The translations under genes and the position numbers were made by a program. The notes under the pieces were generated by a model, which worked only from the letters and a program-made list of their open reading frames with translations, did not search any database and was not told the DNA's origin. This document shows, in pieces, positions 1-64,000 of a stretch of DNA of 64,000 nucleotides. Position 1 is the first letter of the stretch. Each line of letters starts with the position of its first letter. The DNA is from Anaerocolumna aminovalerica (lineage in GTDB: Bacteria > Bacillota > Clostridia > Lachnospirales > Lachnospiraceae). The DNA lies in assembly GCF_900115365.1 (NCBI RefSeq), contig NZ_FOWD01000002.1, positions 186,001-250,000 on the forward strand, given 5' to 3'.

Positions 1-6
1 GTCAAT

Positions 7-48
7 AAAAAAAGAACTGTTCAGGGCAAATACAGCCCCAAACAGTTC
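7..48 (-). terminator. Rho-independent terminator
   Basis: Eight-base arms (14-21 and 41-48) plus an inner GGGC/GCCC stem are followed on the minus strand by seven T residues. It lies just after the stop of the 137-residue gene and probably ends the clpC-side transcript. Confidence 0.85.
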
Positions 49-69
49 CAAATTCCTATACAGGATATT

Positions 70-483
70 TTAAAGTTTTACTACCCTTACTTCTGAACCT
101 TTATTTGCGCCTAATTCCACACTAAGCACCAATTTACCGCCTAGATTCGTTTTCATCTTTCCTATATTGGTGTCATCAATATACACTTTATACTCTTTCT
201 CTGCTTCCAGCTCTAAAGTTATTTGTGTATCCTCAAAACCTTCTACAGCGAAACTAACTTCTCTATCAGTTATACTTAAGTTCTTTACTGCTGTTCCCGG
301 AACGGACTCATAAACGAACAGACCATTCTTTTCAAGCTTAGTAATTTCCTTAAATGTTTTAACTTTGTAAAGATCTCCTGCATGTTCAAAATCAGATACT
401 TTTGATTTTTCCTCAAGGGTGTAATTGCCAAAACTTATTGTCCCATTACCTTCTTTGCGAATTAATTCTTCGATAACTGCCAT
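70..483 (-). CDS. Small beta-rich hypothetical protein
   Basis: This 137-residue protein has no signal peptide or membrane segment. The sequence alternates polar and hydrophobic residues and looks all-beta, with an acidic N-terminal half and a conserved-looking C-terminal sandwich. Similar Lachnospiraceae proteins are, as I recall, sometimes labelled endosialidase; I see no sialidase Asp box, so I would not use that name. It lies 170 bases downstream of clpC on the same strand and has a good GGAGGG ribosome site, so it could be the last gene of the stress operon or have its own promoter. Function unknown. Confidence 0.75.
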   Translation of the reverse strand: MAVIEELIRKEGNGTISFGNYTLEEKSKVSDFEHAGDLYKVKTFKEITKLEKNGLFVYESVPGTAVKNLSITDREVSFAVEGFEDTQITLELEAEKEYKVYIDDTNIGKMKTNLGGKLVLSVELGANKGSEVRVVKL

Positions 484-653
484 CCTTAAACCCTCCTAGT
501 TTCATTAAATACTTATTAAGTCCTCACACTTTTGAATGGAACATTTCTCATTAAGTTCGTTGAACCAGTTCTATAAACAGGCTTGTAGAACAGTTTCTAA
601 GAACCTAATCATATTATACAATATTTTGCTGACATTATCTATAAAGAAATAAA

Positions 654-3098
654 TTATTTTCTTGAAATTTTAATTTCCTTGTCAACAAGTGTAACCTGGG
701 CAGTATCACCACTTTTAATGTTTCCGTCCAATACTTCTTCTGCAAGTTTGTCTTCAATATTGTTTTGTATAGCCCTTCTAAGGGGTCTTGCACCAAATTT
801 CTCATCAAATCCCACTTCAGCAATATGATCCATTATCTCCTCCTGAATATCCAAATGGATATTCATTTGTTGCTCAGATCTCTTGGTAATGGATTTTAAC
901 ATAATTCTGACGATGCTCTTAATATTTTCTTTGGTTAAGGAGTGGAAAACAATTATTTCATCAATTCTATTAATGAATTCAGGTTTAAAGATCCGTTTTA
1001 CCTCATCCATAACGCTATCTTTCATTTTCTTATAATCTTCTTTTTCATCAATTACAGAGGTAAATCCTAATCGTTTTGGCGAAATAATATTCTGTGCACC
1101 TGCATTGGAGGTCATAATAATAATTGTATTTTTAAAACTTACTCTTCTTCCCTGAGCATCTGTAATATGCCCATCGTCTAAAACTTGAAGTAAAATATTG
1201 AATACATCTGGATGAGCTTTTTCTACCTCATCAAACAGAATCACAGAATAAGGGTTTTGTCTTACTTTTTCACTAAGCTGTCCCCCTTCATCATAGCCTA
1301 CATATCCCGGAGGTGATCCAATTAGCTTTGAAACACTATGTTTTTCCATATATTCTGACATATCTACACGAATCATGGAATTCTCACTTCCAAACATAGC
1401 CTCTGCCAATGCTTTGGAAAGTTCTGTTTTACCCACACCGGTTGGTCCAAGGAATAAGAAAGAACCAATTGGTCTGTTAGGATCTTTTAACCCTACACGT
1501 CCTCTGCGGATAGCTTTGGACACTGCAGTGACAGCTTCTTCCTGTCCTATTACTCTTTCATGTAAGATATTCTCTAAGTTTCTTAATCTTTCTGTCTCTT
1601 CTTCTGCTAATTTCTTAACCGGTATCTTAGTCCAGCTGGAAATAATATCTGCAATTTCATTTTCACCAACTACCAATTCACTTGCCTGTTTTTCTTTCTC
1701 AGTCTGTACCTTTAACATGTTAATTTTATTCGTGATTTCTTCCTGCTGTTTTTTAATCTCACCGGCTTTTTCATAAGCTTCTGCTTTGATTGCTTCTTCT
1801 TTTTCTTCATCCAGCTTTTCTAATTCCTGTTCTAATTCTTTCACCTCAGGAGAAGTTATAAAACTGCTTAGACGTACTTTAGAAGCAGCTTCATCCATCA
1901 AATCAATGGCTTTGTCAGGAAGATAACGGTCATTAATATATCTGCTGGACATTTTAACGGCTGCTGTTAAGGCTTCATCGGTAATTTTTACTTTATGATG
2001 GGCTTCATAACTATCTCTTAAACCATTTAATATCTGAATGGCTTCCTCTTCGGAAGGTTCCTCTACCACAACCGGTTGGAAACGTCGCTCAAGTGCAGCA
2101 TCTTTCTCAATATACTTACGGTATTCTTCCCTTGTTGTTGCTCCGATTAGCTGTAATTCGCCTCTCGCTAAGGATGGTTTTAGTATATTGGAAGCATCAA
2201 TGGCACCTTCTGCACCACCGGCACCAATAATGGTATGAATCTCATCGATAAATAGTAATACATTACCGTCATTCATTACTTCACTTATTACTTTCTTAAT
2301 ACGTTCTTCAAATTCACCTCTGTATTTGGAACCGGCAACCATTCCGGACAAATCTAAGGTCAATACTCGTTTATCTTTGATGATCTCAGGTATATTTCCT
2401 TCTACAATTTTAATTGCAAGGCCTTCTGCAATAGCCGTTTTACCAACACCCGGTTCACCTACTAAACATGGATTGTTCTTAGTTCTTCTGCTTAAAATCT
2501 GTATTACACGCTGGATTTCATTTTCTCTTCCAATAACAGGGTCTAATTTTCCTTCTCTAGCATATTCCGTTAAATCTCTGCTGTATTGATCAAGAGTAGG
2601 TGTATTGGATTTGGCTTTTGACTTGTTCTTATTCGCAGCATACTCATTCTTAGCAGTACCCATATCTGCACCAATTGCAGTTAGAATGTCAATATATAAT
2701 TTTTGAATATTAATTCCCAATGTATTTAGTAAACGCACTGCGATACAGTCGGATTCTTTTAACAATGCAATTAAAATATGCTCCGTACCCACTAATTGGG
2801 CTTTTAGACGTACCGCTTCTCTGTAACTTTGGTCAAGAATACGTTTTGATCTGGGTGTAAATCCGTCCACTTCCAATACTTCCGTAGACGAATTGGGCGC
2901 AATTAATTGATTTACCAGTTCTATCACTTTATCCTTCTCTACACCATTTTTCTCTAAAATTTTTGATGCTACACCATCTGCTTCTAATAATCCAATTAGC
3001 AGATGTTCTGTTCCCACATAATTATGAGACAGTTTATATGCAGTTTCTGTTGCAGCTGTTATGGCTGCTTTTGCATTTTCAGTAAACTTATCGTTCAT
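654..3098 (-). CDS. clpC: ATP-dependent Clp protease ATPase ClpC
   Basis: ClpC is a class I HSP100 unfoldase that feeds misfolded or arginine-phosphorylated proteins to ClpP. The 814-residue protein has two N-terminal Clp repeats (about 1-140), a first AAA+ module with Walker [10 protein letters not shown] and Walker [10 protein letters not shown], a middle UVR-like coiled coil ([12 protein letters not shown]) typical of ClpC, and a second AAA+ module with GPTGVGKTE and [13 protein letters not shown], followed by the D2-small domain. I start it at [10 protein letters not shown] because TGGAGGATTACT lies directly before that ATG; the longer frame to 3143 lacks such a site. It is the last of the regulator-mcsA-mcsB-clpC genes, the usual Firmicute order. 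Confidence 0.97.
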
Positions 3099-3287
3099 AG
3101 TAATCCTCCATATTTCCAATGCCTGCGAATTTGGCGCAAACACAATATTTTTAAAGGGAATTGTTTCAATTCACTTTGTGAAAAATCTTAATTTTTCATA
3201 ACTCCTGTCGATCTTGTGACCATTGGTTATACAGTTTTTGTAACCAATTAGGCAGGGATATTGACCTGCCCGAACCGACAACTATTT

Positions 3288-4322
3288 CTATACTATATCC
3301 GGAAGTCTCTTTCGAATATAGTCAGCTCTAAATTTATCTCTTTGAGTACAGCTGATTGCTTTATCTAATTGGTATTGTAAATTACCTGGTTGTATCTCCA
3401 TCATCAATTCGTGTATATTATAATTCTGACCAACATGAATCAATTCCATATCTATTCCAAGTTTTAACTGTGCCAGCAAGGTCATTGCATCATCAGAAGA
3501 AACCTGCTTTGCATATTTTAATATACCATAGGAGCGATAAACTTTATCCTCCATCTCATCAAAGCTGTTGATAAGCAGATATTCTCTCTGCCTTCTCTCC
3601 TGTCTCATTACCTGTTCCACAATCCCATTTAACTTTTCAATAATTTCTGTTTCCGTACTACCCAGAGTCTTCTGATTGGATATCTGATATATACTTCCAA
3701 AGCTCTTAGAGGATTCTCCATAAGTACCTCGCAAGGCAACACCGTATTTACCCAATTCCTCAGCCAGTTTTGTGATTCTTCCTGCTAAAGTAAGGGCCGG
3801 TAAGAACACCATATAAGAAGCCCTCATACCAGTTCCTACATTGGTAGGGCATGATGTTAAATACCCATACTTCTCAGAAAAGGCATAATCAAATAGTTCA
3901 TTGGTAATGTCATCAATCAGATTTGCCGTTTTATAAGCTTCCCCTATGTTCATTCCACCCGTAACGGACTGAATACGTAAATGGTCTTCTTCATTGATCA
4001 TAATACTTATCTTTTCATCTTCAGATAGTATTAATCCGGTGCTTTGCTCCTTCTCTACTAAAAGAGGGCTTATAACATGTCTTTCTACCATAGCCGTTTT
4101 ATCTATTTCAGAAAGTACATTTACATTGCAGGAATTATATCTTTTATCGGTTTGTGTATCAAAAACTTTACCTGCCTCTTTTACTTCCTGCACCAGTTGG
4201 TTTGCCTGCTGGTCATTTAGCTTGATAGAAAATGGGTATTTTTTAAGATTACGTGCAAGTCTGATTCTGCTGGAGATAACAACATCACTGTTCTTAGCTG
4301 CTTCTTTGTACCATTTAAGCAT
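3288..4322 (-). CDS. mcsB: Protein arginine kinase McsB
   Basis: McsB phosphorylates arginine residues on proteins, marking them for ClpCP and, in Bacillus, inactivating CtsR. The 344-residue protein has the phosphagen-kinase catalytic fold: SSRIRLARN near the N terminus, CPTNVGTGMRAS in the nucleotide and transition-state region, and LRGTYGE. I choose the ATG at 4322 (MLKWYKEA) because the AAGGAGGAG site is nine bases upstream; an in-frame TTG two codons earlier is too close. The start overlaps the end of mcsA by eight bases, implying translational coupling. The 190-base gap to clpC holds two small hairpins but no clear terminator. Confidence 0.96.
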   Translation of the reverse strand: MLKWYKEAAKNSDVVISSRIRLARNLKKYPFSIKLNDQQANQLVQEVKEAGKVFDTQTDKRYNSCNVNVLSEIDKTAMVERHVISPLLVEKEQSTGLILSEDEKISIMINEEDHLRIQSVTGGMNIGEAYKTANLIDDITNELFDYAFSEKYGYLTSCPTNVGTGMRASYMVFLPALTLAGRITKLAEELGKYGVALRGTYGESSKSFGSIYQISNQKTLGSTETEIIEKLNGIVEQVMRQERRQREYLLINSFDEMEDKVYRSYGILKYAKQVSSDDAMTLLAQLKLGIDMELIHVGQNYNIHELMMEIQPGNLQYQLDKAISCTQRDKFRADYIRKRLPDIV

Positions 4323-4857
4323 TGCCAATCTCCTCCTTCTTTAATTCACGAATCCGGTCTCTTAGCCTTACAGCTTCCTCAAATTCTTCTTTCTCAACTG
4401 CATCCTGTAATTGTATAGTTAATTTATCTATTTCAGAAAGTTCTTTTACAAGCTTTTCAGTTTTAGTTTGAAAATTTTTAGGTTTCTTTCCCGTGTGGGT
4501 ATCCGCTCCTTGAATACTTTTAATACTATTATCCAGTATAGATTGAAAACTTTCATAACACCTTTCACATCCGAATCTGCCCACTTTCATGAATTCAGAA
4601 TAGGTCATACCACATTTGTCACAATGTAATTCCTTTTCCACGCTGCCTTTTCCCTGGGCAGTTCCGCCAAAATTACCTAATATGGTAGACAGTAAACTAC
4701 CTAGGGTCAATTCCTGATTCATTATAGGTGTTCCCATTTGAAAAGATGTATATTCAGTAGCACATTCCTCGCATAAATGCTGTTCCGTTTTTTCGCCATT
4801 AATGATTTCTGTATAATATACCCGCGCCTCATTCTTTTTGCATTTGTCGCATAACAT
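4315..4857 (-). CDS. mcsA: McsA, zinc-binding activator of McsB
   Basis: McsA activates the arginine kinase McsB. This 180-residue protein has four CxxC pairs in its N-terminal two thirds (CDKCKK, CEECA, CDKCG, CERC), expected to bind zinc, and a C-terminal UVR motif (EFEEAVRLRDRIRELKKE) that in the family contacts ClpC or McsB. It sits between the regulator (15 bases upstream) and mcsB (8-base overlap), so the three are almost certainly one transcript. Length and architecture are normal for the family. Confidence 0.96.
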   Translation of the reverse strand: MLCDKCKKNEARVYYTEIINGEKTEQHLCEECATEYTSFQMGTPIMNQELTLGSLLSTILGNFGGTAQGKGSVEKELHCDKCGMTYSEFMKVGRFGCERCYESFQSILDNSIKSIQGADTHTGKKPKNFQTKTEKLVKELSEIDKLTIQLQDAVEKEEFEEAVRLRDRIRELKKEEIGNA

Positions 4858-4872
4858 AATAACTACCTCCTT

Positions 4873-5265
4873 TCAATCATCTTCCTCGCTGCTATTAATT
4901 ACAAACTCACAAAATATTTCATCTATAATTTCATGAATCTCTTTACAAGAGATGTTTTTACATACCGCTTTTGCAAGAATAACCTTCAAATCGTTACTTA
5001 GATCCTCTATAGCTTTCATTTTATTTGTATCAACAGAAATAACGGTTCCCCTTCTTCGGTCAAGCTTCACATAACCTTCTTGCTTTAATATGGTATATGC
5101 CTTATTCACCGTATGCATGTTAATTCCAATATCTTCAGCTAAATCTCTTACGGAAGGCAGATTATCTCCTTCGCGAATTTCTGCACATGCAATTCCAAAT
5201 ATGATTTGATTGCGTAATTGGATATATAAGGCTTCCTCGCTATTAAAATCAATTGTTAGGAACAA
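4873..5265 (-). CDS. GntR-family (YtrA-type) regulator heading the clpC operon
   Basis: The N-terminal part is a GntR winged helix: ALYIQLRNQI, the LPSVRDLAEDIGINMHTVNKAY recognition region and GYVKLDRRRGTVIS. The rest is a short helical tail of about 50 residues, as in the YtrA subfamily, with no ligand domain. In most Firmicutes ctsR holds this position; this protein is not CtsR. I prefer the TTG at 5265 as start because AGGAGG lies eight bases upstream; the GTG at 5274 overlaps that site. It probably represses its own operon through the palindrome at 5290-5308. Confidence 0.88.
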   Translation of the reverse strand: MFLTIDFNSEEALYIQLRNQIIFGIACAEIREGDNLPSVRDLAEDIGINMHTVNKAYTILKQEGYVKLDRRRGTVISVDTNKMKAIEDLSNDLKVILAKAVCKNISCKEIHEIIDEIFCEFVINSSEEDD

Positions 5266-5289
5266 TTCATCCACCTCCTAGTTATATTT

Positions 5290-5327
5290 GTTATATACAT
5301 ACTATAACACTCTTTATCATTTGTCAA
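5290..5327 (-). promoter_or_regulatory. Promoter with palindromic operator for the clpC operon
   Basis: On the minus strand a TTGACA (5322-5327) is followed 15-17 bases later by TATAGT or TAGTAT. The -10 region lies inside a 19-base near-palindrome with arms GTTATA/TATAAC (5290-5308), a suitable operator for the adjacent GntR-type protein. I see no CtsR-like heptad repeat here. Confidence 0.6.
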
Positions 5328-5380
5328 TATTTTTATTATTATTATAGTATTATCCCAAATGATTGAATTATGTTAAGAGT

Positions 5381-5412
5381 AAAAAAGCCAGTAAATGAAT
5401 TCATTTACCAGC
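5381..5412 (-). terminator. Rho-independent terminator after the glucosaminidase gene
   Basis: GCTGGTAAATGAA pairs with its complement (5387-5412, one mismatch) and is followed on the minus strand by six T residues. It separates the secreted glucosaminidase gene from the clpC operon promoter. Confidence 0.9.
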
Positions 5413-5466
5413 TTTCTTATGTTTATTATCTTTTATAATGTTTTTCTCATTACATTATTTTTTAAT

Positions 5467-8400
5467 TTATTCTTTACGGTAAACATTTATCATGTACTGT
5501 CTTACATCCCCATTTTCCGCAGTTACTGTAACCATAAGGGAATTGTTACCCACTTGTAACGAGTAGGTTCCTGTACCTGTTATGGCTGCATTTTTATTGA
5601 CTGCTTGTGCGGAGACTACCACAAAATCAACCGAATTTGCAACCTCCATATAGTAAGACTGTTCCAAAGAAGAATTAAAAGTTGGGGTTAATTTATAACC
5701 TTCAATATTTAAAGTCTTCAACCAATTATTGGGGTTATAGGACTTAGCCGGTATAGGTGCAGCATCTGCAGGCATGTTTTTATACACCGGAATGGAAAAC
5801 ACAATTGGTTCATTCATCATACCACTGTATGCAGTATATGTTTTCTTTGCTTCTGCCGCAGGTGCCTCTATATTAGCCATATACTGATGAGAATAAGTTG
5901 AATCCGGAGTTACATTAAATTTTTGTAAATATATGGTATCCTGTCCTCTGCTGATATAATTTCGGCCTATATGGTAGGAACCCCCTACAATAGAATCATA
6001 TGGGTTATCCCAAGGAATACGGTACAAAGCATTTAACTCTGCACTGGTAGTTCCGTCTTTGGCATATTTTAATCCATTGGCCACTGCTCCCCCTGGAGCT
6101 GTACTGTGATATGCACCAATATTATAGAAATTATATAGACCTTCCAAACCAGAAACAGTACCGGTTACACTGGAACTTAAAGAAGTCGGTCCTGTTATGA
6201 CCTCCTGCTTTACCCTGGTTGCCAAATGATAAGGACTTACACCGGAGTACAGTGCCGCTTTTACAAAGGTCTCCCCATAGGTAATAGTTTCTTCTATGCC
6301 ATTGTCATTTATGAAGGTGTAGGATCTATTATAAAGTGGTGTATTATATAATATTCCTTCTACACCGGTGACATTCTGATATTCACTCTTATATTTCAAA
6401 AGTTCAAATTGGAAGATTCCCTGGTTATTCAGGAAATTCCTTGGGTCCATATAATAGGCAATGGCTTCTTTTGAGGCATTCACCCAGGTACTTCCATCAA
6501 AAGGAATGAAAGTATCTTTCCCCCAATCATACGCACCCTTCTCTAAAGATTTCCACTCTATACTTTTACCATTAGAAATTAAACTGGTTCCTAATTTACT
6601 TTCTTTTTCTATGACAGTATTCCAATCAAGTCCTGTATGATATGCTTCAAATATCCAGGACGGATATTGCCTGTGCAATTCCCTAAGAAGTGACTTATAA
6701 CTTTCAGGAAAACCTTGATTACTCATTTCCTGCTCAAACTCTTTTTCCGTTAATCCCCCACCAGAGGGGACTGTAGGGGTTGGAGTCATTCCTGAACTGT
6801 CTGTTTTTTCTAATTTTATGTAATCCACCTTAACATATCCATAGTATACATTACCATTATATTCAACGGATAAGAACATCCATGGAATGGTATCCGCCAG
6901 ATAGGAACTGTACATGGTTACCTTTTGATTGGCTTTTAATATAATTGGATTATAATTTACATCATATAGATAGTTATTATAGAGATCCTGATATAAATAG
7001 GTATCTGATGCAGCAATATATCCATCCGTAGGATATGTAATATTTAAGTAATCTACCGGTGTGGGAGTTGGAGTCGCTGTTGGTGTGGGAGTTACCGTTG
7101 GGGTTGGGGTCACAGTTGGGGTTGGAGTTACTGTTGGGGTTGGAGTGGGCGTCACCTTCGGTGTTATACCCTTGAACAATACCTGATCTGCCGGAATATA
7201 TCCGCTATAGTTTACACCGCTTACAGGGAAGCTGATTGCAAACCACTTTTTCCCCTTCTTATCATTAACTTCTTTGGTAATGGTTATAGATTTACCTTTA
7301 TTTAAAGATACCGTTTTTCCGCTTACCTTATAGGTCAAATATTTAGAAGTATCTCCTGCCCCGGTTCTTATTTTAACTCCGGAGCTGCTGTTTACTTTAG
7401 CATCTACTGTGTCTTTTAAAGTAAGTTTAATATAGTCACTTAATACATAACCTGTATAAGTTTTATTACTCTTCTTGAAAGTAATTCGGTACCATTTTCC
7501 ATCCTTTATTTTTTCATTTAATACCGTTACTTTTGTATTCTTTGGGATACTCGTAATCTTGGCACTTTTGGTTGTGGGCTCTTTCCGCACATTTAAGTTG
7601 CTAGATGTAACTGCAGCAGGTATCTCATAACTTGCACCGCTTATTTTTTCCCCTCCTGAAGAAGTATTTCCGTTTTCATCTGGTTCCTTTGTAGGTGTCG
7701 GTGTTGGTGTAGGAGTTGAAGTAGGATTCTTAGTATCAAACAACACTTGACTACTTAAAATATACCCACTATATTCTACACCGCTTACAATAAAATCAAT
7801 TCCAAACCATTTACTACCGTCTTTTGTAACTTCTTTTGTTACAACAACAGACTTATTATTTTTTAAGGTAACTGTCTTACCGCTTACTTTATAAGTTACA
7901 TTTGCCCCACTATTCCCTGCAGCTTTTTTGATTTTTACATCTGAATTGCTATATACTTTTGCATTATAGCCGGAATTAAAATTTATCTTTACATAATCGC
8001 TTAAAACATATCCAACTATGGTTTTTTTATCTTTCACAACGGATATACGGTACCATTTACCATTATTTATTTCTTCATTTAAAATAGTTACCTTTGTATT
8101 TTTAGATAAGGAAATTAGCTTTTTGCTGGAAGCGGAAGCCTTCTCACGTACATTTAAATCCGTGACTGTTACCGTCCCCGGTATTTTAAAATCCGTTTCT
8201 ATCACAGTAACATTCGTTTCCTGCCCGCCTTTTTCTAACTTTATATAGTCGGCCATAACATAACCGTTAGAAGTTTTACCGTTAAACTTAAAAGATATTT
8301 TGTACCATCCATCTTTTTCATCCTGAATGGTAACCGCCTCCCCTTTCTTTAAAAAGATTTCGGCTTCATTTATCTTCACTTTATCATAACCGGTACCAGG

Positions 8401-8550
8401 CCCCGTCCGGACATATAAACTGGTAGCTGTTACAGTACCTTTCTTCGTTGCAGCAGCTGCATGCATTACATGAAATCCAAAACCTTGCGGCCATATGAGT
8501 GCCAGACAAAGTATTATTGCAAACCATTTATGATATGAAAATTTCTTCAT
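5467..8550 (-). CDS. Secreted SH3b-repeat N-acetylglucosaminidase
   Basis: This 1027-residue exported protein starts with a signal peptide (MKKF...LIWPQGFGFHVMHA). Bacterial SH3 repeats follow, recognisable by LYVRTGPGTGYDK, LNVREKAS and LNVRKEPT and by the endings GYVMADYIKL and GYVLSDYIKL. Thr-Pro linkers separate the repeats. A glucosaminidase domain lies at about 640-880 (PSWIFEAYHTG, MDPRNFLN, PYHLATRVKQE, YNFYNIGAYHS), and the C-terminal 90 residues (WLKTLNIEGYKLTP to RQYMINVYRKE) match a cadherin-like beta-sandwich. It probably cleaves the glycan strands of peptidoglycan at the cell surface, with the SH3b units binding wall. It is transcribed alone. Confidence 0.9.
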   Translation of the reverse strand: MKKFSYHKWFAIILCLALIWPQGFGFHVMHAAAATKKGTVTATSLYVRTGPGTGYDKVKINEAEIFLKKGEAVTIQDEKDGWYKISFKFNGKTSNGYVMADYIKLEKGGQETNVTVIETDFKIPGTVTVTDLNVREKASASSKKLISLSKNTKVTILNEEINNGKWYRISVVKDKKTIVGYVLSDYVKINFNSGYNAKVYSNSDVKIKKAAGNSGANVTYKVSGKTVTLKNNKSVVVTKEVTKDGSKWFGIDFIVSGVEYSGYILSSQVLFDTKNPTSTPTPTPTPTKEPDENGNTSSGGEKISGASYEIPAAVTSSNLNVRKEPTTKSAKITSIPKNTKVTVLNEKIKDGKWYRITFKKSNKTYTGYVLSDYIKLTLKDTVDAKVNSSSGVKIRTGAGDTSKYLTYKVSGKTVSLNKGKSITITKEVNDKKGKKWFAISFPVSGVNYSGYIPADQVLFKGITPKVTPTPTPTVTPTPTVTPTPTVTPTPTATPTPTPVDYLNITYPTDGYIAASDTYLYQDLYNNYLYDVNYNPIILKANQKVTMYSSYLADTIPWMFLSVEYNGNVYYGYVKVDYIKLEKTDSSGMTPTPTVPSGGGLTEKEFEQEMSNQGFPESYKSLLRELHRQYPSWIFEAYHTGLDWNTVIEKESKLGTSLISNGKSIEWKSLEKGAYDWGKDTFIPFDGSTWVNASKEAIAYYMDPRNFLNNQGIFQFELLKYKSEYQNVTGVEGILYNTPLYNRSYTFINDNGIEETITYGETFVKAALYSGVSPYHLATRVKQEVITGPTSLSSSVTGTVSGLEGLYNFYNIGAYHSTAPGGAVANGLKYAKDGTTSAELNALYRIPWDNPYDSIVGGSYHIGRNYISRGQDTIYLQKFNVTPDSTYSHQYMANIEAPAAEAKKTYTAYSGMMNEPIVFSIPVYKNMPADAAPIPAKSYNPNNWLKTLNIEGYKLTPTFNSSLEQSYYMEVANSVDFVVVSAQAVNKNAAITGTGTYSLQVGNNSLMVTVTAENGDVRQYMINVYRKE
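7059..7156 (-). repeat. Minisatellite encoding a Thr-Pro linker
   Basis: Tandem GTTGGGGT/TGGAGT units encode the PTPTVTPTPT linker of the glucosaminidase. A shorter run encodes a similar linker near 7690-7720. Such tracts commonly vary in length between strains. Confidence 0.8.
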
Positions 8551-8698
8551 TGATAACTGTTCCTCCTACGTATCTAAAACCGCTTATCCTCTGTGCTCTC
8601 TTTAAGTATCTTAGTGAATACATATGGCAGTTTTGTGACATTTTCGCAAAAATTGTAATATCATCCTCATTTTCCGATTACTGTCAAACTATTTTTTC

Positions 8699-8727
8699 AT
8701 TATAAACGATTTGCATCACATATACAA
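8699..8727 (-). promoter_or_regulatory. Candidate promoter of the glucosaminidase gene
   Basis: Minus-strand TTGTAT, 17 bases, TATAAT lies about 150 bases upstream of the gene. A second TTGACA (about 8677-8682) with a weaker -10 lies downstream of it, so the true start is uncertain. Confidence 0.4.
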
Positions 8728-8753
8728 TCCCATAATTGTCCAATGTTTTCCGG

Positions 8754-10019
8754 CTATTCTATGGACTTGCCAATGTCATTTCTCATATATTTATTTTTAA
8801 AATCAACCCAACGGGTTCCTTCATAGGCATTTTCTCCGGCCTCTTTTAAATTAATTCCCGTTGCAGTTATACCAAGAACCCGTCCTCCATCGGTTATGAT
8901 ACCTTCCGGGCTTTTTTTGGTTCCGGCATGGAACACATAATAACCTTTTTTATTCTTAAAATTCTCCAACCCATGAATCAGAAACCCTTTTTCATAATAT
9001 TCCGGGTATCCTTCTGAAGCTAATACAACACATACAGCAGCGTTATCTTCAAATTCCAGTTGAATATCTTCTAACTTTCCATCAATACATGCTTCAAATA
9101 CTTCCACAATATCATTTTTCATTCGGGGAAGTACTACCTGTGTCTCCGGATCACCAAATCTTGCATTATATTCTAAAACTTTTGGCCCTTTCTCTGTTAA
9201 CATTAAGCCAAAGAAAAGGATGCCTATAAAATCTCTTCCTTCCATCTTCATAGCATCTATGGTAGGCTTGTAAATAGTATTCATACAATATTCATGGATC
9301 TCTTTTGTATAGAAGGGACTTGGAGAGAAGGTTCCCATGCCTCCCGTATTTAAACCCTGATCCCCATCTTTTGCCCTTTTATGATCCTGGGCACTGGTCA
9401 TAGTTTTAATATTGGTTCCATCACAGAAAGCTAGAACAGATACTTCCTGTCCTGTCATGAATTCTTCAATTACCAAAAGGTCTCCTGCCCGGCCAAACTG
9501 TTTGTCCTCCATAATGGCTTTAACACCTTCCCTGGCTTCTTTAAAGTCCTTACAGATCAGCACTCCTTTACCAAGAGCTAATCCATCTGCTTTAAGAACA
9601 ATGGGATAATGGGAGGTTTTTAAATAGGAAATAGCTTCATGTGGATTATCAAAGTTCTCATAACCAGCAGTAGGTATATGATATTTTTTCATCAAGTCTT
9701 TGGAGAATGCTTTGGAGCCTTCAATAATAGCCGCATTTTTTCTCGGTCCGAATATTCTTAGACCCTTTTCTTCAAATATATCAACAATACCGGCTACCAA
9801 TGGATCATCCATACCTATAACAGTTAAATCCACCTGCTCTTTTTCTGCAAATTCAGCAAGCTTTTCTAAATCGGTAGCTTTTATATCTACACACTCTGCA
9901 TAATCTTCTATTCCTGCATTCCCCGGTGCACAATAGATTTTATCTGTCAATCTGCTTTGTGCAACTTTCCAGGCAATGGCATGTTCCCTTCCGCCGCTTC
10001 CTACAATAAGTATCTTCAT
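8754..10019 (-). CDS. purD: Phosphoribosylamine-glycine ligase (GAR synthetase)
   Basis: PurD joins glycine to phosphoribosylamine using ATP, the second step of purine synthesis. The 421-residue protein has the N-terminal fold with ILIVGSGGREHA, the ATP-grasp core (PIVLKADGLALGKGV, VIEEFMTGQEVS, LNTGGMGTFSP) and the metal site EYNARFGDPETQ. I start it at 10019 because AGGAGGAAGTT directly precedes that ATG; an upstream frame extension has no ribosome site. It is the last of purM-purN-purD, 69 bases after purN. Confidence 0.97.
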   Translation of the reverse strand: MKILIVGSGGREHAIAWKVAQSRLTDKIYCAPGNAGIEDYAECVDIKATDLEKLAEFAEKEQVDLTVIGMDDPLVAGIVDIFEEKGLRIFGPRKNAAIIEGSKAFSKDLMKKYHIPTAGYENFDNPHEAISYLKTSHYPIVLKADGLALGKGVLICKDFKEAREGVKAIMEDKQFGRAGDLLVIEEFMTGQEVSVLAFCDGTNIKTMTSAQDHKRAKDGDQGLNTGGMGTFSPSPFYTKEIHEYCMNTIYKPTIDAMKMEGRDFIGILFFGLMLTEKGPKVLEYNARFGDPETQVVLPRMKNDIVEVFEACIDGKLEDIQLEFEDNAAVCVVLASEGYPEYYEKGFLIHGLENFKNKKGYYVFHAGTKKSPEGIITDGGRVLGITATGINLKEAGENAYEGTRWVDFKNKYMRNDIGKSIE

Positions 10020-10088
10020 AACTTCCTCCTTATATAAGAGTCTATTCATTACTACAATCCGTCCCCTGTTACCATAACTTCTCTAAAA

Positions 10089-10715
10089 TTAATCTGTTAT
10101 ATATACTTTTGTATTATTTATTTTAATCTTGTTATTAGCTATTAAATTAATTGCCTCCGGCAGTATATACCATTCCGCTTCCTCCATAACTCTTTTTTGC
10201 AGTATTTCAGGTGTATCCTGTTCCCTGACCGGAACTGCTTTTTGTAGAATAATAGGCCCGGTATCTGTGCCTTCATCTACAAAATGAACGGTAGCACCTG
10301 TTATCTTATTTCCCCGCTCTAATACAGCTTCATGGACACGAAGCCCGTAAAAGCCAGGACCGCAAAAAGAAGGTATAAGAGATGGATGAATGTTAATGAT
10401 CTTATTGGGGTACTTTTCAATTAATACTTTAGGTAAAATAACCAGATAACCTGCAAGAACAATCAAATCCACCTGATAGGAATCAAGGGCTTCACATAAT
10501 GCCAAGTTAAATTCTTCACGGTTTTCATAATCCTTTGGAGATACAACAGCTGTATTTATTCCATACTGTTTTGCTCTATCTATAGCATAAGCCTGCTCTC
10601 TATTACTGATAACAACTCCTATCTCTGTATTGGTTATCTTCCCTTGTTTCATGCTGTCTATGATTGCCTGTAGATTTGTACCCCCACCGGATACTAAGAC
10701 TGCTATTCTTAGCAT
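10089..10715 (-). CDS. purN: Phosphoribosylglycinamide formyltransferase
   Basis: PurN transfers a formyl group from 10-formyl-tetrahydrofolate to GAR, the third purine step. The 208-residue protein begins with [14 protein letters not shown]. It carries the catalytic Asn and His in [10 protein letters not shown] and the catalytic Asp in [12 protein letters not shown]. The start overlaps the end of purM by seven bases, so translation is coupled. Length is normal. Confidence 0.97.
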
Positions 10716-11734
10716 ATGGTCACACCCTTCTCTCCTGAGGTTATCTCTCCTATTATATAAGCAGTTTCTCCGGATGCCTTTAGAAGTCCAAGGGTTTTAT
10801 CTGCTTCTGAACTGTCTACTGCAATTATCATACCGATTCCCATGTTAAAAGTATTGTACATCGTCTTTTCTTCAATAGCGCCATCTACGGACAGCATCTT
10901 AAAAATTGCCGGCACTTCATAACTGTCTTTATAAACCTTAGCGTGAACATCTTCTCTTAACATTCTTGGAATATTCTCATAGAATCCGCCGCCGGTAATA
11001 TGACTACAGGCTTTTATTTTAACTCCCCCTGTTTTTATGGCAGAAAGAGCTTTCACATATATTTTAGTAGGTGTCAATAAAACTTCTCCAAGAGTAGTTC
11101 CTAAGGCTTCGTGGTAACTGTCTAATGTTTCCCTTTTCATATTAAATACATTTCTAACTAAAGAATATCCATTGCTGTGTATTCCCGAAGAAGAGATACC
11201 AATTAGGACATCTCCCGGTTTTAATAACTCTCCTGTAATCAGTTCCTTTTGATCTACAATTCCAACTGCAAAGCCTGCTAAGTCATATTCTTCATTGGAA
11301 TAAAAACCGGGCATTTCTGCAGTTTCACCTCCAATTAGGGCAGCACCTGCCTGTTTACATCCTTCTGCCACACCCCTTACAATAGCAGCTATTTTTTCAG
11401 GTTTATTTTTACCGCATGCTATATAATCCAGAAAGAATAAAGGCTCACCCCCTGCACAGGCAATATCATTTACGCACATGGCAACACAGTCTATACCAAT
11501 GGTATCGTGTTTATCCAGTATAAAAGCTATCTTCAATTTCGTTCCCACACCATCTGTTCCTGATACTAAAGTGGGTTTTTCCATACCTTTGAATTTCTCC
11601 AGAGAAAATGCTCCTGAGAACCCGCCGATGCCAGTTAACACCTCACTTCTCATGGTACCCTTAATATGTTCTTTCATTAACTCTACAGCCTTATAACCGG
11701 CTTCAATGTCTACTCCTGCCTTCTTATAATCCAT
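10709..11734 (-). CDS. purM: Phosphoribosylformylglycinamidine cyclo-ligase (AIR synthetase)
   Basis: PurM closes the imidazole ring to give AIR. The 341-residue protein has [21 protein letters not shown], the [21 protein letters not shown] segment, [11 protein letters not shown] and [13 protein letters not shown], all typical of the family. I start it at [13 protein letters not shown] (11734) because TAAAGGAGGACATACC precedes it. It heads a purM-purN-purD unit with its own likely promoter at 11789-11817, separated from purE by a strong hairpin. Confidence 0.97.
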
Positions 11735-11788
11735 GGTATGTCCTCCTTTAGTTGGTTTCTTCGATTTCAAAGGTGTTTTTCCACAACT

Positions 11789-11817
11789 ATTGTAGCATAA
11801 CGGATGTTATTTGTCTT
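11789..11817 (-). promoter_or_regulatory. Candidate purMND promoter
   Basis: Minus-strand AAGACA, 17 bases, TACAAT lies 55 bases upstream of the purM start and after the purE terminator. I see no purine riboswitch or clear PurR box nearby. Confidence 0.5.
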
Positions 11818-11927
11818 ACCTTTCAGCTTCATTATTTCTTATGTTTTTTATAAGTGTAGTTAATAGTGCTTTATCTTGTATAAGTATTATCTATAATTTA
11901 ATATTATTTTTCCTTTGACAAAAAGAC

Positions 11928-11967
11928 ATGAGGCTGCTGCAAAACTTATTGTTTTGCACAGCCTCAT
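11928..11967 (-). terminator. Hairpin terminator after purE
   Basis: A long near-perfect stem (GAGGCTG...GCAAAAC with one bulged base, five-base loop TTATT) follows purE. On the minus strand it is followed by a moderate T run (TCTTTTTG). It probably ends or attenuates the purE transcript before purM. Its arm core resembles that of the hairpins at 15787-15853 and 60165-60312. Confidence 0.75.
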
Positions 11968-12028
11968 TACAAAGTTCGTATATAATTATTAAAAAGTGCT
12001 AAAGCGTTGGAATCAAGGTTAATATGAA

Positions 12029-12547
12029 TTAATTCATCTCTTTCATATATGCCTCGTAGCCTAATTTTTCTAACTTCTCTGCTTTGGCAGAAACCCCATC
12101 TTTTAAACTTGCAGCATAAGCTTTGATACGCTCTAATAAGTCCGGATCTGATACAGCAAGTATTTTAGCCGCCAAAAGTCCTGCATTAAGAGCTCCGTTA
12201 ATTGCTACCGTTGCTACTGGTATTCCCGATGGCATCTGTACAATAGAATAAAGGGAATCTACCCCTCCTAATGCCTTGGTCATAATTGGTACACCTATTA
12301 CAGGCATTGGAAATATGGCTGCTGACATACCGGGTAAATGCGCTGCTCCCCCTGCACCTGCAATAATAACCTTATAACCTTTTTCTTCTGCGGATTTTGC
12401 ATAATCAAAAAATACATCCGGCATTCTATGAGCTGAAATAACTGTCATATCATATTCTACTTTTAATAAATCCAGTATTTCTGCTGCCTTGCTCATAATT
12501 GGAAGATCTGAATCACTTCCCATAATAATTCCTACTTTTGCTGCCAT
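12029..12547 (-). CDS. purE: N5-carboxyaminoimidazole ribonucleotide mutase
   Basis: PurE converts N5-CAIR to CAIR. At 172 residues it is a normal class I PurE, with IIMGSDSDLPIM, the VISAHRMPD catalytic segment, IIAGAGGAAHLPGM and GVDSLYSIVQMPSGIPVATVAI. It lies 40 bases after the aminopeptidase and before purM. No purK is visible in the window. Confidence 0.97.
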   Translation of the reverse strand: MAAKVGIIMGSDSDLPIMSKAAEILDLLKVEYDMTVISAHRMPDVFFDYAKSAEEKGYKVIIAGAGGAAHLPGMSAAIFPMPVIGVPIMTKALGGVDSLYSIVQMPSGIPVATVAINGALNAGLLAAKILAVSDPDLLERIKAYAASLKDGVSAKAEKLEKLGYEAYMKEMN

Positions 12548-12587
12548 AATTGCCTCACTTTCTTTTTAATTCGTTCCAAAATATTTA

Positions 12588-14663
12588 TTAGGAATGAAAT
12601 GCTTCATTTAATTTTTCTGTTCCAGGTAAGATAAACCTGCCATCTTTTATGATAGTTGTCTTTTCACCATTCTTTTTATATACACTGATTTCACCTAACT
12701 CATCATATGGAATGGTTATATCTGTATGACAGTTATAATATGCTTTTTCCATATCTGTCTTTCGAAGGATGGAGATTTCATTGTCTTTGGCCACTATCTC
12801 CTTACCGTCTGGATTATATAGCTTCATTTCTTCGCTCATCTGATAGCAGGTATCACCTACTGCAAAATGTGGTCCTGTTTTTTCTGCTATTAAAATCGGC
12901 AATTTGTCAGCTATTTGATAGGTTTGTGCCATTACATAAGCAGTGGTATTAGTTCCAATAGCAAATTCTCCAATAGGCAAGGTTTCCTGATTATACATAA
13001 GATTTTCTTTTACAAATCTTTTATTTTCTTCTTCCGATATAAAATTACCGCAAGTATAATCTGCAATCTTTCCATCTTTAAATTCCAGATATAATTCTTT
13101 ATATTCTAATTCATTGAGATAAACCTTAGATACATGAAGAATACCCTCTGTACCTGTAAGTTTCGGAGAAGTGAATACTTCACCTACGGGTATATTCACA
13201 TCTGCGGTACAGTTTTCAAAGATAGTCTCTTTCTCCGGATTCTTCAATTCATAGAGCATTACCTTCAAATCTGTCTTATTGTGACCGCTGCCTAATATTC
13301 TTACATATTCCCCCTGGTCTAGCACATCAATAATGGATTGCTGAATCTTACGGTAAGTATCATTGTCTAAAGTATTTACTTTCACTGTATCAGCAAAAAT
13401 TTCTTTGAACTGTTCCCCTATCTCAGGTATTGGGTAAGCTATAATGGTAAAACTGGTTTCTCCACCTTTGATATATTCATTGGTAAGTAAATTAGCATCT
13501 CTGTTATAATTTACATATAATTTTTGCTGTCTCTTATCCAGGCGGATAGCTTCTTCTTTATTCTCAGGTGAAAAATTCTTCTCCCCAAATACTTCAATTA
13601 ATGCAGGCCCTGCATAAACAGCCGCCTGGATTTTATACTTTTCATAGGCATTCCGCTGTCCGGTAAGCTTTCTGTCATTAAAATCCTTATTAAGATAAAG
13701 TCCGTTATCATAACGGTGGTCATAATCATATTGTCTGTTAGGACCTGTGGAGTGATAGCCAATTTTTAAATGCTGCCTTTTACTTATACTATTTACAGCC
13801 GCTCTGTACAGAATAGGTTCTAGTCCCATTTCTAAAAAATAATGGATGGCATAACGTACCATTCGTTCAAATCCAATGTTATATCGAATGACAACGGTTT
13901 TTTTCCTGCTTAAGTCAATTCTTTGATTCTCGAAACCTCTCTTATATCCATCTGTATAAGTAAATGCCATTGCCTTTACTTCTTCTTCAGACATACTGTT
14001 TAAAAACTTTGCAATCTCTAATTCATTTTCATCTATATATTCTCCAAATTGGTATAAATACCGAAGGTCTGAAAGATCCCAATTCATAATGATATCTTTT
14101 GCAAATGTAAGGGAACTGTCTAAAAGCTCTCTTGTTCGATATTCCACAAAATCAGGACAATAATCATGCATAAAATCAGAGATAGTTCTCTTAACATCTT
14201 TGTAGGTGAATTCTCCTTCTTCCTCGAAATAATTATAGACTTCTATAAATAATTCCATATAAATTGTAATGGGAACCAACCGGTACTCAAAGCCATACGC
14301 AATCATTCCTCTTATTTCTGTATAGAGAAAGGATAGTAATTTGCCATATTGTTTACCTAATATCTTCGCTGCATAACGAGGATTGGCATAGCTTGTTTCA
14401 TAATTTTCCACTAATATGTCCTGGTATAGCCTATGATTTAAATTCTGCAGTTCCTCCAAAGACATTTTACTTAACCTATCATGTTCTGCTAACGAAACAA
14501 GATCCTTAATTTGAAGGATAAAAGAAGCTACTTTCTTAAAATAGTCTAAGTATGGTTCTTTTACAGTCTTCTCATTAGTAATTTCCTGTATTCGGTACAT
14601 AGATAAGTGAAAGCGTTCCATGATTTCTTCATTTTCTTCTTTGAATAATTCTAAATACTTCAT
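12588..14663 (-). CDS. M29-type aminopeptidase with long N-terminal extension
   Basis: The C-terminal half matches the M29 (AmpS/AmpT/PepS) metallo-aminopeptidases, which remove N-terminal residues using two metal ions. I see GEVFTSP near residue 495 (metal-binding Glu), GEFAIGTN near 567 and GPHFAVGDT near 598 (metal-binding His), with a Tyr and a His/Asp pair later (YYNCHTD). At 691 residues it is about 280 longer than ordinary M29 enzymes; the extra N-terminal part is mainly helical, acidic and of unknown role. There is no signal peptide, so it should be cytoplasmic. It is 40 bases upstream of purE and may share its transcript. Confidence 0.85.
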   Translation of the reverse strand: MKYLELFKEENEEIMERFHLSMYRIQEITNEKTVKEPYLDYFKKVASFILQIKDLVSLAEHDRLSKMSLEELQNLNHRLYQDILVENYETSYANPRYAAKILGKQYGKLLSFLYTEIRGMIAYGFEYRLVPITIYMELFIEVYNYFEEEGEFTYKDVKRTISDFMHDYCPDFVEYRTRELLDSSLTFAKDIIMNWDLSDLRYLYQFGEYIDENELEIAKFLNSMSEEEVKAMAFTYTDGYKRGFENQRIDLSRKKTVVIRYNIGFERMVRYAIHYFLEMGLEPILYRAAVNSISKRQHLKIGYHSTGPNRQYDYDHRYDNGLYLNKDFNDRKLTGQRNAYEKYKIQAAVYAGPALIEVFGEKNFSPENKEEAIRLDKRQQKLYVNYNRDANLLTNEYIKGGETSFTIIAYPIPEIGEQFKEIFADTVKVNTLDNDTYRKIQQSIIDVLDQGEYVRILGSGHNKTDLKVMLYELKNPEKETIFENCTADVNIPVGEVFTSPKLTGTEGILHVSKVYLNELEYKELYLEFKDGKIADYTCGNFISEEENKRFVKENLMYNQETLPIGEFAIGTNTTAYVMAQTYQIADKLPILIAEKTGPHFAVGDTCYQMSEEMKLYNPDGKEIVAKDNEISILRKTDMEKAYYNCHTDITIPYDELGEISVYKKNGEKTTIIKDGRFILPGTEKLNEAFHS

Positions 14664-14702
14664 TATCTACCTCTTTTCTATGTTAATCCTTTTAAAAAAC
14701 AC

Positions 14703-15029
14703 TTACAAACTGATTCCAATAATATAAAGAGTAAAATATACAATAATAAACACACCGTTGATAAGTACTCCTGCAACTGGAGCAGTATAATAAATCTCTT
14801 TTTCTTTACAACTATTAATTCCTAAATAAAACCCTACCAAAGACAGGAAAAATAAAGCCATTCCGGCAAACCCCAAAAGCATGCTTCCATTTCCCTGAGA
14901 TAAGCTGGAAACATAAGCAAGCACTATAAAAGAAATGCCGGATACCAATCCCATGCATAATGATATAATTCCCTTAATGGAATGTACTCTATCCGTAAAT
15001 ATAACTGCTTCTTTTTTCCGTTTAAACAT
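14703..15029 (-). CDS. Small four-helix membrane protein (DUF6142-like)
   Basis: This 108-residue protein has a charged start (MFKRKKEA) and about three to four hydrophobic segments, with a CKEKEIYY loop between the second and third. It resembles a family of unknown function found in Lachnospiraceae (DUF6142, from memory). AAGGAG precedes the ATG. It lies 15 bases after the VanZ-family gene on the same strand, so the two are probably co-transcribed. Confidence 0.75.
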   Translation of the reverse strand: MFKRKKEAVIFTDRVHSIKGIISLCMGLVSGISFIVLAYVSSLSQGNGSMLLGFAGMALFFLSLVGFYLGINSCKEKEIYYTAPVAGVLINGVFIIVYFTLYIIGISL

Positions 15030-15044
15030 AAGGACTCCTTCCTA

Positions 15045-15497
15045 TCAAGTATTATGAAATGATTTATATATTTTATAGGCTATAAAGAAGCAAAGATATC
15101 CAATCATTCCGCCAATAGTATTCATAATAATATCATCCACATCAAAAATTCCAACTTTAAAAAGCAGTTGGATCAGTTCAACGGTGAGGCTAAATTCTAA
15201 ACTTAAAAAGGTTACATTCCAAAACTTTCGATTTTGATTGCTTATTATTGGCAACATAAAACCAAAAGGAGCAAAGGCGAAAATATTTCCGAATATATTA
15301 ACAACAAAACTTTCAAATCCAATTAATTGACGGTAGGTAATAAATCTTCTAACTTCTTTTAATACCGTTAAATTATATCTATATTCATTTGAAACGATGG
15401 TCCGTCCATATCGTTCACTAAAAAACAAAAAATATGCCAGCATAATAATATATAAAATAAACAGCACTCGGCTTATTGTCACAACAACAGATTTCAA
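15045..15497 (-). CDS. VanZ-family membrane protein
   Basis: About 150 residues with four or five hydrophobic helices. The VanZ-like pattern is visible in NIFGNIFAFAPFGFMLP, SLEFSLTVELIQLLF and FDVDDIIMNTIGGMIGY. VanZ gives low-level teicoplanin resistance in enterococci, but most family members are uncharacterised. I prefer the TTG at 15497 because AGGAG lies seven bases before it; the alternative GTG at 15518 has no such site. Confidence 0.85.
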   Translation of the reverse strand: MKSVVVTISRVLFILYIIMLAYFLFFSERYGRTIVSNEYRYNLTVLKEVRRFITYRQLIGFESFVVNIFGNIFAFAPFGFMLPIISNQNRKFWNVTFLSLEFSLTVELIQLLFKVGIFDVDDIIMNTIGGMIGYLCFFIAYKIYKSFHNT

Positions 15498-15518
15498 TGA
15501 CTTTCTCCTTAACAACAC

Positions 15519-15955
15519 TCATTTTGGAATCATTATAAAACAAATCTTAGGATACGTAAAGGGCTATTAAAAGAAAATAATAGTGAGACAAATTAAGAGA
15601 AACACAGAAACAGATGTTTAATGAAATAAAAGGACCGGCACTTAGAGGAAATAACAGAAGAGAGGGATTAATAGATTGATTGAAGACGACGATTAGAGGG
15701 CTTGACAGAAGAGGAGGATAAGAAGTAATAAAAGAGCGGACAGTCAGTAGGAATAGCAATACAAAGGATTTGTAAATAACAAAAGTGGGCCTGTTGCAGA
15801 ATTTTAAATAATTTATGCCTCATTAAGCAAGTCACAAATTCTACAACGGGCCCCAGGAAGAAAGTATTCATTTTTATGAATATAGGTTAGGTTATTCTAA
15901 TTCTTTACCCAACGAAACCCTGCAGAGTTGGGATTCAGAATGATACTGCTTAAAA
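15519..15955. other. 437-base gene-free stretch, purine-rich on the plus strand
   Basis: About 15555-15760 is strikingly purine-rich on the plus strand with little folding potential. It can be read as a short frame from 15614 interrupted by stops, but there is no ribosome site and I see no credible gene. The hairpin at 15787-15853 and a CCCAAC/GTTGGG hairpin at about 15907-15931 close the stretch. Confidence 0.5.
15787..15853 (-). terminator. Large hairpin after the first surface-protein gene
   Basis: Arms 15787-15804 and 15836-15853 pair over 18 bases with three mismatches (GGGCC...GTTG...AGAATTT). On the minus strand it is followed by CACTTTTG, a weak T run. It may end the 760-residue surface-protein transcript. 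The arm core (TGTTGCAGAATTT) resembles other hairpins in the window. Confidence 0.55.
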
Positions 15956-18238
15956 TTAATTGGCAGGAATAATATATCGATTCAATACGGACCCTGTTTT
16001 ATTTCCAGCAAGATCCATAATCTTGTTTGTTTCAGTGGGCAATAATTCCATATATTTACCCATTTCCGGAGTAGCCTTTAAATTAATTAGTATAGTTTTG
16101 TCATTAATGGATGTGGAAAGTACCAAATCCGCATTATTCTGCATTACTTTAAAACTTGGAGTGCCGGTTATGGTTTCATTGAAAACCAGCATAATACTGA
16201 TAGGATAATAGTAAGTATAACTTACCAGCTCCGGAGCTCTATTCTCTTTTAAGGTTATTACCGTCTGAAATGAATTCATTTCTTTAAAGCTATTGTTATA
16301 CCCTTTCACTCCCGTAATACTGATTTGATAATTTTGTGTAACTGCTATGGAACCTGCCTGAACTTTCAGCTTAACAACTCCGCTGTTCGTAGAGTTGTTT
16401 AATTCCGCAGCAGTAATAATCAGGCCGGGAATTATATAGTTATTAATTTTTTCAGCCGATGCTTTATCTAACATATTATTAAACTGCACATTGATTATAC
16501 TATTATCCTCTTTGTCCTGTAGAATGGAAACAGGTGCCGGTAATGGTAACAGATTATTGGTATCAAAGTTAACATTATATCCCTGTAAGGTATCGGAATA
16601 CTTATCATTTGGATCTACATTATATCCATCCCAATATCCTACAGATACTCTTTGGTATCCTTTTAACTTAGCTGCTGCTTCGCTTAATTTGTAGTTGACC
16701 TTGGTATTATTTCCGGTATCAACTACTCCTTTAATGCCTTCTAAGTTATTAATAACTAACATACCTGCAGTTTTGATTGGCTTATCAAAGGTAACTGTCA
16801 GATAATAATAATCCGTTCGTTCCACTCTTTGAATTTTGGCCTGAGACTGATAAGCAGTATTTGTTTTAAATGTTACTGTAACCGGATCGCCTTCTATGAT
16901 ATTTCCTGCTAAATCTTTTAAATTATAAAGACGAACTGACAATAATTTATTCCGGTCACTTTGGGGTATACCCACTAAATTAATGCTTAAGGATCTTCTA
17001 TCAGAAGAGGTTACATAGTTTGATCTTGTATTGATTATATTAAGTGTTGTCTGCTCCAATGTCTGACCGCCGGTTGCTGCTTTTCCGTCTGCAACTATCA
17101 TATTAGTGAAATCCATGGCTTCACTGAACTTAAACGTTGCAATTAAACCGGTGTTATCAAGGTCAACCCCTTCATATTTTGGTTTCTTTGTATCATAAAC
17201 AGAATATTCTTTCACAAATTCTTTTAATACTTTACCATCAACGGATTTTATGGAGGATGTTAGGCGAATTTCATACACACCTTTCAATACGTAGGAAGAC
17301 TGGATAGAAAGTGTTTTTCCATCCTCTGATAAAGTACCTGTTAATACTCCCGGAGCATTGGCAATATTACCTTGGGAATCCCATCTCGGGGTTATAATTA
17401 CTGAATTTAATAATGCTATATTGGCACCAATTACCGTATTCTTATCAATGGCCCTGTCAAAGGCAACATCGATTTTGGTTGCTTCCTTTAATGTAATATT
17501 TGTTACATTTACTTTTACAACATCATCATCGTCATAATCATCACCATACTCATAGTCGTCATCATAGTCGTAGTCATCATTAACAACTAAAATGGTAATA
17601 GTATCACGAACAGTACTTGTTTTTGCCTCTTCACTGGAACGGGCTGCTACAGCAGTTAGTCTTACAACCCCTTCTTTCAGCCCTTTTACAGTACCATCAC
17701 TATAAAGTCTGGCAACATAATTATTATCAATAAACCAATAGGTCTTATAATTAGAATTGCCTGGTGTTATTTTAGCATTAAAATTAAATTTGTCACCTTC
17801 CTCCAGAATGTGAAAACCCTGATTGTTTAGCTTCCCATTATGAATCTTAATACTGATTGCTTTTGTATATACTTTTACTTTACAGGATGGTGTTACAACA
17901 GCACCATTTTTATAAGTTATCTTACATTTAATAAAAACCGTACCTTGTCTTTTTCCCGTAATGGTAGCTGACTTTTTATCTTTTACCTTTACAGTGGCAA
18001 CTTTTTTGTTCTGAGAATACCAATAAACCTTTTTTACCTGGCTGCCTAAATTCTCTAATGATATGGTAAATGTTTCATCTTCACTTATAGTCTTTTGTGT
18101 CATAGAAAAAGTTGGTCTTTGATTATATTTCTTATTTGTTTTTGCTTCGGCAGTTGTACTATTCCCTAAAGAAAACATTGGTAAGACCAACAGGAGAGTT
18201 ATCATAAGTGTAATACCTTTTAAGATACGTTTCTTCAT
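15956..18238 (-). CDS. Secreted Ig-like/SbsA-like surface protein A
   Basis: The 760-residue protein has a signal peptide (KKRILKGITLMITLLLVLPM) ending near AEAK. Two Ig-like (Big_2 type) repeats follow (KVYWYSQNKKVATVKVKDK, YKTYWFIDNNYVARLYSDGTVKGLKEGVVRL). A very acidic Asp/Tyr run (about 225-245) leads into several beta-sandwich repeats. These repeats contain VAFDRAIDKNTVIGANI, ATFKFSEAMDFTNM and VTFDKPIK, the style of SbsA_Ig repeats found in S-layer proteins. I see no sortase motif or S-layer homology domain, so anchoring is unknown. It is a paralogue of the next gene. The ATG at 18238 fits AAAAGGTGGG better than the upstream GTG. Confidence 0.85.
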   Translation of the reverse strand: MKKRILKGITLMITLLLVLPMFSLGNSTTAEAKTNKKYNQRPTFSMTQKTISEDETFTISLENLGSQVKKVYWYSQNKKVATVKVKDKKSATITGKRQGTVFIKCKITYKNGAVVTPSCKVKVYTKAISIKIHNGKLNNQGFHILEEGDKFNFNAKITPGNSNYKTYWFIDNNYVARLYSDGTVKGLKEGVVRLTAVAARSSEEAKTSTVRDTITILVVNDDYDYDDDYEYGDDYDDDDVVKVNVTNITLKEATKIDVAFDRAIDKNTVIGANIALLNSVIITPRWDSQGNIANAPGVLTGTLSEDGKTLSIQSSYVLKGVYEIRLTSSIKSVDGKVLKEFVKEYSVYDTKKPKYEGVDLDNTGLIATFKFSEAMDFTNMIVADGKAATGGQTLEQTTLNIINTRSNYVTSSDRRSLSINLVGIPQSDRNKLLSVRLYNLKDLAGNIIEGDPVTVTFKTNTAYQSQAKIQRVERTDYYYLTVTFDKPIKTAGMLVINNLEGIKGVVDTGNNTKVNYKLSEAAAKLKGYQRVSVGYWDGYNVDPNDKYSDTLQGYNVNFDTNNLLPLPAPVSILQDKEDNSIINVQFNNMLDKASAEKINNYIIPGLIITAAELNNSTNSGVVKLKVQAGSIAVTQNYQISITGVKGYNNSFKEMNSFQTVITLKENRAPELVSYTYYYPISIMLVFNETITGTPSFKVMQNNADLVLSTSINDKTILINLKATPEMGKYMELLPTETNKIMDLAGNKTGSVLNRYIIPAN

Positions 18239-18277
18239 AATTCCCACCTTTTCATTTTATAAGCATTCTATCTACAA

Positions 18278-18305
18278 TACATAAGATATTACCAAGTGAT
18301 GTCAA
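18278..18305 (-). promoter_or_regulatory. Candidate promoter of surface protein A
   Basis: Minus-strand TTGACA (18300-18305), 16 bases, TATGTA. The -35 is preceded by TTTTAGACATAAAG, very like the sequence before the paralogue's promoter at 21025-21054. Confidence 0.45.
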
Positions 18306-18352
18306 CTTTATGTCTAAAATTTGCCATTTATTTGTCTAAATCTTTAAGAAAA

Positions 18353-18376
18353 AAGGACTGCCGGGAAGCAGTCCTT
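18353..18376 (-). terminator. Rho-independent terminator after surface protein B
   Basis: AAGGACTGC/GCAGTCCTT arms with a short CCCGG-type loop are followed on the minus strand by six T residues, directly after the 856-residue gene. Confidence 0.92.
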
Positions 18377-18396
18377 CTTTACTTATCAATTATAAA

Positions 18397-20967
18397 TTAA
18401 TATTTTACAGGTATATTTCTAATTGTAATAATTGCTGCGTTTCCATTAGCATCTTTTATTACATTGTTTTGAGTTGGTTCCAATAAAATAGGTTGATTAT
18501 TAATATTAGGAGCCACACTTAGATTAATCATAACTTTGTTACCCACGATAGAAGCAATACCACCTAAATCTATACCACCCTGAGTTACTTTGAATGAAGG
18601 GGATCCTGAAATATCCTCTGTAAATGTAAGGGTAATCAGACCAGGATAGCTAAGTACTGCACTAACAACAGCAGGAGCTGTGTTTTCTCTCAGGTATATG
18701 GGTGTCTGGTAAGTATCCATTGCTGAATAGGTATTATGATACCCTGTAATTCCGCTGATGATGGCATAGTAAGCAGTATTAGCTATAATGGTACCGGATT
18801 GAACACGTAATTCAATTCTTGCACCATCAACATCATTATTATCTTTTAATGTTGCTGACACAATGCTAACACCCGGAATATTATAATTTGCTACATTTTG
18901 TGCAGTAGTTTCGTCAACCTTCACACCAAAATATACTTCTATAATATTATTATCATCTGGTGCCTGCTGTACTAATCTTGGAGCAGGTAAATTACTGGAT
19001 ACTGCTGCATTCTTAAGTACGGTAATCGTAGTCTTATTACTTCTGTTCCAATAAGTATCTCTAACAAAAGCTTCTGGAATTTCAATCATGTAAGTACCAC
19101 TGTATAATATTTCATTGGAGTTCAGTAATAATGTTACTTCTTTATCCTTTGCAACTGCAGTGAAACTCAATGGTTTGTTGGAGTATCTGTCATTATTACT
19201 AGTTACGATGTTTGCATTTAATATACCCCTTGGATATAGCACTTCAACATTCTTATTATAAGTTAATACCAATTTATAAACATCTACATTATTTATTGTT
19301 TCAATGCCTAATTCACTCTTTATTAATTGAGGAACTGTCTTATCGGATGTAAAGTTAACTTGTCTTGAAACTCCAGTATATGCTGTTGTGTCATTGATAG
19401 ATACATTGTAACTATCCCAGTACTGTATGGTAACGGTCTGCATACCCGTAAGTTGTGCAGAGGCTGTAGACAACTTATAATTAACTTTTCTTGAATCCTC
19501 TTTATCTACAACACCAGCCGGCATTTCATAACTGCCTGAAATAGTTAAGGTTCCAACTGTCTTAATTGGTCTATCAAAGGTTGCTGTTAATGTATCATAA
19601 CTTGTCCTTGCGATGTTTAATAATCTAGCTTGAGGTTTTGGAGTTGTATCTGTTGTTAATAATGCTCTTAACGGATAAGTTGGCGGAACATTACCTGCTA
19701 TATCTGTAATTCCAGTAATCTGAATTTCAAAAATCTTATTCTGATCTACAGGATCCATGTTGGTTAAATCAATGGTTAATGACTTCCTATCCTCTGATAC
19801 AACATAATTCCTTACTTGTAACAATGTATTCGTTGTAGTTGCTGTAATTACTTTTGAACTTAATGCTCTTGCACCTATAATATCCATCTTAGAGAAATTA
19901 ACTGCTTCAGAGAAGTGAATAGTAGCCTTTAATCCTGTTTCATCTGTAGTATATTTTATGAAAGAAGGACCAATTGTATCATAGTATTTTAAAGTCTTAC
20001 TAAATGGCTGTAAATCTGATTTATCTTTACCTTTAACATCGGAGGTTAAGATAAGTCCATAAATACCATTGAAATTATACTGGGTCTGAATAGTTAACAC
20101 CTTTCCGTCATTGGATAAGGTTGCAGTAATTTCTCCCAAACCTTTGGCAGTATTATTCTTCTCATCGGTCTTAGCCATTATAACAACGGAATCTTTTAAT
20201 TTTTTATCCTTACCAATTACGGTATCTGGATCAATTGCACTGCTAAAAGTAACCTTTAATGTAGTAGAATCTGTTAAATCAACGCTATTTACTTTCGTTG
20301 TCTTTTCAACAATCTCAATATTGATAGCATCATCTATCTTACTATTTGCTGCTGCATCCTTTGTCATACCGGCAGCTACTCTTAATACTACAAAACCAGG
20401 CTTCACACCGGTTACTTTACCTGTAACAGCATCTACTTTAGCATAGGTTTCTCCGGAATTACCAAGAAAATAATATAATTTTTCACTGGCATTGCTTGGT
20501 GTTTTAGTAGCATTAAAATCAAAAGTCTCGCCTACTGCTATAACATGTCTGTTATTATTTTCCTCATTATCTAATGCGTTTGTAATCTTAACACTTGTGA
20601 CAGGAATCTGTACAGTAACCTGACTATAAGGACGTCTGATAGTTCCATCTTTATAGAAAACACCACATTTAATATAAGCGGATCCCTTACCAACTGTAGT
20701 TACTTTTGCAACTGCCGGGTCTTTTGTAGCCTGTACCTTTGCAATTTTATTATTGGTGGAATACCATTTATATTTTGTTACATTCTTACCTGCATTTTTA
20801 ACAGATATAGTATAGGTTGCACCGGTTCCTACAATAGTTTTCTTAGAAATGGATAATGTAGGCTTTGGTGCGGCTGCTTCTGCCACTATACTGCCTCCCG
20901 GTATTATAGGTATAGCCATCATTAAGACTAAGAGACCTACAATACATTTTAACATTCGTTGCTTCAT
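18397..20967 (-). CDS. Secreted Ig-like/SbsA-like surface protein B
   Basis: The 856-residue protein has a signal peptide (MKQRMLKCIVGLLVLMMAIP, cleaved near AEAAA). An Ig-like repeat (KYKWYSTNNKIAKVQA) and a second domain ending VTGVKPGFVVLRVAA follow. The C-terminal two thirds consist of SbsA-type beta-sandwich repeats (VTFSSAIDPDTVIGKDKKL, ATIHFSEAVNFSKMDI, ATFDRPIKTVGTLTI, LTFTEDISGSPSFKV). It aligns segment by segment with protein A but lacks the acidic run and has one extra repeat. It probably forms part of the cell-surface layer. It is a single-gene transcript with its own promoter and terminator. Confidence 0.87.
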   Translation of the reverse strand: MKQRMLKCIVGLLVLMMAIPIIPGGSIVAEAAAPKPTLSISKKTIVGTGATYTISVKNAGKNVTKYKWYSTNNKIAKVQATKDPAVAKVTTVGKGSAYIKCGVFYKDGTIRRPYSQVTVQIPVTSVKITNALDNEENNNRHVIAVGETFDFNATKTPSNASEKLYYFLGNSGETYAKVDAVTGKVTGVKPGFVVLRVAAGMTKDAAANSKIDDAINIEIVEKTTKVNSVDLTDSTTLKVTFSSAIDPDTVIGKDKKLKDSVVIMAKTDEKNNTAKGLGEITATLSNDGKVLTIQTQYNFNGIYGLILTSDVKGKDKSDLQPFSKTLKYYDTIGPSFIKYTTDETGLKATIHFSEAVNFSKMDIIGARALSSKVITATTTNTLLQVRNYVVSEDRKSLTIDLTNMDPVDQNKIFEIQITGITDIAGNVPPTYPLRALLTTDTTPKPQARLLNIARTSYDTLTATFDRPIKTVGTLTISGSYEMPAGVVDKEDSRKVNYKLSTASAQLTGMQTVTIQYWDSYNVSINDTTAYTGVSRQVNFTSDKTVPQLIKSELGIETINNVDVYKLVLTYNKNVEVLYPRGILNANIVTSNNDRYSNKPLSFTAVAKDKEVTLLLNSNEILYSGTYMIEIPEAFVRDTYWNRSNKTTITVLKNAAVSSNLPAPRLVQQAPDDNNIIEVYFGVKVDETTAQNVANYNIPGVSIVSATLKDNNDVDGARIELRVQSGTIIANTAYYAIISGITGYHNTYSAMDTYQTPIYLRENTAPAVVSAVLSYPGLITLTFTEDISGSPSFKVTQGGIDLGGIASIVGNKVMINLSVAPNINNQPILLEPTQNNVIKDANGNAAIITIRNIPVKY

Positions 20968-21024
20968 TTAATCTCCTCCTATGTAATTTATTACATTTTA
21001 TAACTTGTCATAAGCTTATTTACT

Positions 21025-21054
21025 ATTTTACATCATAGAGGCTATATTTGTCAA
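21025..21054 (-). promoter_or_regulatory. Promoter of surface protein B
   Basis: Minus-strand TTGACA (21049-21054), 18 bases, TAAAAT, about 60 bases before the start codon. TTTTTAGACAAAGTT precedes it, a motif shared with paralogue A. Confidence 0.6.
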
Positions 21055-21110
21055 AACTTTGTCTAAAAATACCCCAAAAGTATAAACTTTCTATTACAAA
21101 ATCATTAATT

Positions 21111-21137
21111 AAAAAAAGCCCAACCATAAGGCCGGGC
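21111..21137 (-). terminator. Terminator of peptide gene 1
   Basis: GCCCGGCC/GGTTGGGC arms (two G-U pairs, TTAT loop) and seven T residues follow the stop of peptide gene 1 by nine bases. It is homologous to the terminators after peptide genes 2 and 5. Confidence 0.9.
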
Positions 21138-21146
21138 CGAGAGAAA

Positions 21147-21224
21147 TTATTTGCAGTTTCCAAAACGACAGTATTTTAATATTTGTTCTAATAATTCTTT
21201 GCAAGAGCTAAAGTTAAAACACAT
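21147..21224 (-). CDS. Cys-containing micro-peptide 1 (25 residues)
   Basis: An ATG frame begins MCFNFSSCKELL and ends KYCRFGNCK. It is preceded by AAAAGGAGGCAATAATT, an ideal ribosome site, and followed by a dedicated terminator. It is the most diverged member of a five-gene family, with four cysteines instead of two, but it keeps the FNFSSC start, the leucine-rich middle (LLEQILK) and the YC-aromatic-Gly end. There is no signal peptide; the peptide could form an amphipathic helix between the cysteines. Conservation of frame, start site and terminator among copies argues that it is translated. Function unknown. Confidence 0.8.
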   Translation of the reverse strand: MCFNFSSCKELLEQILKYCRFGNCK

Positions 21225-21230
21225 AATTAT

Positions 21231-21335
21231 TGCCTCCTTTTGATTTGCTATCTCTTAGGAACAAACTCATTGTAACACTTTCGTAATATTTATGAAATAT
21301 ATAAGTTGTGGAAACATAGGGGGGATATGGGAGTG
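21231..21335 (-). repeat. Duplicated leader of peptide gene 1
   Basis: About 105 bases nearly identical to 21811-21914. On the minus strand the repeat runs from CACTCCCATATCCCCC through a promoter-like region and TTCCTAAGAGATAGCAAATC to the ribosome site. The two copies differ at only a handful of positions, so this is a recent duplication or is under strong constraint. Confidence 0.85.
21269..21296 (-). promoter_or_regulatory. Candidate promoter of peptide gene 1
   Basis: Minus-strand TTCATA, 16 bases, TACAAT inside the duplicated leader. The TACAATGA box recurs upstream of peptides 1, 3 and 4 and is degenerate (TGTAATGA) before peptide 2. Confidence 0.5.
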
Positions 21336-21413
21336 ACTGTAAATGTACAGATTTAATCGATGAATTTCCTTCTCGGCTGAAAAATCCATGACTGATGCAA
21401 CCGCTTATATCAC

Positions 21414-21442
21414 AAAAAAAGGCTCAACCATTAGGTTGAGCC
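21414..21442 (-). terminator. Terminator of peptide genes 4-3-2
   Basis: A perfect nine-base stem (GGCTCAACC/GGTTGAGCC, ATTA loop) and seven T residues lie nine bases after the stop of peptide gene 2. No terminator separates genes 4, 3 and 2, so this one ends a three-gene unit. Confidence 0.93.
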
Positions 21443-21450
21443 GAAATAAA

Positions 21451-21525
21451 TTATTTACCAAAATTACAGTATTTTAATAACTGATTTAATAAATCGTTGA
21501 AATTACATGAACTAAAATTAAACAT
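21451..21525 (-). CDS. Cys-containing micro-peptide 2 (24 residues)
   Basis: The frame runs MFNFSSCNFNDLLNQLLK then YCNFGK. AAAAAGGAGATTAAAATA precedes the ATG. It differs from peptide 3 at one residue (Asn for Ser at position 10). The two cysteines, the repeated CNF triplet and the C-terminal Gly-Lys are kept. It is the last gene of the 4-3-2 unit. No known family is recognised. Confidence 0.82.
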   Translation of the reverse strand: MFNFSSCNFNDLLNQLLKYCNFGK

Positions 21526-21588
21526 TATTTTAATCTCCTTTTTGTTTTATTATGTCTTAGGAAAGAACTCATTACAGCTCTTTAAGAA

Positions 21589-21663
21589 TTATTTACCGAA
21601 ATTACAGTATTTTAATAATTGATTTAATAAATCACTGAAATTACATGAACTAAAATTAAACAT
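21589..21663 (-). CDS. Cys-containing micro-peptide 3 (24 residues)
   Basis: The frame runs MFNFSSCNFSDLLNQLLK then YCNFGK, with an AAAAAGGAGGCAAAAATA ribosome site. It differs from peptides 4 and 5 by one conservative change (Leu for Ile near position 16). Most nucleotide differences among copies are silent, consistent with selection on the peptide. It is the middle gene of the 4-3-2 unit, with its own TACAATGA box upstream. Confidence 0.85.
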   Translation of the reverse strand: MFNFSSCNFSDLLNQLLKYCNFGK

Positions 21664-21727
21664 TATTTTTGCCTCCTTTTTGATTTGCTATCTCTTAGGA
21701 AAGAATTCATTGTAATACTTTTGTACA

Positions 21728-21802
21728 TTATTTTCCAAAATTGCAGTATTTTAAGATTTGATTTAATAAATCGCTGAAATTACATGAACTAAAATTAAAC
21801 AT
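21728..21802 (-). CDS. Cys-containing micro-peptide 4 (24 residues)
   Basis: The frame runs MFNFSSCNFSDLLNQILK then YCNFGK, preceded by AAAAAGGAGGTTAAAATT. The peptide is identical to peptide 5, although the two genes differ at several bases (for example GGA versus GGT, TGC versus TGT). It is the first gene of the 4-3-2 unit and lies directly behind the second copy of the duplicated leader. Confidence 0.85.
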   Translation of the reverse strand: MFNFSSCNFSDLLNQILKYCNFGK

Positions 21803-21810
21803 AATTTTAA

Positions 21811-21914
21811 CCTCCTTTTTGATTTGCTATCTCTTAGGAACAAATTCATTGTAACACTTTTGTAATATTTATGAAATATATAAGTTGTGGAAACATAGGG
21901 GGAATATGGGAGTG
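21811..21914 (-). repeat. Duplicated leader of peptide gene 4
   Basis: Second copy of the leader described at 21231-21335. Homology includes the CCCCCTATGTTTCCACAACTT block upstream of the candidate promoter, suggesting a conserved control site rather than only a promoter. Confidence 0.85.
21848..21875 (-). promoter_or_regulatory. Candidate promoter of peptide genes 4-3-2
   Basis: Minus-strand TTCATA, 16 bases, TACAAT, the same arrangement as at 21269-21296. Confidence 0.5.
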
Positions 21915-21971
21915 GCTGTAAATAAAGACAGATATGGATTAATTCAGCATCTGACAGTAATGATGTATTAT

Positions 21972-21999
21972 AAAAAAGGCCCAACCATAAGGTTGAGCC
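21972..21999 (-). terminator. Terminator of peptide gene 5
   Basis: GGCTCAACC/GGCCCAACC-type nine-base arms (one G-U pair) and six T residues lie nine bases after peptide gene 5. It ends the 107-residue gene plus peptide 5 unit. Confidence 0.92.
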
Positions 22000-22007
22000 G
22001 AAATAAA

Positions 22008-22082
22008 TTATTTACCAAAATTACAATATTTTAAGATTTGATTTAATAAATCACTGAAATTACATGAACTAAAATTAAACAT
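22008..22082 (-). CDS. Cys-containing micro-peptide 5 (24 residues)
   Basis: The frame encodes the same peptide as gene 4 (MFNFSSCNFSD to YCNFGK). The ribosome site (AATAGAGGCAAAACA) is weaker than those of the other copies, and the duplicated leader is absent. Instead the gene lies 62 bases after the stop of the 107-residue gene, with a small hairpin between them, so it is probably expressed from that gene's promoter. Confidence 0.82.
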   Translation of the reverse strand: MFNFSSCNFSDLLNQILKYCNFGK

Positions 22083-22107
22083 TGTTTTGCCTCTATTTTG
22101 ATTTAGT

Positions 22108-22136
22108 AGCGACCACTAATTTTATAAGTTGTCGCT
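22108..22136 (-). promoter_or_regulatory. Hairpin between the 107-residue gene and peptide 5
   Basis: Arms AGCGACAACT/AGTGGTCGCT (ten bases, one mismatch) enclose an AT-rich loop. There is no T run, so it may stabilise or process the transcript rather than end it. Confidence 0.45.
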
Positions 22137-22144
22137 GGAAACAC

Positions 22145-22468
22145 TTATTTACGGCTGTTTAACTCTTTCTTAAGTAACGTTATTTGTTTTTTAAGATCAT
22201 CAATATCCTCACAAATCTGATCATTTTCTGAATCACTTTGTAAAGATTGTTCCTGAGCAGCCGCTGTTAACATAGTTTGACCAACGCTAACTATGAAGTT
22301 TCCAAGGGCATTTTTCTGATTGATACTTAAGTCATCTAGTAATATTAGACCAAATATTGTTGATAGTAATGTAAATTGTTTTGGAGGTAGTGATAGTAAG
22401 CACGATTCTATCGGATTGACACAAGATTTATTTTTCTTATTTTTCTCGTCATTCAAATTTTCGCTCAT
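22145..22468 (-). CDS. 107-residue companion of the micro-peptide array
   Basis: I do not recognise this protein. It has a Lys/Asn-rich start (MSENLNDEKNKKNKSC), two cysteines (SCVNPIESC), and a hydrophobic region of about 50 residues (FTLLSTIFGLILLDD, ALGNFIVSVGQTMLTAAA) interrupted by polar residues. It ends in an acidic stretch and a Lys/Leu heptad segment (DDLKKQITLLKKEL). The hydrophobic part could be a membrane or oligomerisation helix. It lies directly upstream of peptide 5 on the same strand with no terminator between, so the two are likely functionally linked. AAAGGT precedes the ATG. Confidence 0.75.
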   Translation of the reverse strand: MSENLNDEKNKKNKSCVNPIESCLLSLPPKQFTLLSTIFGLILLDDLSINQKNALGNFIVSVGQTMLTAAAQEQSLQSDSENDQICEDIDDLKKQITLLKKELNSRK

Positions 22469-22622
22469 ATTTCTATACCTTTCATTTCAGAAAGCATAAA
22501 TTATGCTTATATCTATATTAATATATTCCTCTGACTAGTAAATGAAACCTATTTTTTCTTTAAAAATAAATTTTAGGTTGTATTGGTTGCAAATTGATAG
22601 AAAATAATGGATGGGGGTTTTT

Positions 22623-22733
22623 ATGAGCGAGGTTTTAATTACAAAATTGTCAGACTTAAATAATGTATACAAAGAAAAATCCATTGAACTTTTTATTGGT
22701 TCAAAGTTTGTTATAAAGGAAATCCTCCAATAA
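22623..22733 (+). pseudogene. 36-residue ORF, probably a gene fragment
   Basis: The ATG frame reads MSEVLITKLSDLNNVY then ends ...FVIKEILQ. It looks like the soluble N-terminal start of a longer protein cut off by the left arm of a 14-base inverted repeat (22721-22734). GGATGGGGG lies a few bases upstream. It could be a remnant, or a short peptide linked to the nearby micro-peptide array, although it shares no sequence with it. Confidence 0.4.
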
Positions 22734-22813
22734 GTTTATTTACAATTCATCGATAATCGTTCGGCTGTGTGCTAAATAATTATGATTTTCGTAAACATCC
22801 TTATTGGAGGATT
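22721..22813. repeat. 14-bp perfect inverted repeat with 65-base interior
   Basis: AATCCTCCAATAAG (22721-22734) is repeated inverted at 22800-22813. The interior is AT-rich without a gene. It may be the scar of a small mobile element or a weak terminator-like structure between the plus-strand fragment and pheT. The rest of 22469-22622 shows only AT-rich sequence likely to hold the promoter of the 107-residue gene. Confidence 0.55.
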
Positions 22814-22865
22814 ACTAATATGATAGTCTTTTGCCTCTATTGGGGCCAAAGCTTCCTAATGCGGA

Positions 22866-25304
22866 TTATTGTCTTAATTCAATACCTAATTTCCTTAAAC
22901 CATTTAATATTTTATCCATAACTTCTGTGACATCTTTATCTTCTAAGGTTCGATCCTTTGCTCTGAAGCTAATGGAGTATGCCATAGATTTGTAGCCTTC
23001 TTTGATTTGAGCTCCTTCATAAATATCAAATAAATGATAGTTTTCAAGAAGGTGTCCCCCATTTTTACGTATAACAGCTTCAACATCACCTGCCAGTATA
23101 TCTTTCTTCATTAGCATACTAATATCACGTGTAACGGCAGGATATTTTGCGATTCCCCTATATTTTACATCGAAAGTTGCACGGGATACGATTTCAGGCA
23201 TATCCAGTACTGCAACATAGGCTTTGTCACCAATTTCGTAATTATCGAGTACATCCGGATGAACTTCACCTAAATAACCGATTACAGTTCCATCATAGAT
23301 AATGTTTGCCTGGCGGCCGGGATGTAAGAAAGTCTTTCCTGCCTTTGGGTCATAGGTAACAAGATTCTTCATGCCTGCTTTTTCTAAGAATTCTTCTATT
23401 ACACCCTTTAAGTCAAAGAAATCACCTGCACCGTACATTCCTAATGTAAACTGCATTCTTTCATCCGGCAGTTCCGTAACCGGAAGTCCTTTCGGAATAT
23501 AAATATTTGCTAATTCGTATAAACGTACATCCTTATTTCTTCTGTTGTAGTTCGTAGATAGAGAAGTTAACATACCATTTAAAGAAATGGTTCTCATAAT
23601 GCTGTAGTCTTCTCCAAGAGGATTAGATATTACAACAGTTTCTCTTAGTTTATCTCCGATAGGTATTAATAATTTATCAAATACCTTTGGACTTTCAAAG
23701 GAATAAGTCATTCCTTCATTGAATCCAAACTGTTCTGCCATATCTCTTGCTATATTCTCGATTCGTAGTTTGAAGGATAATTTTCCTGTGGTCGCTTCGC
23801 CGGTTGGTAAAGTAGTGGGGATATTATCATAACCATAGAAACGGGCTACTTCTTCATCTAAATCCGCCTGAGATACAACATCCTGTCTCCAGGAGGGTAC
23901 GATTACTTCATTTGTTGTTTCATCAAAATCCAGGTCTATTTTCTTAAAATAAGAAAGCATTGTGGCTTTATCAATGTTAGTTCCAAGAATTTTGTTAGTT
24001 CTTTCCCAGCTAAATGGTACTCTTCTTGGCTGTCTTACATTATCATATACGTCAACAGCACCGCCAACCACTTCACCTGCTCCTAATTCCTCAATCAGCT
24101 GGCAAGCACGGTTCATAGCTTCCATAGCTGTATTGGGATCAAGTCCTTTTTCAAATTTGGCGGCTGCATCGGTTCTAAGTCCTAACTTTTTACCGGATAA
24201 ACGGATATTGGTTCCGTCAAAGCAGGCTGCTTCAAATAAAAGAGTCTTAACATTATCTGTAATTTTTGAATTGTCACCACCCATAATACCTGCAATACCA
24301 ATTGGTTTTTCAGCATCACAGATCATAAGAATGGAATCGTCAATCTTTCTTACCTGACCGTCTAAAGTTTGGAATTCTTCACCCTCTTTACCTCTTCTGA
24401 CAATGATTTTATTCCCTGCTACATGCTCTAAATCATAAGCATGCATTGGTTGAGAGTATTCCTCCATTACATAGTTTGTTATATCTACTAAGTTATTAAT
24501 TGGACGAATACCGCAAGCAGCTAACCTTCTTTGCATCCATAACGGAGATGGAGCTAACTTAATATTTTTTACCACTCTTGCCACATATCTGGTGCAAAGG
24601 TCATTATCCTGAACTTCAACAGATATATAATCACTTGCTTTTTCACTGTTACCGGTTTCTTTTACCACTGGTGGACAGAACTCTTTTCTAAAGGTAGCTG
24701 CTGCTTCTCTGGCAATACCAAGAACACCAAAGCAGTCAACACGGTTTGAAGTGATTTCGTATTCAAATACCACATCATCTAAACCTAATGCCTTAATTGC
24801 ATTGGAGCCTATCTCTATATTGTCATACTCCGGATTTGCATTGAATATAAATATTCCTTCTTCCGGTGCATCCGGGTAAAACTCTCTGCTGGAACCTAAT
24901 TCTTCAATTGAGCACATCATGCCGTTGGATTCAACACCACGAAGTTTTCCCTTTTTAATTTTAATTCCTCCGGGAGTCATATTACCGTCATGACCGCCTG
25001 CAACACGTCCCCCATCCAGTACAACAGGAATTACATCTCCTTCTTTTACATTGGGCGCTCCTGTTACAATTTGAACGGTTTCACCATCTTTCGTAACCTG
25101 AACCTGACATATAATTAATTTATCTGCATCCGGGTGTTTCTCTATTTTTAATATTTTACCTACTATTATTTTATCTAAATCAGCATCCAGCTGTTCAAAC
25201 CCTTCTACTTTGGACCCGCTAAGAGTCATAGCATCTGTATATTCCTGTGCTGTCACATCAAGATCTGGTACATATGCTTTTATCCATGATAATGGTGTAT
25301 TCAT
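22866..25304 (-). CDS. pheT: Phenylalanine-tRNA ligase beta subunit
   Basis: PheT forms the alpha2-beta2 enzyme that charges tRNA-Phe. The 812-residue protein shows the N-terminal tRNA-binding (EMAP-like) domain (VGKILKIEKHPDADKLIICQV), the B3/B4 editing domain (SNRVDCFGVLGIAREAAA, YVARVVKNIKLAPSP), the B5 domain, the catalytic-like core, and the C-terminal anticodon-binding domain (KYPAVTRDISMLM, IKEGYKSMAYSISF). Length is normal. It follows pheS by 77 bases filled with a short repeat whose end supplies the CGAGG ribosome site. Confidence 0.97.
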   Translation of the reverse strand: MNTPLSWIKAYVPDLDVTAQEYTDAMTLSGSKVEGFEQLDADLDKIIVGKILKIEKHPDADKLIICQVQVTKDGETVQIVTGAPNVKEGDVIPVVLDGGRVAGGHDGNMTPGGIKIKKGKLRGVESNGMMCSIEELGSSREFYPDAPEEGIFIFNANPEYDNIEIGSNAIKALGLDDVVFEYEITSNRVDCFGVLGIAREAAATFRKEFCPPVVKETGNSEKASDYISVEVQDNDLCTRYVARVVKNIKLAPSPLWMQRRLAACGIRPINNLVDITNYVMEEYSQPMHAYDLEHVAGNKIIVRRGKEGEEFQTLDGQVRKIDDSILMICDAEKPIGIAGIMGGDNSKITDNVKTLLFEAACFDGTNIRLSGKKLGLRTDAAAKFEKGLDPNTAMEAMNRACQLIEELGAGEVVGGAVDVYDNVRQPRRVPFSWERTNKILGTNIDKATMLSYFKKIDLDFDETTNEVIVPSWRQDVVSQADLDEEVARFYGYDNIPTTLPTGEATTGKLSFKLRIENIARDMAEQFGFNEGMTYSFESPKVFDKLLIPIGDKLRETVVISNPLGEDYSIMRTISLNGMLTSLSTNYNRRNKDVRLYELANIYIPKGLPVTELPDERMQFTLGMYGAGDFFDLKGVIEEFLEKAGMKNLVTYDPKAGKTFLHPGRQANIIYDGTVIGYLGEVHPDVLDNYEIGDKAYVAVLDMPEIVSRATFDVKYRGIAKYPAVTRDISMLMKKDILAGDVEAVIRKNGGHLLENYHLFDIYEGAQIKEGYKSMAYSISFRAKDRTLEDKDVTEVMDKILNGLRKLGIELRQ

Positions 25305-25381
25305 TTTAACCTCGATTCCGGTGCTTTAGCACCAATTTAATTACTTTGTTGAGTCTTTGCAAAAATAACATTATTTTAATT
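25305..25381 (-). repeat. SD-bearing intergenic repeat, copy at pheT
   Basis: On the minus strand a GGTGC-TAAA-GCACC hairpin is followed by GGAATCGAGGTTAAA directly before the pheT ATG. The same hairpin and GAATCGAGGTTA end occurs before pheS and the gldG-like gene, with a weaker match at znuC. Only the start-codon-proximal part is well conserved here. Confidence 0.65.
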
Positions 25382-26401
25382 CTAGAATTGTTTTAAGAAT
25401 CTGGTATCGTTCTCGTATAACAACCTCATATCATCAATTTCATATTTTAGTAAAGCAATACGCTCTAAACCTACGCCAAATGCAAAGCCGGAGTATTCAT
25501 TAGGGTCTATTCCACTCATTCTTAATACATTGGGATGAACCATACCACAACCTAAGATTTCAATCCAACCGGAACCTTTACAGAAACGGCAGCCTTTTCC
25601 GCCGCACTTAAAGCAGGTTACATCCACTTCTGCACTTGGCTCTGTAAATGGGAAATGGTGAGGTCTGAATTTTACTTTCGTATCTTCGCCGAATAATTGT
25701 TTAGCAAATTCTGCTAAAGTTCCCTTTAAGTCTGCAAATGTTATATTCTTATCAATAACCAAACCTTCAATCTGGTGGAAGCTTGGTGAGTGGGTAGCAT
25801 CTACTTCGTCAGAGCGGAACACTCTTCCCGGTGCAATCATTCGAATAGGAAGTTTACCTTTTTCCATTTCACGTACCTGTACCGGAGAAGTTTGAGTTCT
25901 TAGTAAAATATTACCAGTAATATAGAAAGTATCCTGTTCGTCTTTAGCCGGATGGTTTGCAGGAATGTTTAAAGCTTCAAAGTTATAATAGTCATATTCT
26001 ATTTCAGGACCTTCCACCACTTCGTAGCCCATACCTACAAAGATTCTTTCTACTTCTTCTAACGCAATGGTGTTTGGATGGCGGTGTCCCATCATGGGCT
26101 TTTTCGCCGGAAGTGTAACGTCAATAGTTTCTTTTGCTATTTGCTCTTCTCTAAGCCTCTTTTCAAAGGCAGTTCTTATTGTATCTAACTTTTCTTCCAA
26201 AGCAGTTCTTGCCTCATTTACCATTTGACCTACCACGGGTCTGTCTTCCGGTGCTACATCCTTCATGGATTTTAATACATTTGTTAGCTCACCTTTTTTA
26301 CCTAGATACGCAACTCTGATTTCATTTAATTTGTCAAGACTTTCAGAGGCTTCCATCTGTTTTAAAGCTTCATCAATAATTGCTTTTAATTTTTCTTTCA
26401 T
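25382..26401 (-). CDS. pheS: Phenylalanine-tRNA ligase alpha subunit
   Basis: PheS carries the aminoacylation site. The 339-residue protein has the N-terminal coiled coil (about 1-85) and class II motifs: [60 protein letters not shown] (motif 2 region), [17 protein letters not shown] and [22 protein letters not shown] (motif 3). [15 protein letters not shown] insertion, a possible zinc-binding Cys cluster, is common in clostridial PheS. It is the first gene of the T-box-controlled operon. Confidence 0.97.
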
Positions 26402-26545
26402 ACTAACCTCGATTCTGGCCCATTAGCCCATTTTAAATAATACAGCTTTGTGCTTTAGCACAAATTGCCGGTTAAAAAAGCACTGTTTTTTTCAACCTGG
26501 CCTTGATTTTGGCATTTAACGCCTTTATAATAAATGACTTATTTA
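26402..26545 (-). repeat. SD-bearing intergenic repeat, tandem copies at pheS
   Basis: One full copy (about 26402-26500) has the GGGCTAATGGGCC hairpin, a GCAATTTGTG/CACAAAGC hairpin and a TTGAAAAA/TTTTTTAA hairpin. It ends in AGAATCGAGGTTAGT before the pheS ATG. A second, partial copy (about 26500-26545) follows, as at 44047-44220. Confidence 0.65.
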
Positions 26546-26835
26546 AGGGACAAAAAAACTCCGTCCCTAAAAACAGGGACGGAGCAATATCATTTATGAT
26601 ACAGAAGCAGGTACAACTGCCTGCCTATTTCCGCGGTACCACCCTAATTCCTATACATTATGAAACATTATAAAATTCAATAATATATAAGCACTTAAAG
26701 TTATGCGTAACGTGCACTTACGTCATCCCCTACTAACTGGTTTCAGTATTCAAAGATGCGGCTCCGGTGGGAAGATTAATATTTGTCTGAACTAAGGAAG
26801 CTTACAGCCGGCGACTTCCTCTCTCTGATAGAAAA
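26546..26835 (-). ncRNA. T-box leader of pheST
   Basis: The minus strand contains the T-box signature AGGGTGGTACCGCGG (26631-26645), which pairs with the uncharged tRNA acceptor end. Upstream lie Stem I features (GAGGAAGTCGCCGGC near the 5' end and AGTAGGGG near 26727-26734), and a competing intrinsic terminator lies downstream (26552-26584). Position in front of pheS implies tRNA-Phe sensing. I could not fix the UUC or UUU specifier codon with certainty. Confidence 0.93.
26552..26584 (-). terminator. T-box regulated terminator
   Basis: CTCCGTCCCTG...CAGGGACGGAG arms (10-11 bases) followed on the minus strand by six or seven T residues. It should form when tRNA-Phe is charged and be replaced by the antiterminator when it is not. 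Confidence 0.93.
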
Positions 26836-26930
26836 CAAATATCTTAGAAGCAATACCTAATACATACAATGTCTATTGCATGAAAGGACTATAGCATAAC
26901 ACCTTCACAGCCTTTTTCATATATGAAAAT

Positions 26931-26958
26931 ATTCTAACACATTAAACCCCGTTGTCAA
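26931..26958 (-). promoter_or_regulatory. Promoter of the T-box-pheST transcript
   Basis: Minus-strand TTGACA (26953-26958), 16 bases, TAGAAT, about 100 bases upstream of the T-box Stem I. It starts right after the mltG stop codon. Confidence 0.75.
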
Positions 26959-26962
26959 GGGG

Positions 26963-28273
26963 TTATTTTGTTACATTTTCATTGGATGCATTTGCTTTTG
27001 GATTTACATATTCTTTGGAAAAATGATATTCTCCATTCTCATCACTATAAAAATATAAATATTCTGTCTGGGCCGGATTAAGAGCTGCATTTATTGCCTT
27101 AATACCCGGATTGCATATGGGGCCTGATGGTAAAGCTCCTGTTTTATAGGTATTATAGTAAGAATTATATCGATTGATATCACCATCAATATTTGGTTTT
27201 ATATAACGTTCCACATAATAAATAGAGGCATCTAATTGTAATTTCATTCCCTTTGACAAGCGATTGTGAATTACAGAAGATATGTCAGCCATAGTCTTTG
27301 AATTCCCTGCCTCTTTCTCAATTAAGGAGGCTATGGTTAAAATTTCATCCATGGTATAACCTAAACTTTCTGCCTTTAACCGCATATCCTCTGTTATTTT
27401 ACTTTCCCCATTTCTTAAGAACTTGCCTATAACATCCTGTCCTTTGCTTAACCGGTAAAATTCATAAGTATCCGGATACAGATAACCTTCTAATAAAAAG
27501 CAGCGGAATTCATTCTCCGGTATCGCCTTTACTAAAGGATAATAACTAAAATCATAGTTGTAAAGTGCATCGTAAAGGGATTTAGTTGAAGCACATACTC
27601 CTTTACTTACCAATAATTCAAATACCTGAGAAACTGCATATCCTTCCGGTATGGTAACTCTCACAGTTTTAGAAATATTATTCACTTCTGTTGCCTTTGC
27701 TAACCCTGTAACTTCTTGGTATGGATTATAAACCAAAAGACCGCTGTAAATGGAAGTATCATAACCGCCTTTTTTCATATCTTCAATTTTATAGTATTTA
27801 CATCCTTTTGCTGAATTCATTACCCAGCGAAGTGCACTCATATGTACCATAACAGAAGAACTCTTTTGGGAAAGATACATTTTATAAACCATTTTCTTCT
27901 TTTCCGGTTTGGAACTTTTTGAGGAATAATAGTTAAAATATGTACTGTCTTTTTTAAATACTATTTTCTTTCCATTACTTTTATTTGTTACCGTAGCTTC
28001 TTTTGTTTTGGAATCATATTTATAAGTAAGTCCTGGCATAAGTTTTGTCATTCTCCATAAAGGAACCATAACATTGCCATTACCGACGGTTTCTAATCCT
28101 GCTTTTCCTTCTGCCTCATTTAAGTCATAAAAAGTATATTTTCCTTTCTCATTTGCAATAATTAATCCATATTTCTTTGAAGCAGCCTCTGCCTCTATAT
28201 ACGGAAGAAATAATAGTGTAACATTAGTAAATACTAATAATATTACCATAAAGACTAATCTTTTTCTTTTCAC
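26963..28273 (-). CDS. mltG: MltG/YceG-family endolytic murein transglycosylase with extra N-terminal domain
   Basis: MltG cuts nascent glycan strands and helps set peptidoglycan chain length. Residues about 195-436 match the family: RVTIPEGYAVSQVFELL, LEGYLYPDTYEFY, the catalytic Glu in ASLIEKEAG, SSVIHNRLSKGMKLQLDASIYY and ALPSGPICNPGIKAI. The N terminus is a signal or anchor helix (LVFMVILLVFTNVTLLFLP) followed by about 150 residues resembling a copper-amine-oxidase-N-like domain (MVPLWRMTKLMPGLTYKYDSK), unusual for MltG. The start is GTG after AAAGGGGG. Confidence 0.88.
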   Translation of the reverse strand: MKRKRLVFMVILLVFTNVTLLFLPYIEAEAASKKYGLIIANEKGKYTFYDLNEAEGKAGLETVGNGNVMVPLWRMTKLMPGLTYKYDSKTKEATVTNKSNGKKIVFKKDSTYFNYYSSKSSKPEKKKMVYKMYLSQKSSSVMVHMSALRWVMNSAKGCKYYKIEDMKKGGYDTSIYSGLLVYNPYQEVTGLAKATEVNNISKTVRVTIPEGYAVSQVFELLVSKGVCASTKSLYDALYNYDFSYYPLVKAIPENEFRCFLLEGYLYPDTYEFYRLSKGQDVIGKFLRNGESKITEDMRLKAESLGYTMDEILTIASLIEKEAGNSKTMADISSVIHNRLSKGMKLQLDASIYYVERYIKPNIDGDINRYNSYYNTYKTGALPSGPICNPGIKAINAALNPAQTEYLYFYSDENGEYHFSKEYVNPKANASNENVTK

Positions 28274-28412
28274 TGTAATCCCCCTTTAAGTTTATATGAT
28301 TTGATTTTTTGGAATAATGTAGTATTATTATAATATCTTTATTTTTAAAGTATAGCATAAATGAATGAGTACCGGAATAGAAAGTATTTGAAATAAATCA
28401 AAATGACTAAGC

Positions 28413-28441
28413 TTGTAATCGTTCACATATAATACTATAAT
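28413..28441 (+). promoter_or_regulatory. Promoter of the BrkB-family gene
   Basis: TTGTAA, 17 bases, TATAAT, ending 44 bases before the start codon. Confidence 0.65.
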
Positions 28442-28484
28442 CACCATTTTTGCCTTCTAGGTAAAAAAATTGGGAGGTATACCT

Positions 28485-29474
28485 ATGACAATGATCATCA
28501 TATCTTTTATTAAAATAATCCGGGCATTTGCAAGGAAAATCAGGGATGACTGTGTTTCAGCCTTTGCAGCACAGGCAGCTTTATTTGTAATTATATCTTT
28601 TTTTCCTTTCATTATGCTATTACTGACTATTTTACAGGATATTTTTTCAGAAAGCACCTTGCTGGAAACATTACCAGGCGTATTCCCATCTTCTTTACAT
28701 TTGCTAATTATATCAATTATTACAGAAGTATATGCCAAAACCACAGGAACCATCGTATCCTTTGCAGCTATTACTGCCCTTTGGTCAGCATCCAGAGGCG
28801 TGCTCTCAATTGTAAAGGGGTTAAATGCTGTATATTGTATTAAGGAAACAAGAAGTTATATACGATTACGGATTATTTCTGCTGTTTATACTTTTGTTTT
28901 TATTATTATGCTTGTGGTTACACTTTCGATTTTAGTTTTTGGTAATCAGTTATTTTTATGGATTCAGGGCAAGATACCTGTTTTAAGTGAGCTGGCTTTA
29001 TTTATTATCAGTATCCGTACCATTGTGGGTCTATGCCTGTTGACCTTGTTTTTCTTATTATTATACGTTGTAATTCCAAACCGAAAAACCCGTGTATTTC
29101 AGGAACTTCCGGGAGCATTTATATCAGCTGTGGGCTGGATGGGCTTTTCCTATTTATTCTCCTATTATGTGGATAACATGGGCAACTTCACCAATACTTA
29201 TGGCAGTTTAACAGCCGTTATCATTTTTATGCTTTGGTTTTATTTTATTATGTACATTTTATTTATCGGTGCAGAAATCAATGTAGTACTTTACTCCGGA
29301 GATCTGGTATACTTTATAAAACAGATATTTATAAAACAGAAAGCCATTAAAAGAGGCCTGGTTACTGCAGGTAATGAAGTAGAAATGAAAGAGCAGATGA
29401 ATATGAAAAGGGATAAAATAATAAGGCAAACTATTATAGAAAATAAAGGAAATCACGATAAAAAAATAAAATAA
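28485..29474 (+). CDS. YihY/BrkB-family membrane protein
   Basis: The 329-residue protein has about six hydrophobic helices and the family features RDDCVSAFAAQAALFVIISFFPFIMLL, ALWSASRGVLSIVKGLNAVY, a VIPNRKTRVFQELPGAFISAVGW loop and YGSLTAVIIFMLWFYFIMYILFIGAEIN. Older annotation calls such proteins RNase BN, which is wrong; the function is unknown. The basic tail (KRDKIIRQTIIENKGNHDKKIK) is cytoplasmic. I use the ATG at 28485, which has GGGAGG before it. It is divergent from mltG and convergent with the ABC-F gene. Confidence 0.88.
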   Translation: MTMIIISFIKIIRAFARKIRDDCVSAFAAQAALFVIISFFPFIMLLLTILQDIFSESTLLETLPGVFPSSLHLLIISIITEVYAKTTGTIVSFAAITALWSASRGVLSIVKGLNAVYCIKETRSYIRLRIISAVYTFVFIIMLVVTLSILVFGNQLFLWIQGKIPVLSELALFIISIRTIVGLCLLTLFFLLLYVVIPNRKTRVFQELPGAFISAVGWMGFSYLFSYYVDNMGNFTNTYGSLTAVIIFMLWFYFIMYILFIGAEINVVLYSGDLVYFIKQIFIKQKAIKRGLVTAGNEVEMKEQMNMKRDKIIRQTIIENKGNHDKKIK

Positions 29475-29490
29475 AAGACTTTTCAAAAAA

Positions 29491-29546
29491 GCACAAAGTT
29501 GAGAAAATAAGATGTGCAGGGACACTTTGTGCCTGCACATCTTATT
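29491..29546. terminator. Bidirectional terminator with alternative pairing
   Basis: A perfect 15-base stem (AATAAGATGTGCAGG, 29506-29520 and 29532-29546) lies between convergent genes. Another pairing, GCACAAAGT (29491-29499) with ACTTTGTGC (29524-29532), uses part of the same sequence. Confidence 0.75.
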
Positions 29547-29588
29547 TATATAATGAACATCTTACAAATTAAAACCAGCTTATTTAAA

Positions 29589-31112
29589 TCACAGATGAAT
29601 TGTCCTGGTAGCAACTCTCTCCCCAAACCATTCGTCATGCTCAACAAACACAATGGTTGGATTCAAGGCAAGGATAGCCCTTTCTAATTGTTCCCTGAAG
29701 TAAATATCCATGTAATTAAGGGGTTCATCCAGAAGAATCAGATGATTTTCTACGGAAAGCGCTCTTGCTATTTCAATTTTTTTTAGCTCACCTTTGCTGA
29801 AAGTCTCTAATGGACGGTGGAAAAGAGCATCTGGAAGATCGAAAAGACTACATAGCTTTTCAAAAGTTTCTGAATTTATATTTGCTCCATCTATAAGCTC
29901 TTTAAGAAATCCTTCCTTCCATAAAGGTTCTTGCAGGGCTTCTGTAATCTTAAGTTCCTCTGCCCGGAGGATTCCCCTAACGGAAAGTTTACCCAGTATC
30001 AGTTTTAACAGGGTGGTCTTGCCTGCTCCATTCCGGCCTCTAATCCAAATACGTTCACCTTGCTTTATCACAAAGGATAGTCCAAAGAACAGTTCCTTGT
30101 CTTCATAGGAATACATAATATTCTTTCCTTTCACAAGCCAGGCATCTTCTGTATCAAGCTGTTCAAATTCAAGCTTTTTTGCCGTCTCAAAATTAAGAAG
30201 CAGCGATTTCTTTTCTTCTATTTTATCCCTTATCTGCTGCTCCGAACGTTTTGCCTGACCCATATAAGCTTTGGCACCATTGGTTCTGGCATGGCTGGCA
30301 AAGGCATATTTCTGAGTATTGGCTGTTCCCGCCCAATTCCGGCTCTTCTTAGCATGGCGCTCCAGCTGGTTCACCTCTCTGTTTAATCTCTCACCCGTTC
30401 TTGCTTCAAACTCATCCTTTAAATCTTTATTCTGCTTCCATGTAGTAAAATTGCCCTGTTCCACGGTAATATCCGACTTGTTGATTGCCAGGATATGATC
30501 CGCCACCTCATCTAAAAAGTCCCTGTCATGGGATACTACCAGAAAGCCCTTTTTTCGTTTTAAATATTCCGCTACATCCTTTTTACCCTGAATATCCAGA
30601 TGATTGGTGGGCTCATCCAGTAAAAGATAGGTGTCTTTTCGAAGAAATAGAGCAATTAGAAGCACTTTGGTCTTCTCTCCTTCCGACAGAAGGGAAAAAT
30701 CCCGATAAAGCAGCTCATCCCCCAGTTTCATACGGTACATCTCTTTCTTAATGTGGCCCTCCATAGAGAAACCATCAAGTTCCAGGTATTGTCCAAGGGC
30801 ATCCATGTCATCCAGATTGTCCTCTAAAGTTCTTAAGCCCCCGATATTTTCTTTTATCACATCCATGGTAAGAGGATATTTTACCTTATTTTCATAGGGA
30901 AACAGTTCTGTGTCTGTTTCCAAACTAATCCTTCCTTTATCCGGGGAGAGTTCTCCATGAAGAAGTCTTAAAAAGGTGGTCTTTCCCCTTCCGTTCCTCC
31001 CAATTAGTCCAAGCCTCCAGTGGGTGTTCAGATTGAGTGTTATTTTTTCAAATATTGGTTCATAAAAAGTTTTATAACTAAAACTCATATCAGTTATTAT
31101 AATTTGCGACAT
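29589..31112 (-). CDS. ABC-F ribosomal protection protein (Lsa/CplR-like)
   Basis: This 507-residue protein has two ABC cassettes and no membrane part. Walker A motifs are GLIGRNGRGKTTFLRLL and WIRGRNGAGKTTLLKLI; signature motifs are LLSEGEKTKV and TFSKGELKKIEIARAL; Walker B motifs are YLLLDEPTNHLD and LILLDEPLNYMD. The linker (residues about 220-290, GERLNREVNQLERHAKKSRNW) inserts into the ribosome in ABC-F proteins and dislodges antibiotics. The GRNGRGKTTFL form and overall sequence match Lsa-type proteins, which protect against lincosamides, streptogramin A and pleuromutilins. The leader peptide and hairpins upstream support antibiotic-induced expression. The exact drug range cannot be read from sequence. 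Confidence 0.87.
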   Translation of the reverse strand: MSQIIITDMSFSYKTFYEPIFEKITLNLNTHWRLGLIGRNGRGKTTFLRLLHGELSPDKGRISLETDTELFPYENKVKYPLTMDVIKENIGGLRTLEDNLDDMDALGQYLELDGFSMEGHIKKEMYRMKLGDELLYRDFSLLSEGEKTKVLLIALFLRKDTYLLLDEPTNHLDIQGKKDVAEYLKRKKGFLVVSHDRDFLDEVADHILAINKSDITVEQGNFTTWKQNKDLKDEFEARTGERLNREVNQLERHAKKSRNWAGTANTQKYAFASHARTNGAKAYMGQAKRSEQQIRDKIEEKKSLLLNFETAKKLEFEQLDTEDAWLVKGKNIMYSYEDKELFFGLSFVIKQGERIWIRGRNGAGKTTLLKLILGKLSVRGILRAEELKITEALQEPLWKEGFLKELIDGANINSETFEKLCSLFDLPDALFHRPLETFSKGELKKIEIARALSVENHLILLDEPLNYMDIYFREQLERAILALNPTIVFVEHDEWFGERVATRTIHL

Positions 31113-31126
31113 ATTCTATATTCCTT

Positions 31127-31182
31127 TCCTGACTGTATTCTTTGTCAGGACAGGCCCGGGATAATGACGCCTTATGCCGAGC
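31127..31182 (-). promoter_or_regulatory. Attenuator hairpins of the ABC-F gene
   Basis: After the leader-peptide stop, a GGCTCGG/CCGGGCC stem is followed by a perfect seven-base stem TCCTGAC/GTCAGGA (31127-31133 and 31144-31150). Its 3' arm includes part of the ABC-F ribosome site (AGGAAAGG). Stalling on the leader would disturb the first stem and could free the site. Confidence 0.65.
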
Positions 31183-31221
31183 CTATTCTGACTCTAACAT
31201 GAAACGTAAACGAATCAACAT
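31183..31221 (-). CDS. Leader peptide of the ABC-F gene (12 residues)
   Basis: The frame MLIRLRFMLESE has a strong ribosome site (AAAGGAGGTATC, nine bases before the ATG) and ends directly before the attenuator hairpins. Short upstream peptides of this kind control vmlR, lsa and erm-type genes by drug-induced ribosome stalling. Confidence 0.7.
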   Translation of the reverse strand: MLIRLRFMLESE

Positions 31222-31364
31222 AATATTTGATACCTCCTTTCATTTTTCTTTAGCTTTACAGGATAGCACCCATCCATTATTCTATAACCTGTTAACAGGC
31301 ATAAAAATACCTACCTTTTACCAGATTACTATAAAACGGATACTATCCGCATAAAGTAACCCCA

Positions 31365-31433
31365 GTAAACTGCACCAAAACAGCGCCCTCCATAAAGGGC
31401 TCTTTTCCTAATAAAGATTAGTGCAGTTTGCTG
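31365..31433 (-). terminator. Branched hairpin, probable terminator of the sugar operon
   Basis: An outer stem (AGCAAACTGCAC with GTGCAGTTTACT) encloses an AGCCCT/AGGGC hairpin. It lies 135 bases after the GH112 stop. There is no clean T run, so it could instead be part of the ABC-F leader. The remaining sequence 31434-31567 shows nothing. Confidence 0.4.
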
Positions 31434-31567
31434 TTGTTAAAAAGTAGGTTAATCAACATATTCTTATTTCAACCTCTGCTTTCAGAAGATACCTCTACCA
31501 TAGCATAAAATTCTTCCTCGGGCAACTATTTTCTTGTATGTTCTCACTTTTCCAAATCAGTATGTGC

Positions 31568-33754
31568 TTAGGATATCTCATACCAGATAATTTCATTGGC
31601 ATCTAACTCTAATTCAAAGCTGCTGGAATCCCCTCTGTAAATCCTTGTTTTTTGTGGTTCATAGGTATTGTTTACAACACAATACTTGTTATTCTTTACA
31701 TAAGCATGCACTTCTACATTAAAGTTGCTGGAAAACCATTTATTTAAATCTTCTTCATCGTGGGTACTCCAAAGAATACTTCTGTATAGGATTCTGGTGT
31801 TTTCAAAGCTATATGGCAGACCACTTATATAAACACTTCTTCCCTTACCAAATTCATTTACTGCCATTTGAACTTCTTTTTCTTTTTGTACAAGAATGGT
31901 GGTACCCTCTAAAGCATACATATTTTTCTTACCCTCACCAAAATCAATATCTGCCCTGGAATCTTCAGTGATAAAATGTCTGCTGACAGTATCCCAGTTG
32001 TATTTATCGTAATTTAGGGTAAATCCTGTTTCCTTTTCTATACCAAATACATTTGCTAACTGGATATAATGTCCCTGATATTGATGTCCTGCAGGTTCAC
32101 CAATCCCGATTAAGCCTCCGCCTTCATAAACAAACTGACGGATTGCACTTGACACCACCGCATCTTCCCAAGCTTCACCACCGGTATGTGCAGTATCTCC
32201 ATCTCCTACATTTATTAATACATCTATATTCTTTAGGAGGTTCCTGTCATTTCTGATATCATCAAAGTTAATAAAAAATACTTCAAATGGTGTTCCGCTT
32301 AAGGCTTCAATCACTCCTGCATAACTATAGTTCTGCTTCTGGTAAAGTGCATGATGTACCATATGGGCACCCCATGCACGCATTTTGCCCCAGCTGTTCA
32401 GTACTGCTACCCGTTTGATACAGTAAGGTGTTGTGTCCTTAATATTTTCATACAGCTCACGGAATTCATTGCAAACAGATTCCACATAGTCTATAAATTC
32501 CGGAAACTGATAAGCAAGTTTTAAGTAGCCGCCATATCCGATTCTGTCAATTGGTTTTCTTAGGATGGCACGTCTTGCAGTAACCCAGTTTACTTTTGCT
32601 TCTTTAACCGGGTCTCCCCCTTCATAAAAAGTATCCGGGAAGAAATAAGGCAGAAATCTTCCCTCGGTATATTTTACACCGGGAATATCACTGATCAGCC
32701 GAAGGGTGCTGCCATTTCCCACACTGCCCACAACTGCGTCCAAACCGATTGTCTTAAATTCTTCCATAAATGGTTCTGTACCTATCCAGTGATCTCCCAG
32801 AAACATCATGGCCTCCTTGCCATATTCATGAGTGATGTCTACCATTTCCTTCGCTAACTTCGCCACTTCCCGTCTCTGAAACGCCTGGAAGTCTTTGAAT
32901 TCTTTGCTGGGGATACGATACTGGTTATTATAATATCCCTGATCAATGATAAACTCCGGACGGAATTTATAACCCACCTCTTTCTCAAACTGTTCTAAGA
33001 TGTAGGGTGATACCGATGCGGAGTATCCATACCAGTCAACATATTTTTCACGCATCATCTCATCAAAGATTAAGGTAAACTGATGGAAAAAGGTTGTGTA
33101 ACGGATCACATCCACATAAGGGTGTTCTTCAATAAACTTACGAAGACGACCCATGGAATATTCCTTTGTCCTTGGCTGTCTTACATCAAAGGTTATCTGA
33201 TGCTCTACATCTTTCCAATCGTTGGTCACCGCATTATACATATGTACCGGATCCCAGATAAGATATGCAAGAAAGCTGACTGTGTAATTGTGGAACAGGT
33301 TGCAGTTTGTAATTATAACTTCTCCTGTTTCTTTCTCATAGCTCCAGTCCTCTGTGGTAACTACCAGGCCCGTACTGCGGTCAATAACTTCCCACCACCG
33401 GGCTTTATCATCATAATCATTCACCTTCATTAGGTCAGTTGCTATCCCCTTCAACAAAGGAATACGCAGATTTTTTTCCGTAGCTGTATAGAAGGGAGTC
33501 ATAATATAGCACTGCTGCACCTCTTCCGGATGTGCTTTTGCCCATTCATTATCCTTACGGGTTGTGTAATAGGTTTTGTACACCTTCGCCTGAACGCACT
33601 TTAACTCCTCCGGATAATCCGTGCCATCACAATCGCGGATGGCATCTGCTCCCCATTTATTCAACAGCTCTATTGTTTCCGGAACCACATCTGTGTCCGT
33701 TGGTATTGTAACCCTTCCGGTTAGTATTGTATTCTTTTTCATATCTACCGCCAT
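31568..33754 (-). CDS. GH112 1,3-beta-galactosyl-N-acetylhexosamine phosphorylase family enzyme
   Basis: GH112 enzymes split beta-galactosides of N-acetylhexosamine (lacto-N-biose, galacto-N-biose) or of rhamnose with phosphate, giving galactose 1-phosphate. The 728-residue protein matches the family throughout: an N-terminal TIM-barrel domain with FLGDHWIGTEPF near residue 325 (the probable catalytic Asp) and VGSVGNGSTLRLISDIPGVKYTEGRFLPYFFPD. A middle glutamine-amidotransferase-like domain has VLINVGDGDTAHTGG and GGGLIGIGEPAGHQ, and the C terminus is a beta domain. There is no signal peptide, so the disaccharide is imported by the adjacent ABC system. I cannot tell the three known specificities apart with certainty. 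The start is either MAVD at 33754 or MKKN four codons later. Confidence 0.92.
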   Translation of the reverse strand: MAVDMKKNTILTGRVTIPTDTDVVPETIELLNKWGADAIRDCDGTDYPEELKCVQAKVYKTYYTTRKDNEWAKAHPEEVQQCYIMTPFYTATEKNLRIPLLKGIATDLMKVNDYDDKARWWEVIDRSTGLVVTTEDWSYEKETGEVIITNCNLFHNYTVSFLAYLIWDPVHMYNAVTNDWKDVEHQITFDVRQPRTKEYSMGRLRKFIEEHPYVDVIRYTTFFHQFTLIFDEMMREKYVDWYGYSASVSPYILEQFEKEVGYKFRPEFIIDQGYYNNQYRIPSKEFKDFQAFQRREVAKLAKEMVDITHEYGKEAMMFLGDHWIGTEPFMEEFKTIGLDAVVGSVGNGSTLRLISDIPGVKYTEGRFLPYFFPDTFYEGGDPVKEAKVNWVTARRAILRKPIDRIGYGGYLKLAYQFPEFIDYVESVCNEFRELYENIKDTTPYCIKRVAVLNSWGKMRAWGAHMVHHALYQKQNYSYAGVIEALSGTPFEVFFINFDDIRNDRNLLKNIDVLINVGDGDTAHTGGEAWEDAVVSSAIRQFVYEGGGLIGIGEPAGHQYQGHYIQLANVFGIEKETGFTLNYDKYNWDTVSRHFITEDSRADIDFGEGKKNMYALEGTTILVQKEKEVQMAVNEFGKGRSVYISGLPYSFENTRILYRSILWSTHDEEDLNKWFSSNFNVEVHAYVKNNKYCVVNNTYEPQKTRIYRGDSSSFELELDANEIIWYEIS

Positions 33755-33862
33755 TCCGGCGCCTGAACGCCCTTTAATCTAGTTAATTTTGCGTATATCT
33801 AAGAAAGACTGTACATTACAAGGCACAATCCACCAGAATGCAAATTTTTAAAATATTTTTAT

Positions 33863-34039
33863 TTACTTATATTTCCTGTTGTAAAAATATAACAATAACA
33901 GTATTCCGCACAGGCCTGCAAGCATGGTGTATAACCCCTTATAACTTATATTCTTTTGCCCCACAATAACCAGGCCTACACATATAACAAGGCATATGCA
34001 TTTTAGAATAACTGCCAGAACTTTTAATGTATTTTCCAT
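33863..34039 (-). CDS. Small membrane protein (DUF6903-like)
   Basis: 58 residues with two hydrophobic helices separated by GQKNISYKGLY and a charged tail (YNRKYK). Very similar small proteins occur in Lachnospiraceae sugar ABC operons (DUF6903, from memory), here between the permease and the phosphorylase. The ATG at 34039 follows GGAGAG; the longer reading to 34084 has no site. It may associate with the permeases. Confidence 0.7.
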   Translation of the reverse strand: MENTLKVLAVILKCICLVICVGLVIVGQKNISYKGLYTMLAGLCGILLLLYFYNRKYK

Positions 34040-34121
34040 ATAACTCTCCATTCTGCCGAAACACCGTATTTTGGTGCCCCACACATTTACAAATTGAATC
34101 CCTTACCAATTTACTTTGCGC

Positions 34122-34991
34122 CTATTCTTTCAAACCGCCAAGTGTCATACCCTGTGTCAGTTTCTTTTGCACTATAATATAAAGTATCAGGGTGGGCAGC
34201 ATAACCAGAACAAGGCCTGCATACATACGGCCATACTGGGCTGCTGCATTCTGGGCTTTCATCAGGTTCATCAGACCCACAGGAAGTGTTTTTGCACCCT
34301 TGGGATCTGTTAACAGCGTAATTGCTATGATGTATTCATTCCAGAAAGATAAGAAATTAAACAGAATAACCGTAATAATACTTGGTCTGGCCATTGGTAA
34401 TATTACCTTTACCATGGTCTTTAAATATCCGCTTCCGTCAATATAAGCTGCCTCTTCATAAGTCCTTGGTATGGTTACAAAGTAACCGGACAATAAATAA
34501 ATAGTAAAAGGAAGTGCTGTTGCGGCATAAACAAGGGCCAGAACATAAATGTTGTTTAAGAAAAGAGGAGAGAGCCCTATACTTTTCAACGCCTTATCCC
34601 CATCAATAAACATCAGGAAGATTGGTACTACTATATAGTTTACATTAATAAACAAACCAGCCATAAAAAGAACCTTTAAGATCTTACGAAGCCGGAACTT
34701 AAATCTGCTAAGACAATAAGCTGCCGGAAGGGCAACAACTAAAAGGATAGCAAGAGCTACCGCTGTGACAATTATACTGTTTAACATATATTCACCCATA
34801 CGGGCACTACCCCAGGCATCTGCAAAGTTCTGCAGGTAGAAAGATTCCGGAAGTTTCCATGGGCTGCCGTAAAACTCATTATTCTGCTTGACTGATGCTA
34901 CAAATACCCAGCCTACAGGTATAATAATTGATATTGCTAACAATCCTAATACAAGATAGATTAAGATTTTCTTTAATGGAAGTTTATGCAT
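34122..34991 (-). CDS. Carbohydrate ABC transporter permease (MalG type)
   Basis: 289 residues with six predicted membrane helices and the EAA loop EEAAYIDGSGYLKTMVKVILPMARP, which docks the ATPase. It pairs with the MalF-type permease 12 bases upstream. No ATPase gene lies in the operon, so a shared MsmK-type ATPase encoded elsewhere must energise it, as is usual for CUT1 sugar importers in Firmicutes. The context suggests uptake of a galactosyl disaccharide. Confidence 0.93.
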   Translation of the reverse strand: MHKLPLKKILIYLVLGLLAISIIIPVGWVFVASVKQNNEFYGSPWKLPESFYLQNFADAWGSARMGEYMLNSIIVTAVALAILLVVALPAAYCLSRFKFRLRKILKVLFMAGLFINVNYIVVPIFLMFIDGDKALKSIGLSPLFLNNIYVLALVYAATALPFTIYLLSGYFVTIPRTYEEAAYIDGSGYLKTMVKVILPMARPSIITVILFNFLSFWNEYIIAITLLTDPKGAKTLPVGLMNLMKAQNAAAQYGRMYAGLVLVMLPTLILYIIVQKKLTQGMTLGGLKE

Positions 34992-35003
34992 GTTTTCAGC
35001 CTC

Positions 35004-35894
35004 CTACATTTCTATTGGTTCACGTTTGGTAATCAGGTTCAGGATTCCGCTTAAAGCAAAGGAAAACAGGAATACTACAACACCAACCGCCATACCATAT
35101 CCATAGCTGGAATTCGTGTAGGCCTGTTTATACATATAGCTTAAGAATACTTCGGTACTGCCGTCCGGTCCTCCGCTGGTCATGGCTTTTACAAGCATAA
35201 AGCTCAGGTTAATACTGCTTATGATAAAGAACGTTAAAGTCGTTCTGATATTAGTCCAGATTAATGGGATGGTCATGGTAAAGAACTGTCGGATACGGCT
35301 GGCACCTTCCATATTGGCGCTTTCGTATACACTCTCCGGAACACTAGCCATACTGGCCATATACATAACCATATAATAGCCAATAGCCTGCCATATCATG
35401 GCCATGGCAATTGAAAATATAACAATTTTTTGATCTCCCAGCCAATAAATCGGTTCGCTGCCCTTATCCCGAAAGAGAGCTAGAATACTGTTAAGTAATC
35501 CATTTTTTGAATCCAGAATTGCACTAAAAATAGCACTGATGATTACAATGGACAAAATGTTTGGTATATAGAAAACAATGCGGAAAAAATTCTGACCTAC
35601 TATTTTTTCTCTTGTTAATATGGCTGCAAAAATCAGGGCAAGAGCTATGGTTATAACACTGACAATAACAATTAATAACACTGTATTCTGAAAAGCTTGT
35701 AAGAACTTCATATCCTGCATAAGCTTTATGAAATTATCAAATCCTACAAAAGTTTTATTGGGTGAATATCCACCCCATTTGTAAAGTGACATTTTAAAAA
35801 TATTAATAGTTGGTATAACCATAAAGATTGTAAACAGAATTACTGCCGGCGCTACACATAAGAATATAAATATTGATTTTCCTTTATTTTTCAT
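35004..35894 (-). CDS. Carbohydrate ABC transporter permease (MalF type)
   Basis: 296 residues with six membrane helices, the EAA loop ESANMEGASRIRQFFTMTIPLIW and the family N-terminal FTIFMVIPTINIFKMSLYKW. It follows the binding-protein gene after a strong hairpin that probably lowers its expression. It should form the translocation channel with the MalG-type partner. Confidence 0.93.
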   Translation of the reverse strand: MKNKGKSIFIFLCVAPAVILFTIFMVIPTINIFKMSLYKWGGYSPNKTFVGFDNFIKLMQDMKFLQAFQNTVLLIVIVSVITIALALIFAAILTREKIVGQNFFRIVFYIPNILSIVIISAIFSAILDSKNGLLNSILALFRDKGSEPIYWLGDQKIVIFSIAMAMIWQAIGYYMVMYMASMASVPESVYESANMEGASRIRQFFTMTIPLIWTNIRTTLTFFIISSINLSFMLVKAMTSGGPDGSTEVFLSYMYKQAYTNSSYGYGMAVGVVVFLFSFALSGILNLITKREPIEM

Positions 35895-35912
35895 GTCTGT
35901 CTCCTGTTAAAG

Positions 35913-35943
35913 AAACGGTGAGCTAAGTTTCTGCTCACCGTTT
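35913..35943 (-). promoter_or_regulatory. Intercistronic hairpin after the binding-protein gene
   Basis: A perfect 11-base stem (AAACGGTGAGC/GCTCACCGTTT) with no long T run lies between the binding protein and the permeases. Such stems stabilise the upstream mRNA or partly terminate, so that the binding protein is made in excess. Confidence 0.8.
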
Positions 35944-35975
35944 ATATTTTGCCTACCCGGTACTGTATTTAGATT

Positions 35976-37358
35976 TTATTGTTTTAAAGCAGCACGGAGC
36001 AGGTCACTGTCTTTTTTAATTCCTTCGATCCACTGTGCCTTGGCTTTATCCCCGCTAACCAAAGAGTTCACTGTTCCAAATATAGTATCGGCAAAGTTTA
36101 CACCTTCTACAGGATCTGTTGTTGCAAAGCTTCCCAAAGCAGCTTTTGCACCATTATCATATATACTGTAGAACATCTTGTTGTCACCTTCTAACTTATC
36201 AGCAAATCCAACGATTGGTTGAATAGCTCCGGATTCTGCGAAAATCCCTGCTGCTTCATCAGAATACATATATGCTGCAAATTGCTTTGCTGCGTCTTTG
36301 TTTTCAGCCGCTGCCGGTATCCATAACTGTTCGAACCATGTATAGGAATAAGCATCTCCACCTTTAGCAACCGCAGGCAGTGCGGTGAATCCCCATTCAA
36401 AACCATCCACACGGGGAGCATCTTTCATTTCACCAACAACCCAGGTACCATTTGGCATAAATAATGCCTTGTTGTCTAAGATTAACTGCTGGTTTTTAAG
36501 GTAATTATCATTATTAGCATTGGAAGGAACTGATTTTTCCGTATAAGAAGCTAACTTCTCAACAATGTCAAATGCCTGATTTGCTTCCGGAGTATCCCAG
36601 ATACCTTCTGTGTATGTAGTAGCTTTTTGGAAGAAATCCGCACCGCCTACTTCATAAAGAAGAGCATAAAAGAATGCATCAAAATATCCTGCTGTAGGGT
36701 ATGCGAATAATGCAATACCTTCTGCTTTTGCCTTATCTCCTAATTCCCACATTTCATCCCATGTTGCTGGAACTGTCCAGCCTTTTTCTTCAAATAGACC
36801 TTGGTTGTAAAACAATCCGCATGGGCTGTAGAACATAGGTGCCATGTATGTCTTTCCGTCATTATAAGGATTGGTTAAAGAGGATTCTGTAAATCCGCCG
36901 GCAATCTTATCACTAACTTTTTTATCCTCTCCCGGAACTGTCATACTTAAAACATCTGTAATATCTTCTAAGCCATTTTCTTTTATTAAAGTCTCTGTTA
37001 AAGCTGCCGGACGGCCTGTGGCCAAATGAACAACATCCGGATAGTCTCCAGCCTTCATTCCGGCTCCAATTACATCCTCTAAGGATTTATCTGTTGTAAG
37101 CTCTACTTTAATTCCTGTCTTTGCTGTAAATGCTTCAGAGACTTTAGTCCACATATCTGCACCATAAGCTGTTTCAATAGCTGCTACTTTAATTGTAACA
37201 TCCTGCTTTGGTGTCTCTGTAGCTGCCTCCTTAGCAGGTTCTGAAGTTGTACCAGGTGTTGCATTATCACCTGTATTGGCCTCGTCTTTTTTTGCACAAC
37301 CAACGAAGGAACTAACTGTCAATGCAAGTACTAACAAAATACTAACAAATTTTTTCAT
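35976..37358 (-). CDS. Sugar ABC transporter substrate-binding lipoprotein
   Basis: The 460-residue protein begins with a lipoprotein signal (MKKFVSILLVLALTV, lipobox FVGC at about 17-20) and a Thr/Glu-rich linker. The CUT1 solute-binding fold (family 1) follows: TEAFTAKTGIKVELT, YPDVVHLATGRPA, FYNQGLFEEKGWTVPATWDEMWELGDKAKAEGI. It should bind the galactosyl disaccharide outside the cell and hand it to the two permeases. It is the first gene of the operon, divergent from the AraC regulator. Confidence 0.94.
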   Translation of the reverse strand: MKKFVSILLVLALTVSSFVGCAKKDEANTGDNATPGTTSEPAKEAATETPKQDVTIKVAAIETAYGADMWTKVSEAFTAKTGIKVELTTDKSLEDVIGAGMKAGDYPDVVHLATGRPAALTETLIKENGLEDITDVLSMTVPGEDKKVSDKIAGGFTESSLTNPYNDGKTYMAPMFYSPCGLFYNQGLFEEKGWTVPATWDEMWELGDKAKAEGIALFAYPTAGYFDAFFYALLYEVGGADFFQKATTYTEGIWDTPEANQAFDIVEKLASYTEKSVPSNANNDNYLKNQQLILDNKALFMPNGTWVVGEMKDAPRVDGFEWGFTALPAVAKGGDAYSYTWFEQLWIPAAAENKDAAKQFAAYMYSDEAAGIFAESGAIQPIVGFADKLEGDNKMFYSIYDNGAKAALGSFATTDPVEGVNFADTIFGTVNSLVSGDKAKAQWIEGIKKDSDLLRAALKQ

Positions 37359-37389
37359 ATATTCATCCTCCTTTTAAAGCTATGTATGT

Positions 37390-37417
37390 AGTATACAATA
37401 TCTAATTTCATAAACAA
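37390..37417 (-). promoter_or_regulatory. Candidate promoter of the sugar operon
   Basis: Minus-strand TTGTTT, 16 bases, TATACT. The weak -35 fits activation by the divergently encoded AraC protein. Confidence 0.5.
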
Positions 37418-37532
37418 TAGAAATCTTGCTTTCTTCTTTATAGATATTGCTTTATAATATACATAATAAACAATTTGCAATTATAATTCTATATTTTTAT
37501 ACAATACTTGCACAATAAGAAAGGAGAAGGTC

Positions 37533-38435
37533 ATGAGTAATAACCGTTTTAATTTTAATACAGAGAATGAATGTGAAGCCTCTATGATACATAAGGAGGA
37601 CTCCACTCTTACCTATACTTTTAATCCTGGGGGCAAGCGTGGTAATCAGGCTATTCACGTTACTTTACTCTATGTGGCAATATCAAAATACGGAAAGGAC
37701 TGGATAAGCCTGCCTCATTCCCATAACTTTACAGAATTCTTTTACATTACCAAAGGTACCGGAAAATTCTCTGTGGAATCAGAAATTCTTGATGTGAAAT
37801 CCAATGATCTCATTATCTTAAATCCCACCATTGTACATACGGAAATTTCAAATCTTTCAAAACCAATGGAATATATTGTACTGGGAGTGGAAGGAATACA
37901 GTTTCAAACAGAAAGCCGGGGCTGTATCCTTTTAAACAATTCCACCTATAGATCTGATTTACATCTTTACTTTAATACACTCGCAGATGAAATGAAGCAG
38001 GATCGGCCATACCGTGACTTTGTGTGCCAGAATTTATTGAATATCATCTTTACAATCATTCTTCGAAATGATGTCTTTAAAGTTTCTATCATTACCGGAC
38101 CTCTCATAACAAGAGAATGTCATATAGCTAAAAAATATATTGATGATCACTACAGCGAGAACATAACACTGGAAACTTTAAGTTCTCTAGTACACTTAAA
38201 TAAACACTATTTTGCCCATAATTTTGCCAAGCAGTTTGGGATTTCACCAATCAATTATTTAATTAAGAGGCGCATTGATGAAAGTAAGCACCTGCTTGCA
38301 AATACTAATTATTCTTTATCATCGATTTCTCAAATTGTAGGCTTTTCTTCTCCAAGTTACTTTTCACAGGCCTTTAAAAAAGCTGTAAATATATCACCTC
38401 AGGAATATAGAAAAAAATATCATCCATTTCGGTAG
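37533..38435 (+). CDS. AraC-family transcriptional regulator
   Basis: 300 residues with an N-terminal cupin sensor (LPHSHNFTEFFYITKGTGKF, DLIILNPTIVHTE) and a C-terminal double helix-turn-helix (NITLETLSSLVHLNKHYFAHNFAKQFGISPINYLIKRRI; LSSISQIVGFSSPSYFSQAFKKAVNISPQEYRKKY). It is divergent from the sugar transport and phosphorylase operon and is probably its inducer-dependent activator. AAAGGAGAAGG precedes the ATG. Confidence 0.92.
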   Translation: MSNNRFNFNTENECEASMIHKEDSTLTYTFNPGGKRGNQAIHVTLLYVAISKYGKDWISLPHSHNFTEFFYITKGTGKFSVESEILDVKSNDLIILNPTIVHTEISNLSKPMEYIVLGVEGIQFQTESRGCILLNNSTYRSDLHLYFNTLADEMKQDRPYRDFVCQNLLNIIFTIILRNDVFKVSIITGPLITRECHIAKKYIDDHYSENITLETLSSLVHLNKHYFAHNFAKQFGISPINYLIKRRIDESKHLLANTNYSLSSISQIVGFSSPSYFSQAFKKAVNISPQEYRKKYHPFR

Positions 38436-38580
38436 ATATTATAAAAGATAACACTTTACAAGATATATAAATTATTATATACTAGAAAATATTTGAAATA
38501 TTGGTAATTTAAACTACCCGCTGATCATATACTTGGGGATAAGTGGCAATGAAAAAATTTTAATAGGAAGGGAGACCTTT

Positions 38581-39741
38581 ATGTTCAAATTAAGTAAAAA
38601 GATATTTACAATGATCTTACTGGTTGCTGTTTTTATGGGATCATTAAAAGTACAAGCCGCACCAGTGAATGAGGATTCTGAAACCCTGACACACAATACG
38701 ATAGCCACGGAAAAGGATGTTGACAAAGATTTTAATTATTATGAAACCATCTTTGAAAATGATGTAAAAGAATTAAGCTATCCAGTAAAAGTGAAACAAC
38801 AAGGTGTATTATTAATTACTTTACAAGAAACTGATCCTAACTTCAGTACTTTAACCGGACAATTATATGAAGATGCAGGACTTACCAAAAAAGTAGGCAA
38901 GACAATCTATTTAAGCAGCGGCGGGGAAGAAAAAATGGGTATTGCCGAAGTGAAAAAAGCCGGAACCTATTATATTAAATTAGAATTACTCAGAAAATAT
39001 GATTATAAAGAAAAACTAAGTTTTAACTTACAATTAGATTTAATACCAGTCGGTACCAGAGAAATTAAGAAAGATGTAACTTATTTCGCATATCAGGATT
39101 ATGATACCAGTGAGAATTTATACAAAATAGTGGTTAATAAAACCGGACTGGTGACGTTAAATATTAAATTCGATAAAGAGGATCTGCAATCTGCAAGATT
39201 CACCTTATTAAACAGCCAAAAGAAACCAATTTCAGAACAGGCAAGTGTATATACTGAAAAGAATGAGAAGGGTGCCTATAGTAATACCCTGAATCAATTT
39301 TATGCTTTAACAAAAGGAACCTATTATGTTAAAGTTGATGCAAGAGGCGGTTTACACACCATAAAATACTCATTTTCAAATGTAACAGACAAATCCGGGG
39401 CTTCACTTGGAAAAGCAGCAGGTATAAAAGTTGGAGGTTCTGCAGTAAGTGGAATCTGTACAACTGCTGATAAAAAGACTAAGGAAGATTGGTATAAATT
39501 CACTTTAAGTAAAGAGCAAGCGATTAAAGTAAGCATAGATTCCAAGGTGGACGGAAAATTAATGGCTGAAGTATGTGATTCTAAGGGTAAAACCGTTTGG
39601 TATGGAAGTTTCTATCTATATAGCGGTGTACAATCCAAAGAAGTAGAATCCAGCGGTAAATGGAGCAAAGGTACATATTATATCAAGGTTTATAAAGCCG
39701 ATGAGAAAAGCTCAGGATCTTATTCCATTAAAGTAAAATAA
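38581..39741 (+). CDS. Secreted repeat protein of unknown function
   Basis: The 386-residue protein has a signal peptide (MFKLSKKIFTMILLVAVFMG, cleaved near VQA). The mature part is about three all-beta repeats of roughly 110 residues, each ending with a KAGTYYIKLE, TKGTYYVKVD or SKGTYYIKVYK motif, the pattern of bacterial pre-peptidase C-terminal (PPC) domains. No catalytic domain is present, so it may bind substrate or stabilise the surface. AGGAAGGGAG before the ATG at 38581 decides the start over an upstream frame. Confidence 0.82.
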   Translation: MFKLSKKIFTMILLVAVFMGSLKVQAAPVNEDSETLTHNTIATEKDVDKDFNYYETIFENDVKELSYPVKVKQQGVLLITLQETDPNFSTLTGQLYEDAGLTKKVGKTIYLSSGGEEKMGIAEVKKAGTYYIKLELLRKYDYKEKLSFNLQLDLIPVGTREIKKDVTYFAYQDYDTSENLYKIVVNKTGLVTLNIKFDKEDLQSARFTLLNSQKKPISEQASVYTEKNEKGAYSNTLNQFYALTKGTYYVKVDARGGLHTIKYSFSNVTDKSGASLGKAAGIKVGGSAVSGICTTADKKTKEDWYKFTLSKEQAIKVSIDSKVDGKLMAEVCDSKGKTVWYGSFYLYSGVQSKEVESSGKWSKGTYYIKVYKADEKSSGSYSIKVK

Positions 39742-39762
39742 ATAAAGCAATAATAATTTAGA

Positions 39763-39790
39763 AGCCCGCAGTTTCTTATGACTGCGGGCT
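39763..39790. terminator. Bidirectional terminator between convergent genes
   Basis: A perfect ten-base GC-rich stem (AGCCCGCAGT/ACTGCGGGCT) with A- and T-rich flanks on both sides serves the secreted-protein gene and the SpoIID-like gene. Confidence 0.9.
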
Positions 39791-39801
39791 CTTATTTATT
39801 A

Positions 39802-42327
39802 TTAATATATAAATCCCAATCCTACTCCGGTATAGTAATGTTTTAAAATCTCTTCATATGAAATACCTGCATCAGCCATAGCCTTTACACCATTCTGGCT
39901 CATTCCTACTCCATGACCATATCCTCCGCCATAGAAGGTTATTTCCTGGCCGTCCTTATCCATTACAAAGAAGGCACTTGGCAGCATAGTAAGTCCTGAA
40001 GTGGTGCTGTCGTCCTGACGGATTATCTCATCATAAAGAGGAGCTAATAAAGTTCTGATATTATATTCAGTAGATACTTTAAGGGTAGCCTTTGAACCAA
40101 GCAGCAGAATTTCTGAAAGAATTCCGCTTTTCTCTCGTTTATATACTTTAATATCTTTTAGTTCTCCAATGGTGCTTACCGGAATGCTTTCGAATACTTC
40201 TTTTCCTCCATCTTTATCCGTTAAAGTTTGAATCAGATCCGGATTAGCTTTATACCTGGATTCTAAACTCTTTTCTATGGATTTTTGCAAATTACTTAGA
40301 GAAATGGTAGTTTTCCAGCGGTACCATGGGAATTCACTGTCATAAGTAGCTTCTTTCGGATCTAAAATAAAATTTCTAAAAGTTTCTTCAGTGGAAAAAT
40401 CAGGTTCATTCTCCTTGACTGTTGAAGCGGTAATGACTTTGCCGTCTTTTACATCATATTTGTTTTGAATTTTTCCCACCAGATATTCACTTTTTTCACT
40501 TCCCCAGACTTCTTCAATGGAAGCTGTGTGGCCGCTGGAAGTTGAAAAATAATATGCGGTTATAACAGAACCTCCATATTCTATTACTTTTCCATAGGTA
40601 TCCTTAACTGCCAAAATGGTATTATCATTTTCTGGAATGTTATTATAAACCTGATAAGATATACTGTCGTCCACATGGGCACCGTATTGTCCGTAACTGT
40701 TGGCTAATAATTGGTTATAGGCATAGCTTCTTGCACAGATTGCCTGCACCTTCAATGCCTCCAGCCCATAATTAGTTGGCATCTCACTTGGAAGAACGGC
40801 ATATAAGTATTCTTCAAGAGGAAGTTCATTTACAACAACCATTCCTTCTTCCCTTGCAGATATTTCAATACTTCCCCTATAGGCCGGCTTTCCGCCGGAA
40901 CGTTCCAGGGATAATAATTGAATTTTACCATTTTCTGATTTTGGCTGAATAAAGATACGGTTATTTTTCAATACCTCGTCATCTTTCTTAAATGTAAGTT
41001 CAGAACCGGCCTTATAACTTACTTCCTTTTCACCGATGGTTACTGTGAAATCTCTTGTTCCCGAAAGAACTATTTCATCATGAAAAATACTGGAGAATTT
41101 GTTAGTCTTTAATAATACCCGAATATTTTGTGCCTTAATTGGTTCTGTAATTAAGGCGGCAACAATTTCACCTTTTGCTACAATAAAATCTGTAGCCTCA
41201 TAGCCAACTAAAATACTATTGGTTAACTCCATGGATAATTCATCGTATATTTTGTAAATTTTATAATTCTTGTGCAGGGGCAGCTTTCCATAACCTTGTA
41301 CTTCAATAAAGTCTTTATTTGCAACTAGCACTTTTCCTTCTATTTTATCCGGTTTAATACTTATTTTAACTATTTTACCGTCCTTCATAGTCAAGTCGCC
41401 GATACATCCGGTTACCTCTTTAGACAGTGGTGATTTGGTGGAAAAGTCTTTATAGGTATTATGCAGGAATACCGATACGCTGTCCCCTTTTCCCTGGGCT
41501 ATCCACACATTGCTCAATAGAGTTTCTTCCTCTAGAACTTCCTTTATGTATACTAAATTGGAACCGCTGACCAATGCAGTCACAGAATAATCAATGTAAT
41601 TTTCAAGTTGAAATACATTATCTGCAAATAATTCACCGGAGGACTTTTCTTTTCTTTTTTTATTAGAATTCTCCTGACTAGATTTGGTCTTATCCGCAGT
41701 TTCAATCTTTAAATCTCCGTCTTCATAAAATTCTTCATAGTTTTTACCTGAAAGGTAAGAGTAATTTCCCTGATCGGTAACCATTGTATTTTTATCTTCC
41801 CCTCCCTCGGATAAGGAAGGATTATTAGGATTGCCAAGTATAAACAGCTTCTTTTCTGAAATGGGTGAGGTACCTTCAGGTAACTCCGCCAATATACACT
41901 CATATAAATTCAGGAACTCCACAGTCAAAACTGCTTTATTGGTTGGCCCGGACTTTAAATCGAAAGATAAGTTATGTATTATGGCGTCTGTTTCTAATCC
42001 CAATTCACTAGCAGCTAATTTTAATAAAGACAGACATTGTCCAAATTTTAAATATTTAATATTGTCCTCTGTATTAACTTCCTTCAGTTTTGATTTATTT
42101 TCACTGTATTCCTTTGGCAATCCCAATATTTCACTTATTCCATTGGTATCTATGCCTAAAAATTTTAGTAAATCAAAGGTTTCATTAACGGTAATCATGT
42201 CCCCATCCCGTAAAATCACGCTGCCATCTGAAGTATCCCTGCCTGATAACCTTTTAAATAAATTACCTGCAAAAAATAGTAAAAGAACAATGATACAAAC
42301 TCCCATAATCATTAATTTTTTTTTCAT
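39802..42327 (-). CDS. SpoIID/LytB-domain membrane-anchored protein
   Basis: The 841-residue protein has an N-terminal anchor (KKKLMIMGVCIIVLLLFFAG) and a long region without recognised domains (about 30-470). A SpoIID/LytB domain follows (YRGSIEISAREEGMVVVNELPLEEYLYAVLPSEMP, LKVQAICARSYAY, YFSTSSGHTASIEEVWG, YGGGYGHGVGMSQNGVKAMA, EILKHYYTGVGLGFI). SpoIID is a lytic transglycosylase of denuded glycan strands in forespore engulfment, while LytB-type relatives modify amidase activity. This protein is much longer than SpoIID (about 340 residues), so it is a relative. The ATG at 42327 follows GGGAGC. Confidence 0.87.
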   Translation of the reverse strand: MKKKLMIMGVCIIVLLLFFAGNLFKRLSGRDTSDGSVILRDGDMITVNETFDLLKFLGIDTNGISEILGLPKEYSENKSKLKEVNTEDNIKYLKFGQCLSLLKLAASELGLETDAIIHNLSFDLKSGPTNKAVLTVEFLNLYECILAELPEGTSPISEKKLFILGNPNNPSLSEGGEDKNTMVTDQGNYSYLSGKNYEEFYEDGDLKIETADKTKSSQENSNKKRKEKSSGELFADNVFQLENYIDYSVTALVSGSNLVYIKEVLEEETLLSNVWIAQGKGDSVSVFLHNTYKDFSTKSPLSKEVTGCIGDLTMKDGKIVKISIKPDKIEGKVLVANKDFIEVQGYGKLPLHKNYKIYKIYDELSMELTNSILVGYEATDFIVAKGEIVAALITEPIKAQNIRVLLKTNKFSSIFHDEIVLSGTRDFTVTIGEKEVSYKAGSELTFKKDDEVLKNNRIFIQPKSENGKIQLLSLERSGGKPAYRGSIEISAREEGMVVVNELPLEEYLYAVLPSEMPTNYGLEALKVQAICARSYAYNQLLANSYGQYGAHVDDSISYQVYNNIPENDNTILAVKDTYGKVIEYGGSVITAYYFSTSSGHTASIEEVWGSEKSEYLVGKIQNKYDVKDGKVITASTVKENEPDFSTEETFRNFILDPKEATYDSEFPWYRWKTTISLSNLQKSIEKSLESRYKANPDLIQTLTDKDGGKEVFESIPVSTIGELKDIKVYKREKSGILSEILLLGSKATLKVSTEYNIRTLLAPLYDEIIRQDDSTTSGLTMLPSAFFVMDKDGQEITFYGGGYGHGVGMSQNGVKAMADAGISYEEILKHYYTGVGLGFIY

Positions 42328-42448
42328 ATAAGCTCCCATCCATGCATTGTCAGGCATATTTGCTGTCGTTTCATATATTAAGCATAGATTATACTTCATG
42401 CTTGTATTACAATTATATACATGCAGAATGAGAATATGTCAATGAAAT

Positions 42449-42544
42449 CTAAAAAAATGTACAAGATTGGGTAGAAAGAATCAAAGCCATAGCAATCAGT
42501 AAGAGTATAAGTGTATTTCGATTCTTCATCTTTCTGCCTGCCAT
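42449..42544 (-). CDS. 31-residue membrane micro-ORF, possible DUF4340 gene remnant
   Basis: The ATG shares one base with the gldG-like stop (TAATG), with AAAAGGAGGAAGAAATA as ribosome site. The product is MAGRKMKNRNTLILLLIAMALI followed by a short Ser/Thr/Cys tail ending FF. In related operons the gene after gldG encodes a DUF4340 protein starting with a basic stretch and one helix, as here. This may therefore be its 5' remnant after a deletion or frameshift, or a functional single-helix subunit. Confidence 0.6.
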   Translation of the reverse strand: MAGRKMKNRNTLILLLIAMALILSTQSCTFF

Positions 42545-44046
42545 TATTTCTTCCTCCTTTTTATACAAATGTATCCTCCAGTAATTAAGAATGAGGCAGG
42601 AATAACAATAACTACTAGTGCAGCCCAGAAATTAGACTGTGAAGCAGAGATTGTTAAATATTCCTGTGCTAAATTTCTTATTGGAATGGCTACGGAATTG
42701 TCTTTACCACCCACATAGTTCACTGTGTTTAAAAACATATCCATATTTCCGGAGGAAGGAAAGGCAGTTAGTTCTTCATCAATCATATAAGCAGAACCAT
42801 ATACTGCTATCTTGGTTTCTGCGTCATTATAGTTTTCTTCTATTAATATGCCCAGATTAAATGGTCCCTCTATATCCCCTGTTTCCTTGTCTATTACATC
42901 AGATTGTATATCAGTTTTAGAATATGCAGAATCTGATGTGGTTAACAAAGGTGTTAATTCTATTGTACTTCTTGCCGAATCTAATATTTCGATACCTTTT
43001 ACCACGGGAGTAATGACAGGAGCATCTTTTGTAAGTATGGATGAAGTAATCTCATGACTTTCTATATTTGGTAACAGGTAATTTACATACTTACCCATAT
43101 GGTAATTTGAGTTTCCTTCTAAGACAACACCATTAACGAAACCAACACCATAGTAATTTAATAGGCTGTTAAAATTCCCCAAACCTTCTACGGCATAGTC
43201 AACTAAGATTATAGCATCTCCCCCTGTAGACAGATATTCTTTTATCATATCAACTTCCTCGGTAGAATAATCTGTCTGGGGCGCAGTAATTAATAGGATA
43301 GAACAATCTTCCGGTATGCTTTCTGTTTTTAGGGTGGCTAACTTATTGGTAGTTACATTTATTTTCTTCAATGTAGCTTTCAGGGTGTCAGAAAGCTGCA
43401 TTTCACCATGTCCTTCTACCATATACATTACAGGAAGTTCTTCCATGGTGGTATATTGAATTGCAGAAGTAATCTGCCCCTCTACGTCTACACCGGAAGT
43501 GATTGTATTATAAGTAGCATAGTCCATTTCATATTCAAACATATCATTATAATCCACATACTTTACCTTTCCATTGGTATTATTTACAACGATTACACTG
43601 TTATTGGAGATTTCTTCATCAGCGTATTGTGAGGCAAAAGCGGGATAGAGTACAGGATCTTTATGTATCACAGAAATACGGCCGGAAGCAGAATTATATT
43701 TATCCATAATTCTTTTTACAATATTATCTTCACTGCCGGTTTGTACCATATAATAAATGGTTATATTATCTTTTATATTACTCAGATATTCTTTAGTGGT
43801 ATCTGTAAGGGTAAACATATCATCAGAGCTTAAATCAACTTTTAAATCTAATTCAGACACAAATACATTAATCAGTAATACAATCACCAAAACAACAGCT
43901 GTAACAACTGTGGTATAGGCCCCTCCTTTAAACTTTCTGGTTGAGAAGGAGGCTTTTATGCCCGAAAAAGCTGCCTTCTTAACTTTATTTGTTTCTTTCT
44001 TTGGCATCTCTTGCTCCTGTTTAATCTCATTATCAAATTCCTTCAT
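42544..44046 (-). CDS. GldG-like auxiliary subunit of an ABC transporter
   Basis: 500 residues with an N-terminal helix (TTVVTAVVLVIVLLINVFV), a large extracytoplasmic region and a C-terminal helix (FWAALVVIVIPASFLITGGYICIKRRKK). The motifs DLSSDDMFTLTDTTKEYLSNIKDNITIYYM, MEELPVMYMVEGHGE and CSILLITAPQTDYSTEEVDMIKEYLSTGGDAIILVDY fit the ABC_transp_aux (GldG) family. In Bacteroidetes, GldG works with GldA and GldF in gliding and secretion; in Firmicutes the role is unknown. It follows the permease and ATPase genes. Confidence 0.87.
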   Translation of the reverse strand: MKEFDNEIKQEQEMPKKETNKVKKAAFSGIKASFSTRKFKGGAYTTVVTAVVLVIVLLINVFVSELDLKVDLSSDDMFTLTDTTKEYLSNIKDNITIYYMVQTGSEDNIVKRIMDKYNSASGRISVIHKDPVLYPAFASQYADEEISNNSVIVVNNTNGKVKYVDYNDMFEYEMDYATYNTITSGVDVEGQITSAIQYTTMEELPVMYMVEGHGEMQLSDTLKATLKKINVTTNKLATLKTESIPEDCSILLITAPQTDYSTEEVDMIKEYLSTGGDAIILVDYAVEGLGNFNSLLNYYGVGFVNGVVLEGNSNYHMGKYVNYLLPNIESHEITSSILTKDAPVITPVVKGIEILDSARSTIELTPLLTTSDSAYSKTDIQSDVIDKETGDIEGPFNLGILIEENYNDAETKIAVYGSAYMIDEELTAFPSSGNMDMFLNTVNYVGGKDNSVAIPIRNLAQEYLTISASQSNFWAALVVIVIPASFLITGGYICIKRRKK

Positions 44047-44220
44047 TCTAACCTCGATTCCAGCGCATTAGCGCTTTTTAATAATGATAGCAATTTTGTG
44101 TCCGGAAAATTGCAGGCTGAAAAGTTGTTTTTCAACCTTATCTCGATTCCAGCGCTATTTAATAATCACGGCAATTTTGTACCCGTCACAAATTGCAGTT
44201 AAAAAACTGTTTCTACCTTC
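44047..44220 (-). repeat. SD-bearing intergenic repeat, tandem copies at the gldG-like gene
   Basis: Two copies fill the whole gap between permease and gldG-like gene. Copy 1 (about 44047-44145) has GCGCTAATGCGC, GCAATTTT...AAAATTGC and TTGAAAAACAACTTTTCAG hairpins and ends GGAATCGAGGTTAGA before the ATG. Copy 2 (about 44146-44220) repeats this with a shorter first hairpin. Confidence 0.75.
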
Positions 44221-44227
44221 TTTTTTC

Positions 44228-45091
44228 TTAGTTCCATCTACTTTTCTTAATTGATTGAACTGTTAGGAATAAGAATAGGAATACAATACTGATGTAATAA
44301 ATAACGGCAGACAGGTCAAGCATTCCCATCAAGAAGTTGTCATATCTTTCAATGATAGAAAACCAGTTAAAGAAACGCACCACTAAGCCATCAAAAAGTG
44401 TGGGCCTTAGGAAATAAATTAACGTCAGAGCCGCTTCTCCTACAATTCCCAGGGATAAGGATAGGGTTACATTATGTATTACTGCATAGGTGATCAGGCA
44501 TATAAGAATTAAGATAACAGAAAATATGGCCCAAGCTGATTTATTATCCTTTGGAAACATTTCTACAATACCGCTCATTAACACGGTAATCAATATAACT
44601 ACAAAGGAAACCACCGCTGAAACTAATTGACTTTCTGTTAAGGAGGAGATAAATAATCCCATTGCTATGTAAGCAGAACCTAATAATAAAAATCCCAGAA
44701 TAGAACCATATGCTATTTTCAATGGTACATTTCCAAATTGTAATAAAATAATAGGATAAAGGCTTACAATTGCTATCGCTATTAAAAATACTGTAAAGAC
44801 AGCTAAATATTTACCTATAATAATGCTGACAGGAGGAAGGGGTGAAGTATACAGTAATTGATCCGTCTTTTGTTTCTTTTCTTCAGCCATAATACGCATA
44901 GTTAAAATTGGAACTAATAATACAAAAAGAAAGGAAGTAGATGATAGAACGTATTCAAAGTTAGACAGCGCTCCCCCCAGATTATAAGCTACATAATATA
45001 TTCCTATAATACATAGAAAAAAGGCTATAAACACATAACCTGTCATAGAAGTAAAATAAGATTTCAATTCTTTTTTATATATCGCCAGCAT
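44228..45091 (-). CDS. ABC-2 type permease (GldF-like)
   Basis: 287 residues with six membrane helices, starting MLAIYKKELKSYFTSMTGYVFIAFF, and the family segment VLLVPILTMRIMAEEKKQKTDQLLYTSP. It forms the membrane channel of the ABC system. Its start overlaps the ATPase end by 17 bases, and its AGGAGG site lies inside the ATPase's Glu-rich tail. Confidence 0.9.
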   Translation of the reverse strand: MLAIYKKELKSYFTSMTGYVFIAFFLCIIGIYYVAYNLGGALSNFEYVLSSTSFLFVLLVPILTMRIMAEEKKQKTDQLLYTSPLPPVSIIIGKYLAVFTVFLIAIAIVSLYPIILLQFGNVPLKIAYGSILGFLLLGSAYIAMGLFISSLTESQLVSAVVSFVVILITVLMSGIVEMFPKDNKSAWAIFSVILILICLITYAVIHNVTLSLSLGIVGEAALTLIYFLRPTLFDGLVVRFFNWFSIIERYDNFLMGMLDLSAVIYYISIVFLFLFLTVQSIKKSRWN

Positions 45092-46253
45092 GTTTTTCTT
45101 CCTCCTTTTGCTCTGCTCTCTCTTGAATTGCTACTTTCCTATGAACTGTTACTTCCTCTTGAGCTTCTGCTTCCTCTTGAGCTTCTGCTTCTTCTTTGGC
45201 TTCTGTTTCTTCTTTGGCTTCTGTTTCTTCTTTGGCTTCTGCTTCTTCATGAACTTCTGCTTCTTCATGAACTTTATCTTCTTGTACTGTTTTTTCTTTA
45301 ACCCTTTCTATCTGATTGGTATCTTCTTGCGTTAATTCCAAAAAGATATCCTCCAGAGACATTGTAGTAGAAGCCATATCAAGAATTGGACATCTTACAT
45401 CACTTAAAGCAAAAAATACACTTTCACGAATATCTGTTTCTTCTCCGCTGTATAGGGTAAGTTTAATAATTCCTTCTTGTTCATTTGGCTCATATTCAAT
45501 TTGTGTAATACCTTCTATTGAACTAAGAGCCTTTTGAATTACTTCCTTTTCTCCCTTCACTTGTAAATGAAGTCCATTGGAACCGCCAATATGTTTTGAT
45601 AAATTATCAGGAGTATCTCTAACAATTAATTTGCCCTTATTAATTATCATAACTTCATCACATACGGCACTTACTTCTGAAAGTATATGGGAACTTAAAA
45701 TAATGGTATGATTTTTACTTAAACTACGAATAAGATCCCTGATTTCAATAATTTGCATAGGGTCTAAGCCAACAGTGGGCTCATCTAATATAAGCAATTC
45801 CGGATAACCTATTATAGCCTGGGCAAGACCAACTCTTTGTTTATACCCTTTGGATAAATGTTTGATCAAGCGTTCTGATACGTGACTGATCTTTGTCATG
45901 TTCATTACATCGGTTATATTCGTTTCTCTGTCAGACCGTTTCACTTTTTTTATATCTGCTGCGAAATTGAGATATTCACGTACTGTCATATCCGGATACA
46001 AGGGTGGAATCTCCGGCAAATATCCTATGCATTTCTTAGCCTCCTCCGGCTGGTGGTAGATGTCGTATCCATTGACTACGGCGGTTCCCTCAGTGGCTGA
46101 TATGTATCCTGTAATAATATTCATAGTGGTGGACTTACCGGCACCATTTGGCCCAAGAAATCCTAATATCCGTCCTTTTTCTAAAGTAAAACTTAAATCG
46201 TCAACTGCCAGGTAGTCCCCATACTTTTTGACCAGATTTTTTACTTCTATCAA
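45075..46253 (-). CDS. ABC transporter ATPase with acidic repeat tail (GldA-like)
   Basis: 392 residues. The ATPase core has GPNGAGKSTTMNIITGY (Walker A), LSKGYKQRVGLAQAI (signature), LLILDEPTVGLDP (Walker B) and the H-loop SSHILSEV. After the normal C-terminal domain (LEDIFLELTQED, about residue 300) comes a tail of some 80 residues dominated by E, K and A in hexapeptide repeats (EAKEET). It works with the GldF/GldG-like proteins. I choose the TTG at 46253 because AAGGAGG lies seven bases upstream; upstream in-frame codons lack a site. Confidence 0.9.
   Translation of the reverse strand: MIEVKNLVKKYGDYLAVDDLSFTLEKGRILGFLGPNGAGKSTTMNIITGYISATEGTAVVNGYDIYHQPEEAKKCIGYLPEIPPLYPDMTVREYLNFAADIKKVKRSDRETNITDVMNMTKISHVSERLIKHLSKGYKQRVGLAQAIIGYPELLILDEPTVGLDPMQIIEIRDLIRSLSKNHTIILSSHILSEVSAVCDEVMIINKGKLIVRDTPDNLSKHIGGSNGLHLQVKGEKEVIQKALSSIEGITQIEYEPNEQEGIIKLTLYSGEETDIRESVFFALSDVRCPILDMASTTMSLEDIFLELTQEDTNQIERVKEKTVQEDKVHEEAEVHEEAEAKEETEAKEETEAKEEAEAQEEAEAQEEVTVHRKVAIQERAEQKEEEKHAGDI
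45147..45275 (-). repeat. Minisatellite coding for the ATPase Glu-rich tail
   Basis: Tandem 18-base units (TTCTTCTTTGGCTTCTGT-like on the plus strand) encode EAKEET, EAQEEA and EVHEEA hexapeptides, seven or eight units. Copy number is likely to vary. Confidence 0.85.
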
Positions 46254-46301
46254 AGCTTTTTCCTCCTTAAATTTATATTTCATAAATATTGATATCATTT
46301 A

Positions 46302-46379
46302 ACCATTGAAATGATTCAACCATTGAAAAATGATTTAATCATTGAAAAATGATTTAATCATTGAAAAATGATTTAATCA
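46302..46379. repeat. Tandem 19-bp palindromic repeats upstream of the ABC operon
   Basis: CATTGAAAAATGATTTAAT occurs three times in tandem (46321-46377), preceded by a degenerate unit (about 46302-46320). Each full unit contains ATGATTTAATCAT, a perfect palindrome across the junction. They lie 50 bases before the ATPase start, where repeated operators would be expected. Confidence 0.85.
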
Positions 46380-46489
46380 TATAAAATAATACTCCCCCTT
46401 TGCGAAGAAATTGTGAACATTTTTAGCAAATATATACAATTCACAGAATTTTCACAAATTACCTTTAAGTTTTTAAACAATTCAACATT

Positions 46490-46545
46490 CAAAAAAATCC
46501 TCCTGTTATAATGAATCTGAAAGACTCATTTTAAAACAGGAGGAT
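46490..46545 (-). terminator. Terminator of dapB
   Basis: An 11-base stem (ATCCTCCTGTT/AACAGGAGGAT) with a 27-base loop is followed on the minus strand by seven T residues, 30 bases after the dapB stop. Confidence 0.85.
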
Positions 46546-46574
46546 AGCTGCACTTTTACTTATTATTTAACCTA

Positions 46575-47330
46575 TTATTCTATTACATCACTCATCTGAT
46601 ATAATCCGGGCCCCTTCCCTGCAAGGAATTTTGCCGCCTGAATTGCTCCTTTGGCAAATACTGCTTTAGAATAAGCCGTGTGTTTAAACTCAATTACTTC
46701 ATCGGTGCCTGCAAAAATAACTTCATGTTCACCTACAATGGTACCGCCTCTTACTGCTGATATTCCGATTTCTTTCTTTCCCCGGGGAGCAAGTTCCTTT
46801 GAGCGGTCATATTGGTAGGTGTATTCTTTATTTAATACTTCATTAATAGCATCTGCCAATAATAAAGCAGTACCAGAAGGAGCATCTACTTTCTGATTAT
46901 GATGCTTTTCCAGGATTTCTATATCAAAGTCTGCTGCAACCAGTACTTTAGTAGCAGCCTGAACTAATTTTAGTAGTGTATTGATACCCAGTGACATGTT
47001 TGCAGATCTTAATATGCCAACCTTTTTAGAGCCTTCACTTACCATTGCGATATCTTCTTCCGATAGCCCTGTTGTACATAATACAATAGGTACATTTTTA
47101 TTCTGCCCATAGAAAATCATATCCTCTAATCCCTTTGGAGAGGAAAAATCAATGATTACATCTGCATCTACGTTACAATGTGAAAAAGATTTGAACACTG
47201 GATATCCGTTCTTTGCTATGCCATTTAAATCAATTCCTGCAACAATTTGTGCCTGTTCGTCATTAACTAATAGTTCTGTAATAACCTGACCCATCTTGCC
47301 GTTACAGCCTCTTAATATAATCTTCGTCAT
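46575..47330 (-). CDS. dapB: 4-hydroxy-tetrahydrodipicolinate reductase
   Basis: DapB reduces HTPA to tetrahydrodipicolinate in lysine and diaminopimelate synthesis. The 251-residue protein has the nucleotide-binding start ILRGCNGKMGQVI, the DFSSP segment, the catalytic HHNQKVDAPSGTAL (His and Lys) and GGTIVGEHEVIFAGTDE. It is 146 bases after dapA on the same transcript. Both provide precursors for peptidoglycan and spore dipicolinate. Confidence 0.97.
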   Translation of the reverse strand: MTKIILRGCNGKMGQVITELLVNDEQAQIVAGIDLNGIAKNGYPVFKSFSHCNVDADVIIDFSSPKGLEDMIFYGQNKNVPIVLCTTGLSEEDIAMVSEGSKKVGILRSANMSLGINTLLKLVQAATKVLVAADFDIEILEKHHNQKVDAPSGTALLLADAINEVLNKEYTYQYDRSKELAPRGKKEIGISAVRGGTIVGEHEVIFAGTDEVIEFKHTAYSKAVFAKGAIQAAKFLAGKGPGLYQMSDVIE

Positions 47331-47476
47331 ATTTCCTCTTTTCCGCGTAATGACAAAACCTTGTCTTACTGCAATTTACATCTGAAAAACTATTCAGACC
47401 CTTTTCTAAATATTGTGATTGTAGCATTTAATTACACAATACTTCCTCTTGAACGTATGAAGCTTTGATAAATAAT

Positions 47477-48367
47477 TTATGCTAACTGTATTCCAAATTC
47501 CCTCATAGCCTTAATTAGTTTTTCTTTGTTTTCAGGTTCCATTTCTGTTAAAGGTTTTCTTAGACCACCGGCCTCAAAGCCCATTAAATTAACTGCTGAT
47601 TTAACCGGTATGGGATTGACCTCACAGAATAATGCTTCTACTAATGGAATTGCTTTTAATTGAAGTTCACGGCTTCCTTTTATATCACCCTCAAAATATC
47701 TGGCAACCATATCATGGGTTTCTCTTGGTGCAATATTGGATAATACAGAGATAACGCCTAAACCGCCTAAGGATAGTAACGGAAGAATCTGATCATCATT
47801 ACCGGAATATAAATCTATATTCCCCTCCGTTAAGTTCATTAAGCTGGCAACTTGAGCGATGTTTCCACTAGCTTCTTTTATTCCAACAATGTTATCCACA
47901 TTTTTTACTAGATGTGCAACTGTTTTCGGTAGAATGTTACAACCGGTTCTTCCCGGTACATTGTACATAATAATAGGCAGGTCAACTGATTTAGCCACAT
48001 CGGTAAAATGCTCAATCAAACCTTTTTGAGTTGCTTTATTATAGTATGGTGTTACAACTAAAAGTCCATCAGCTCCGTATTTTTCTGCTTCTTTTGATAA
48101 ATAAACGGCTGTCTCCGTACAATTGGAACCGGTTCCGGCAATAACCGGTATTCTCTTATTCACCTTGTGGATAGCATAACGAATACATTCTAAGTGTTCT
48201 TCATGAGTGAGAGTAGAAGCTTCTCCGGTTGTTCCACAGATTATAATGCTGTCTGTTCCGTTTGCAATCTGATACTCAATTAGTTCACCCAGTTTTTCAT
48301 AATTTACTTCCATATTCTCTTTAAATGGTGTTATGATAGCAACACCAGCACCTCTAAAAATTGCCAT
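47477..48367 (-). CDS. dapA: 4-hydroxy-tetrahydrodipicolinate synthase
   Basis: DapA condenses pyruvate with aspartate semialdehyde. The 296-residue TIM barrel has GTTGEASTLTHEEH, the catalytic Tyr in MYNVPGRTGCN and the Schiff-base Lys in IVGIKEASGNI. AGGAGGTGCCAC precedes the ATG. A lysine riboswitch lies upstream, so lysine should repress it at transcription. Confidence 0.97.
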   Translation of the reverse strand: MAIFRGAGVAIITPFKENMEVNYEKLGELIEYQIANGTDSIIICGTTGEASTLTHEEHLECIRYAIHKVNKRIPVIAGTGSNCTETAVYLSKEAEKYGADGLLVVTPYYNKATQKGLIEHFTDVAKSVDLPIIMYNVPGRTGCNILPKTVAHLVKNVDNIVGIKEASGNIAQVASLMNLTEGNIDLYSGNDDQILPLLSLGGLGVISVLSNIAPRETHDMVARYFEGDIKGSRELQLKAIPLVEALFCEVNPIPVKSAVNLMGFEAGGLRKPLTEMEPENKEKLIKAMREFGIQLA

Positions 48368-48568
48368 GTGGCACCTCCTAATTAATATGTATCATATCTA
48401 CATGTTATACCTTTGCCTTCTAATGAATATTTAGCCATACCTTCATAGAAAGAAACCGACTTTGACTATTCCAATGAACTTGATGTCTCCATAATAATTG
48501 CTCTTGCTATATTATACGATATTAGCTTATCCAATGATTCATGCTGTGGAAAATGCTAATTTATGCAT

Positions 48569-48592
48569 AAAAAAAGCCGACAATGAGTCGAC
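48569..48592 (-). terminator. Lysine-riboswitch terminator
   Basis: GTCGAC/GTCGGC arms with a TCATT loop and seven T residues form the expression platform about 200 bases before dapA. Confidence 0.85.
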
Positions 48593-48668
48593 ACTAAAGA
48601 ATAGGGATTGTATCACCTTAAACCTGGCTATATAATGACCCATGGTTGTATTGGCTTGACATTCTTTA

Positions 48669-48829
48669 GGTAGCACTCCATCAGATATGATGACAGTCAT
48701 ATAGTTATTAACCATAAGCCCAACTAAGATAATGCAGAATTACCTTAATTTCGGCATCTTTTCCTTTCTATTACATTCCTCTATGTCTGCCATATCCTGT
48801 AATATAGTCTTAAAAGATGCGCCTCTACC
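48669..48829 (-). ncRNA. Lysine riboswitch (L-box)
   Basis: The minus strand shows the L-box core in order: GGTAGAGGCGC at the 5' end, AAGGAAAAGATGCCGAA, GTTGGGCTTATGG, ACTGTCA and the closing TGGAGTGCTACC. The first and last blocks pair to form P1. With the terminator at 48569-48592 it turns off dapA-dapB when lysine is high. Confidence 0.95.
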
Positions 48830-48864
48830 AAAATACTTATTAAATTCCGTATTATGTTGCCTAC

Positions 48865-48893
48865 ATCATAGCATTATGGATATAGGTTGTCAA
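48865..48893 (-). promoter_or_regulatory. Promoter of the L-box-dapAB transcript
   Basis: Minus-strand TTGACA (48888-48893), exactly 17 bases, TATGAT, 36 bases upstream of the aptamer. Confidence 0.85.
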
Positions 48894-48918
48894 CACTAAA
48901 TTATGTAAAACAGAAAAA

Positions 48919-48977
48919 AAGTACACCATAGGTACTCAATATAGCGGAATACTATACTAATTAATTATGGTGTACTT
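48919..48977 (-). terminator. Terminator of the SSB-like gene
   Basis: A perfect 12-base stem (AAGTACACCATA/TATGGTGTACTT) with a 35-base loop, followed on the minus strand by TTTTTCTG. Confidence 0.8.
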
Positions 48978-49010
48978 ACTTTCTTTAATAAAGTGTCTTT
49001 CTAATATATA

Positions 49011-49643
49011 TTAAAATTCTTCTAAATACTCTAATTTACTAACGGATACTTCATAAGCAACCCGTTTCTCAAAATCATTTTCACCAATCTTTTTCTGATA
49101 TTCTCTGCTTTGTATTCTTCCCCATACTTGAATATGACCGCCAACCGTAAAATTCTCAGCAAATCTTGCATTTCTGCCCCAACAGATGCAAGGAATGTAA
49201 TCTGATTTTCCATAAGGACGATTAACAGCAAGGAGAATATCTGCAATTTCCCTTCCTAAAGGAGTTTTTCGATAAACCGGCTGTTTGCAGACAAATCCAT
49301 CCAAAAAGATATAATTTGGTCTTGCTCCCTCCATATCTTCTTCACATACTCTGATTTCTCTTGCAAACACTGACAAAACCAAACGATTCTTGTTATCCTC
49401 ATGACGGTTATAAGATCTAAATTGGCCGTTTATTTCCACATATTTGCCCCTTAAATCTTGTTTTACGTCAATCAGACGTTCCGATACCATAATTGGAATG
49501 ATATCATTGGAATTACTTAAGCGACTTACGGATACGTCTAAAACGTAAAATCCTTCCCCAAATACATCATGGCTGAATACAAAATCGCTTGCAACCTCTC
49601 CTGCAATACTTACTTGATTGTTATCAAATACTTTATCTGTCAT
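49011..49643 (-). CDS. Single-stranded DNA-binding-like protein with two OB folds
   Basis: The 210-residue protein appears to consist of two OB-fold halves. The first (about 8-100) has VSIAGEVASDFVFSHDVFGEGFYVLDVSVSRLS and the second (about 108-205) has NYIFLDGFVCKQPVYRKTPLGREIADILLAVNR, YIPCICWGRNARFAENF and GGHIQVWGRIQSREYQKK. The second half matches SSB/PriB-type domains most clearly. It lacks the acidic SSB C-terminal tail, so it is not the main replicative SSB. The role in DNA metabolism is inferred from fold only. It is transcribed alone, divergent from typA. Confidence 0.82.
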   Translation of the reverse strand: MTDKVFDNNQVSIAGEVASDFVFSHDVFGEGFYVLDVSVSRLSNSNDIIPIMVSERLIDVKQDLRGKYVEINGQFRSYNRHEDNKNRLVLSVFAREIRVCEEDMEGARPNYIFLDGFVCKQPVYRKTPLGREIADILLAVNRPYGKSDYIPCICWGRNARFAENFTVGGHIQVWGRIQSREYQKKIGENDFEKRVAYEVSVSKLEYLEEF

Positions 49644-49855
49644 ATCGTATGACTCCCTTCTCTTAATCCTGTTCTGTACAATATCGATTGGTACCCCAAC
49701 ACTTTATTGTCCTTGAATTCAAGATAAATTATTATCCACTAATATATGTATGCAGGAAATGTACTTTTTAGAATAAAAATTTTAAAAAATATATATATTA
49801 TTTTAATATTCCCTAATTTATTGAATTGTAAACATAGGTAAAGCAACAATTTGAT

Positions 49856-49911
49856 GAAAATTTACAGAAAGCTAGGAAACCGCTTGTAAATTTTCACTTT
49901 TGTGTTACAAT
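49856..49911 (+). promoter_or_regulatory. typA promoter region with overlapping inverted repeat
   Basis: TTGTAA (49884-49889), 16 bases, TACAAT (49906-49911) lies 115 bases before typA. A perfect 11-base inverted repeat GAAAATTTACA/TGTAAATTTTC (49856-49866, 49885-49895) overlaps the -35 box and could be an operator. Confidence 0.5.
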
Positions 49912-50025
49912 AGTTAAGTTAGATTTCTTTTGTATTTTTTGTAATATAATGTAGAAAACTTAATTTATAACATATATACATTTTTGGGCATTAATAAGTT
50001 TAACCCAATAGGAAGGATTTTTATA

Positions 50026-51864
50026 ATGAAAAGAGAAGATATACGTAACATTGCAATCATAGCCCACGTTGACCACGGTAAAACAACCCTGGTAGATGAG
50101 TTGCTGAAGCAAAGCGGTACTTTTCGTTCCAATCAGGTTGTACAAGATAGAGTTATGGACTCTAATGATATCGAAAGAGAACGTGGAATTACTATACTGG
50201 CAAAGAATACTGCCGTATTCTATAACGGTGCCAAAATTAATATTATTGATACTCCGGGACATGCCGATTTTGGAGGAGAAGTAGAACGAGTATTAAAAAT
50301 GGTAAATGGTGTTATATTGGTAGTAGATGCTTTTGAGGGAGCCATGCCTCAAACCAAATTCGTTCTTAGAAAAGCTCTTGATTTGGATTTACCGGTTATT
50401 GTTTGTATTAACAAAATAGATCGTCCGGAAGCAAGACCCCAGGAAGTTATTGACGAAGTATTGGAATTATTCATTGATTTGGATGCTTCTGAAGAACAAT
50501 TGGACAGTCCTTTTATATATGCCTCCGCTAAAAAAGGTGTTGCTGTACTTGAAATGGGTGATACTCCCGAAAGCATGCAGCCACTGTTTGAAACCATCAT
50601 TAATTACATTCCCGCTCCGGAAGGTGATCCTGATGCAAATACTCAGGTATTGATCAGTACCATTGACTATAATGAATATGTAGGCCGTATCGGTGTAGGT
50701 AAAGTAGATAACGGAACTATTAAAGTAAATCAGGAAGTTGTTTTAGTCAATGCTCACGATCCCAATAAGAATCAAAAAGTAAAGATCAGTAAATTATATG
50801 AATTCGAAGGGCTGAAAAAGGTTGAAGTAAATGAAGCAACTATAGGTGCCATTGTGGCTATATCCGGAATTCCTGATATTCATATTGGAGATACTATTTG
50901 CTCTCCTGAGAATCCGGAGCCAATCCCATTCCAGAAGATTTCTGAACCCACCATTGCTATGGACTTTATCGTAAATGACAGTCCATTTGCAGGTCAGGAA
51001 GGAAAGTATGTAACTTCCAGACATTTAAGAGATAGATTATTTAAAGAATTGAATACAGATGTAAGTCTTCGCGTAGAAGAAACGGAAACTACAGAAAGTT
51101 ATAAAGTTTCCGGCCGTGGTGAATTACATTTATCCGTTTTAATTGAAAATATGCGCCGTGAAGGTTATGAATTTGCAGTAAGCAAAGCAGAAGTTCTCTA
51201 CAAATATGATGAAAAAGGTAAGAAATTAGAACCAATCGAAAGGGCTTATATCGATGTACCGGATGAATTCTCAGGCACTGTCATTGAAAAATTAAGCCAA
51301 AGAAAAGGTGAACTTCAAGGCATGGCAAATGGAAGCGGCGGATATACCAGACTGGAATTCTTAATTCCAGCAAGAGGACTGATAGGATACCGTGGAGAAT
51401 TTATGACAGATACTAAGGGAAATGGTATACTAAATACCATATTCGATGGTTACGGTCCATATAAAGGCGATATTCAATACAGAAAACAAGGATCCTTAAT
51501 TGCTTTTGAAACAGGTGAGGCAATTACTTATGGATTATTTAATGCCCAAGAACGGGGTACCTTATTTATCAGCCCCGGTGAAAAAGTTTACTCTGGTATG
51601 ATTGTTGGACAAAATGGAAAATCAGAAGATATTGAAGTTAACGTATGTAAGAGAAAACAGCTTACCAATACAAGATCATCCAGTTCCGATGAGGCCTTAA
51701 GGCTTACTCCTCCTAGAATATTAAGTTTGGAGCAGGCTCTTGAATTCATTGAAACAGATGAGTTACTTGAAGTAACACCAACTAACTTAAGAATGCGTAA
51801 AAAAATACTAGACCCAACACTGCGTATGAGGGCAAAAAGAAATAGCCAAAATGGTGAAAAATAA
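50026..51864 (+). CDS. typA: Translational GTPase TypA/BipA
   Basis: TypA is a ribosome-associated GTPase needed for growth in cold and other stress and for large-subunit assembly. The 612-residue protein has [14 protein letters not shown] (P-loop), RERGITI (switch I), [24 protein letters not shown], domain II, the EF-G-like domains III and V ([22 protein letters not shown]) and the TypA-specific C-terminal domain ([33 protein letters not shown]). The ATG at 50026 follows AGGAAGG. Confidence 0.97.
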
Positions 51865-51879
51865 TAAGGGGGTAATTTT

Positions 51880-52794
51880 GTGGATATGGAATTTAAGAAG
51901 TTCTCAATCACAGATGGTGCAAAGTTTCAATCCTACGCAAATTTAAGGCCGGTCTATCTCTCTGAACGCCAGTTTGTTAATCAATATATTTGGCAGGATT
52001 ATTATGATACTCACTACTATTGTAATGATACCTTCCTAATGTGCGTTACCGGAGAGAAAAAAGGATTCTTTCCTATGATGCCATTGTGTAAAGAAGAGGA
52101 CATTCCAATGGTATTTTCCATGGTGAAAGAGCATTGGAATAAGGTTTTAAATAAGCCATTGAACATGTATCTGATTGATCAGACTTTTCTTGAAGCTATA
52201 AAAACCATTCCCGGATTTGAAGAAGAATTTAAGGTAGTAGATGACAGAGATAGTTATGATTATATTTATGATGCGGAAAAACTAAAGACCTTAAGCGGTA
52301 AAACTTATCACAAGAAGAAAAATCATGTGAATTCCTTTACGAAAAAGTATGAAGGGCATTATGAATATAAAGTTCTTGACTGTTCAAACATCAAAGAAAT
52401 TGAAGACTTTCATGATAAGTGGTTAGAAAACAGGGATTATGAAGACAAACATAACAGCATTCGAAGCGAAGAAGATGGAATCCATAATATCTTTCGTAAT
52501 TGTGGTTATTTTAATACCAGAATGGGAGGTGTATATGTAGATGGAAAGTTACAAGCCTATTCCATCGGCAGCTATGCACCAGATATTAAGTGTGCCTTTA
52601 TTCACATCGAAAAAGCAAATATCAACATTCCCGGCTTATATAACTACATTAATCAACAATTCTTAGTGCATTCTTTCCCTGATGCACAAATTGTTAACCG
52701 GGAAGATGATTTAGGCCAGGAAGGACTTCGAAAAGCAAAACTATCCTATAAGCCAATTCGATTTGAAACCAAATATCATATTTACCAAAAGTAA
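51880..52794 (+). CDS. DUF2156 (phosphatidylglycerol lysyltransferase C-terminal-like) protein
   Basis: 304 residues forming a double GNAT-like fold. KTYHKKKNHVNSFTKKYEG, a DFHDKWLENR segment and LQAYSIGSYAPDIKCAFIHIEKANINIPGLYNYINQQF match DUF2156, related to the soluble domain of MprF and FemX-type aminoacyl transferases. This version has no membrane part, and its substrate is unknown. It begins 15 bases after typA, with GTG at 51880 after AAGGGGG, so it is probably co-transcribed with typA. Confidence 0.85.
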   Translation: MDMEFKKFSITDGAKFQSYANLRPVYLSERQFVNQYIWQDYYDTHYYCNDTFLMCVTGEKKGFFPMMPLCKEEDIPMVFSMVKEHWNKVLNKPLNMYLIDQTFLEAIKTIPGFEEEFKVVDDRDSYDYIYDAEKLKTLSGKTYHKKKNHVNSFTKKYEGHYEYKVLDCSNIKEIEDFHDKWLENRDYEDKHNSIRSEEDGIHNIFRNCGYFNTRMGGVYVDGKLQAYSIGSYAPDIKCAFIHIEKANINIPGLYNYINQQFLVHSFPDAQIVNREDDLGQEGLRKAKLSYKPIRFETKYHIYQK

Positions 52795-52796
52795 AT

Positions 52797-52980
52797 ATAG
52801 ATTAACTTGTTTATCCATAGATTAATATTAACCATTAATAATAGAATTTACTATTATTCGTTAACAGTAATAATTTATTATTATTGATATATTATCAATT
52901 TTAAATTTTAACTAACGATTAATTTTAAGAAAATAATTTATTATATGATAAATTATCAATTATAATAAATTTTAAAATAA
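52797..52980. other. Very AT-rich stretch with overlapping palindromes
   Basis: About 90 percent A+T, built from TTAATA/TATTAA and ATAATTTATTAT-like motifs that can pair in many ways. No ORF or promoter of note. With the terminator that follows, it fills the 354-base gap between DUF2156 and the Panacea gene. Confidence 0.6.
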
Positions 52981-52986
52981 GAAGGC

Positions 52987-53060
52987 GAAGAATCTTATTC
53001 ATATGAACCCTTACCGTTTATTTGTCAGGAAGTGATTCATACAGATTCTTCCCTTTTTCT
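52987..53060 (+). terminator. Terminator of typA-DUF2156
   Basis: GAAGAATCT (52987-52995) pairs with AGATTCTTC (53043-53051), with inner TATGAA/TTCATA pairing, followed by CCCTTTTTCTTT. Confidence 0.75.
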
Positions 53061-53148
53061 TTATGGAATTACAAAAAGTATCCACGTTCATATACAATCT
53101 TAAACTTCAACATTGGATTTTAAATGAAAAAATAATTCTCTTTATCTT

Positions 53149-53937
53149 CTATAAGTCTTTTATTACATTAATCCTTTGATCCGGATACCTGTATATTTCA
53201 TTGAGACTGTATATATTATAATAACTAAGAACCTCTTTAAAGTAATTTTTAAGTGCTTCTTTTGATATTATTTTATTACTATCTTTATCTCTGGATATTC
53301 TTAATAAAGTGCGTTCATAAGTATGTAACGCTTTTAAGGCTTTGGTTCCATACCAGGAAAAACACTCCACCACTTTTTCAATCAGTTTTGTCTCCTCTGA
53401 TTTTAGCCGGCTCATGTCAATTTCTAAAAAATTAATACCATGTTTTTTTAGCTTATTGTATACATCTGGATAAGGGACATAATTAAAATTTATAATATAA
53501 TCGTCTTCAAACAGTTCCTTATCATATAGGGCTAATGAGAATGCCTGGGAAAAGTAAAGCAGCCACTGTATATAAGTAGGACAAACTTCTCCTTCTGTTA
53601 AATTTATTATATACTGGGTTACCAGACTAAGCTTTGTTTCCATAATCTTAGTCAGGACAGCCTTTCTGCTTTTATTAAAGGCAACACCGGTAATATTGTC
53701 CTTATTTTGAGTTAGTATATCCAAGTAATAATAGGGGTCATTAGCAATTGTTTTAAGTTTATTTGAATATTCCAAGGTAGGAACATCACCTTCAATATAA
53801 CGTATTATTGTAGTTTCTCCCCAACCCAATAATTTCGACAGGGGTTTTTTACCTATATTAAAATTATCTAAAATCCCCCTGATTTCTTCTACTGAAATAA
53901 TAGCTACAGAAGCAGTTTGTAAACCATTTTCTCTCAT
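53149..53937 (-). CDS. HTH-Panacea (SocA/GepA-like) protein
   Basis: 262 residues. Residues about 15-75 contain an XRE-type helix-turn-helix (KPLSKLLGWGETTIIRYIEGDVPTLEYSNKLKTI). Residues about 105-190 match the Panacea (DUF4065) antitoxin domain (YIINLTEGEVCPTYIQWLLYFSQAFSLALYDKELFEDDYI, FNYVPYPDVYNKLKKHG). Panacea domains neutralise many unrelated toxins in toxin-antitoxin pairs. No toxin ORF is visible on either side, so this is an orphan regulator or the partner is elsewhere. GGAGG before the ATG at 53937 sets the start. Confidence 0.83.
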   Translation of the reverse strand: MRENGLQTASVAIISVEEIRGILDNFNIGKKPLSKLLGWGETTIIRYIEGDVPTLEYSNKLKTIANDPYYYLDILTQNKDNITGVAFNKSRKAVLTKIMETKLSLVTQYIINLTEGEVCPTYIQWLLYFSQAFSLALYDKELFEDDYIINFNYVPYPDVYNKLKKHGINFLEIDMSRLKSEETKLIEKVVECFSWYGTKALKALHTYERTLLRISRDKDSNKIISKEALKNYFKEVLSYYNIYSLNEIYRYPDQRINVIKDL

Positions 53938-54112
53938 GGTATAAACCTCCAGCATAAATACTTTTATATTCAAGCCTATACTTTGATGCTATAGGATATG
54001 ATATATAATTTTTCTACTTTGGTCAACCACGAAACCATAAAATTCCTTTTTATTTTTGTTAAATTTAATTTAAAAATACAATTCAGTAACATTTAGTACC
54101 ATAATTATGTTA

Positions 54113-55231
54113 TTAAAATTTTCTAAATTCATTTATATCATTAACAATAATTTTTAATCCTTTTATTAAAGTATCGAATAAGCCTAATTTGCATAAACTT
54201 ACCACAGCCATTCCAATGGGGATACCTATAATCATTCCAAATACGTTCATAAACCGATATCCAATGAACATAAATATTAATGTTGTCAGTGGGTTCAGCC
54301 CAATACTGTCCCCCACCATCTTAGGCTGTAATATTTGTTTTACAATTTGGCAAATCAGATACATAATCATTAAATAAATTGCCTGTGAATAATTACCCAC
54401 CAAAACATCAATCAAAGCCCAGGGCCAAAACACTGCTCCAGTTCCAAAAAACGGAAGAAAATCCAAAAAAGCAATTCCAATGGCTAATAAAAAGGAATAA
54501 TTAATTTTTAATATTTCAAACCCAATAAAAATAATTGTAGTTATAACTAACATAATTTTAAATTGAGCTTTAAAGTACCCCCCAACTGCTGTTTTAAAAT
54601 TATCCACTACTAAGCGGTAATAATTCCCCACTGTTTTAGGTATGATTTTTTTTATTTCCCGGACAATATTATCTCTCTCAGCAGTAAAAAAATACGCTGA
54701 TAAAATGGTAATAATGGTCATTAAGAAACCTTCCATTACATTCTTAGCTAAATTTCCCGCCTTGCTGATGGTAATTGGTGCGGACTTGGAAAGAGTTGCG
54801 CCGTATTCTGATAAGCTAACACTGAATTTATCCACAAAATCCTGAACGGAGGAAGGCAGCACTTTATAAAGTCCATTTAAGTTAGCGGATAATTGCTGAA
54901 ACTTCTGTTCCAGGCTCTCATATATATGAGGTAAATCTCTGGCTAAAGAAACTGCTTCTTTTCCAATGAAATAGGTAATTGCAGACAATGCTCCAATCAC
55001 TATAAGTATAACCGCCACAATAATAATGGCAGTCCCATGTTTTCGTATTATTTTAACCTTTTTCTCCAAAAACCTTACCAGCGGATTGGCTATCATAGAT
55101 ATAATCCAGCCTATAAAAAAAGGCATAAAAAACTTAATGAAAGGTGGGACAACGAAAACAAGAAACAATATTCCAAGTACAAAAAGTACCAGATTTAGTG
55201 CGATTTTAAGGTAAACAATCCAATTCTTCAT
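54113..55231 (-). CDS. ytvI: AI-2E family transporter, YtvI type
   Basis: 372 residues with about eight membrane helices: an N-terminal pair, a soluble segment (SLEQKFQQLSANLNGLYKVLP), and the C-terminal bundle with GIAFLDFLPFFGTGAVFWPWALIDVLVG, QPKMVGDSIGLNPLTTLIFMFIGYRFMNVFGMIIGIPIGM. These are signatures of the PerM/AI-2E superfamily. The Lachnospiraceae proteins closest in pattern are called sporulation membrane protein YtvI; transport of AI-2 is unproven. The ATG at 55231 follows GGAG; the upstream extension overlaps the neighbouring gene without a site. Confidence 0.85.
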   Translation of the reverse strand: MKNWIVYLKIALNLVLFVLGILFLVFVVPPFIKFFMPFFIGWIISMIANPLVRFLEKKVKIIRKHGTAIIIVAVILIVIGALSAITYFIGKEAVSLARDLPHIYESLEQKFQQLSANLNGLYKVLPSSVQDFVDKFSVSLSEYGATLSKSAPITISKAGNLAKNVMEGFLMTIITILSAYFFTAERDNIVREIKKIIPKTVGNYYRLVVDNFKTAVGGYFKAQFKIMLVITTIIFIGFEILKINYSFLLAIGIAFLDFLPFFGTGAVFWPWALIDVLVGNYSQAIYLMIMYLICQIVKQILQPKMVGDSIGLNPLTTLIFMFIGYRFMNVFGMIIGIPIGMAVVSLCKLGLFDTLIKGLKIIVNDINEFRKF

Positions 55232-55338
55232 TAGTTTTTCTCCATTCATCATATTTTTGAAGCTGTGTCTTTTACATATTATACCCACAATAAATTGCCA
55301 TGTAAATGGATTTTCTAATCTTAAGAAATTGTTCAGTT

Positions 55339-56946
55339 TTATCTCTCTAAATAATCCAGCCACTCATGTTTTAACTCTTCATAGCCCTTTTGAAAAACTT
55401 CTTCACATGTGTTCGATGTTGTACAGTAACTTAATACGGTATCAAAGGAGTACCCTTTGCATAGATAGGAGATAAAGGAGCAACTTTGAATATACGTAAG
55501 TTCATTTCCTTCTATATCTGATTCTATCTTATATACATCATTAATACTTTTAGAAAACGGATACAATTCGGAAAAATACTCTTTTTTCAAGGTTGCTATT
55601 GCTAACGCATCAATTAAGTACTCTATATTAATTTCACTATTGGAATAGTTGTCTTTTTTACAATACCCTTCATAATACAGTTTAACGCTTTCCCCATATG
55701 GTAGATATTTATCATGGTTCCTGTCCTCTAATATGATATTGGAATACCACTCTCTTCGCCGATCATATGGGCATAAAATTAAACTTGCATAGTCAGCTAT
55801 ACCATCACTTTTCATATTACCAAACTGTAATGGGGATGGAAAGAAAATATGTCCTAATTCGTGAAAGACTGTATCATCAACATTTAGTACCGTTATAATA
55901 TTGTTATTAGCGTTATTATGCTCCTCACTAGAGTTTCTTTTTTTTAAAATATAGGGAATTGTCATGTCAAAATCATGGGAGTTATAATATTCCGGCGCAT
56001 AAATCTGTATATACTCCTTTAATTCCTTTTTCCACTTAATTTGAGTTACAACTAAATTCTCAATCTGTTTGGCAGTATTAAAAAATTCAGTTTTATCAAT
56101 ATTATATCTGGCATCATCGGTAAAGATTTTCACATGGTTTTCACTTTGTGCATATTGGAAATTATTATATTTTATGTCATTTTCACGATAAGTAAAGGGA
56201 CTTCCAATTTCTTTCAGCCAGGCATTCTTTACAGTTTCATCAATATCAGTTAACTTTTCGATTCCTTTTTCCTGTATTGTAAACTTGGTAAGAGAAATCG
56301 CAGTCATTTCTGCCATCTCATAGTCTTCTTTTTCATTCCAATCCTTCATAAATCTTGGACCAAATAAATGAAGTAATTCTATATTTTCTTCTTTTGAAAA
56401 ATATGTCTTTAATATATCCCTATCATATTCCTTATCATTGATATATCCGGTTAGTCCCAAGCTAATACATGGATTAGAAACTCCAAAATAACTCTGGACT
56501 AATTGATACCAGTAATCCCCACTTTCAATGTCAGAAGCAGAACAAAATACCTTATTTTCATTAGAATTAAATCCCTGAAACTTGCTGTCCGGAAAAACAT
56601 AGACATCAATATTATCTTTAGGGAACTCCTTTGTCTTTTTATATATCTGATTTAGACTCCCAGCTATCTTAACCTTTATACTTTCTATTTCATCATTACT
56701 AAAACCATCTTTTGCAAAAGTTAAACTATAGTGTTTCGTCTCACCCACCATAATAATCATATTATCTTGAATATCTGAATCATAAAACTGTGATTTTTGC
56801 TCTTGAAAAGAAGTGGGTATATCAAAGGGTTCCCCACTTTTTTTATTGCAGCCAATGAAACTAAAACTCAGTCCGGTTATAACTAAGGTTAATATCATGT
56901 TTTGAACTTTTATTTTCTTAGATATCTGTACAAATACTTGCTTCAT
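55339..56946 (-). CDS. Lipoprotein with HELGH zinc-protease motif
   Basis: The 535-residue protein has a lipoprotein signal (MILTLVITGLSFSFIGC, Cys at about 33) and a gluzincin-type motif FHELGHIFF near residue 363. GIADYASLI, about 25 residues later, could supply a third ligand region. It looks like a surface-anchored metallopeptidase of the M1/M4-like clan, but no named family is recognised. The annotated ATG has no ribosome site; a strong AGGAGG lies 41 bases upstream, in front of a five-codon mini-ORF (56965-56982). An internal start at 56898 is possible. It is transcribed alone. Confidence 0.78.
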   Translation of the reverse strand: MKQVFVQISKKIKVQNMILTLVITGLSFSFIGCNKKSGEPFDIPTSFQEQKSQFYDSDIQDNMIIMVGETKHYSLTFAKDGFSNDEIESIKVKIAGSLNQIYKKTKEFPKDNIDVYVFPDSKFQGFNSNENKVFCSASDIESGDYWYQLVQSYFGVSNPCISLGLTGYINDKEYDRDILKTYFSKEENIELLHLFGPRFMKDWNEKEDYEMAEMTAISLTKFTIQEKGIEKLTDIDETVKNAWLKEIGSPFTYRENDIKYNNFQYAQSENHVKIFTDDARYNIDKTEFFNTAKQIENLVVTQIKWKKELKEYIQIYAPEYYNSHDFDMTIPYILKKRNSSEEHNNANNNIITVLNVDDTVFHELGHIFFPSPLQFGNMKSDGIADYASLILCPYDRRREWYSNIILEDRNHDKYLPYGESVKLYYEGYCKKDNYSNSEINIEYLIDALAIATLKKEYFSELYPFSKSINDVYKIESDIEGNELTYIQSCSFISYLCKGYSFDTVLSYCTTSNTCEEVFQKGYEELKHEWLDYLER

Positions 56947-56992
56947 AATTACGGTATGATATATTTATGCCGTTAATATCATACTTCCTCCT
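56947..56992 (-). promoter_or_regulatory. Unusual 5' region of the HELGH lipoprotein gene
   Basis: AGGAGG (56987-56992) is followed by ATGATATTAACGGCATAA, a five-codon ORF. A TATGATAT/ATATCATA hairpin (56955-56983) then lies before the annotated ATG. The first 11 bases of the mini-ORF recur exactly at an internal ATG of the gene (56888-56898). Confidence 0.5.
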
Positions 56993-57109
56993 CTCCAGAT
57001 TTTGATATAATACATTTACAGTGGTTGTAAATTCACCACTTGACATATCTTTACATACAATTATACTTTAACACAATTTCCTAACTATGGCAATATATCC
57101 TAAATAAGG

Positions 57110-57153
57110 ATTAAAAAATAAAAACCTACCACAATGAATAATAGTGGTAGGTT
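57110..57153 (-). terminator. Terminator of the zinc transport operon
   Basis: A perfect ten-base stem (AACCTACCAC/GTGGTAGGTT, 57123-57153) followed on the minus strand by a T-rich run. A second hairpin ATTGGGTTA/TAACCCAAT (57189-57215) lies between it and the znuB stop. The rest of 56993-57226 shows nothing beyond AT-rich sequence. Confidence 0.88.
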
Positions 57154-57226
57154 ACATATTTCAACATATCTAATCCTAAAGACATCTCATTGGGTTATGT
57201 TAGTGGTAACCCAATATCAATCATAA

Positions 57227-58066
57227 TTATTTTAAATAAGGTTTACACAGTAAAGTCAGAAAGAATATAACAGAGGCTATTATAACAATGGTAGGGCCTG
57301 TTGCCGTATTATTATAGTAAGACAAAATTAATCCAAGTATTCCTGAGAAAACTGATATTAATACAGAAAATAGGTGATATTCTCTCATATTGGAGGATAT
57401 ATTCCGGCTGGCTGCTGAAGGTAAGATCAATAATGCATTAATGATCAGGATTCCCACCCATTTGATGGAAAGCATAACAATAAGGGCAATAATAACAACA
57501 AACAGGTTATCAATAAATGAAGAATTAATGTGCTTACTCCTTGCCAAAGTTTCATTCACACTGATTGCATGTAGTTTATTAAATGCTCCATACCAGAAAA
57601 CTAAGGTAACTATGAATATGAATAATAATAGCATTATTTCTTTCGGTGTTATACTTAATATATCACCTACCAACAGACTGGAATACTTTGCGAAATTGCC
57701 GCCTTTGGATAAAATAACTAATCCGATTGCTGTGCTTAAAGAAGCGAACACAGAAATCACCGTATCTGTGGAAACGGTTTTTCTCCTTTTTATCTTATTT
57801 AATAATAATGCAAATATCACAGCAAAAAGCACCATAGATAAATTGGTATCCTGAATACCAAATATAATTCCAATTGCCATTCCGGTTAAAGCAGAATGGC
57901 CTAATGCATCGGAGAAGAATGCCATTTGATTATTCACTATCATAGTTCCTAAGATTCCAAATAGAGGTGTTATAATAAGGATTGCCAAAAATGCATTTTT
58001 CATAAAATCATAGGTAATCCAACTAAAGGGCAATAGTAATTCTAATATATTATATATGTTTTCCAT
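57227..58066 (-). CDS. znuB: Zinc ABC transporter permease
   Basis: 279 residues with about eight hydrophobic helices of the ABC-3 family: FFSDALGHSALTGMAIGIIFGI, STDTVISVFASLSTAIGLVILS, ISVNETLARSKHINSSFIDNLFVVIIALIVMLSIKWVGILIINALLILPSAASRN. It forms the metal channel with ZnuC and ZnuA. Its start overlaps the znuC end by 17 bases. ABC-3 permeases also carry manganese; zinc is inferred from the His-rich binding protein and the upstream operator. Confidence 0.92.
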   Translation of the reverse strand: MENIYNILELLLPFSWITYDFMKNAFLAILIITPLFGILGTMIVNNQMAFFSDALGHSALTGMAIGIIFGIQDTNLSMVLFAVIFALLLNKIKRRKTVSTDTVISVFASLSTAIGLVILSKGGNFAKYSSLLVGDILSITPKEIMLLLFIFIVTLVFWYGAFNKLHAISVNETLARSKHINSSFIDNLFVVIIALIVMLSIKWVGILIINALLILPSAASRNISSNMREYHLFSVLISVFSGILGLILSYYNNTATGPTIVIIASVIFFLTLLCKPYLK

Positions 58067-58931
58067 CCTGCACTAAGCTCCTGTTATCAACGGGTTGTAG
58101 TTCTCCGAAGGTATTCTTGAATTCTTCACTGGAAAGTACCTCCTCCGGAGTACCTTCCATTCTAATAGTTCTATCCAGTAAAATAACATGATCCGCATAT
58201 TTTTGAACAAAGTCAAAGTCATGTGAAATCATAATAATTGCTAAGTCAAAGTTCTTTTTCAGATTGCCTATATTTTCATAGAATAATTCCATACCATTAC
58301 GGTCAATGCCTGAAATGGGCTCATCTAACAGCAGCAAATTAGGAACCGGTGTAATGGCAATGGATAAAAGGACTCTTTGTAATTCTCCGCCAGATAAATC
58401 ACAAACTTGTTTATCAATTAAATCCTGTGCCCGAAAAACAGATAATTGCTTTTCTATCTGTTCGTATATCTTTTTCTTTTTAAATAAAAATACAGGTGAA
58501 TCGGAAATATAAGAGGCAAATAAATCATAAACACTGGTAGGAGTGTTCTTTGCTATATTTAAATGCTGGGGTACATATCCTACTTTCAAATCTGCCATTT
58601 GATTATTCTTAATATCTTCAAAGGTTATGGTACCCTCATGCTTTACCTCACCTAATATAGCTTTCATTAAGGTAGATTTTCCCGCACCATTTCTTCCGAT
58701 AATGGCAGTTAATCTGCCGCAATGAATATGAAGATTAATATCTTCTATAATGGTATTGTCACCTATCTTTACTGTAATATCTTTTGTTTTAATACAATGA
58801 AGACCGCATGCGGCATGAGGCTCATTCCATGAGGCCCTCTTTCTGACCTTTGGGGCGTGGGTAAACTTTCCCCTTTGGTTATTATCCTTTTCTATCTTAA
58901 ATTCTTTATGATTATTATGATTCATTTTCAT
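58050..58931 (-). CDS. znuC: Zinc ABC transporter ATPase with N-terminal Cys/His extension
   Basis: 293 residues: Walker A IIGRNGAGKSTLMKAIL, signature DLSGGELQRVLLSIAI, Walker B LLLLDEPISGID and H-loop MISHDFDFV. The first 45 or so residues are an extra basic tail with HAACGLHC, a possible metal site, before the ordinary ABC start (IKTKDITVKIGDNTI). It drives metal import with ZnuB. It lies between znuA and znuB; a weak copy of the intergenic repeat precedes its start. Confidence 0.92.
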   Translation of the reverse strand: MKMNHNNHKEFKIEKDNNQRGKFTHAPKVRKRASWNEPHAACGLHCIKTKDITVKIGDNTIIEDINLHIHCGRLTAIIGRNGAGKSTLMKAILGEVKHEGTITFEDIKNNQMADLKVGYVPQHLNIAKNTPTSVYDLFASYISDSPVFLFKKKKIYEQIEKQLSVFRAQDLIDKQVCDLSGGELQRVLLSIAITPVPNLLLLDEPISGIDRNGMELFYENIGNLKKNFDLAIIMISHDFDFVQKYADHVILLDRTIRMEGTPEEVLSSEEFKNTFGELQPVDNRSLVQDGKHI

Positions 58932-58990
58932 TCTTACCCCAATTCAAACGCTTTTTAATAACAACAACAGTTTTGTTACTGTACAAACTT
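58932..58990 (-). repeat. Diverged SD-bearing intergenic repeat at znuC
   Basis: On the minus strand GTTATTAAAAAGCGTTTGAATTGGGGTAAGA ends at the znuC ATG. It matches the TTATTAAAAAGCGC...GGAATCGAGGTTAGA consensus and has an ACAGTAACAAAACTGT hairpin in the position of the second stem. Confidence 0.5.
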
Positions 58991-59027
58991 TTACCTATCC
59001 AATATCTTTTGGGTTTTAGCTCATGTA

Positions 59028-59987
59028 TTACTGATTTAATAATGCCTGCTTTAACACTTCCATATTCTGTTTCATACCATTTATATAGCTGTCTCCATCC
59101 ATATCTCCAGTAACTAAAGAGTCAATAACATATACTTTTGCACCTGTTTCTGAAGCAATATTTTCTGCAATGGAAGTACTGTATTGTTCTTCTGTGAATA
59201 AGACTTTTACCTGGTTTTCTTTCACTTCGTCTATAACTTCTGCAATATCTCCGGCACTTAGTGCAGTTTCCCCATCCAGATTTACTGTGTGAATTACCTC
59301 CAAACCTAACTCTTGTGCCAAATAAGCAAAAGAATCATGGAAAATAACCACTTTCTTTTCCTTTACATCAGCCAGATTAGTTTCTATGTTATCTTTCAAG
59401 GTTTCAATTTTACTACTGTATTCTATACCGTTTTCTTCAAAAATTTTGGCATTCTCCAAATCAAACTTTTCCAGGCCTTTCTGCACATTCTTTATTTCTT
59501 TCAAATAATGGCCCAAATTAAGCCATACATGGGCGTTGTACTCCTCCCCTTCATGATTGTCTTCTGCTTCATCTTCATGACTGTCAGCTTCTTCCTCATG
59601 GTTATGCCCTTCTGCGGTTAAATAGGCAATACCTTCACTTGCATTAATAATGGGCAGATTCGGGTAAGATTTCAGAATGTCCTCCATAAAACTTTCCATT
59701 CCTCCGCCGTTCATAATAAAAATATCTGCATTCTCTAACTTTTTCATATCTGATGTTGTTAATTGGTAATCATGCAAACAGCCGGTTTTATATTCTGTAA
59801 GATTAACAACATCTATATTTGTTCCCTGGGTCAGATTCTTAGCCAATATATACATAGGGTAAAAGGAAGTAACTATAGTAAGCTTTTCCTCTTCCTTTTC
59901 TTTTTTCCTTGTGGCTGCGGTAACAAAAGAAGTACCGATTACGATTATTAACATAATACCTAATATAGCGATTAGTTTTTTCTTCAT
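59028..59987 (-). CDS. znuA: Zinc ABC transporter substrate-binding protein
   Basis: 319 residues, cluster A-1 binding protein. It starts with an N-terminal signal or anchor (KKKLIAILGIMLIIVIGTSFVTA) without a clear lipobox, then the fold with VTSFYPMYILAKNLTQGTNIDVVNL and CLHDYQLT (metal-binding His). A His/Glu/Asp-rich loop (GHNHEEEADSHEDEAEDNH) is typical of zinc-specific members. NAHVWLN, IFHDSFAYLAQELGL and FTEEQYS follow. It captures zinc at the cell surface for ZnuBC and is the first gene of the operon. Confidence 0.94.
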   Translation of the reverse strand: MKKKLIAILGIMLIIVIGTSFVTAATRKKEKEEEKLTIVTSFYPMYILAKNLTQGTNIDVVNLTEYKTGCLHDYQLTTSDMKKLENADIFIMNGGGMESFMEDILKSYPNLPIINASEGIAYLTAEGHNHEEEADSHEDEAEDNHEGEEYNAHVWLNLGHYLKEIKNVQKGLEKFDLENAKIFEENGIEYSSKIETLKDNIETNLADVKEKKVVIFHDSFAYLAQELGLEVIHTVNLDGETALSAGDIAEVIDEVKENQVKVLFTEEQYSTSIAENIASETGAKVYVIDSLVTGDMDGDSYINGMKQNMEVLKQALLNQ

Positions 59988-60071
59988 TTATATATATGCT
60001 CCTTTCAAAGTCTGAAGATTTTACATGTAGCATAAATCTCCGGTTGAAGGAATTTCAAACTTTACTTTTCC

Positions 60072-60122
60072 TTATTGCAAATCATTTGCAATAATTATAG
60101 TATACCCATAGTTGATTGTCAA
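60072..60122 (-). promoter_or_regulatory. znuACB promoter with Zur/Fur-type operator
   Basis: Minus-strand TTGACA (60117-60122), 17 bases, TATAAT is a perfect consensus promoter. A perfect 23-base palindrome with 11-base arms TTATTGCAAAT/ATTTGCAATAA (60072-60094) begins at the -10 box. It has the 7-1-7 form (TGCAAAT-N-ATTTGCA) of Fur-family operators, so a Zur-like repressor should shut the operon when zinc is plentiful. Confidence 0.88.
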
Positions 60123-60164
60123 TAAACATATTTGATAATTTTCAGCTAAAAAGAGATAAAAAAT

Positions 60165-60312
60165 AAGGTTGTTACAAAATAATAGACTGTCATTCCGGAA
60201 ACCCATATTTAGAAAAACTGAATTCTATGTTTAGAATCTCACCTTACGCGATTCTTCACTTAAAATTCACTATGCTAAATATTTGCCTGAATGACAGCTT
60301 TGCAACAACCTT
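60165..60312. repeat. MITE-like 148-bp imperfect palindrome
   Basis: Ends AAGGTTGTTACAAAA (60165 onward) and TTTGCAACAACCTT (to 60312) pair, as do CTGTCATTC/GAATGACAG, TATTTAG/CTAAATA and inner GAATT/AATTC and GAATC/GATTC blocks. The element folds almost end to end with a loop near CACCTTACG and contains no ORF. It fits a miniature inverted-repeat element or a long structured RNA. Confidence 0.65.
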
Positions 60313-60343
60313 TTCTTTCAGAAATAATATTATAAAGTTTAAA

Positions 60344-61024
60344 TTACATAATCTTTGCATTTGCAAAAAACTGAGGTAAATGAAAATTAGGTTTAGGATT
60401 TGTGATGGGAGCAAAACTTCCATAATGTTCTATAGAAGGATCCTCACTTATTTTATAGAAATTACAGGTAAATTGGTCACCTGGTTTTAGAGACGGAATT
60501 TTATATACGTCACAAATAAGTTCCATTGGTATTTTTAATAGTATACTCCAGGAATCCTTCTCTTTTTTAGCAGTGCATACCGCTCTTAGTTCTGTTATCT
60601 CTTTTACTCTTTTACGGTTTCCTACCGGTCCAAAACCGCTAAGCATAGCACCGTAGGAATTCATTTCAAAATTAAAGTAACCAATCCCTAAATCTTCTGC
60701 TGCAAAGTTTAGAAAAGCTTCCATAGCACTATCTTTATAAACCGGATCGTTATCCTCGGTATAAGTAGTTAATGGATTATCCTCTATTGCAGTCATTGAT
60801 ACAAGTAGTCCGTAGTCTTTTAATAATGCCATTTGGCCATAGGCTTGGACTTCCCGTTCTCTTGGCCACTTATATTGATCGATTAAGAATTTCGGGCATT
60901 GATTAAGTTGTTCAGAACTTTCAATGGTAAGTACCGGATAAACGGGGTCAGTGTCCCTGTTAAAGCTAATTGATGCAGTATGGTTTATGTTGGTATTAAA
61001 ATCAGTGGTTGTAGTATGGTCCAT
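60344..61024 (-). CDS. CBM9-like domain protein, cytoplasmic
   Basis: 226 residues, nearly all one beta-sandwich of the carbohydrate-binding family 9-like (DOMON-type) group: YKWPREREVQAYGQMALLKDYGLLVSMTAIEDNP, DSAMEAFLNFAAEDLGIGYFNFEMNSYGAMLSGFG, WSILLKIPMELICDVY, PGDQFTCNFYKI, and HYGSFAPITNPKPNFHLPQFF. There is no signal peptide. Secreted relatives bind sugars; the role of free-standing cytoplasmic members is unknown. GAAAGGATT precedes the ATG. It is a single-gene unit between the palindrome and the NMT1-type transporter. Confidence 0.82.
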   Translation of the reverse strand: MDHTTTTDFNTNINHTASISFNRDTDPVYPVLTIESSEQLNQCPKFLIDQYKWPREREVQAYGQMALLKDYGLLVSMTAIEDNPLTTYTEDNDPVYKDSAMEAFLNFAAEDLGIGYFNFEMNSYGAMLSGFGPVGNRKRVKEITELRAVCTAKKEKDSWSILLKIPMELICDVYKIPSLKPGDQFTCNFYKISEDPSIEHYGSFAPITNPKPNFHLPQFFANAKIM

Positions 61025-61243
61025 ATAGAATCCTTTCTATTCAATCTAAGAATTTTTCTATATAAGTATACTCTTAATAATGATAAATTTCCAGCATTTT
61101 ATAATTCCTTGTTAAAATTGCTGTTATAATTTCACTTTTCTTCATGCTTGAAATTTCTATTACAAACAAGCATTTAATTGGATTTGAACTGTTCATTAAC
61201 CCATTATAATAGGCGTCTGCCAAAGTAAAAGTTTATTCGAAGA

Positions 61244-61987
61244 TTAAGATCCTTCCAGTATCTTTAAAATTTGTTTCTTATAATTCATAAATTCTTCACT
61301 TACCACAAATTCTTTACTTCTGGGTTTTGGTTCCGTTATTCTGATTTCTTCCTTAATCTTGCCTGGTTTTCCGGTCATCATGTAGATTCGGTCCGATAAA
61401 AGGATGGCTTCGTCTATATCATGGGTAATAAATAAAGTGGAGAGTTTAATCTGTTCCATAACGGATAGATACCACTCATGCATATTGCTTTTTGTTATGG
61501 TATCCAAAGCACTGAAAGGTTCATCCAACAATGCTACTTTATCAGAAAAAAGGTAAGTTCGAAGCAGGGCGGCACGTTGTCTCATACCACCGGACAGCTG
61601 ATGTGGATATTTCTTTTCGGTACCTGCAAGACCGAATTCTTCAAAATACTTTGAAGCAACGGTTCTGGCTTCTGCTTTTTTTAGGCCACCGATAATAAGA
61701 GGCAGGGATACATTATCAATAATTGTTTTAAAAGGCAGTAACAAGTCTTTTTGCAGCATATAACTTACCTTGCCGGCTTTTCCCGTAATGTCCGCTCCAT
61801 CCAGTTCAACTTTACCAGTATCCGGCTTTAACAAACCGGATATAACGTTGAATAAAGTTGTCTTTCCTGCGCCGCTTACACCCAGAAGGCATACAATTTC
61901 ACCATTATGTAATTCAATAGAGATATCTTCTATGATTTTCACACCGTCATAGCTTACTGAAATATGATTTGCGGTCAGTTTATCCAT
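61244..61987 (-). CDS. ABC transporter ATPase (SsuB/TauB/ThiZ type)
   Basis: 247 residues: Walker A LLGVSGAGKTTLFNVI, Q-loop YMLQKDLLLPF, signature LSGGMRQRAALLRTYL, Walker B VALLDEPFSALD, H-loop FITHDIDEA. The form (LLPFKTIIDNVSLPL) is that of ATPases for aromatic sulfonate, taurine or pyrimidine importers. It serves the binding protein and permease encoded directly upstream. Confidence 0.92.
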   Translation of the reverse strand: MDKLTANHISVSYDGVKIIEDISIELHNGEIVCLLGVSGAGKTTLFNVISGLLKPDTGKVELDGADITGKAGKVSYMLQKDLLLPFKTIIDNVSLPLIIGGLKKAEARTVASKYFEEFGLAGTEKKYPHQLSGGMRQRAALLRTYLFSDKVALLDEPFSALDTITKSNMHEWYLSVMEQIKLSTLFITHDIDEAILLSDRIYMMTGKPGKIKEEIRITEPKPRSKEFVVSEEFMNYKKQILKILEGS

Positions 61988-62015
61988 GAAATGTTTCCTT
62001 TCTAGTATATAAGTT

Positions 62016-62052
62016 CGGATACGAAAATATATTCCGCTGTTTTTCGTATCCG
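62016..62052 (-). promoter_or_regulatory. Intercistronic hairpin between binding protein and ATPase genes
   Basis: A perfect 12-base stem (CGGATACGAAAA/TTTTCGTATCCG, 13-base loop) without a following T run; probably an mRNA-stabilising or partial termination signal after the binding-protein gene. Confidence 0.75.
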
Positions 62053-62080
62053 ATCTAATAAATAAGTACTTTTATAATCT

Positions 62081-63151
62081 TTATTTCGTTAAGAAATCAT
62101 TAGTAAAGCCGGTACCAGCCGGGATTTCTTTCTCAATTAGTTCATTTTCATATAGCCATGCATAAAAAGCATCCCATCTTACAGGATCAATATAACCCCA
62201 TTGTTCTACTTCTGCCTTATACTGACCTGCCAGCCATTCCTGGCTCTTGGTTATTAATGCCGGATCCAGTTCCGGTACAGCAGCTACAAGAATATCTGCT
62301 GCATCCTTAGGATTTTGGATGGCATATTCATAGCCTTGTCTGACTGCATCTAAGAAATTCTTTGTTGTTTCTTTGTTATTCTGTAGGTATTCATTATTTC
62401 CGATAATAATCGGACTATAATAATCCAATTCTATTCCGTAATCTGCAAAATTTAAATAATTAGTATCTAATCCAGCCACATCCGCTGCCATACCATCCCA
62501 CGCTCTGTAAACCCATATAGATTCAATATCTGTTTGTAGTGCGGTTACTACATCTGTTACGGTATTAGGTATTAATTTAATGTCTTCGAATTTACCGCCG
62601 TCATCTTCTACTATTTTCTTAATAATTGCCAGTTCTATTGGAGAATCCCAAGTAGCATAAGTATGGCCTGCCATTTTACTTGGAGTGTCAATTCCTGACT
62701 TTTTCAAAGACAAGATGCCGGAAGTATTATGCTGAATTATGGCTGCTACTGCAGTAACAGGCATTGGGTTGTCCGATGCAAATGTAGGGGCTACAGTATC
62801 TTGAAAACTGATACCGAATTCTGCTCCCCCTGCTCCTACTAATGCAGTTGTACTGCCTTCCGGTGGCTGCATAATCTCTACTTCCAGTCCCGCAGCATCA
62901 AAAAAGCCTTTTTCCTGTGCAACATACAGACCAGTATGGTTAGTATTCGGTGTCCAGTCAAGTACTACACGTATCTTTTCTTTTTTATCACTGGCTGCAT
63001 TTTCTTTAGAATTTCCCTCTGATTTACCGGTTTCTGTTTCTTTTTCAATGTCTTGTGTTTTACTTTCTTCCTGCTTTCCATTATTGGAACATGCGGTTAA
63101 TGCAAAGATCAAAAGTACGGTTACTAATATTTTAAAGAGATTCTTTTTCAT
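62081..63151 (-). CDS. NMT1/THI5-like substrate-binding lipoprotein (ThiY-type)
   Basis: 356 residues. A lipoprotein signal (KKNLFKILVTVLLIFALTAC) and a Lys/Glu-rich linker lead into the NMT1/THI5-like fold: VVLDWTPNTNHTGLYVAQEKGFFDAAGLEVEI, PPEGSTTALVGAGGAEFGISFQD, HTYATWDSPIELAIIKKIV. DWTPNTNHTG is the hallmark of ThiY, which binds the thiamine precursor formylaminopyrimidine, and of related precursor binders (RibY). The substrate is therefore probably a pyrimidine or vitamin precursor. It lies between the permease and the ATPase genes. Confidence 0.9.
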   Translation of the reverse strand: MKKNLFKILVTVLLIFALTACSNNGKQEESKTQDIEKETETGKSEGNSKENAASDKKEKIRVVLDWTPNTNHTGLYVAQEKGFFDAAGLEVEIMQPPEGSTTALVGAGGAEFGISFQDTVAPTFASDNPMPVTAVAAIIQHNTSGILSLKKSGIDTPSKMAGHTYATWDSPIELAIIKKIVEDDGGKFEDIKLIPNTVTDVVTALQTDIESIWVYRAWDGMAADVAGLDTNYLNFADYGIELDYYSPIIIGNNEYLQNNKETTKNFLDAVRQGYEYAIQNPKDAADILVAAVPELDPALITKSQEWLAGQYKAEVEQWGYIDPVRWDAFYAWLYENELIEKEIPAGTGFTNDFLTK

Positions 63152-63211
63152 TTTTTCACCCGTTACATATCCTATCTTCTTTCAGATGGGATACTGCCAC
63201 AAAATCATGTT

Positions 63212-63237
63212 GAAAGAATACAATGTGGCATTCTTTC
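63212..63237 (-). promoter_or_regulatory. Small hairpin between permease and binding-protein genes
   Basis: GAAAGAAT/ATTCTTTC arms with a ten-base loop in the 142-base gap; no T run. Role unclear. Confidence 0.35.
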
Positions 63238-63293
63238 TATATATTTATTTTCTTTCAACCTTTCCGATTCTTTTACACTGTAATGCGGATCAT

Positions 63294-64000
63294 TTATTCT
63301 CCACCGCCGGCTTTGCCTCTTTCCCAAGGCATTACTGCTTTTTGAAGCAGACCGACTCCCATCATAAGTAATAAACTTATAATGGATATGAAGAAAATAA
63401 CGGCAAACATTTTATCAAAGGAATAGGATTTCCTTACTCTTGTCATATATACACCAAGACCGCTAAAGCCTCCCAGCCACTCAGCTACTACCGCACCTAT
63501 AATAGAATAGGATACCGAAATTCTAAGTCCTGAGAAAAAATTACTGATAGAACTTGGTAATTTAATATGAACAAACCGCTGCATTCTTGTTGCACCCATT
63601 GCCTTTAAAAGGTTCAGCGCATCCGGGTCTGCTGATTTAAAGCCGTCCAGTAACCCAATTGTAATTGGGAAAAAAGAAGTAATAATAATTAAAGAAATTT
63701 TTGGTAATATTCCATAGCCTAACCATAATACCAGCAAAGGTGCAATGGCTACAGTGGGAATCGTTTGGGTAATAATCAAAACAGGGTATATGGCTTTATA
63801 GGCGATTTCAAACCGATCCATAATAACTGCAACTATAAACCCAAGTAAAATTCCCAAAGATAGACCTAAGAAAGCTTCCACTAACGTAGTTTTTGCATGA
63901 TGCATCAGAAGATTAAAATCTTTAAAGAAAGCTTTTACTACATCTGCTGGGGAAGGCAGCATAAATTTGGGAACAATGCCGGTTCCTGATAAAAGCTGCC
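63294..64000 (-). CDS. ABC transporter permease (ThiX/SsuC type), 5' end outside the window
   Basis: The frame stays open to the right edge: before the internal Met at 63962 it reads SGTGIVPKF, matching the family's FMLPSPADVVKAF region, so the true start lies outside. Visible are five membrane helices and the EAA loop (DPDALNLLKAMGATRMQRFVHIKLPSSISNFFSGL). With the binding protein and ATPase it forms one importer. The gene order permease, binding protein, ATPase resembles thiXYZ operons; a TPP riboswitch would be expected beyond the edge. Confidence 0.92.
   Translation of the reverse strand, partial: QLLSGTGIVPKFMLPSPADVVKAFFKDFNLLMHHAKTTLVEAFLGLSLGILLGFIVAVIMDRFEIAYKAIYPVLIITQTIPTVAIAPLLVLWLGYGILPKISLIIITSFFPITIGLLDGFKSADPDALNLLKAMGATRMQRFVHIKLPSSISNFFSGLRISVSYSIIGAVVAEWLGGFSGLGVYMTRVRKSYSFDKMFAVIFFISIISLLLMMGVGLLQKAVMPWERGKAGGGE

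Follow-up and report, generated by a model that had tools for sequence, protein, structure and literature searches.

A tandem array of five tiny genes in Anaerocolumna aminovalerica is a local expansion of a scattered, apparently new family of microprotein genes

The window analysed here, a 64,000-nucleotide stretch of the Anaerocolumna aminovalerica contig NZ_FOWD01000002.1 (positions 186,001 to 250,000), carries at 21111-22082 a run of five tiny minus-strand ORFs encoding nearly the same peptide, and raises the question of what such genes make and whether they are peculiar to this locus. All five ATG frames called in an initial annotation of this DNA are present. Copy 1 (22008..22082; MFNFSSCNFSDLLNQILKYCNFGK), copy 2 (21728..21802; peptide as in copy 1; AAAAAGGAGG), copy 3 (21589..21663; MFNFSSCNFSDLLNQLLKYCNFGK) and copy 4 (21451..21525; MFNFSSCNFNDLLNQLLKYCNFGK) are near-identical 24-mers that share the pattern MFNFSSCNF[SN]DLLNQ[IL]LKYCNFGK, and copy 5 (21147..21224; MCFNFSSCKELLEQILKYCRFGNCK) is a divergent 25-mer. 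Ribosome sites of the strong AAAAGGAG/AAAGGAGG type precede four of the copies, as had been noted at the outset, the exception being copy 1, which has only a weak AGAGG. Copies 1 and 2 specify the same peptide and are separated by four silent and zero replacement differences; from such silent differences the initial annotation had argued for selection on the product, and the wider comparison bears this out: the six pairs among the four 24-mers show 17 synonymous and 13 replacement differences (pN/pS 0.13), and seven of their nine variable columns fall at third codon positions. Within the organism's own genome, the five array copies match at E <= 5e-13, with the next best match at 0.29, and a search for a sixth copy found none. 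Repeat analysis reveals a 138/139-nt unit underlying copies 2-4 and a further promoter copy at a distance of 579 nt. The array is beyond chance, since a profile of the five copies and their relatives within the genus matches the same peptide type in another genus with an E value of 5.6e-12.

The minus strand of the array carries two full promoter/leader blocks. The first (21815..21893) serves copies 2-4: it matches the promoter-only model described below with E 1.5e-16, contains an exact double box, TTACA-N5-GTTACAAT, at 21865-21848, and is supported by a promoter scan, with a TG ahead of the second hexamer. The second (21233..21314), before copy 5, matches the same model with E 9.1e-17 and is also found by the promoter scan. 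A decayed block before copy 3 (21676..21741; E 2.7e-5) keeps TACAAT and has lost its -35 side; the match is strong only before the copies starting at 21802 and 21224, and weak before copy 3; the block preceding copy 4 (start at 21525) is decayed, and both this copy and copy 1 are rated as having none of their own. Terminators on the same strand follow copies 1 (21978..21999), 4 (21421..21442) and 5 (21117..21138), the very copies (starts at 22082, 21525 and 21224) behind which the initial annotation, counting from the low coordinate, had placed them as its copies 5, 2 and 1; they are exactly the three found between 20950 and 22700, for a shuffle mean of 0.8. Directly upstream of copy 1, and possibly co-transcribed with it, lies a 107-aa minus-strand ORF (22145..22468) that is hydrophobic in its central part and coiled-coil-like at its C-terminus. 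Neither Pfam nor NCBIfam gave it a convincing match, it was found only once in its own genome, and it matched nothing in phage records. From the positions of the promoter blocks and terminators, it is likely that there are three transcription units, namely, the 107-aa ORF with copy 1, copies 2-4, and copy 5. Downstream of the array, also on the minus strand, are two large proteins in succession, both secreted-looking and both containing Big_2 Ig-like domains (15956-18247 and 18397-20967), and, in one relative within the genus (G014), a relative of one Big_2 protein lies near a partial peptide copy. Elsewhere in the window, a lysine riboswitch occupies 48663-48835 on the minus strand (E 1.3e-34).

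The window array belongs to a larger, scattered and previously unrecognised family of microprotein genes, of which it is a local expansion. Taken together, peptide profiles, an exact DNA pattern and the promoter-only model yield 51 distinct peptides of 19-32 aa, the typical member reading MCFNF-x-S-C-(amphipathic helix)-C-...-C; as the peptide profiles and the promoter-only model converge, we judge from these sequences that the family is almost certainly real. Its carriers are mostly Lachnospiraceae, where the union of all searches finds it in 22 of 397 sampled genomes. The group-A profile gives convincing matches (E < 1e-6) in five of these, the own genome included; the group-B profile, built from the finds of the pattern scan, matches 22 genomes at E 0.02, and 14 were accepted on inspection, again with the own genome included; the promoter-only model, run on the same 397, added four carrier genomes. 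Within the genus, seven of 15 genomes have a profile match and six carry the peptide after inspection (own included), the copy in G014 being cut by a contig end and G010 being rejected. The site downstream of pheT is common to the window and G014 only among these carriers; G001, G002, G003 and G006 have one full gene each, at unrelated sites. Searches centred on two other carriers found the peptide in three of 115 and two of 115 genomes, all in the carriers' own genera, and in a class-wide sample of 391 genomes, none of 13 with a match was accepted besides the own genome. A later ORF script, applied to the loci fetched for weak profile matches (25 group-A, 21 group-B and 14 class-wide), found no further family-like ORF there. 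Three loci were left out of the family as either not a peptide or having no start (L015, L016 and L017); two of them, L016 in G014 and L017 in G003, are peptide copies without a start or promoter that adjoin intact terminators, and look decayed or recombined.

The exact DNA pattern (AAGGAGG, a gap of 3-12 nt, then ATGTGYTTYAAYTTY) was scanned over 84,980 species genomes and returned 31 stretches, 28 of which encode family members, with one of these (L134) kept on weaker evidence: its peptide, dyad and terminator fit and its double box does not. The other three (L139, L140 and L143, in records labelled Prevotella, Anoxybacillus and Metamycoplasmataceae) are chance matches to the pattern. Named carriers include Konateibacter massiliensis, Ca. 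Galacturonibacter soehngenii, Lachnotalea glycerini and Lachnoclostridium phytofermentans, and further ones are Kineothrix sp., Anaerosporobacter faecicola, Muricomes intestini and Faecalicatena contorta; one carrier MAG is labelled Oscillospiraceae. The genes are single, dispersed or in runs of 2-5: there are four copies at three places in Galacturonibacter, four copies in Konateibacter, three on one contig of the L. phytofermentans MAG and two in genome G177, and consecutive frames number two in Anaerosporobacter and three in G278. Many family genes have a terminator just behind the frame, although a scripted count of 43 of 49 was set aside because its stem rule was too loose. Relatives have homologous units in which the leader is the same and the frames are intact, so that the missing homologues and broken frames named by the initial annotation as refuting outcomes were not seen. 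The tandem array on which it centred is real but does not define the family, for in many relatives the genes occur singly or scattered; what is diagnostic is the promoter/leader block, which it had not foreseen.

Among the 51 distinct peptides, 45 start with MCF, 47 have Cys2 and 33 contain four cysteines, although the number of cysteines ranges from two to five and their spacing varies; given this range, one cysteine chemistry cannot account for all members. Since MCFNF was a requirement of the pattern scan, statistics on the peptide start are biased; the peptides at five previously unseen places found by the promoter alone are free of this bias, and all start with MCF. The 12 residues following the second cysteine are predicted to form an amphipathic helix, with a mean moment of 0.53 versus 0.25 for shuffled sequences; of 46 distinct peptides, 45 have a moment higher than the mean of their shuffles. 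Twenty-four of the 46 have a net charge of 0, and 17 one of +1. Copy 5 of the window shows every family trait (19-32 aa, usually an MCF start, two to five cysteines and the amphipathic helix), including the usual four cysteines. The four 24-mers are atypical: they have two cysteines and lack Cys2 and the last one, so that, if four cysteines matter, these copies would be specialised or degenerate, with copy 5 keeping the norm. Comparison of copies within four genomes gives pN/pS values of 0.10-0.24 (using three of the four Galacturonibacter copies), and between genera 0.45-0.48, where synonymous change is probably saturated; on these codon comparisons, the frame of 19-32 codons is evidently under selection for its peptide.

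What is constant across the family is a block of ~80 nt that comprises a sigma-A-type promoter, TGTTACA half-sites 11 bp apart and a dyad. An alignment of 39 promoters, with eight invariant columns, reads TTCCA, TATT.CA (-35 region), TGTTACA (spacer), TGTTACAAT (-10) and TTGT...TTA near the predicted start, and the exact double box is present in 27 of the 39 rows. Sixteen of 19 carrier genomes contain the same box, at 25 places in all: 20 are at family promoters (two of which overlap within one promoter) and five elsewhere; a reversed-pattern control found five places. A loose search for the box in the own genome stayed near the control level (292 versus 236).

An independent test used a model of the promoter and leader containing zero coding letters. 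Run on the same 397 genomes, it identified 26 places in 21 genomes at E <= 3e-9, the next match being at 1.4e-6, and all 26 precede a family peptide. Nineteen of these places are in the model and seven are not: those in G051 and G155 have peptides that were already known, and close relatives inside the model, and the remaining five are new, namely, G195 (MCFKFISNCSDLWNYIRNCFGC), G254 (MCFRLFSNCSDLMSLLRSCFGC), G192 (MCFTNCEDLLAFIRNCFGC) and, twice, G177 (MCFRFYSCNDIAALIRSCFGY). At E 0.1, the model matches 319 of the 397 genomes, and matches below the gap are read as background: the nine loci just below it (L248-L256) have no family peptide. One carrier with a weak promoter (G031) was missed above the gap. 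The first place below it (L248; G144:C40:61181), probably a chance match, precedes a 29-aa ORF that, we presume, resembles holin-like type I toxins.

The half-sites suggest a candidate regulator. In the available text of one source (PMC9210968), the promoters of the WalR (YycF) regulon of Firmicutes have the consensus TGTWAH-N5-TGTWAH, in which, as here, the half-sites are 11 bp apart. This consensus fits 31 of the 39 promoters on the reverse strand and 25 on the forward strand, compared with 0.04 of 39 per strand in letter shuffles, although, as the rows are related, these counts are not independent trials; both strands are fitted because TGTTACA is nearly self-complementary. Moreover, two half-sites coincide with the -10 and, in group A, the -35 elements. 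A WalR-like response regulator is thus a guess from the sequence of the predicted sites; the described WalR targets are mainly cell-envelope genes rather than 23-residue peptides. In Anaerosporobacter, a triple TTACA repeat lies upstream of a secreted-looking 375-aa protein (L216; G179:C35:7251), which is a possible further target of the same putative regulator.

The dyad near the predicted start was evaluated in 22 hand-picked group-B leaders, the core being required for alignment; rows with an insertion, other leader types and group A were left out of the counts. Of the cells in the proposed stem, 92.6% are paired, against at most 58.4% when it is slid. Eleven cells are changed on both sides, as against 3.8 in shuffles, with 0 of 500 shuffles as high, and the paired changes include TTAGCTAA to TCAGCTGA and to TTGGCCAG; of the five measures, two were unremarkable, namely, pairs with changes on both sides and pair types. 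Because the leaders fold only weakly as single strands (0 to -8.7 kcal/mol, with no structure in four of 44), the dyad could be either a DNA operator or an mRNA stem. Its distance from the -10 element is nearly fixed, whereas the -10 lies 29 to 119 nt from the ribosome site, which argues that the dyad belongs to the transcription start or the mRNA 5' end and, by the same spacing, would not belong to the ribosome site.

The surroundings of the genes were compared for 43 loci, among which some places are represented more than once, and a Pfam scan covered 37 loci (122 proteins) against 45 control loci (134 proteins). No neighbour family recurs across genera beyond common regulators (in at most four of the 122 proteins, among the best 25 of 142 families), and the product therefore probably acts in trans; such independence argues against a leader peptide, a linked toxin-antitoxin pair and a modified-peptide cluster. 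An attenuator leader peptide is further rejected because what lies downstream varies from genus to genus and is often oppositely oriented. Cell-wall hydrolases form the largest neighbour cluster (eight loci), but GH25 accounts for only three of the 122 proteins by Pfam, two of these being in one related context; GH25 is absent among the best 25 of 211 families for the 134 control proteins. We regard this link as too weak. Typically, then, a family gene consists, as far as can be read from its sequence, of a conserved promoter, a leader with a dyad, a strong ribosome site and a short frame, with no fixed neighbour.

Carriage by prophages or plasmids is rejected as a general origin. The 775-nt array had zero matches in 72,556 plasmid records; its only match in 50,697 phage records covers 55 nt in a streptococcal satellite phage, ahead of an unrelated regulator gene. 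One record deposited as 'Bacteriophage sp.' (MT836467.1; L226) does encode a family member, MCFRFINCSQWLNAFCGYFNFGC, but inspection by eye suggests a piece of bacterial chromosome, given its DNA-polymerase-I-like and LD-carboxypeptidase-like ORFs. A single match in viral_contigs, identical to a Konateibacter copy, lies at a predicted provirus edge and adjoins ORFs that are, by eye, amidase- and holin-like; this setting is not general.

The family matches nothing tested and is thus rated new: as the initial annotation had supposed, no described family was recovered. For 48 of 49 peptides (one being below the length limit), Pfam (best E 0.058) and PHROGs (best E 0.031) offered nothing convincing, and there were zero matches in NCBIfam and PADLOC; a profile search of PDB sequences gave nothing below E 1.5, and no Rfam family matched, although scans of this kind are not powerful when queries are only 23 residues long. 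The motifs MCFNF, CFNFNSC, CFNFSSC and CFNFSNC are absent from the text of 5.39 million open papers, a scope that excludes supplements and most subscription journals, and the matches listed from the small-protein literature hold, in their available text, nothing recognisable as this family. The peptide family is apparently undescribed; this claim concerns the family rather than a proven new mechanism, as small regulated microproteins are in general known.

How the peptides act can be proposed only tentatively. The reading that we favour, as a possibility held at somewhat less than even confidence, is that of a microprotein gated by a response regulator and retained by the cell, whose amphipathic helix may act on a membrane or a protein. 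A regulator of the OmpR/PhoB type, WalR-like by site sequence, would bind the TGTTACA half-sites inside the promoter and gate transcription, more likely as a repressor, since the sites overlap the spacer and the -10. The dyad at the 5' end of the mRNA might stabilise the message or bind a regulator. The leaderless peptide would stay with the producing cell, where its helix could dock on the membrane or a partner protein and modulate a target in trans, with the cysteines supplying metal binding, disulfides or thiol anchoring, and extra gene copies would raise the dose. SpoVM, an amphipathic microprotein with a fixed role in sporulation, is comparable in size and in having a single amphipathic helix; this family differs from it in its cysteines and patchy distribution, and the searches yielded no sequence match to it.

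The peptides could instead be secreted in the manner of phenol-soluble modulins, leaving by an unlinked exporter to serve as surfactant, antagonist or signal. The staphylococcal phenol-soluble modulins are leaderless amphipathic helices of 20-25 aa encoded in similar tandem copies; their likeness to the present family lies in exactly these traits, and length, the helix, the want of a leader sequence, patchy distribution and several similar frames per transcript (in the window, two in L153 and three in L175) all favour such a role. However, the peptides are near-neutral and mostly have three to five cysteines, which phenol-soluble modulins are not known to carry; the promoter is different; no transporter, exporter or immunity gene recurs nearby; and the Pfam and NCBIfam scans through which the two were compared gave nothing convincing for 48 peptides. 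We consider secretion unlikely, though worth keeping in mind. Binding of zinc, iron-sulfur or copper by the cysteines, in a cytosolic protein induced by metal or redox stress, would suit the prevalence of Cys2 and of four cysteines, but the variable number and spacing of these residues (the window's 24-mers keep just two) and the want of any recurrent metal-resistance neighbour make this a rather slim prospect.

Two other readings seem to us improbable. In one, the product is a signalling or modified peptide, AgrD-like or other, with its processing enzymes encoded elsewhere: small size, cysteines, a conserved N-terminus and multiple copies are in keeping with this, but no modifying enzyme, transporter or receptor recurs among the 122 neighbours of 37 loci (best 25 of 142 families), there is no NCBIfam match, and the usual leader plus core exceeds the length of the family peptides. 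In the other, to which we likewise give little credence, the transcript is a small RNA and its frame secondary; the 5' block is the most conserved part and has the dyad at the predicted start, yet the low pN/pS within genomes, the family peptide behind every strong promoter match and the absence of an Rfam family speak for the peptide. Finally, a type I toxin is very improbable: tiny intergenic genes, tandem or dispersed, with their own promoters and terminators recall the Ibs/Ldr-type toxins, but these are hydrophobic peptides paired with antisense RNAs, whereas the family segment is amphipathic, cysteine-containing and broken by polar or charged residues rather than a hydrophobic membrane span, and no antisense gene was recognised, plus-strand promoter-like matches being at shuffle level in a pattern scan.

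Returning to the regulator-gated, cell-retained microprotein, it is conceivable, if rather doubtful, that these genes are the first of a class: leaderless, mostly four-cysteine helical microproteins that spread and multiply in Lachnospiraceae whatever their genomic context, and that act directly on the cell envelope or its sensor system. As most gene finders do not call proteins as short as 19-32 residues, the family is probably unannotated in many anaerobes. The constant promoter block finds members without recourse to the peptide, lends itself to use as a reporter and suggests a single conserved regulator, and the carriers include named isolates (Konateibacter massiliensis and Lachnotalea glycerini) that are open to functional tests. 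A WalR-like regulator would bring a peptide into the control of the cell wall, whereas a secreted product would represent a bacterial peptide of a new kind.
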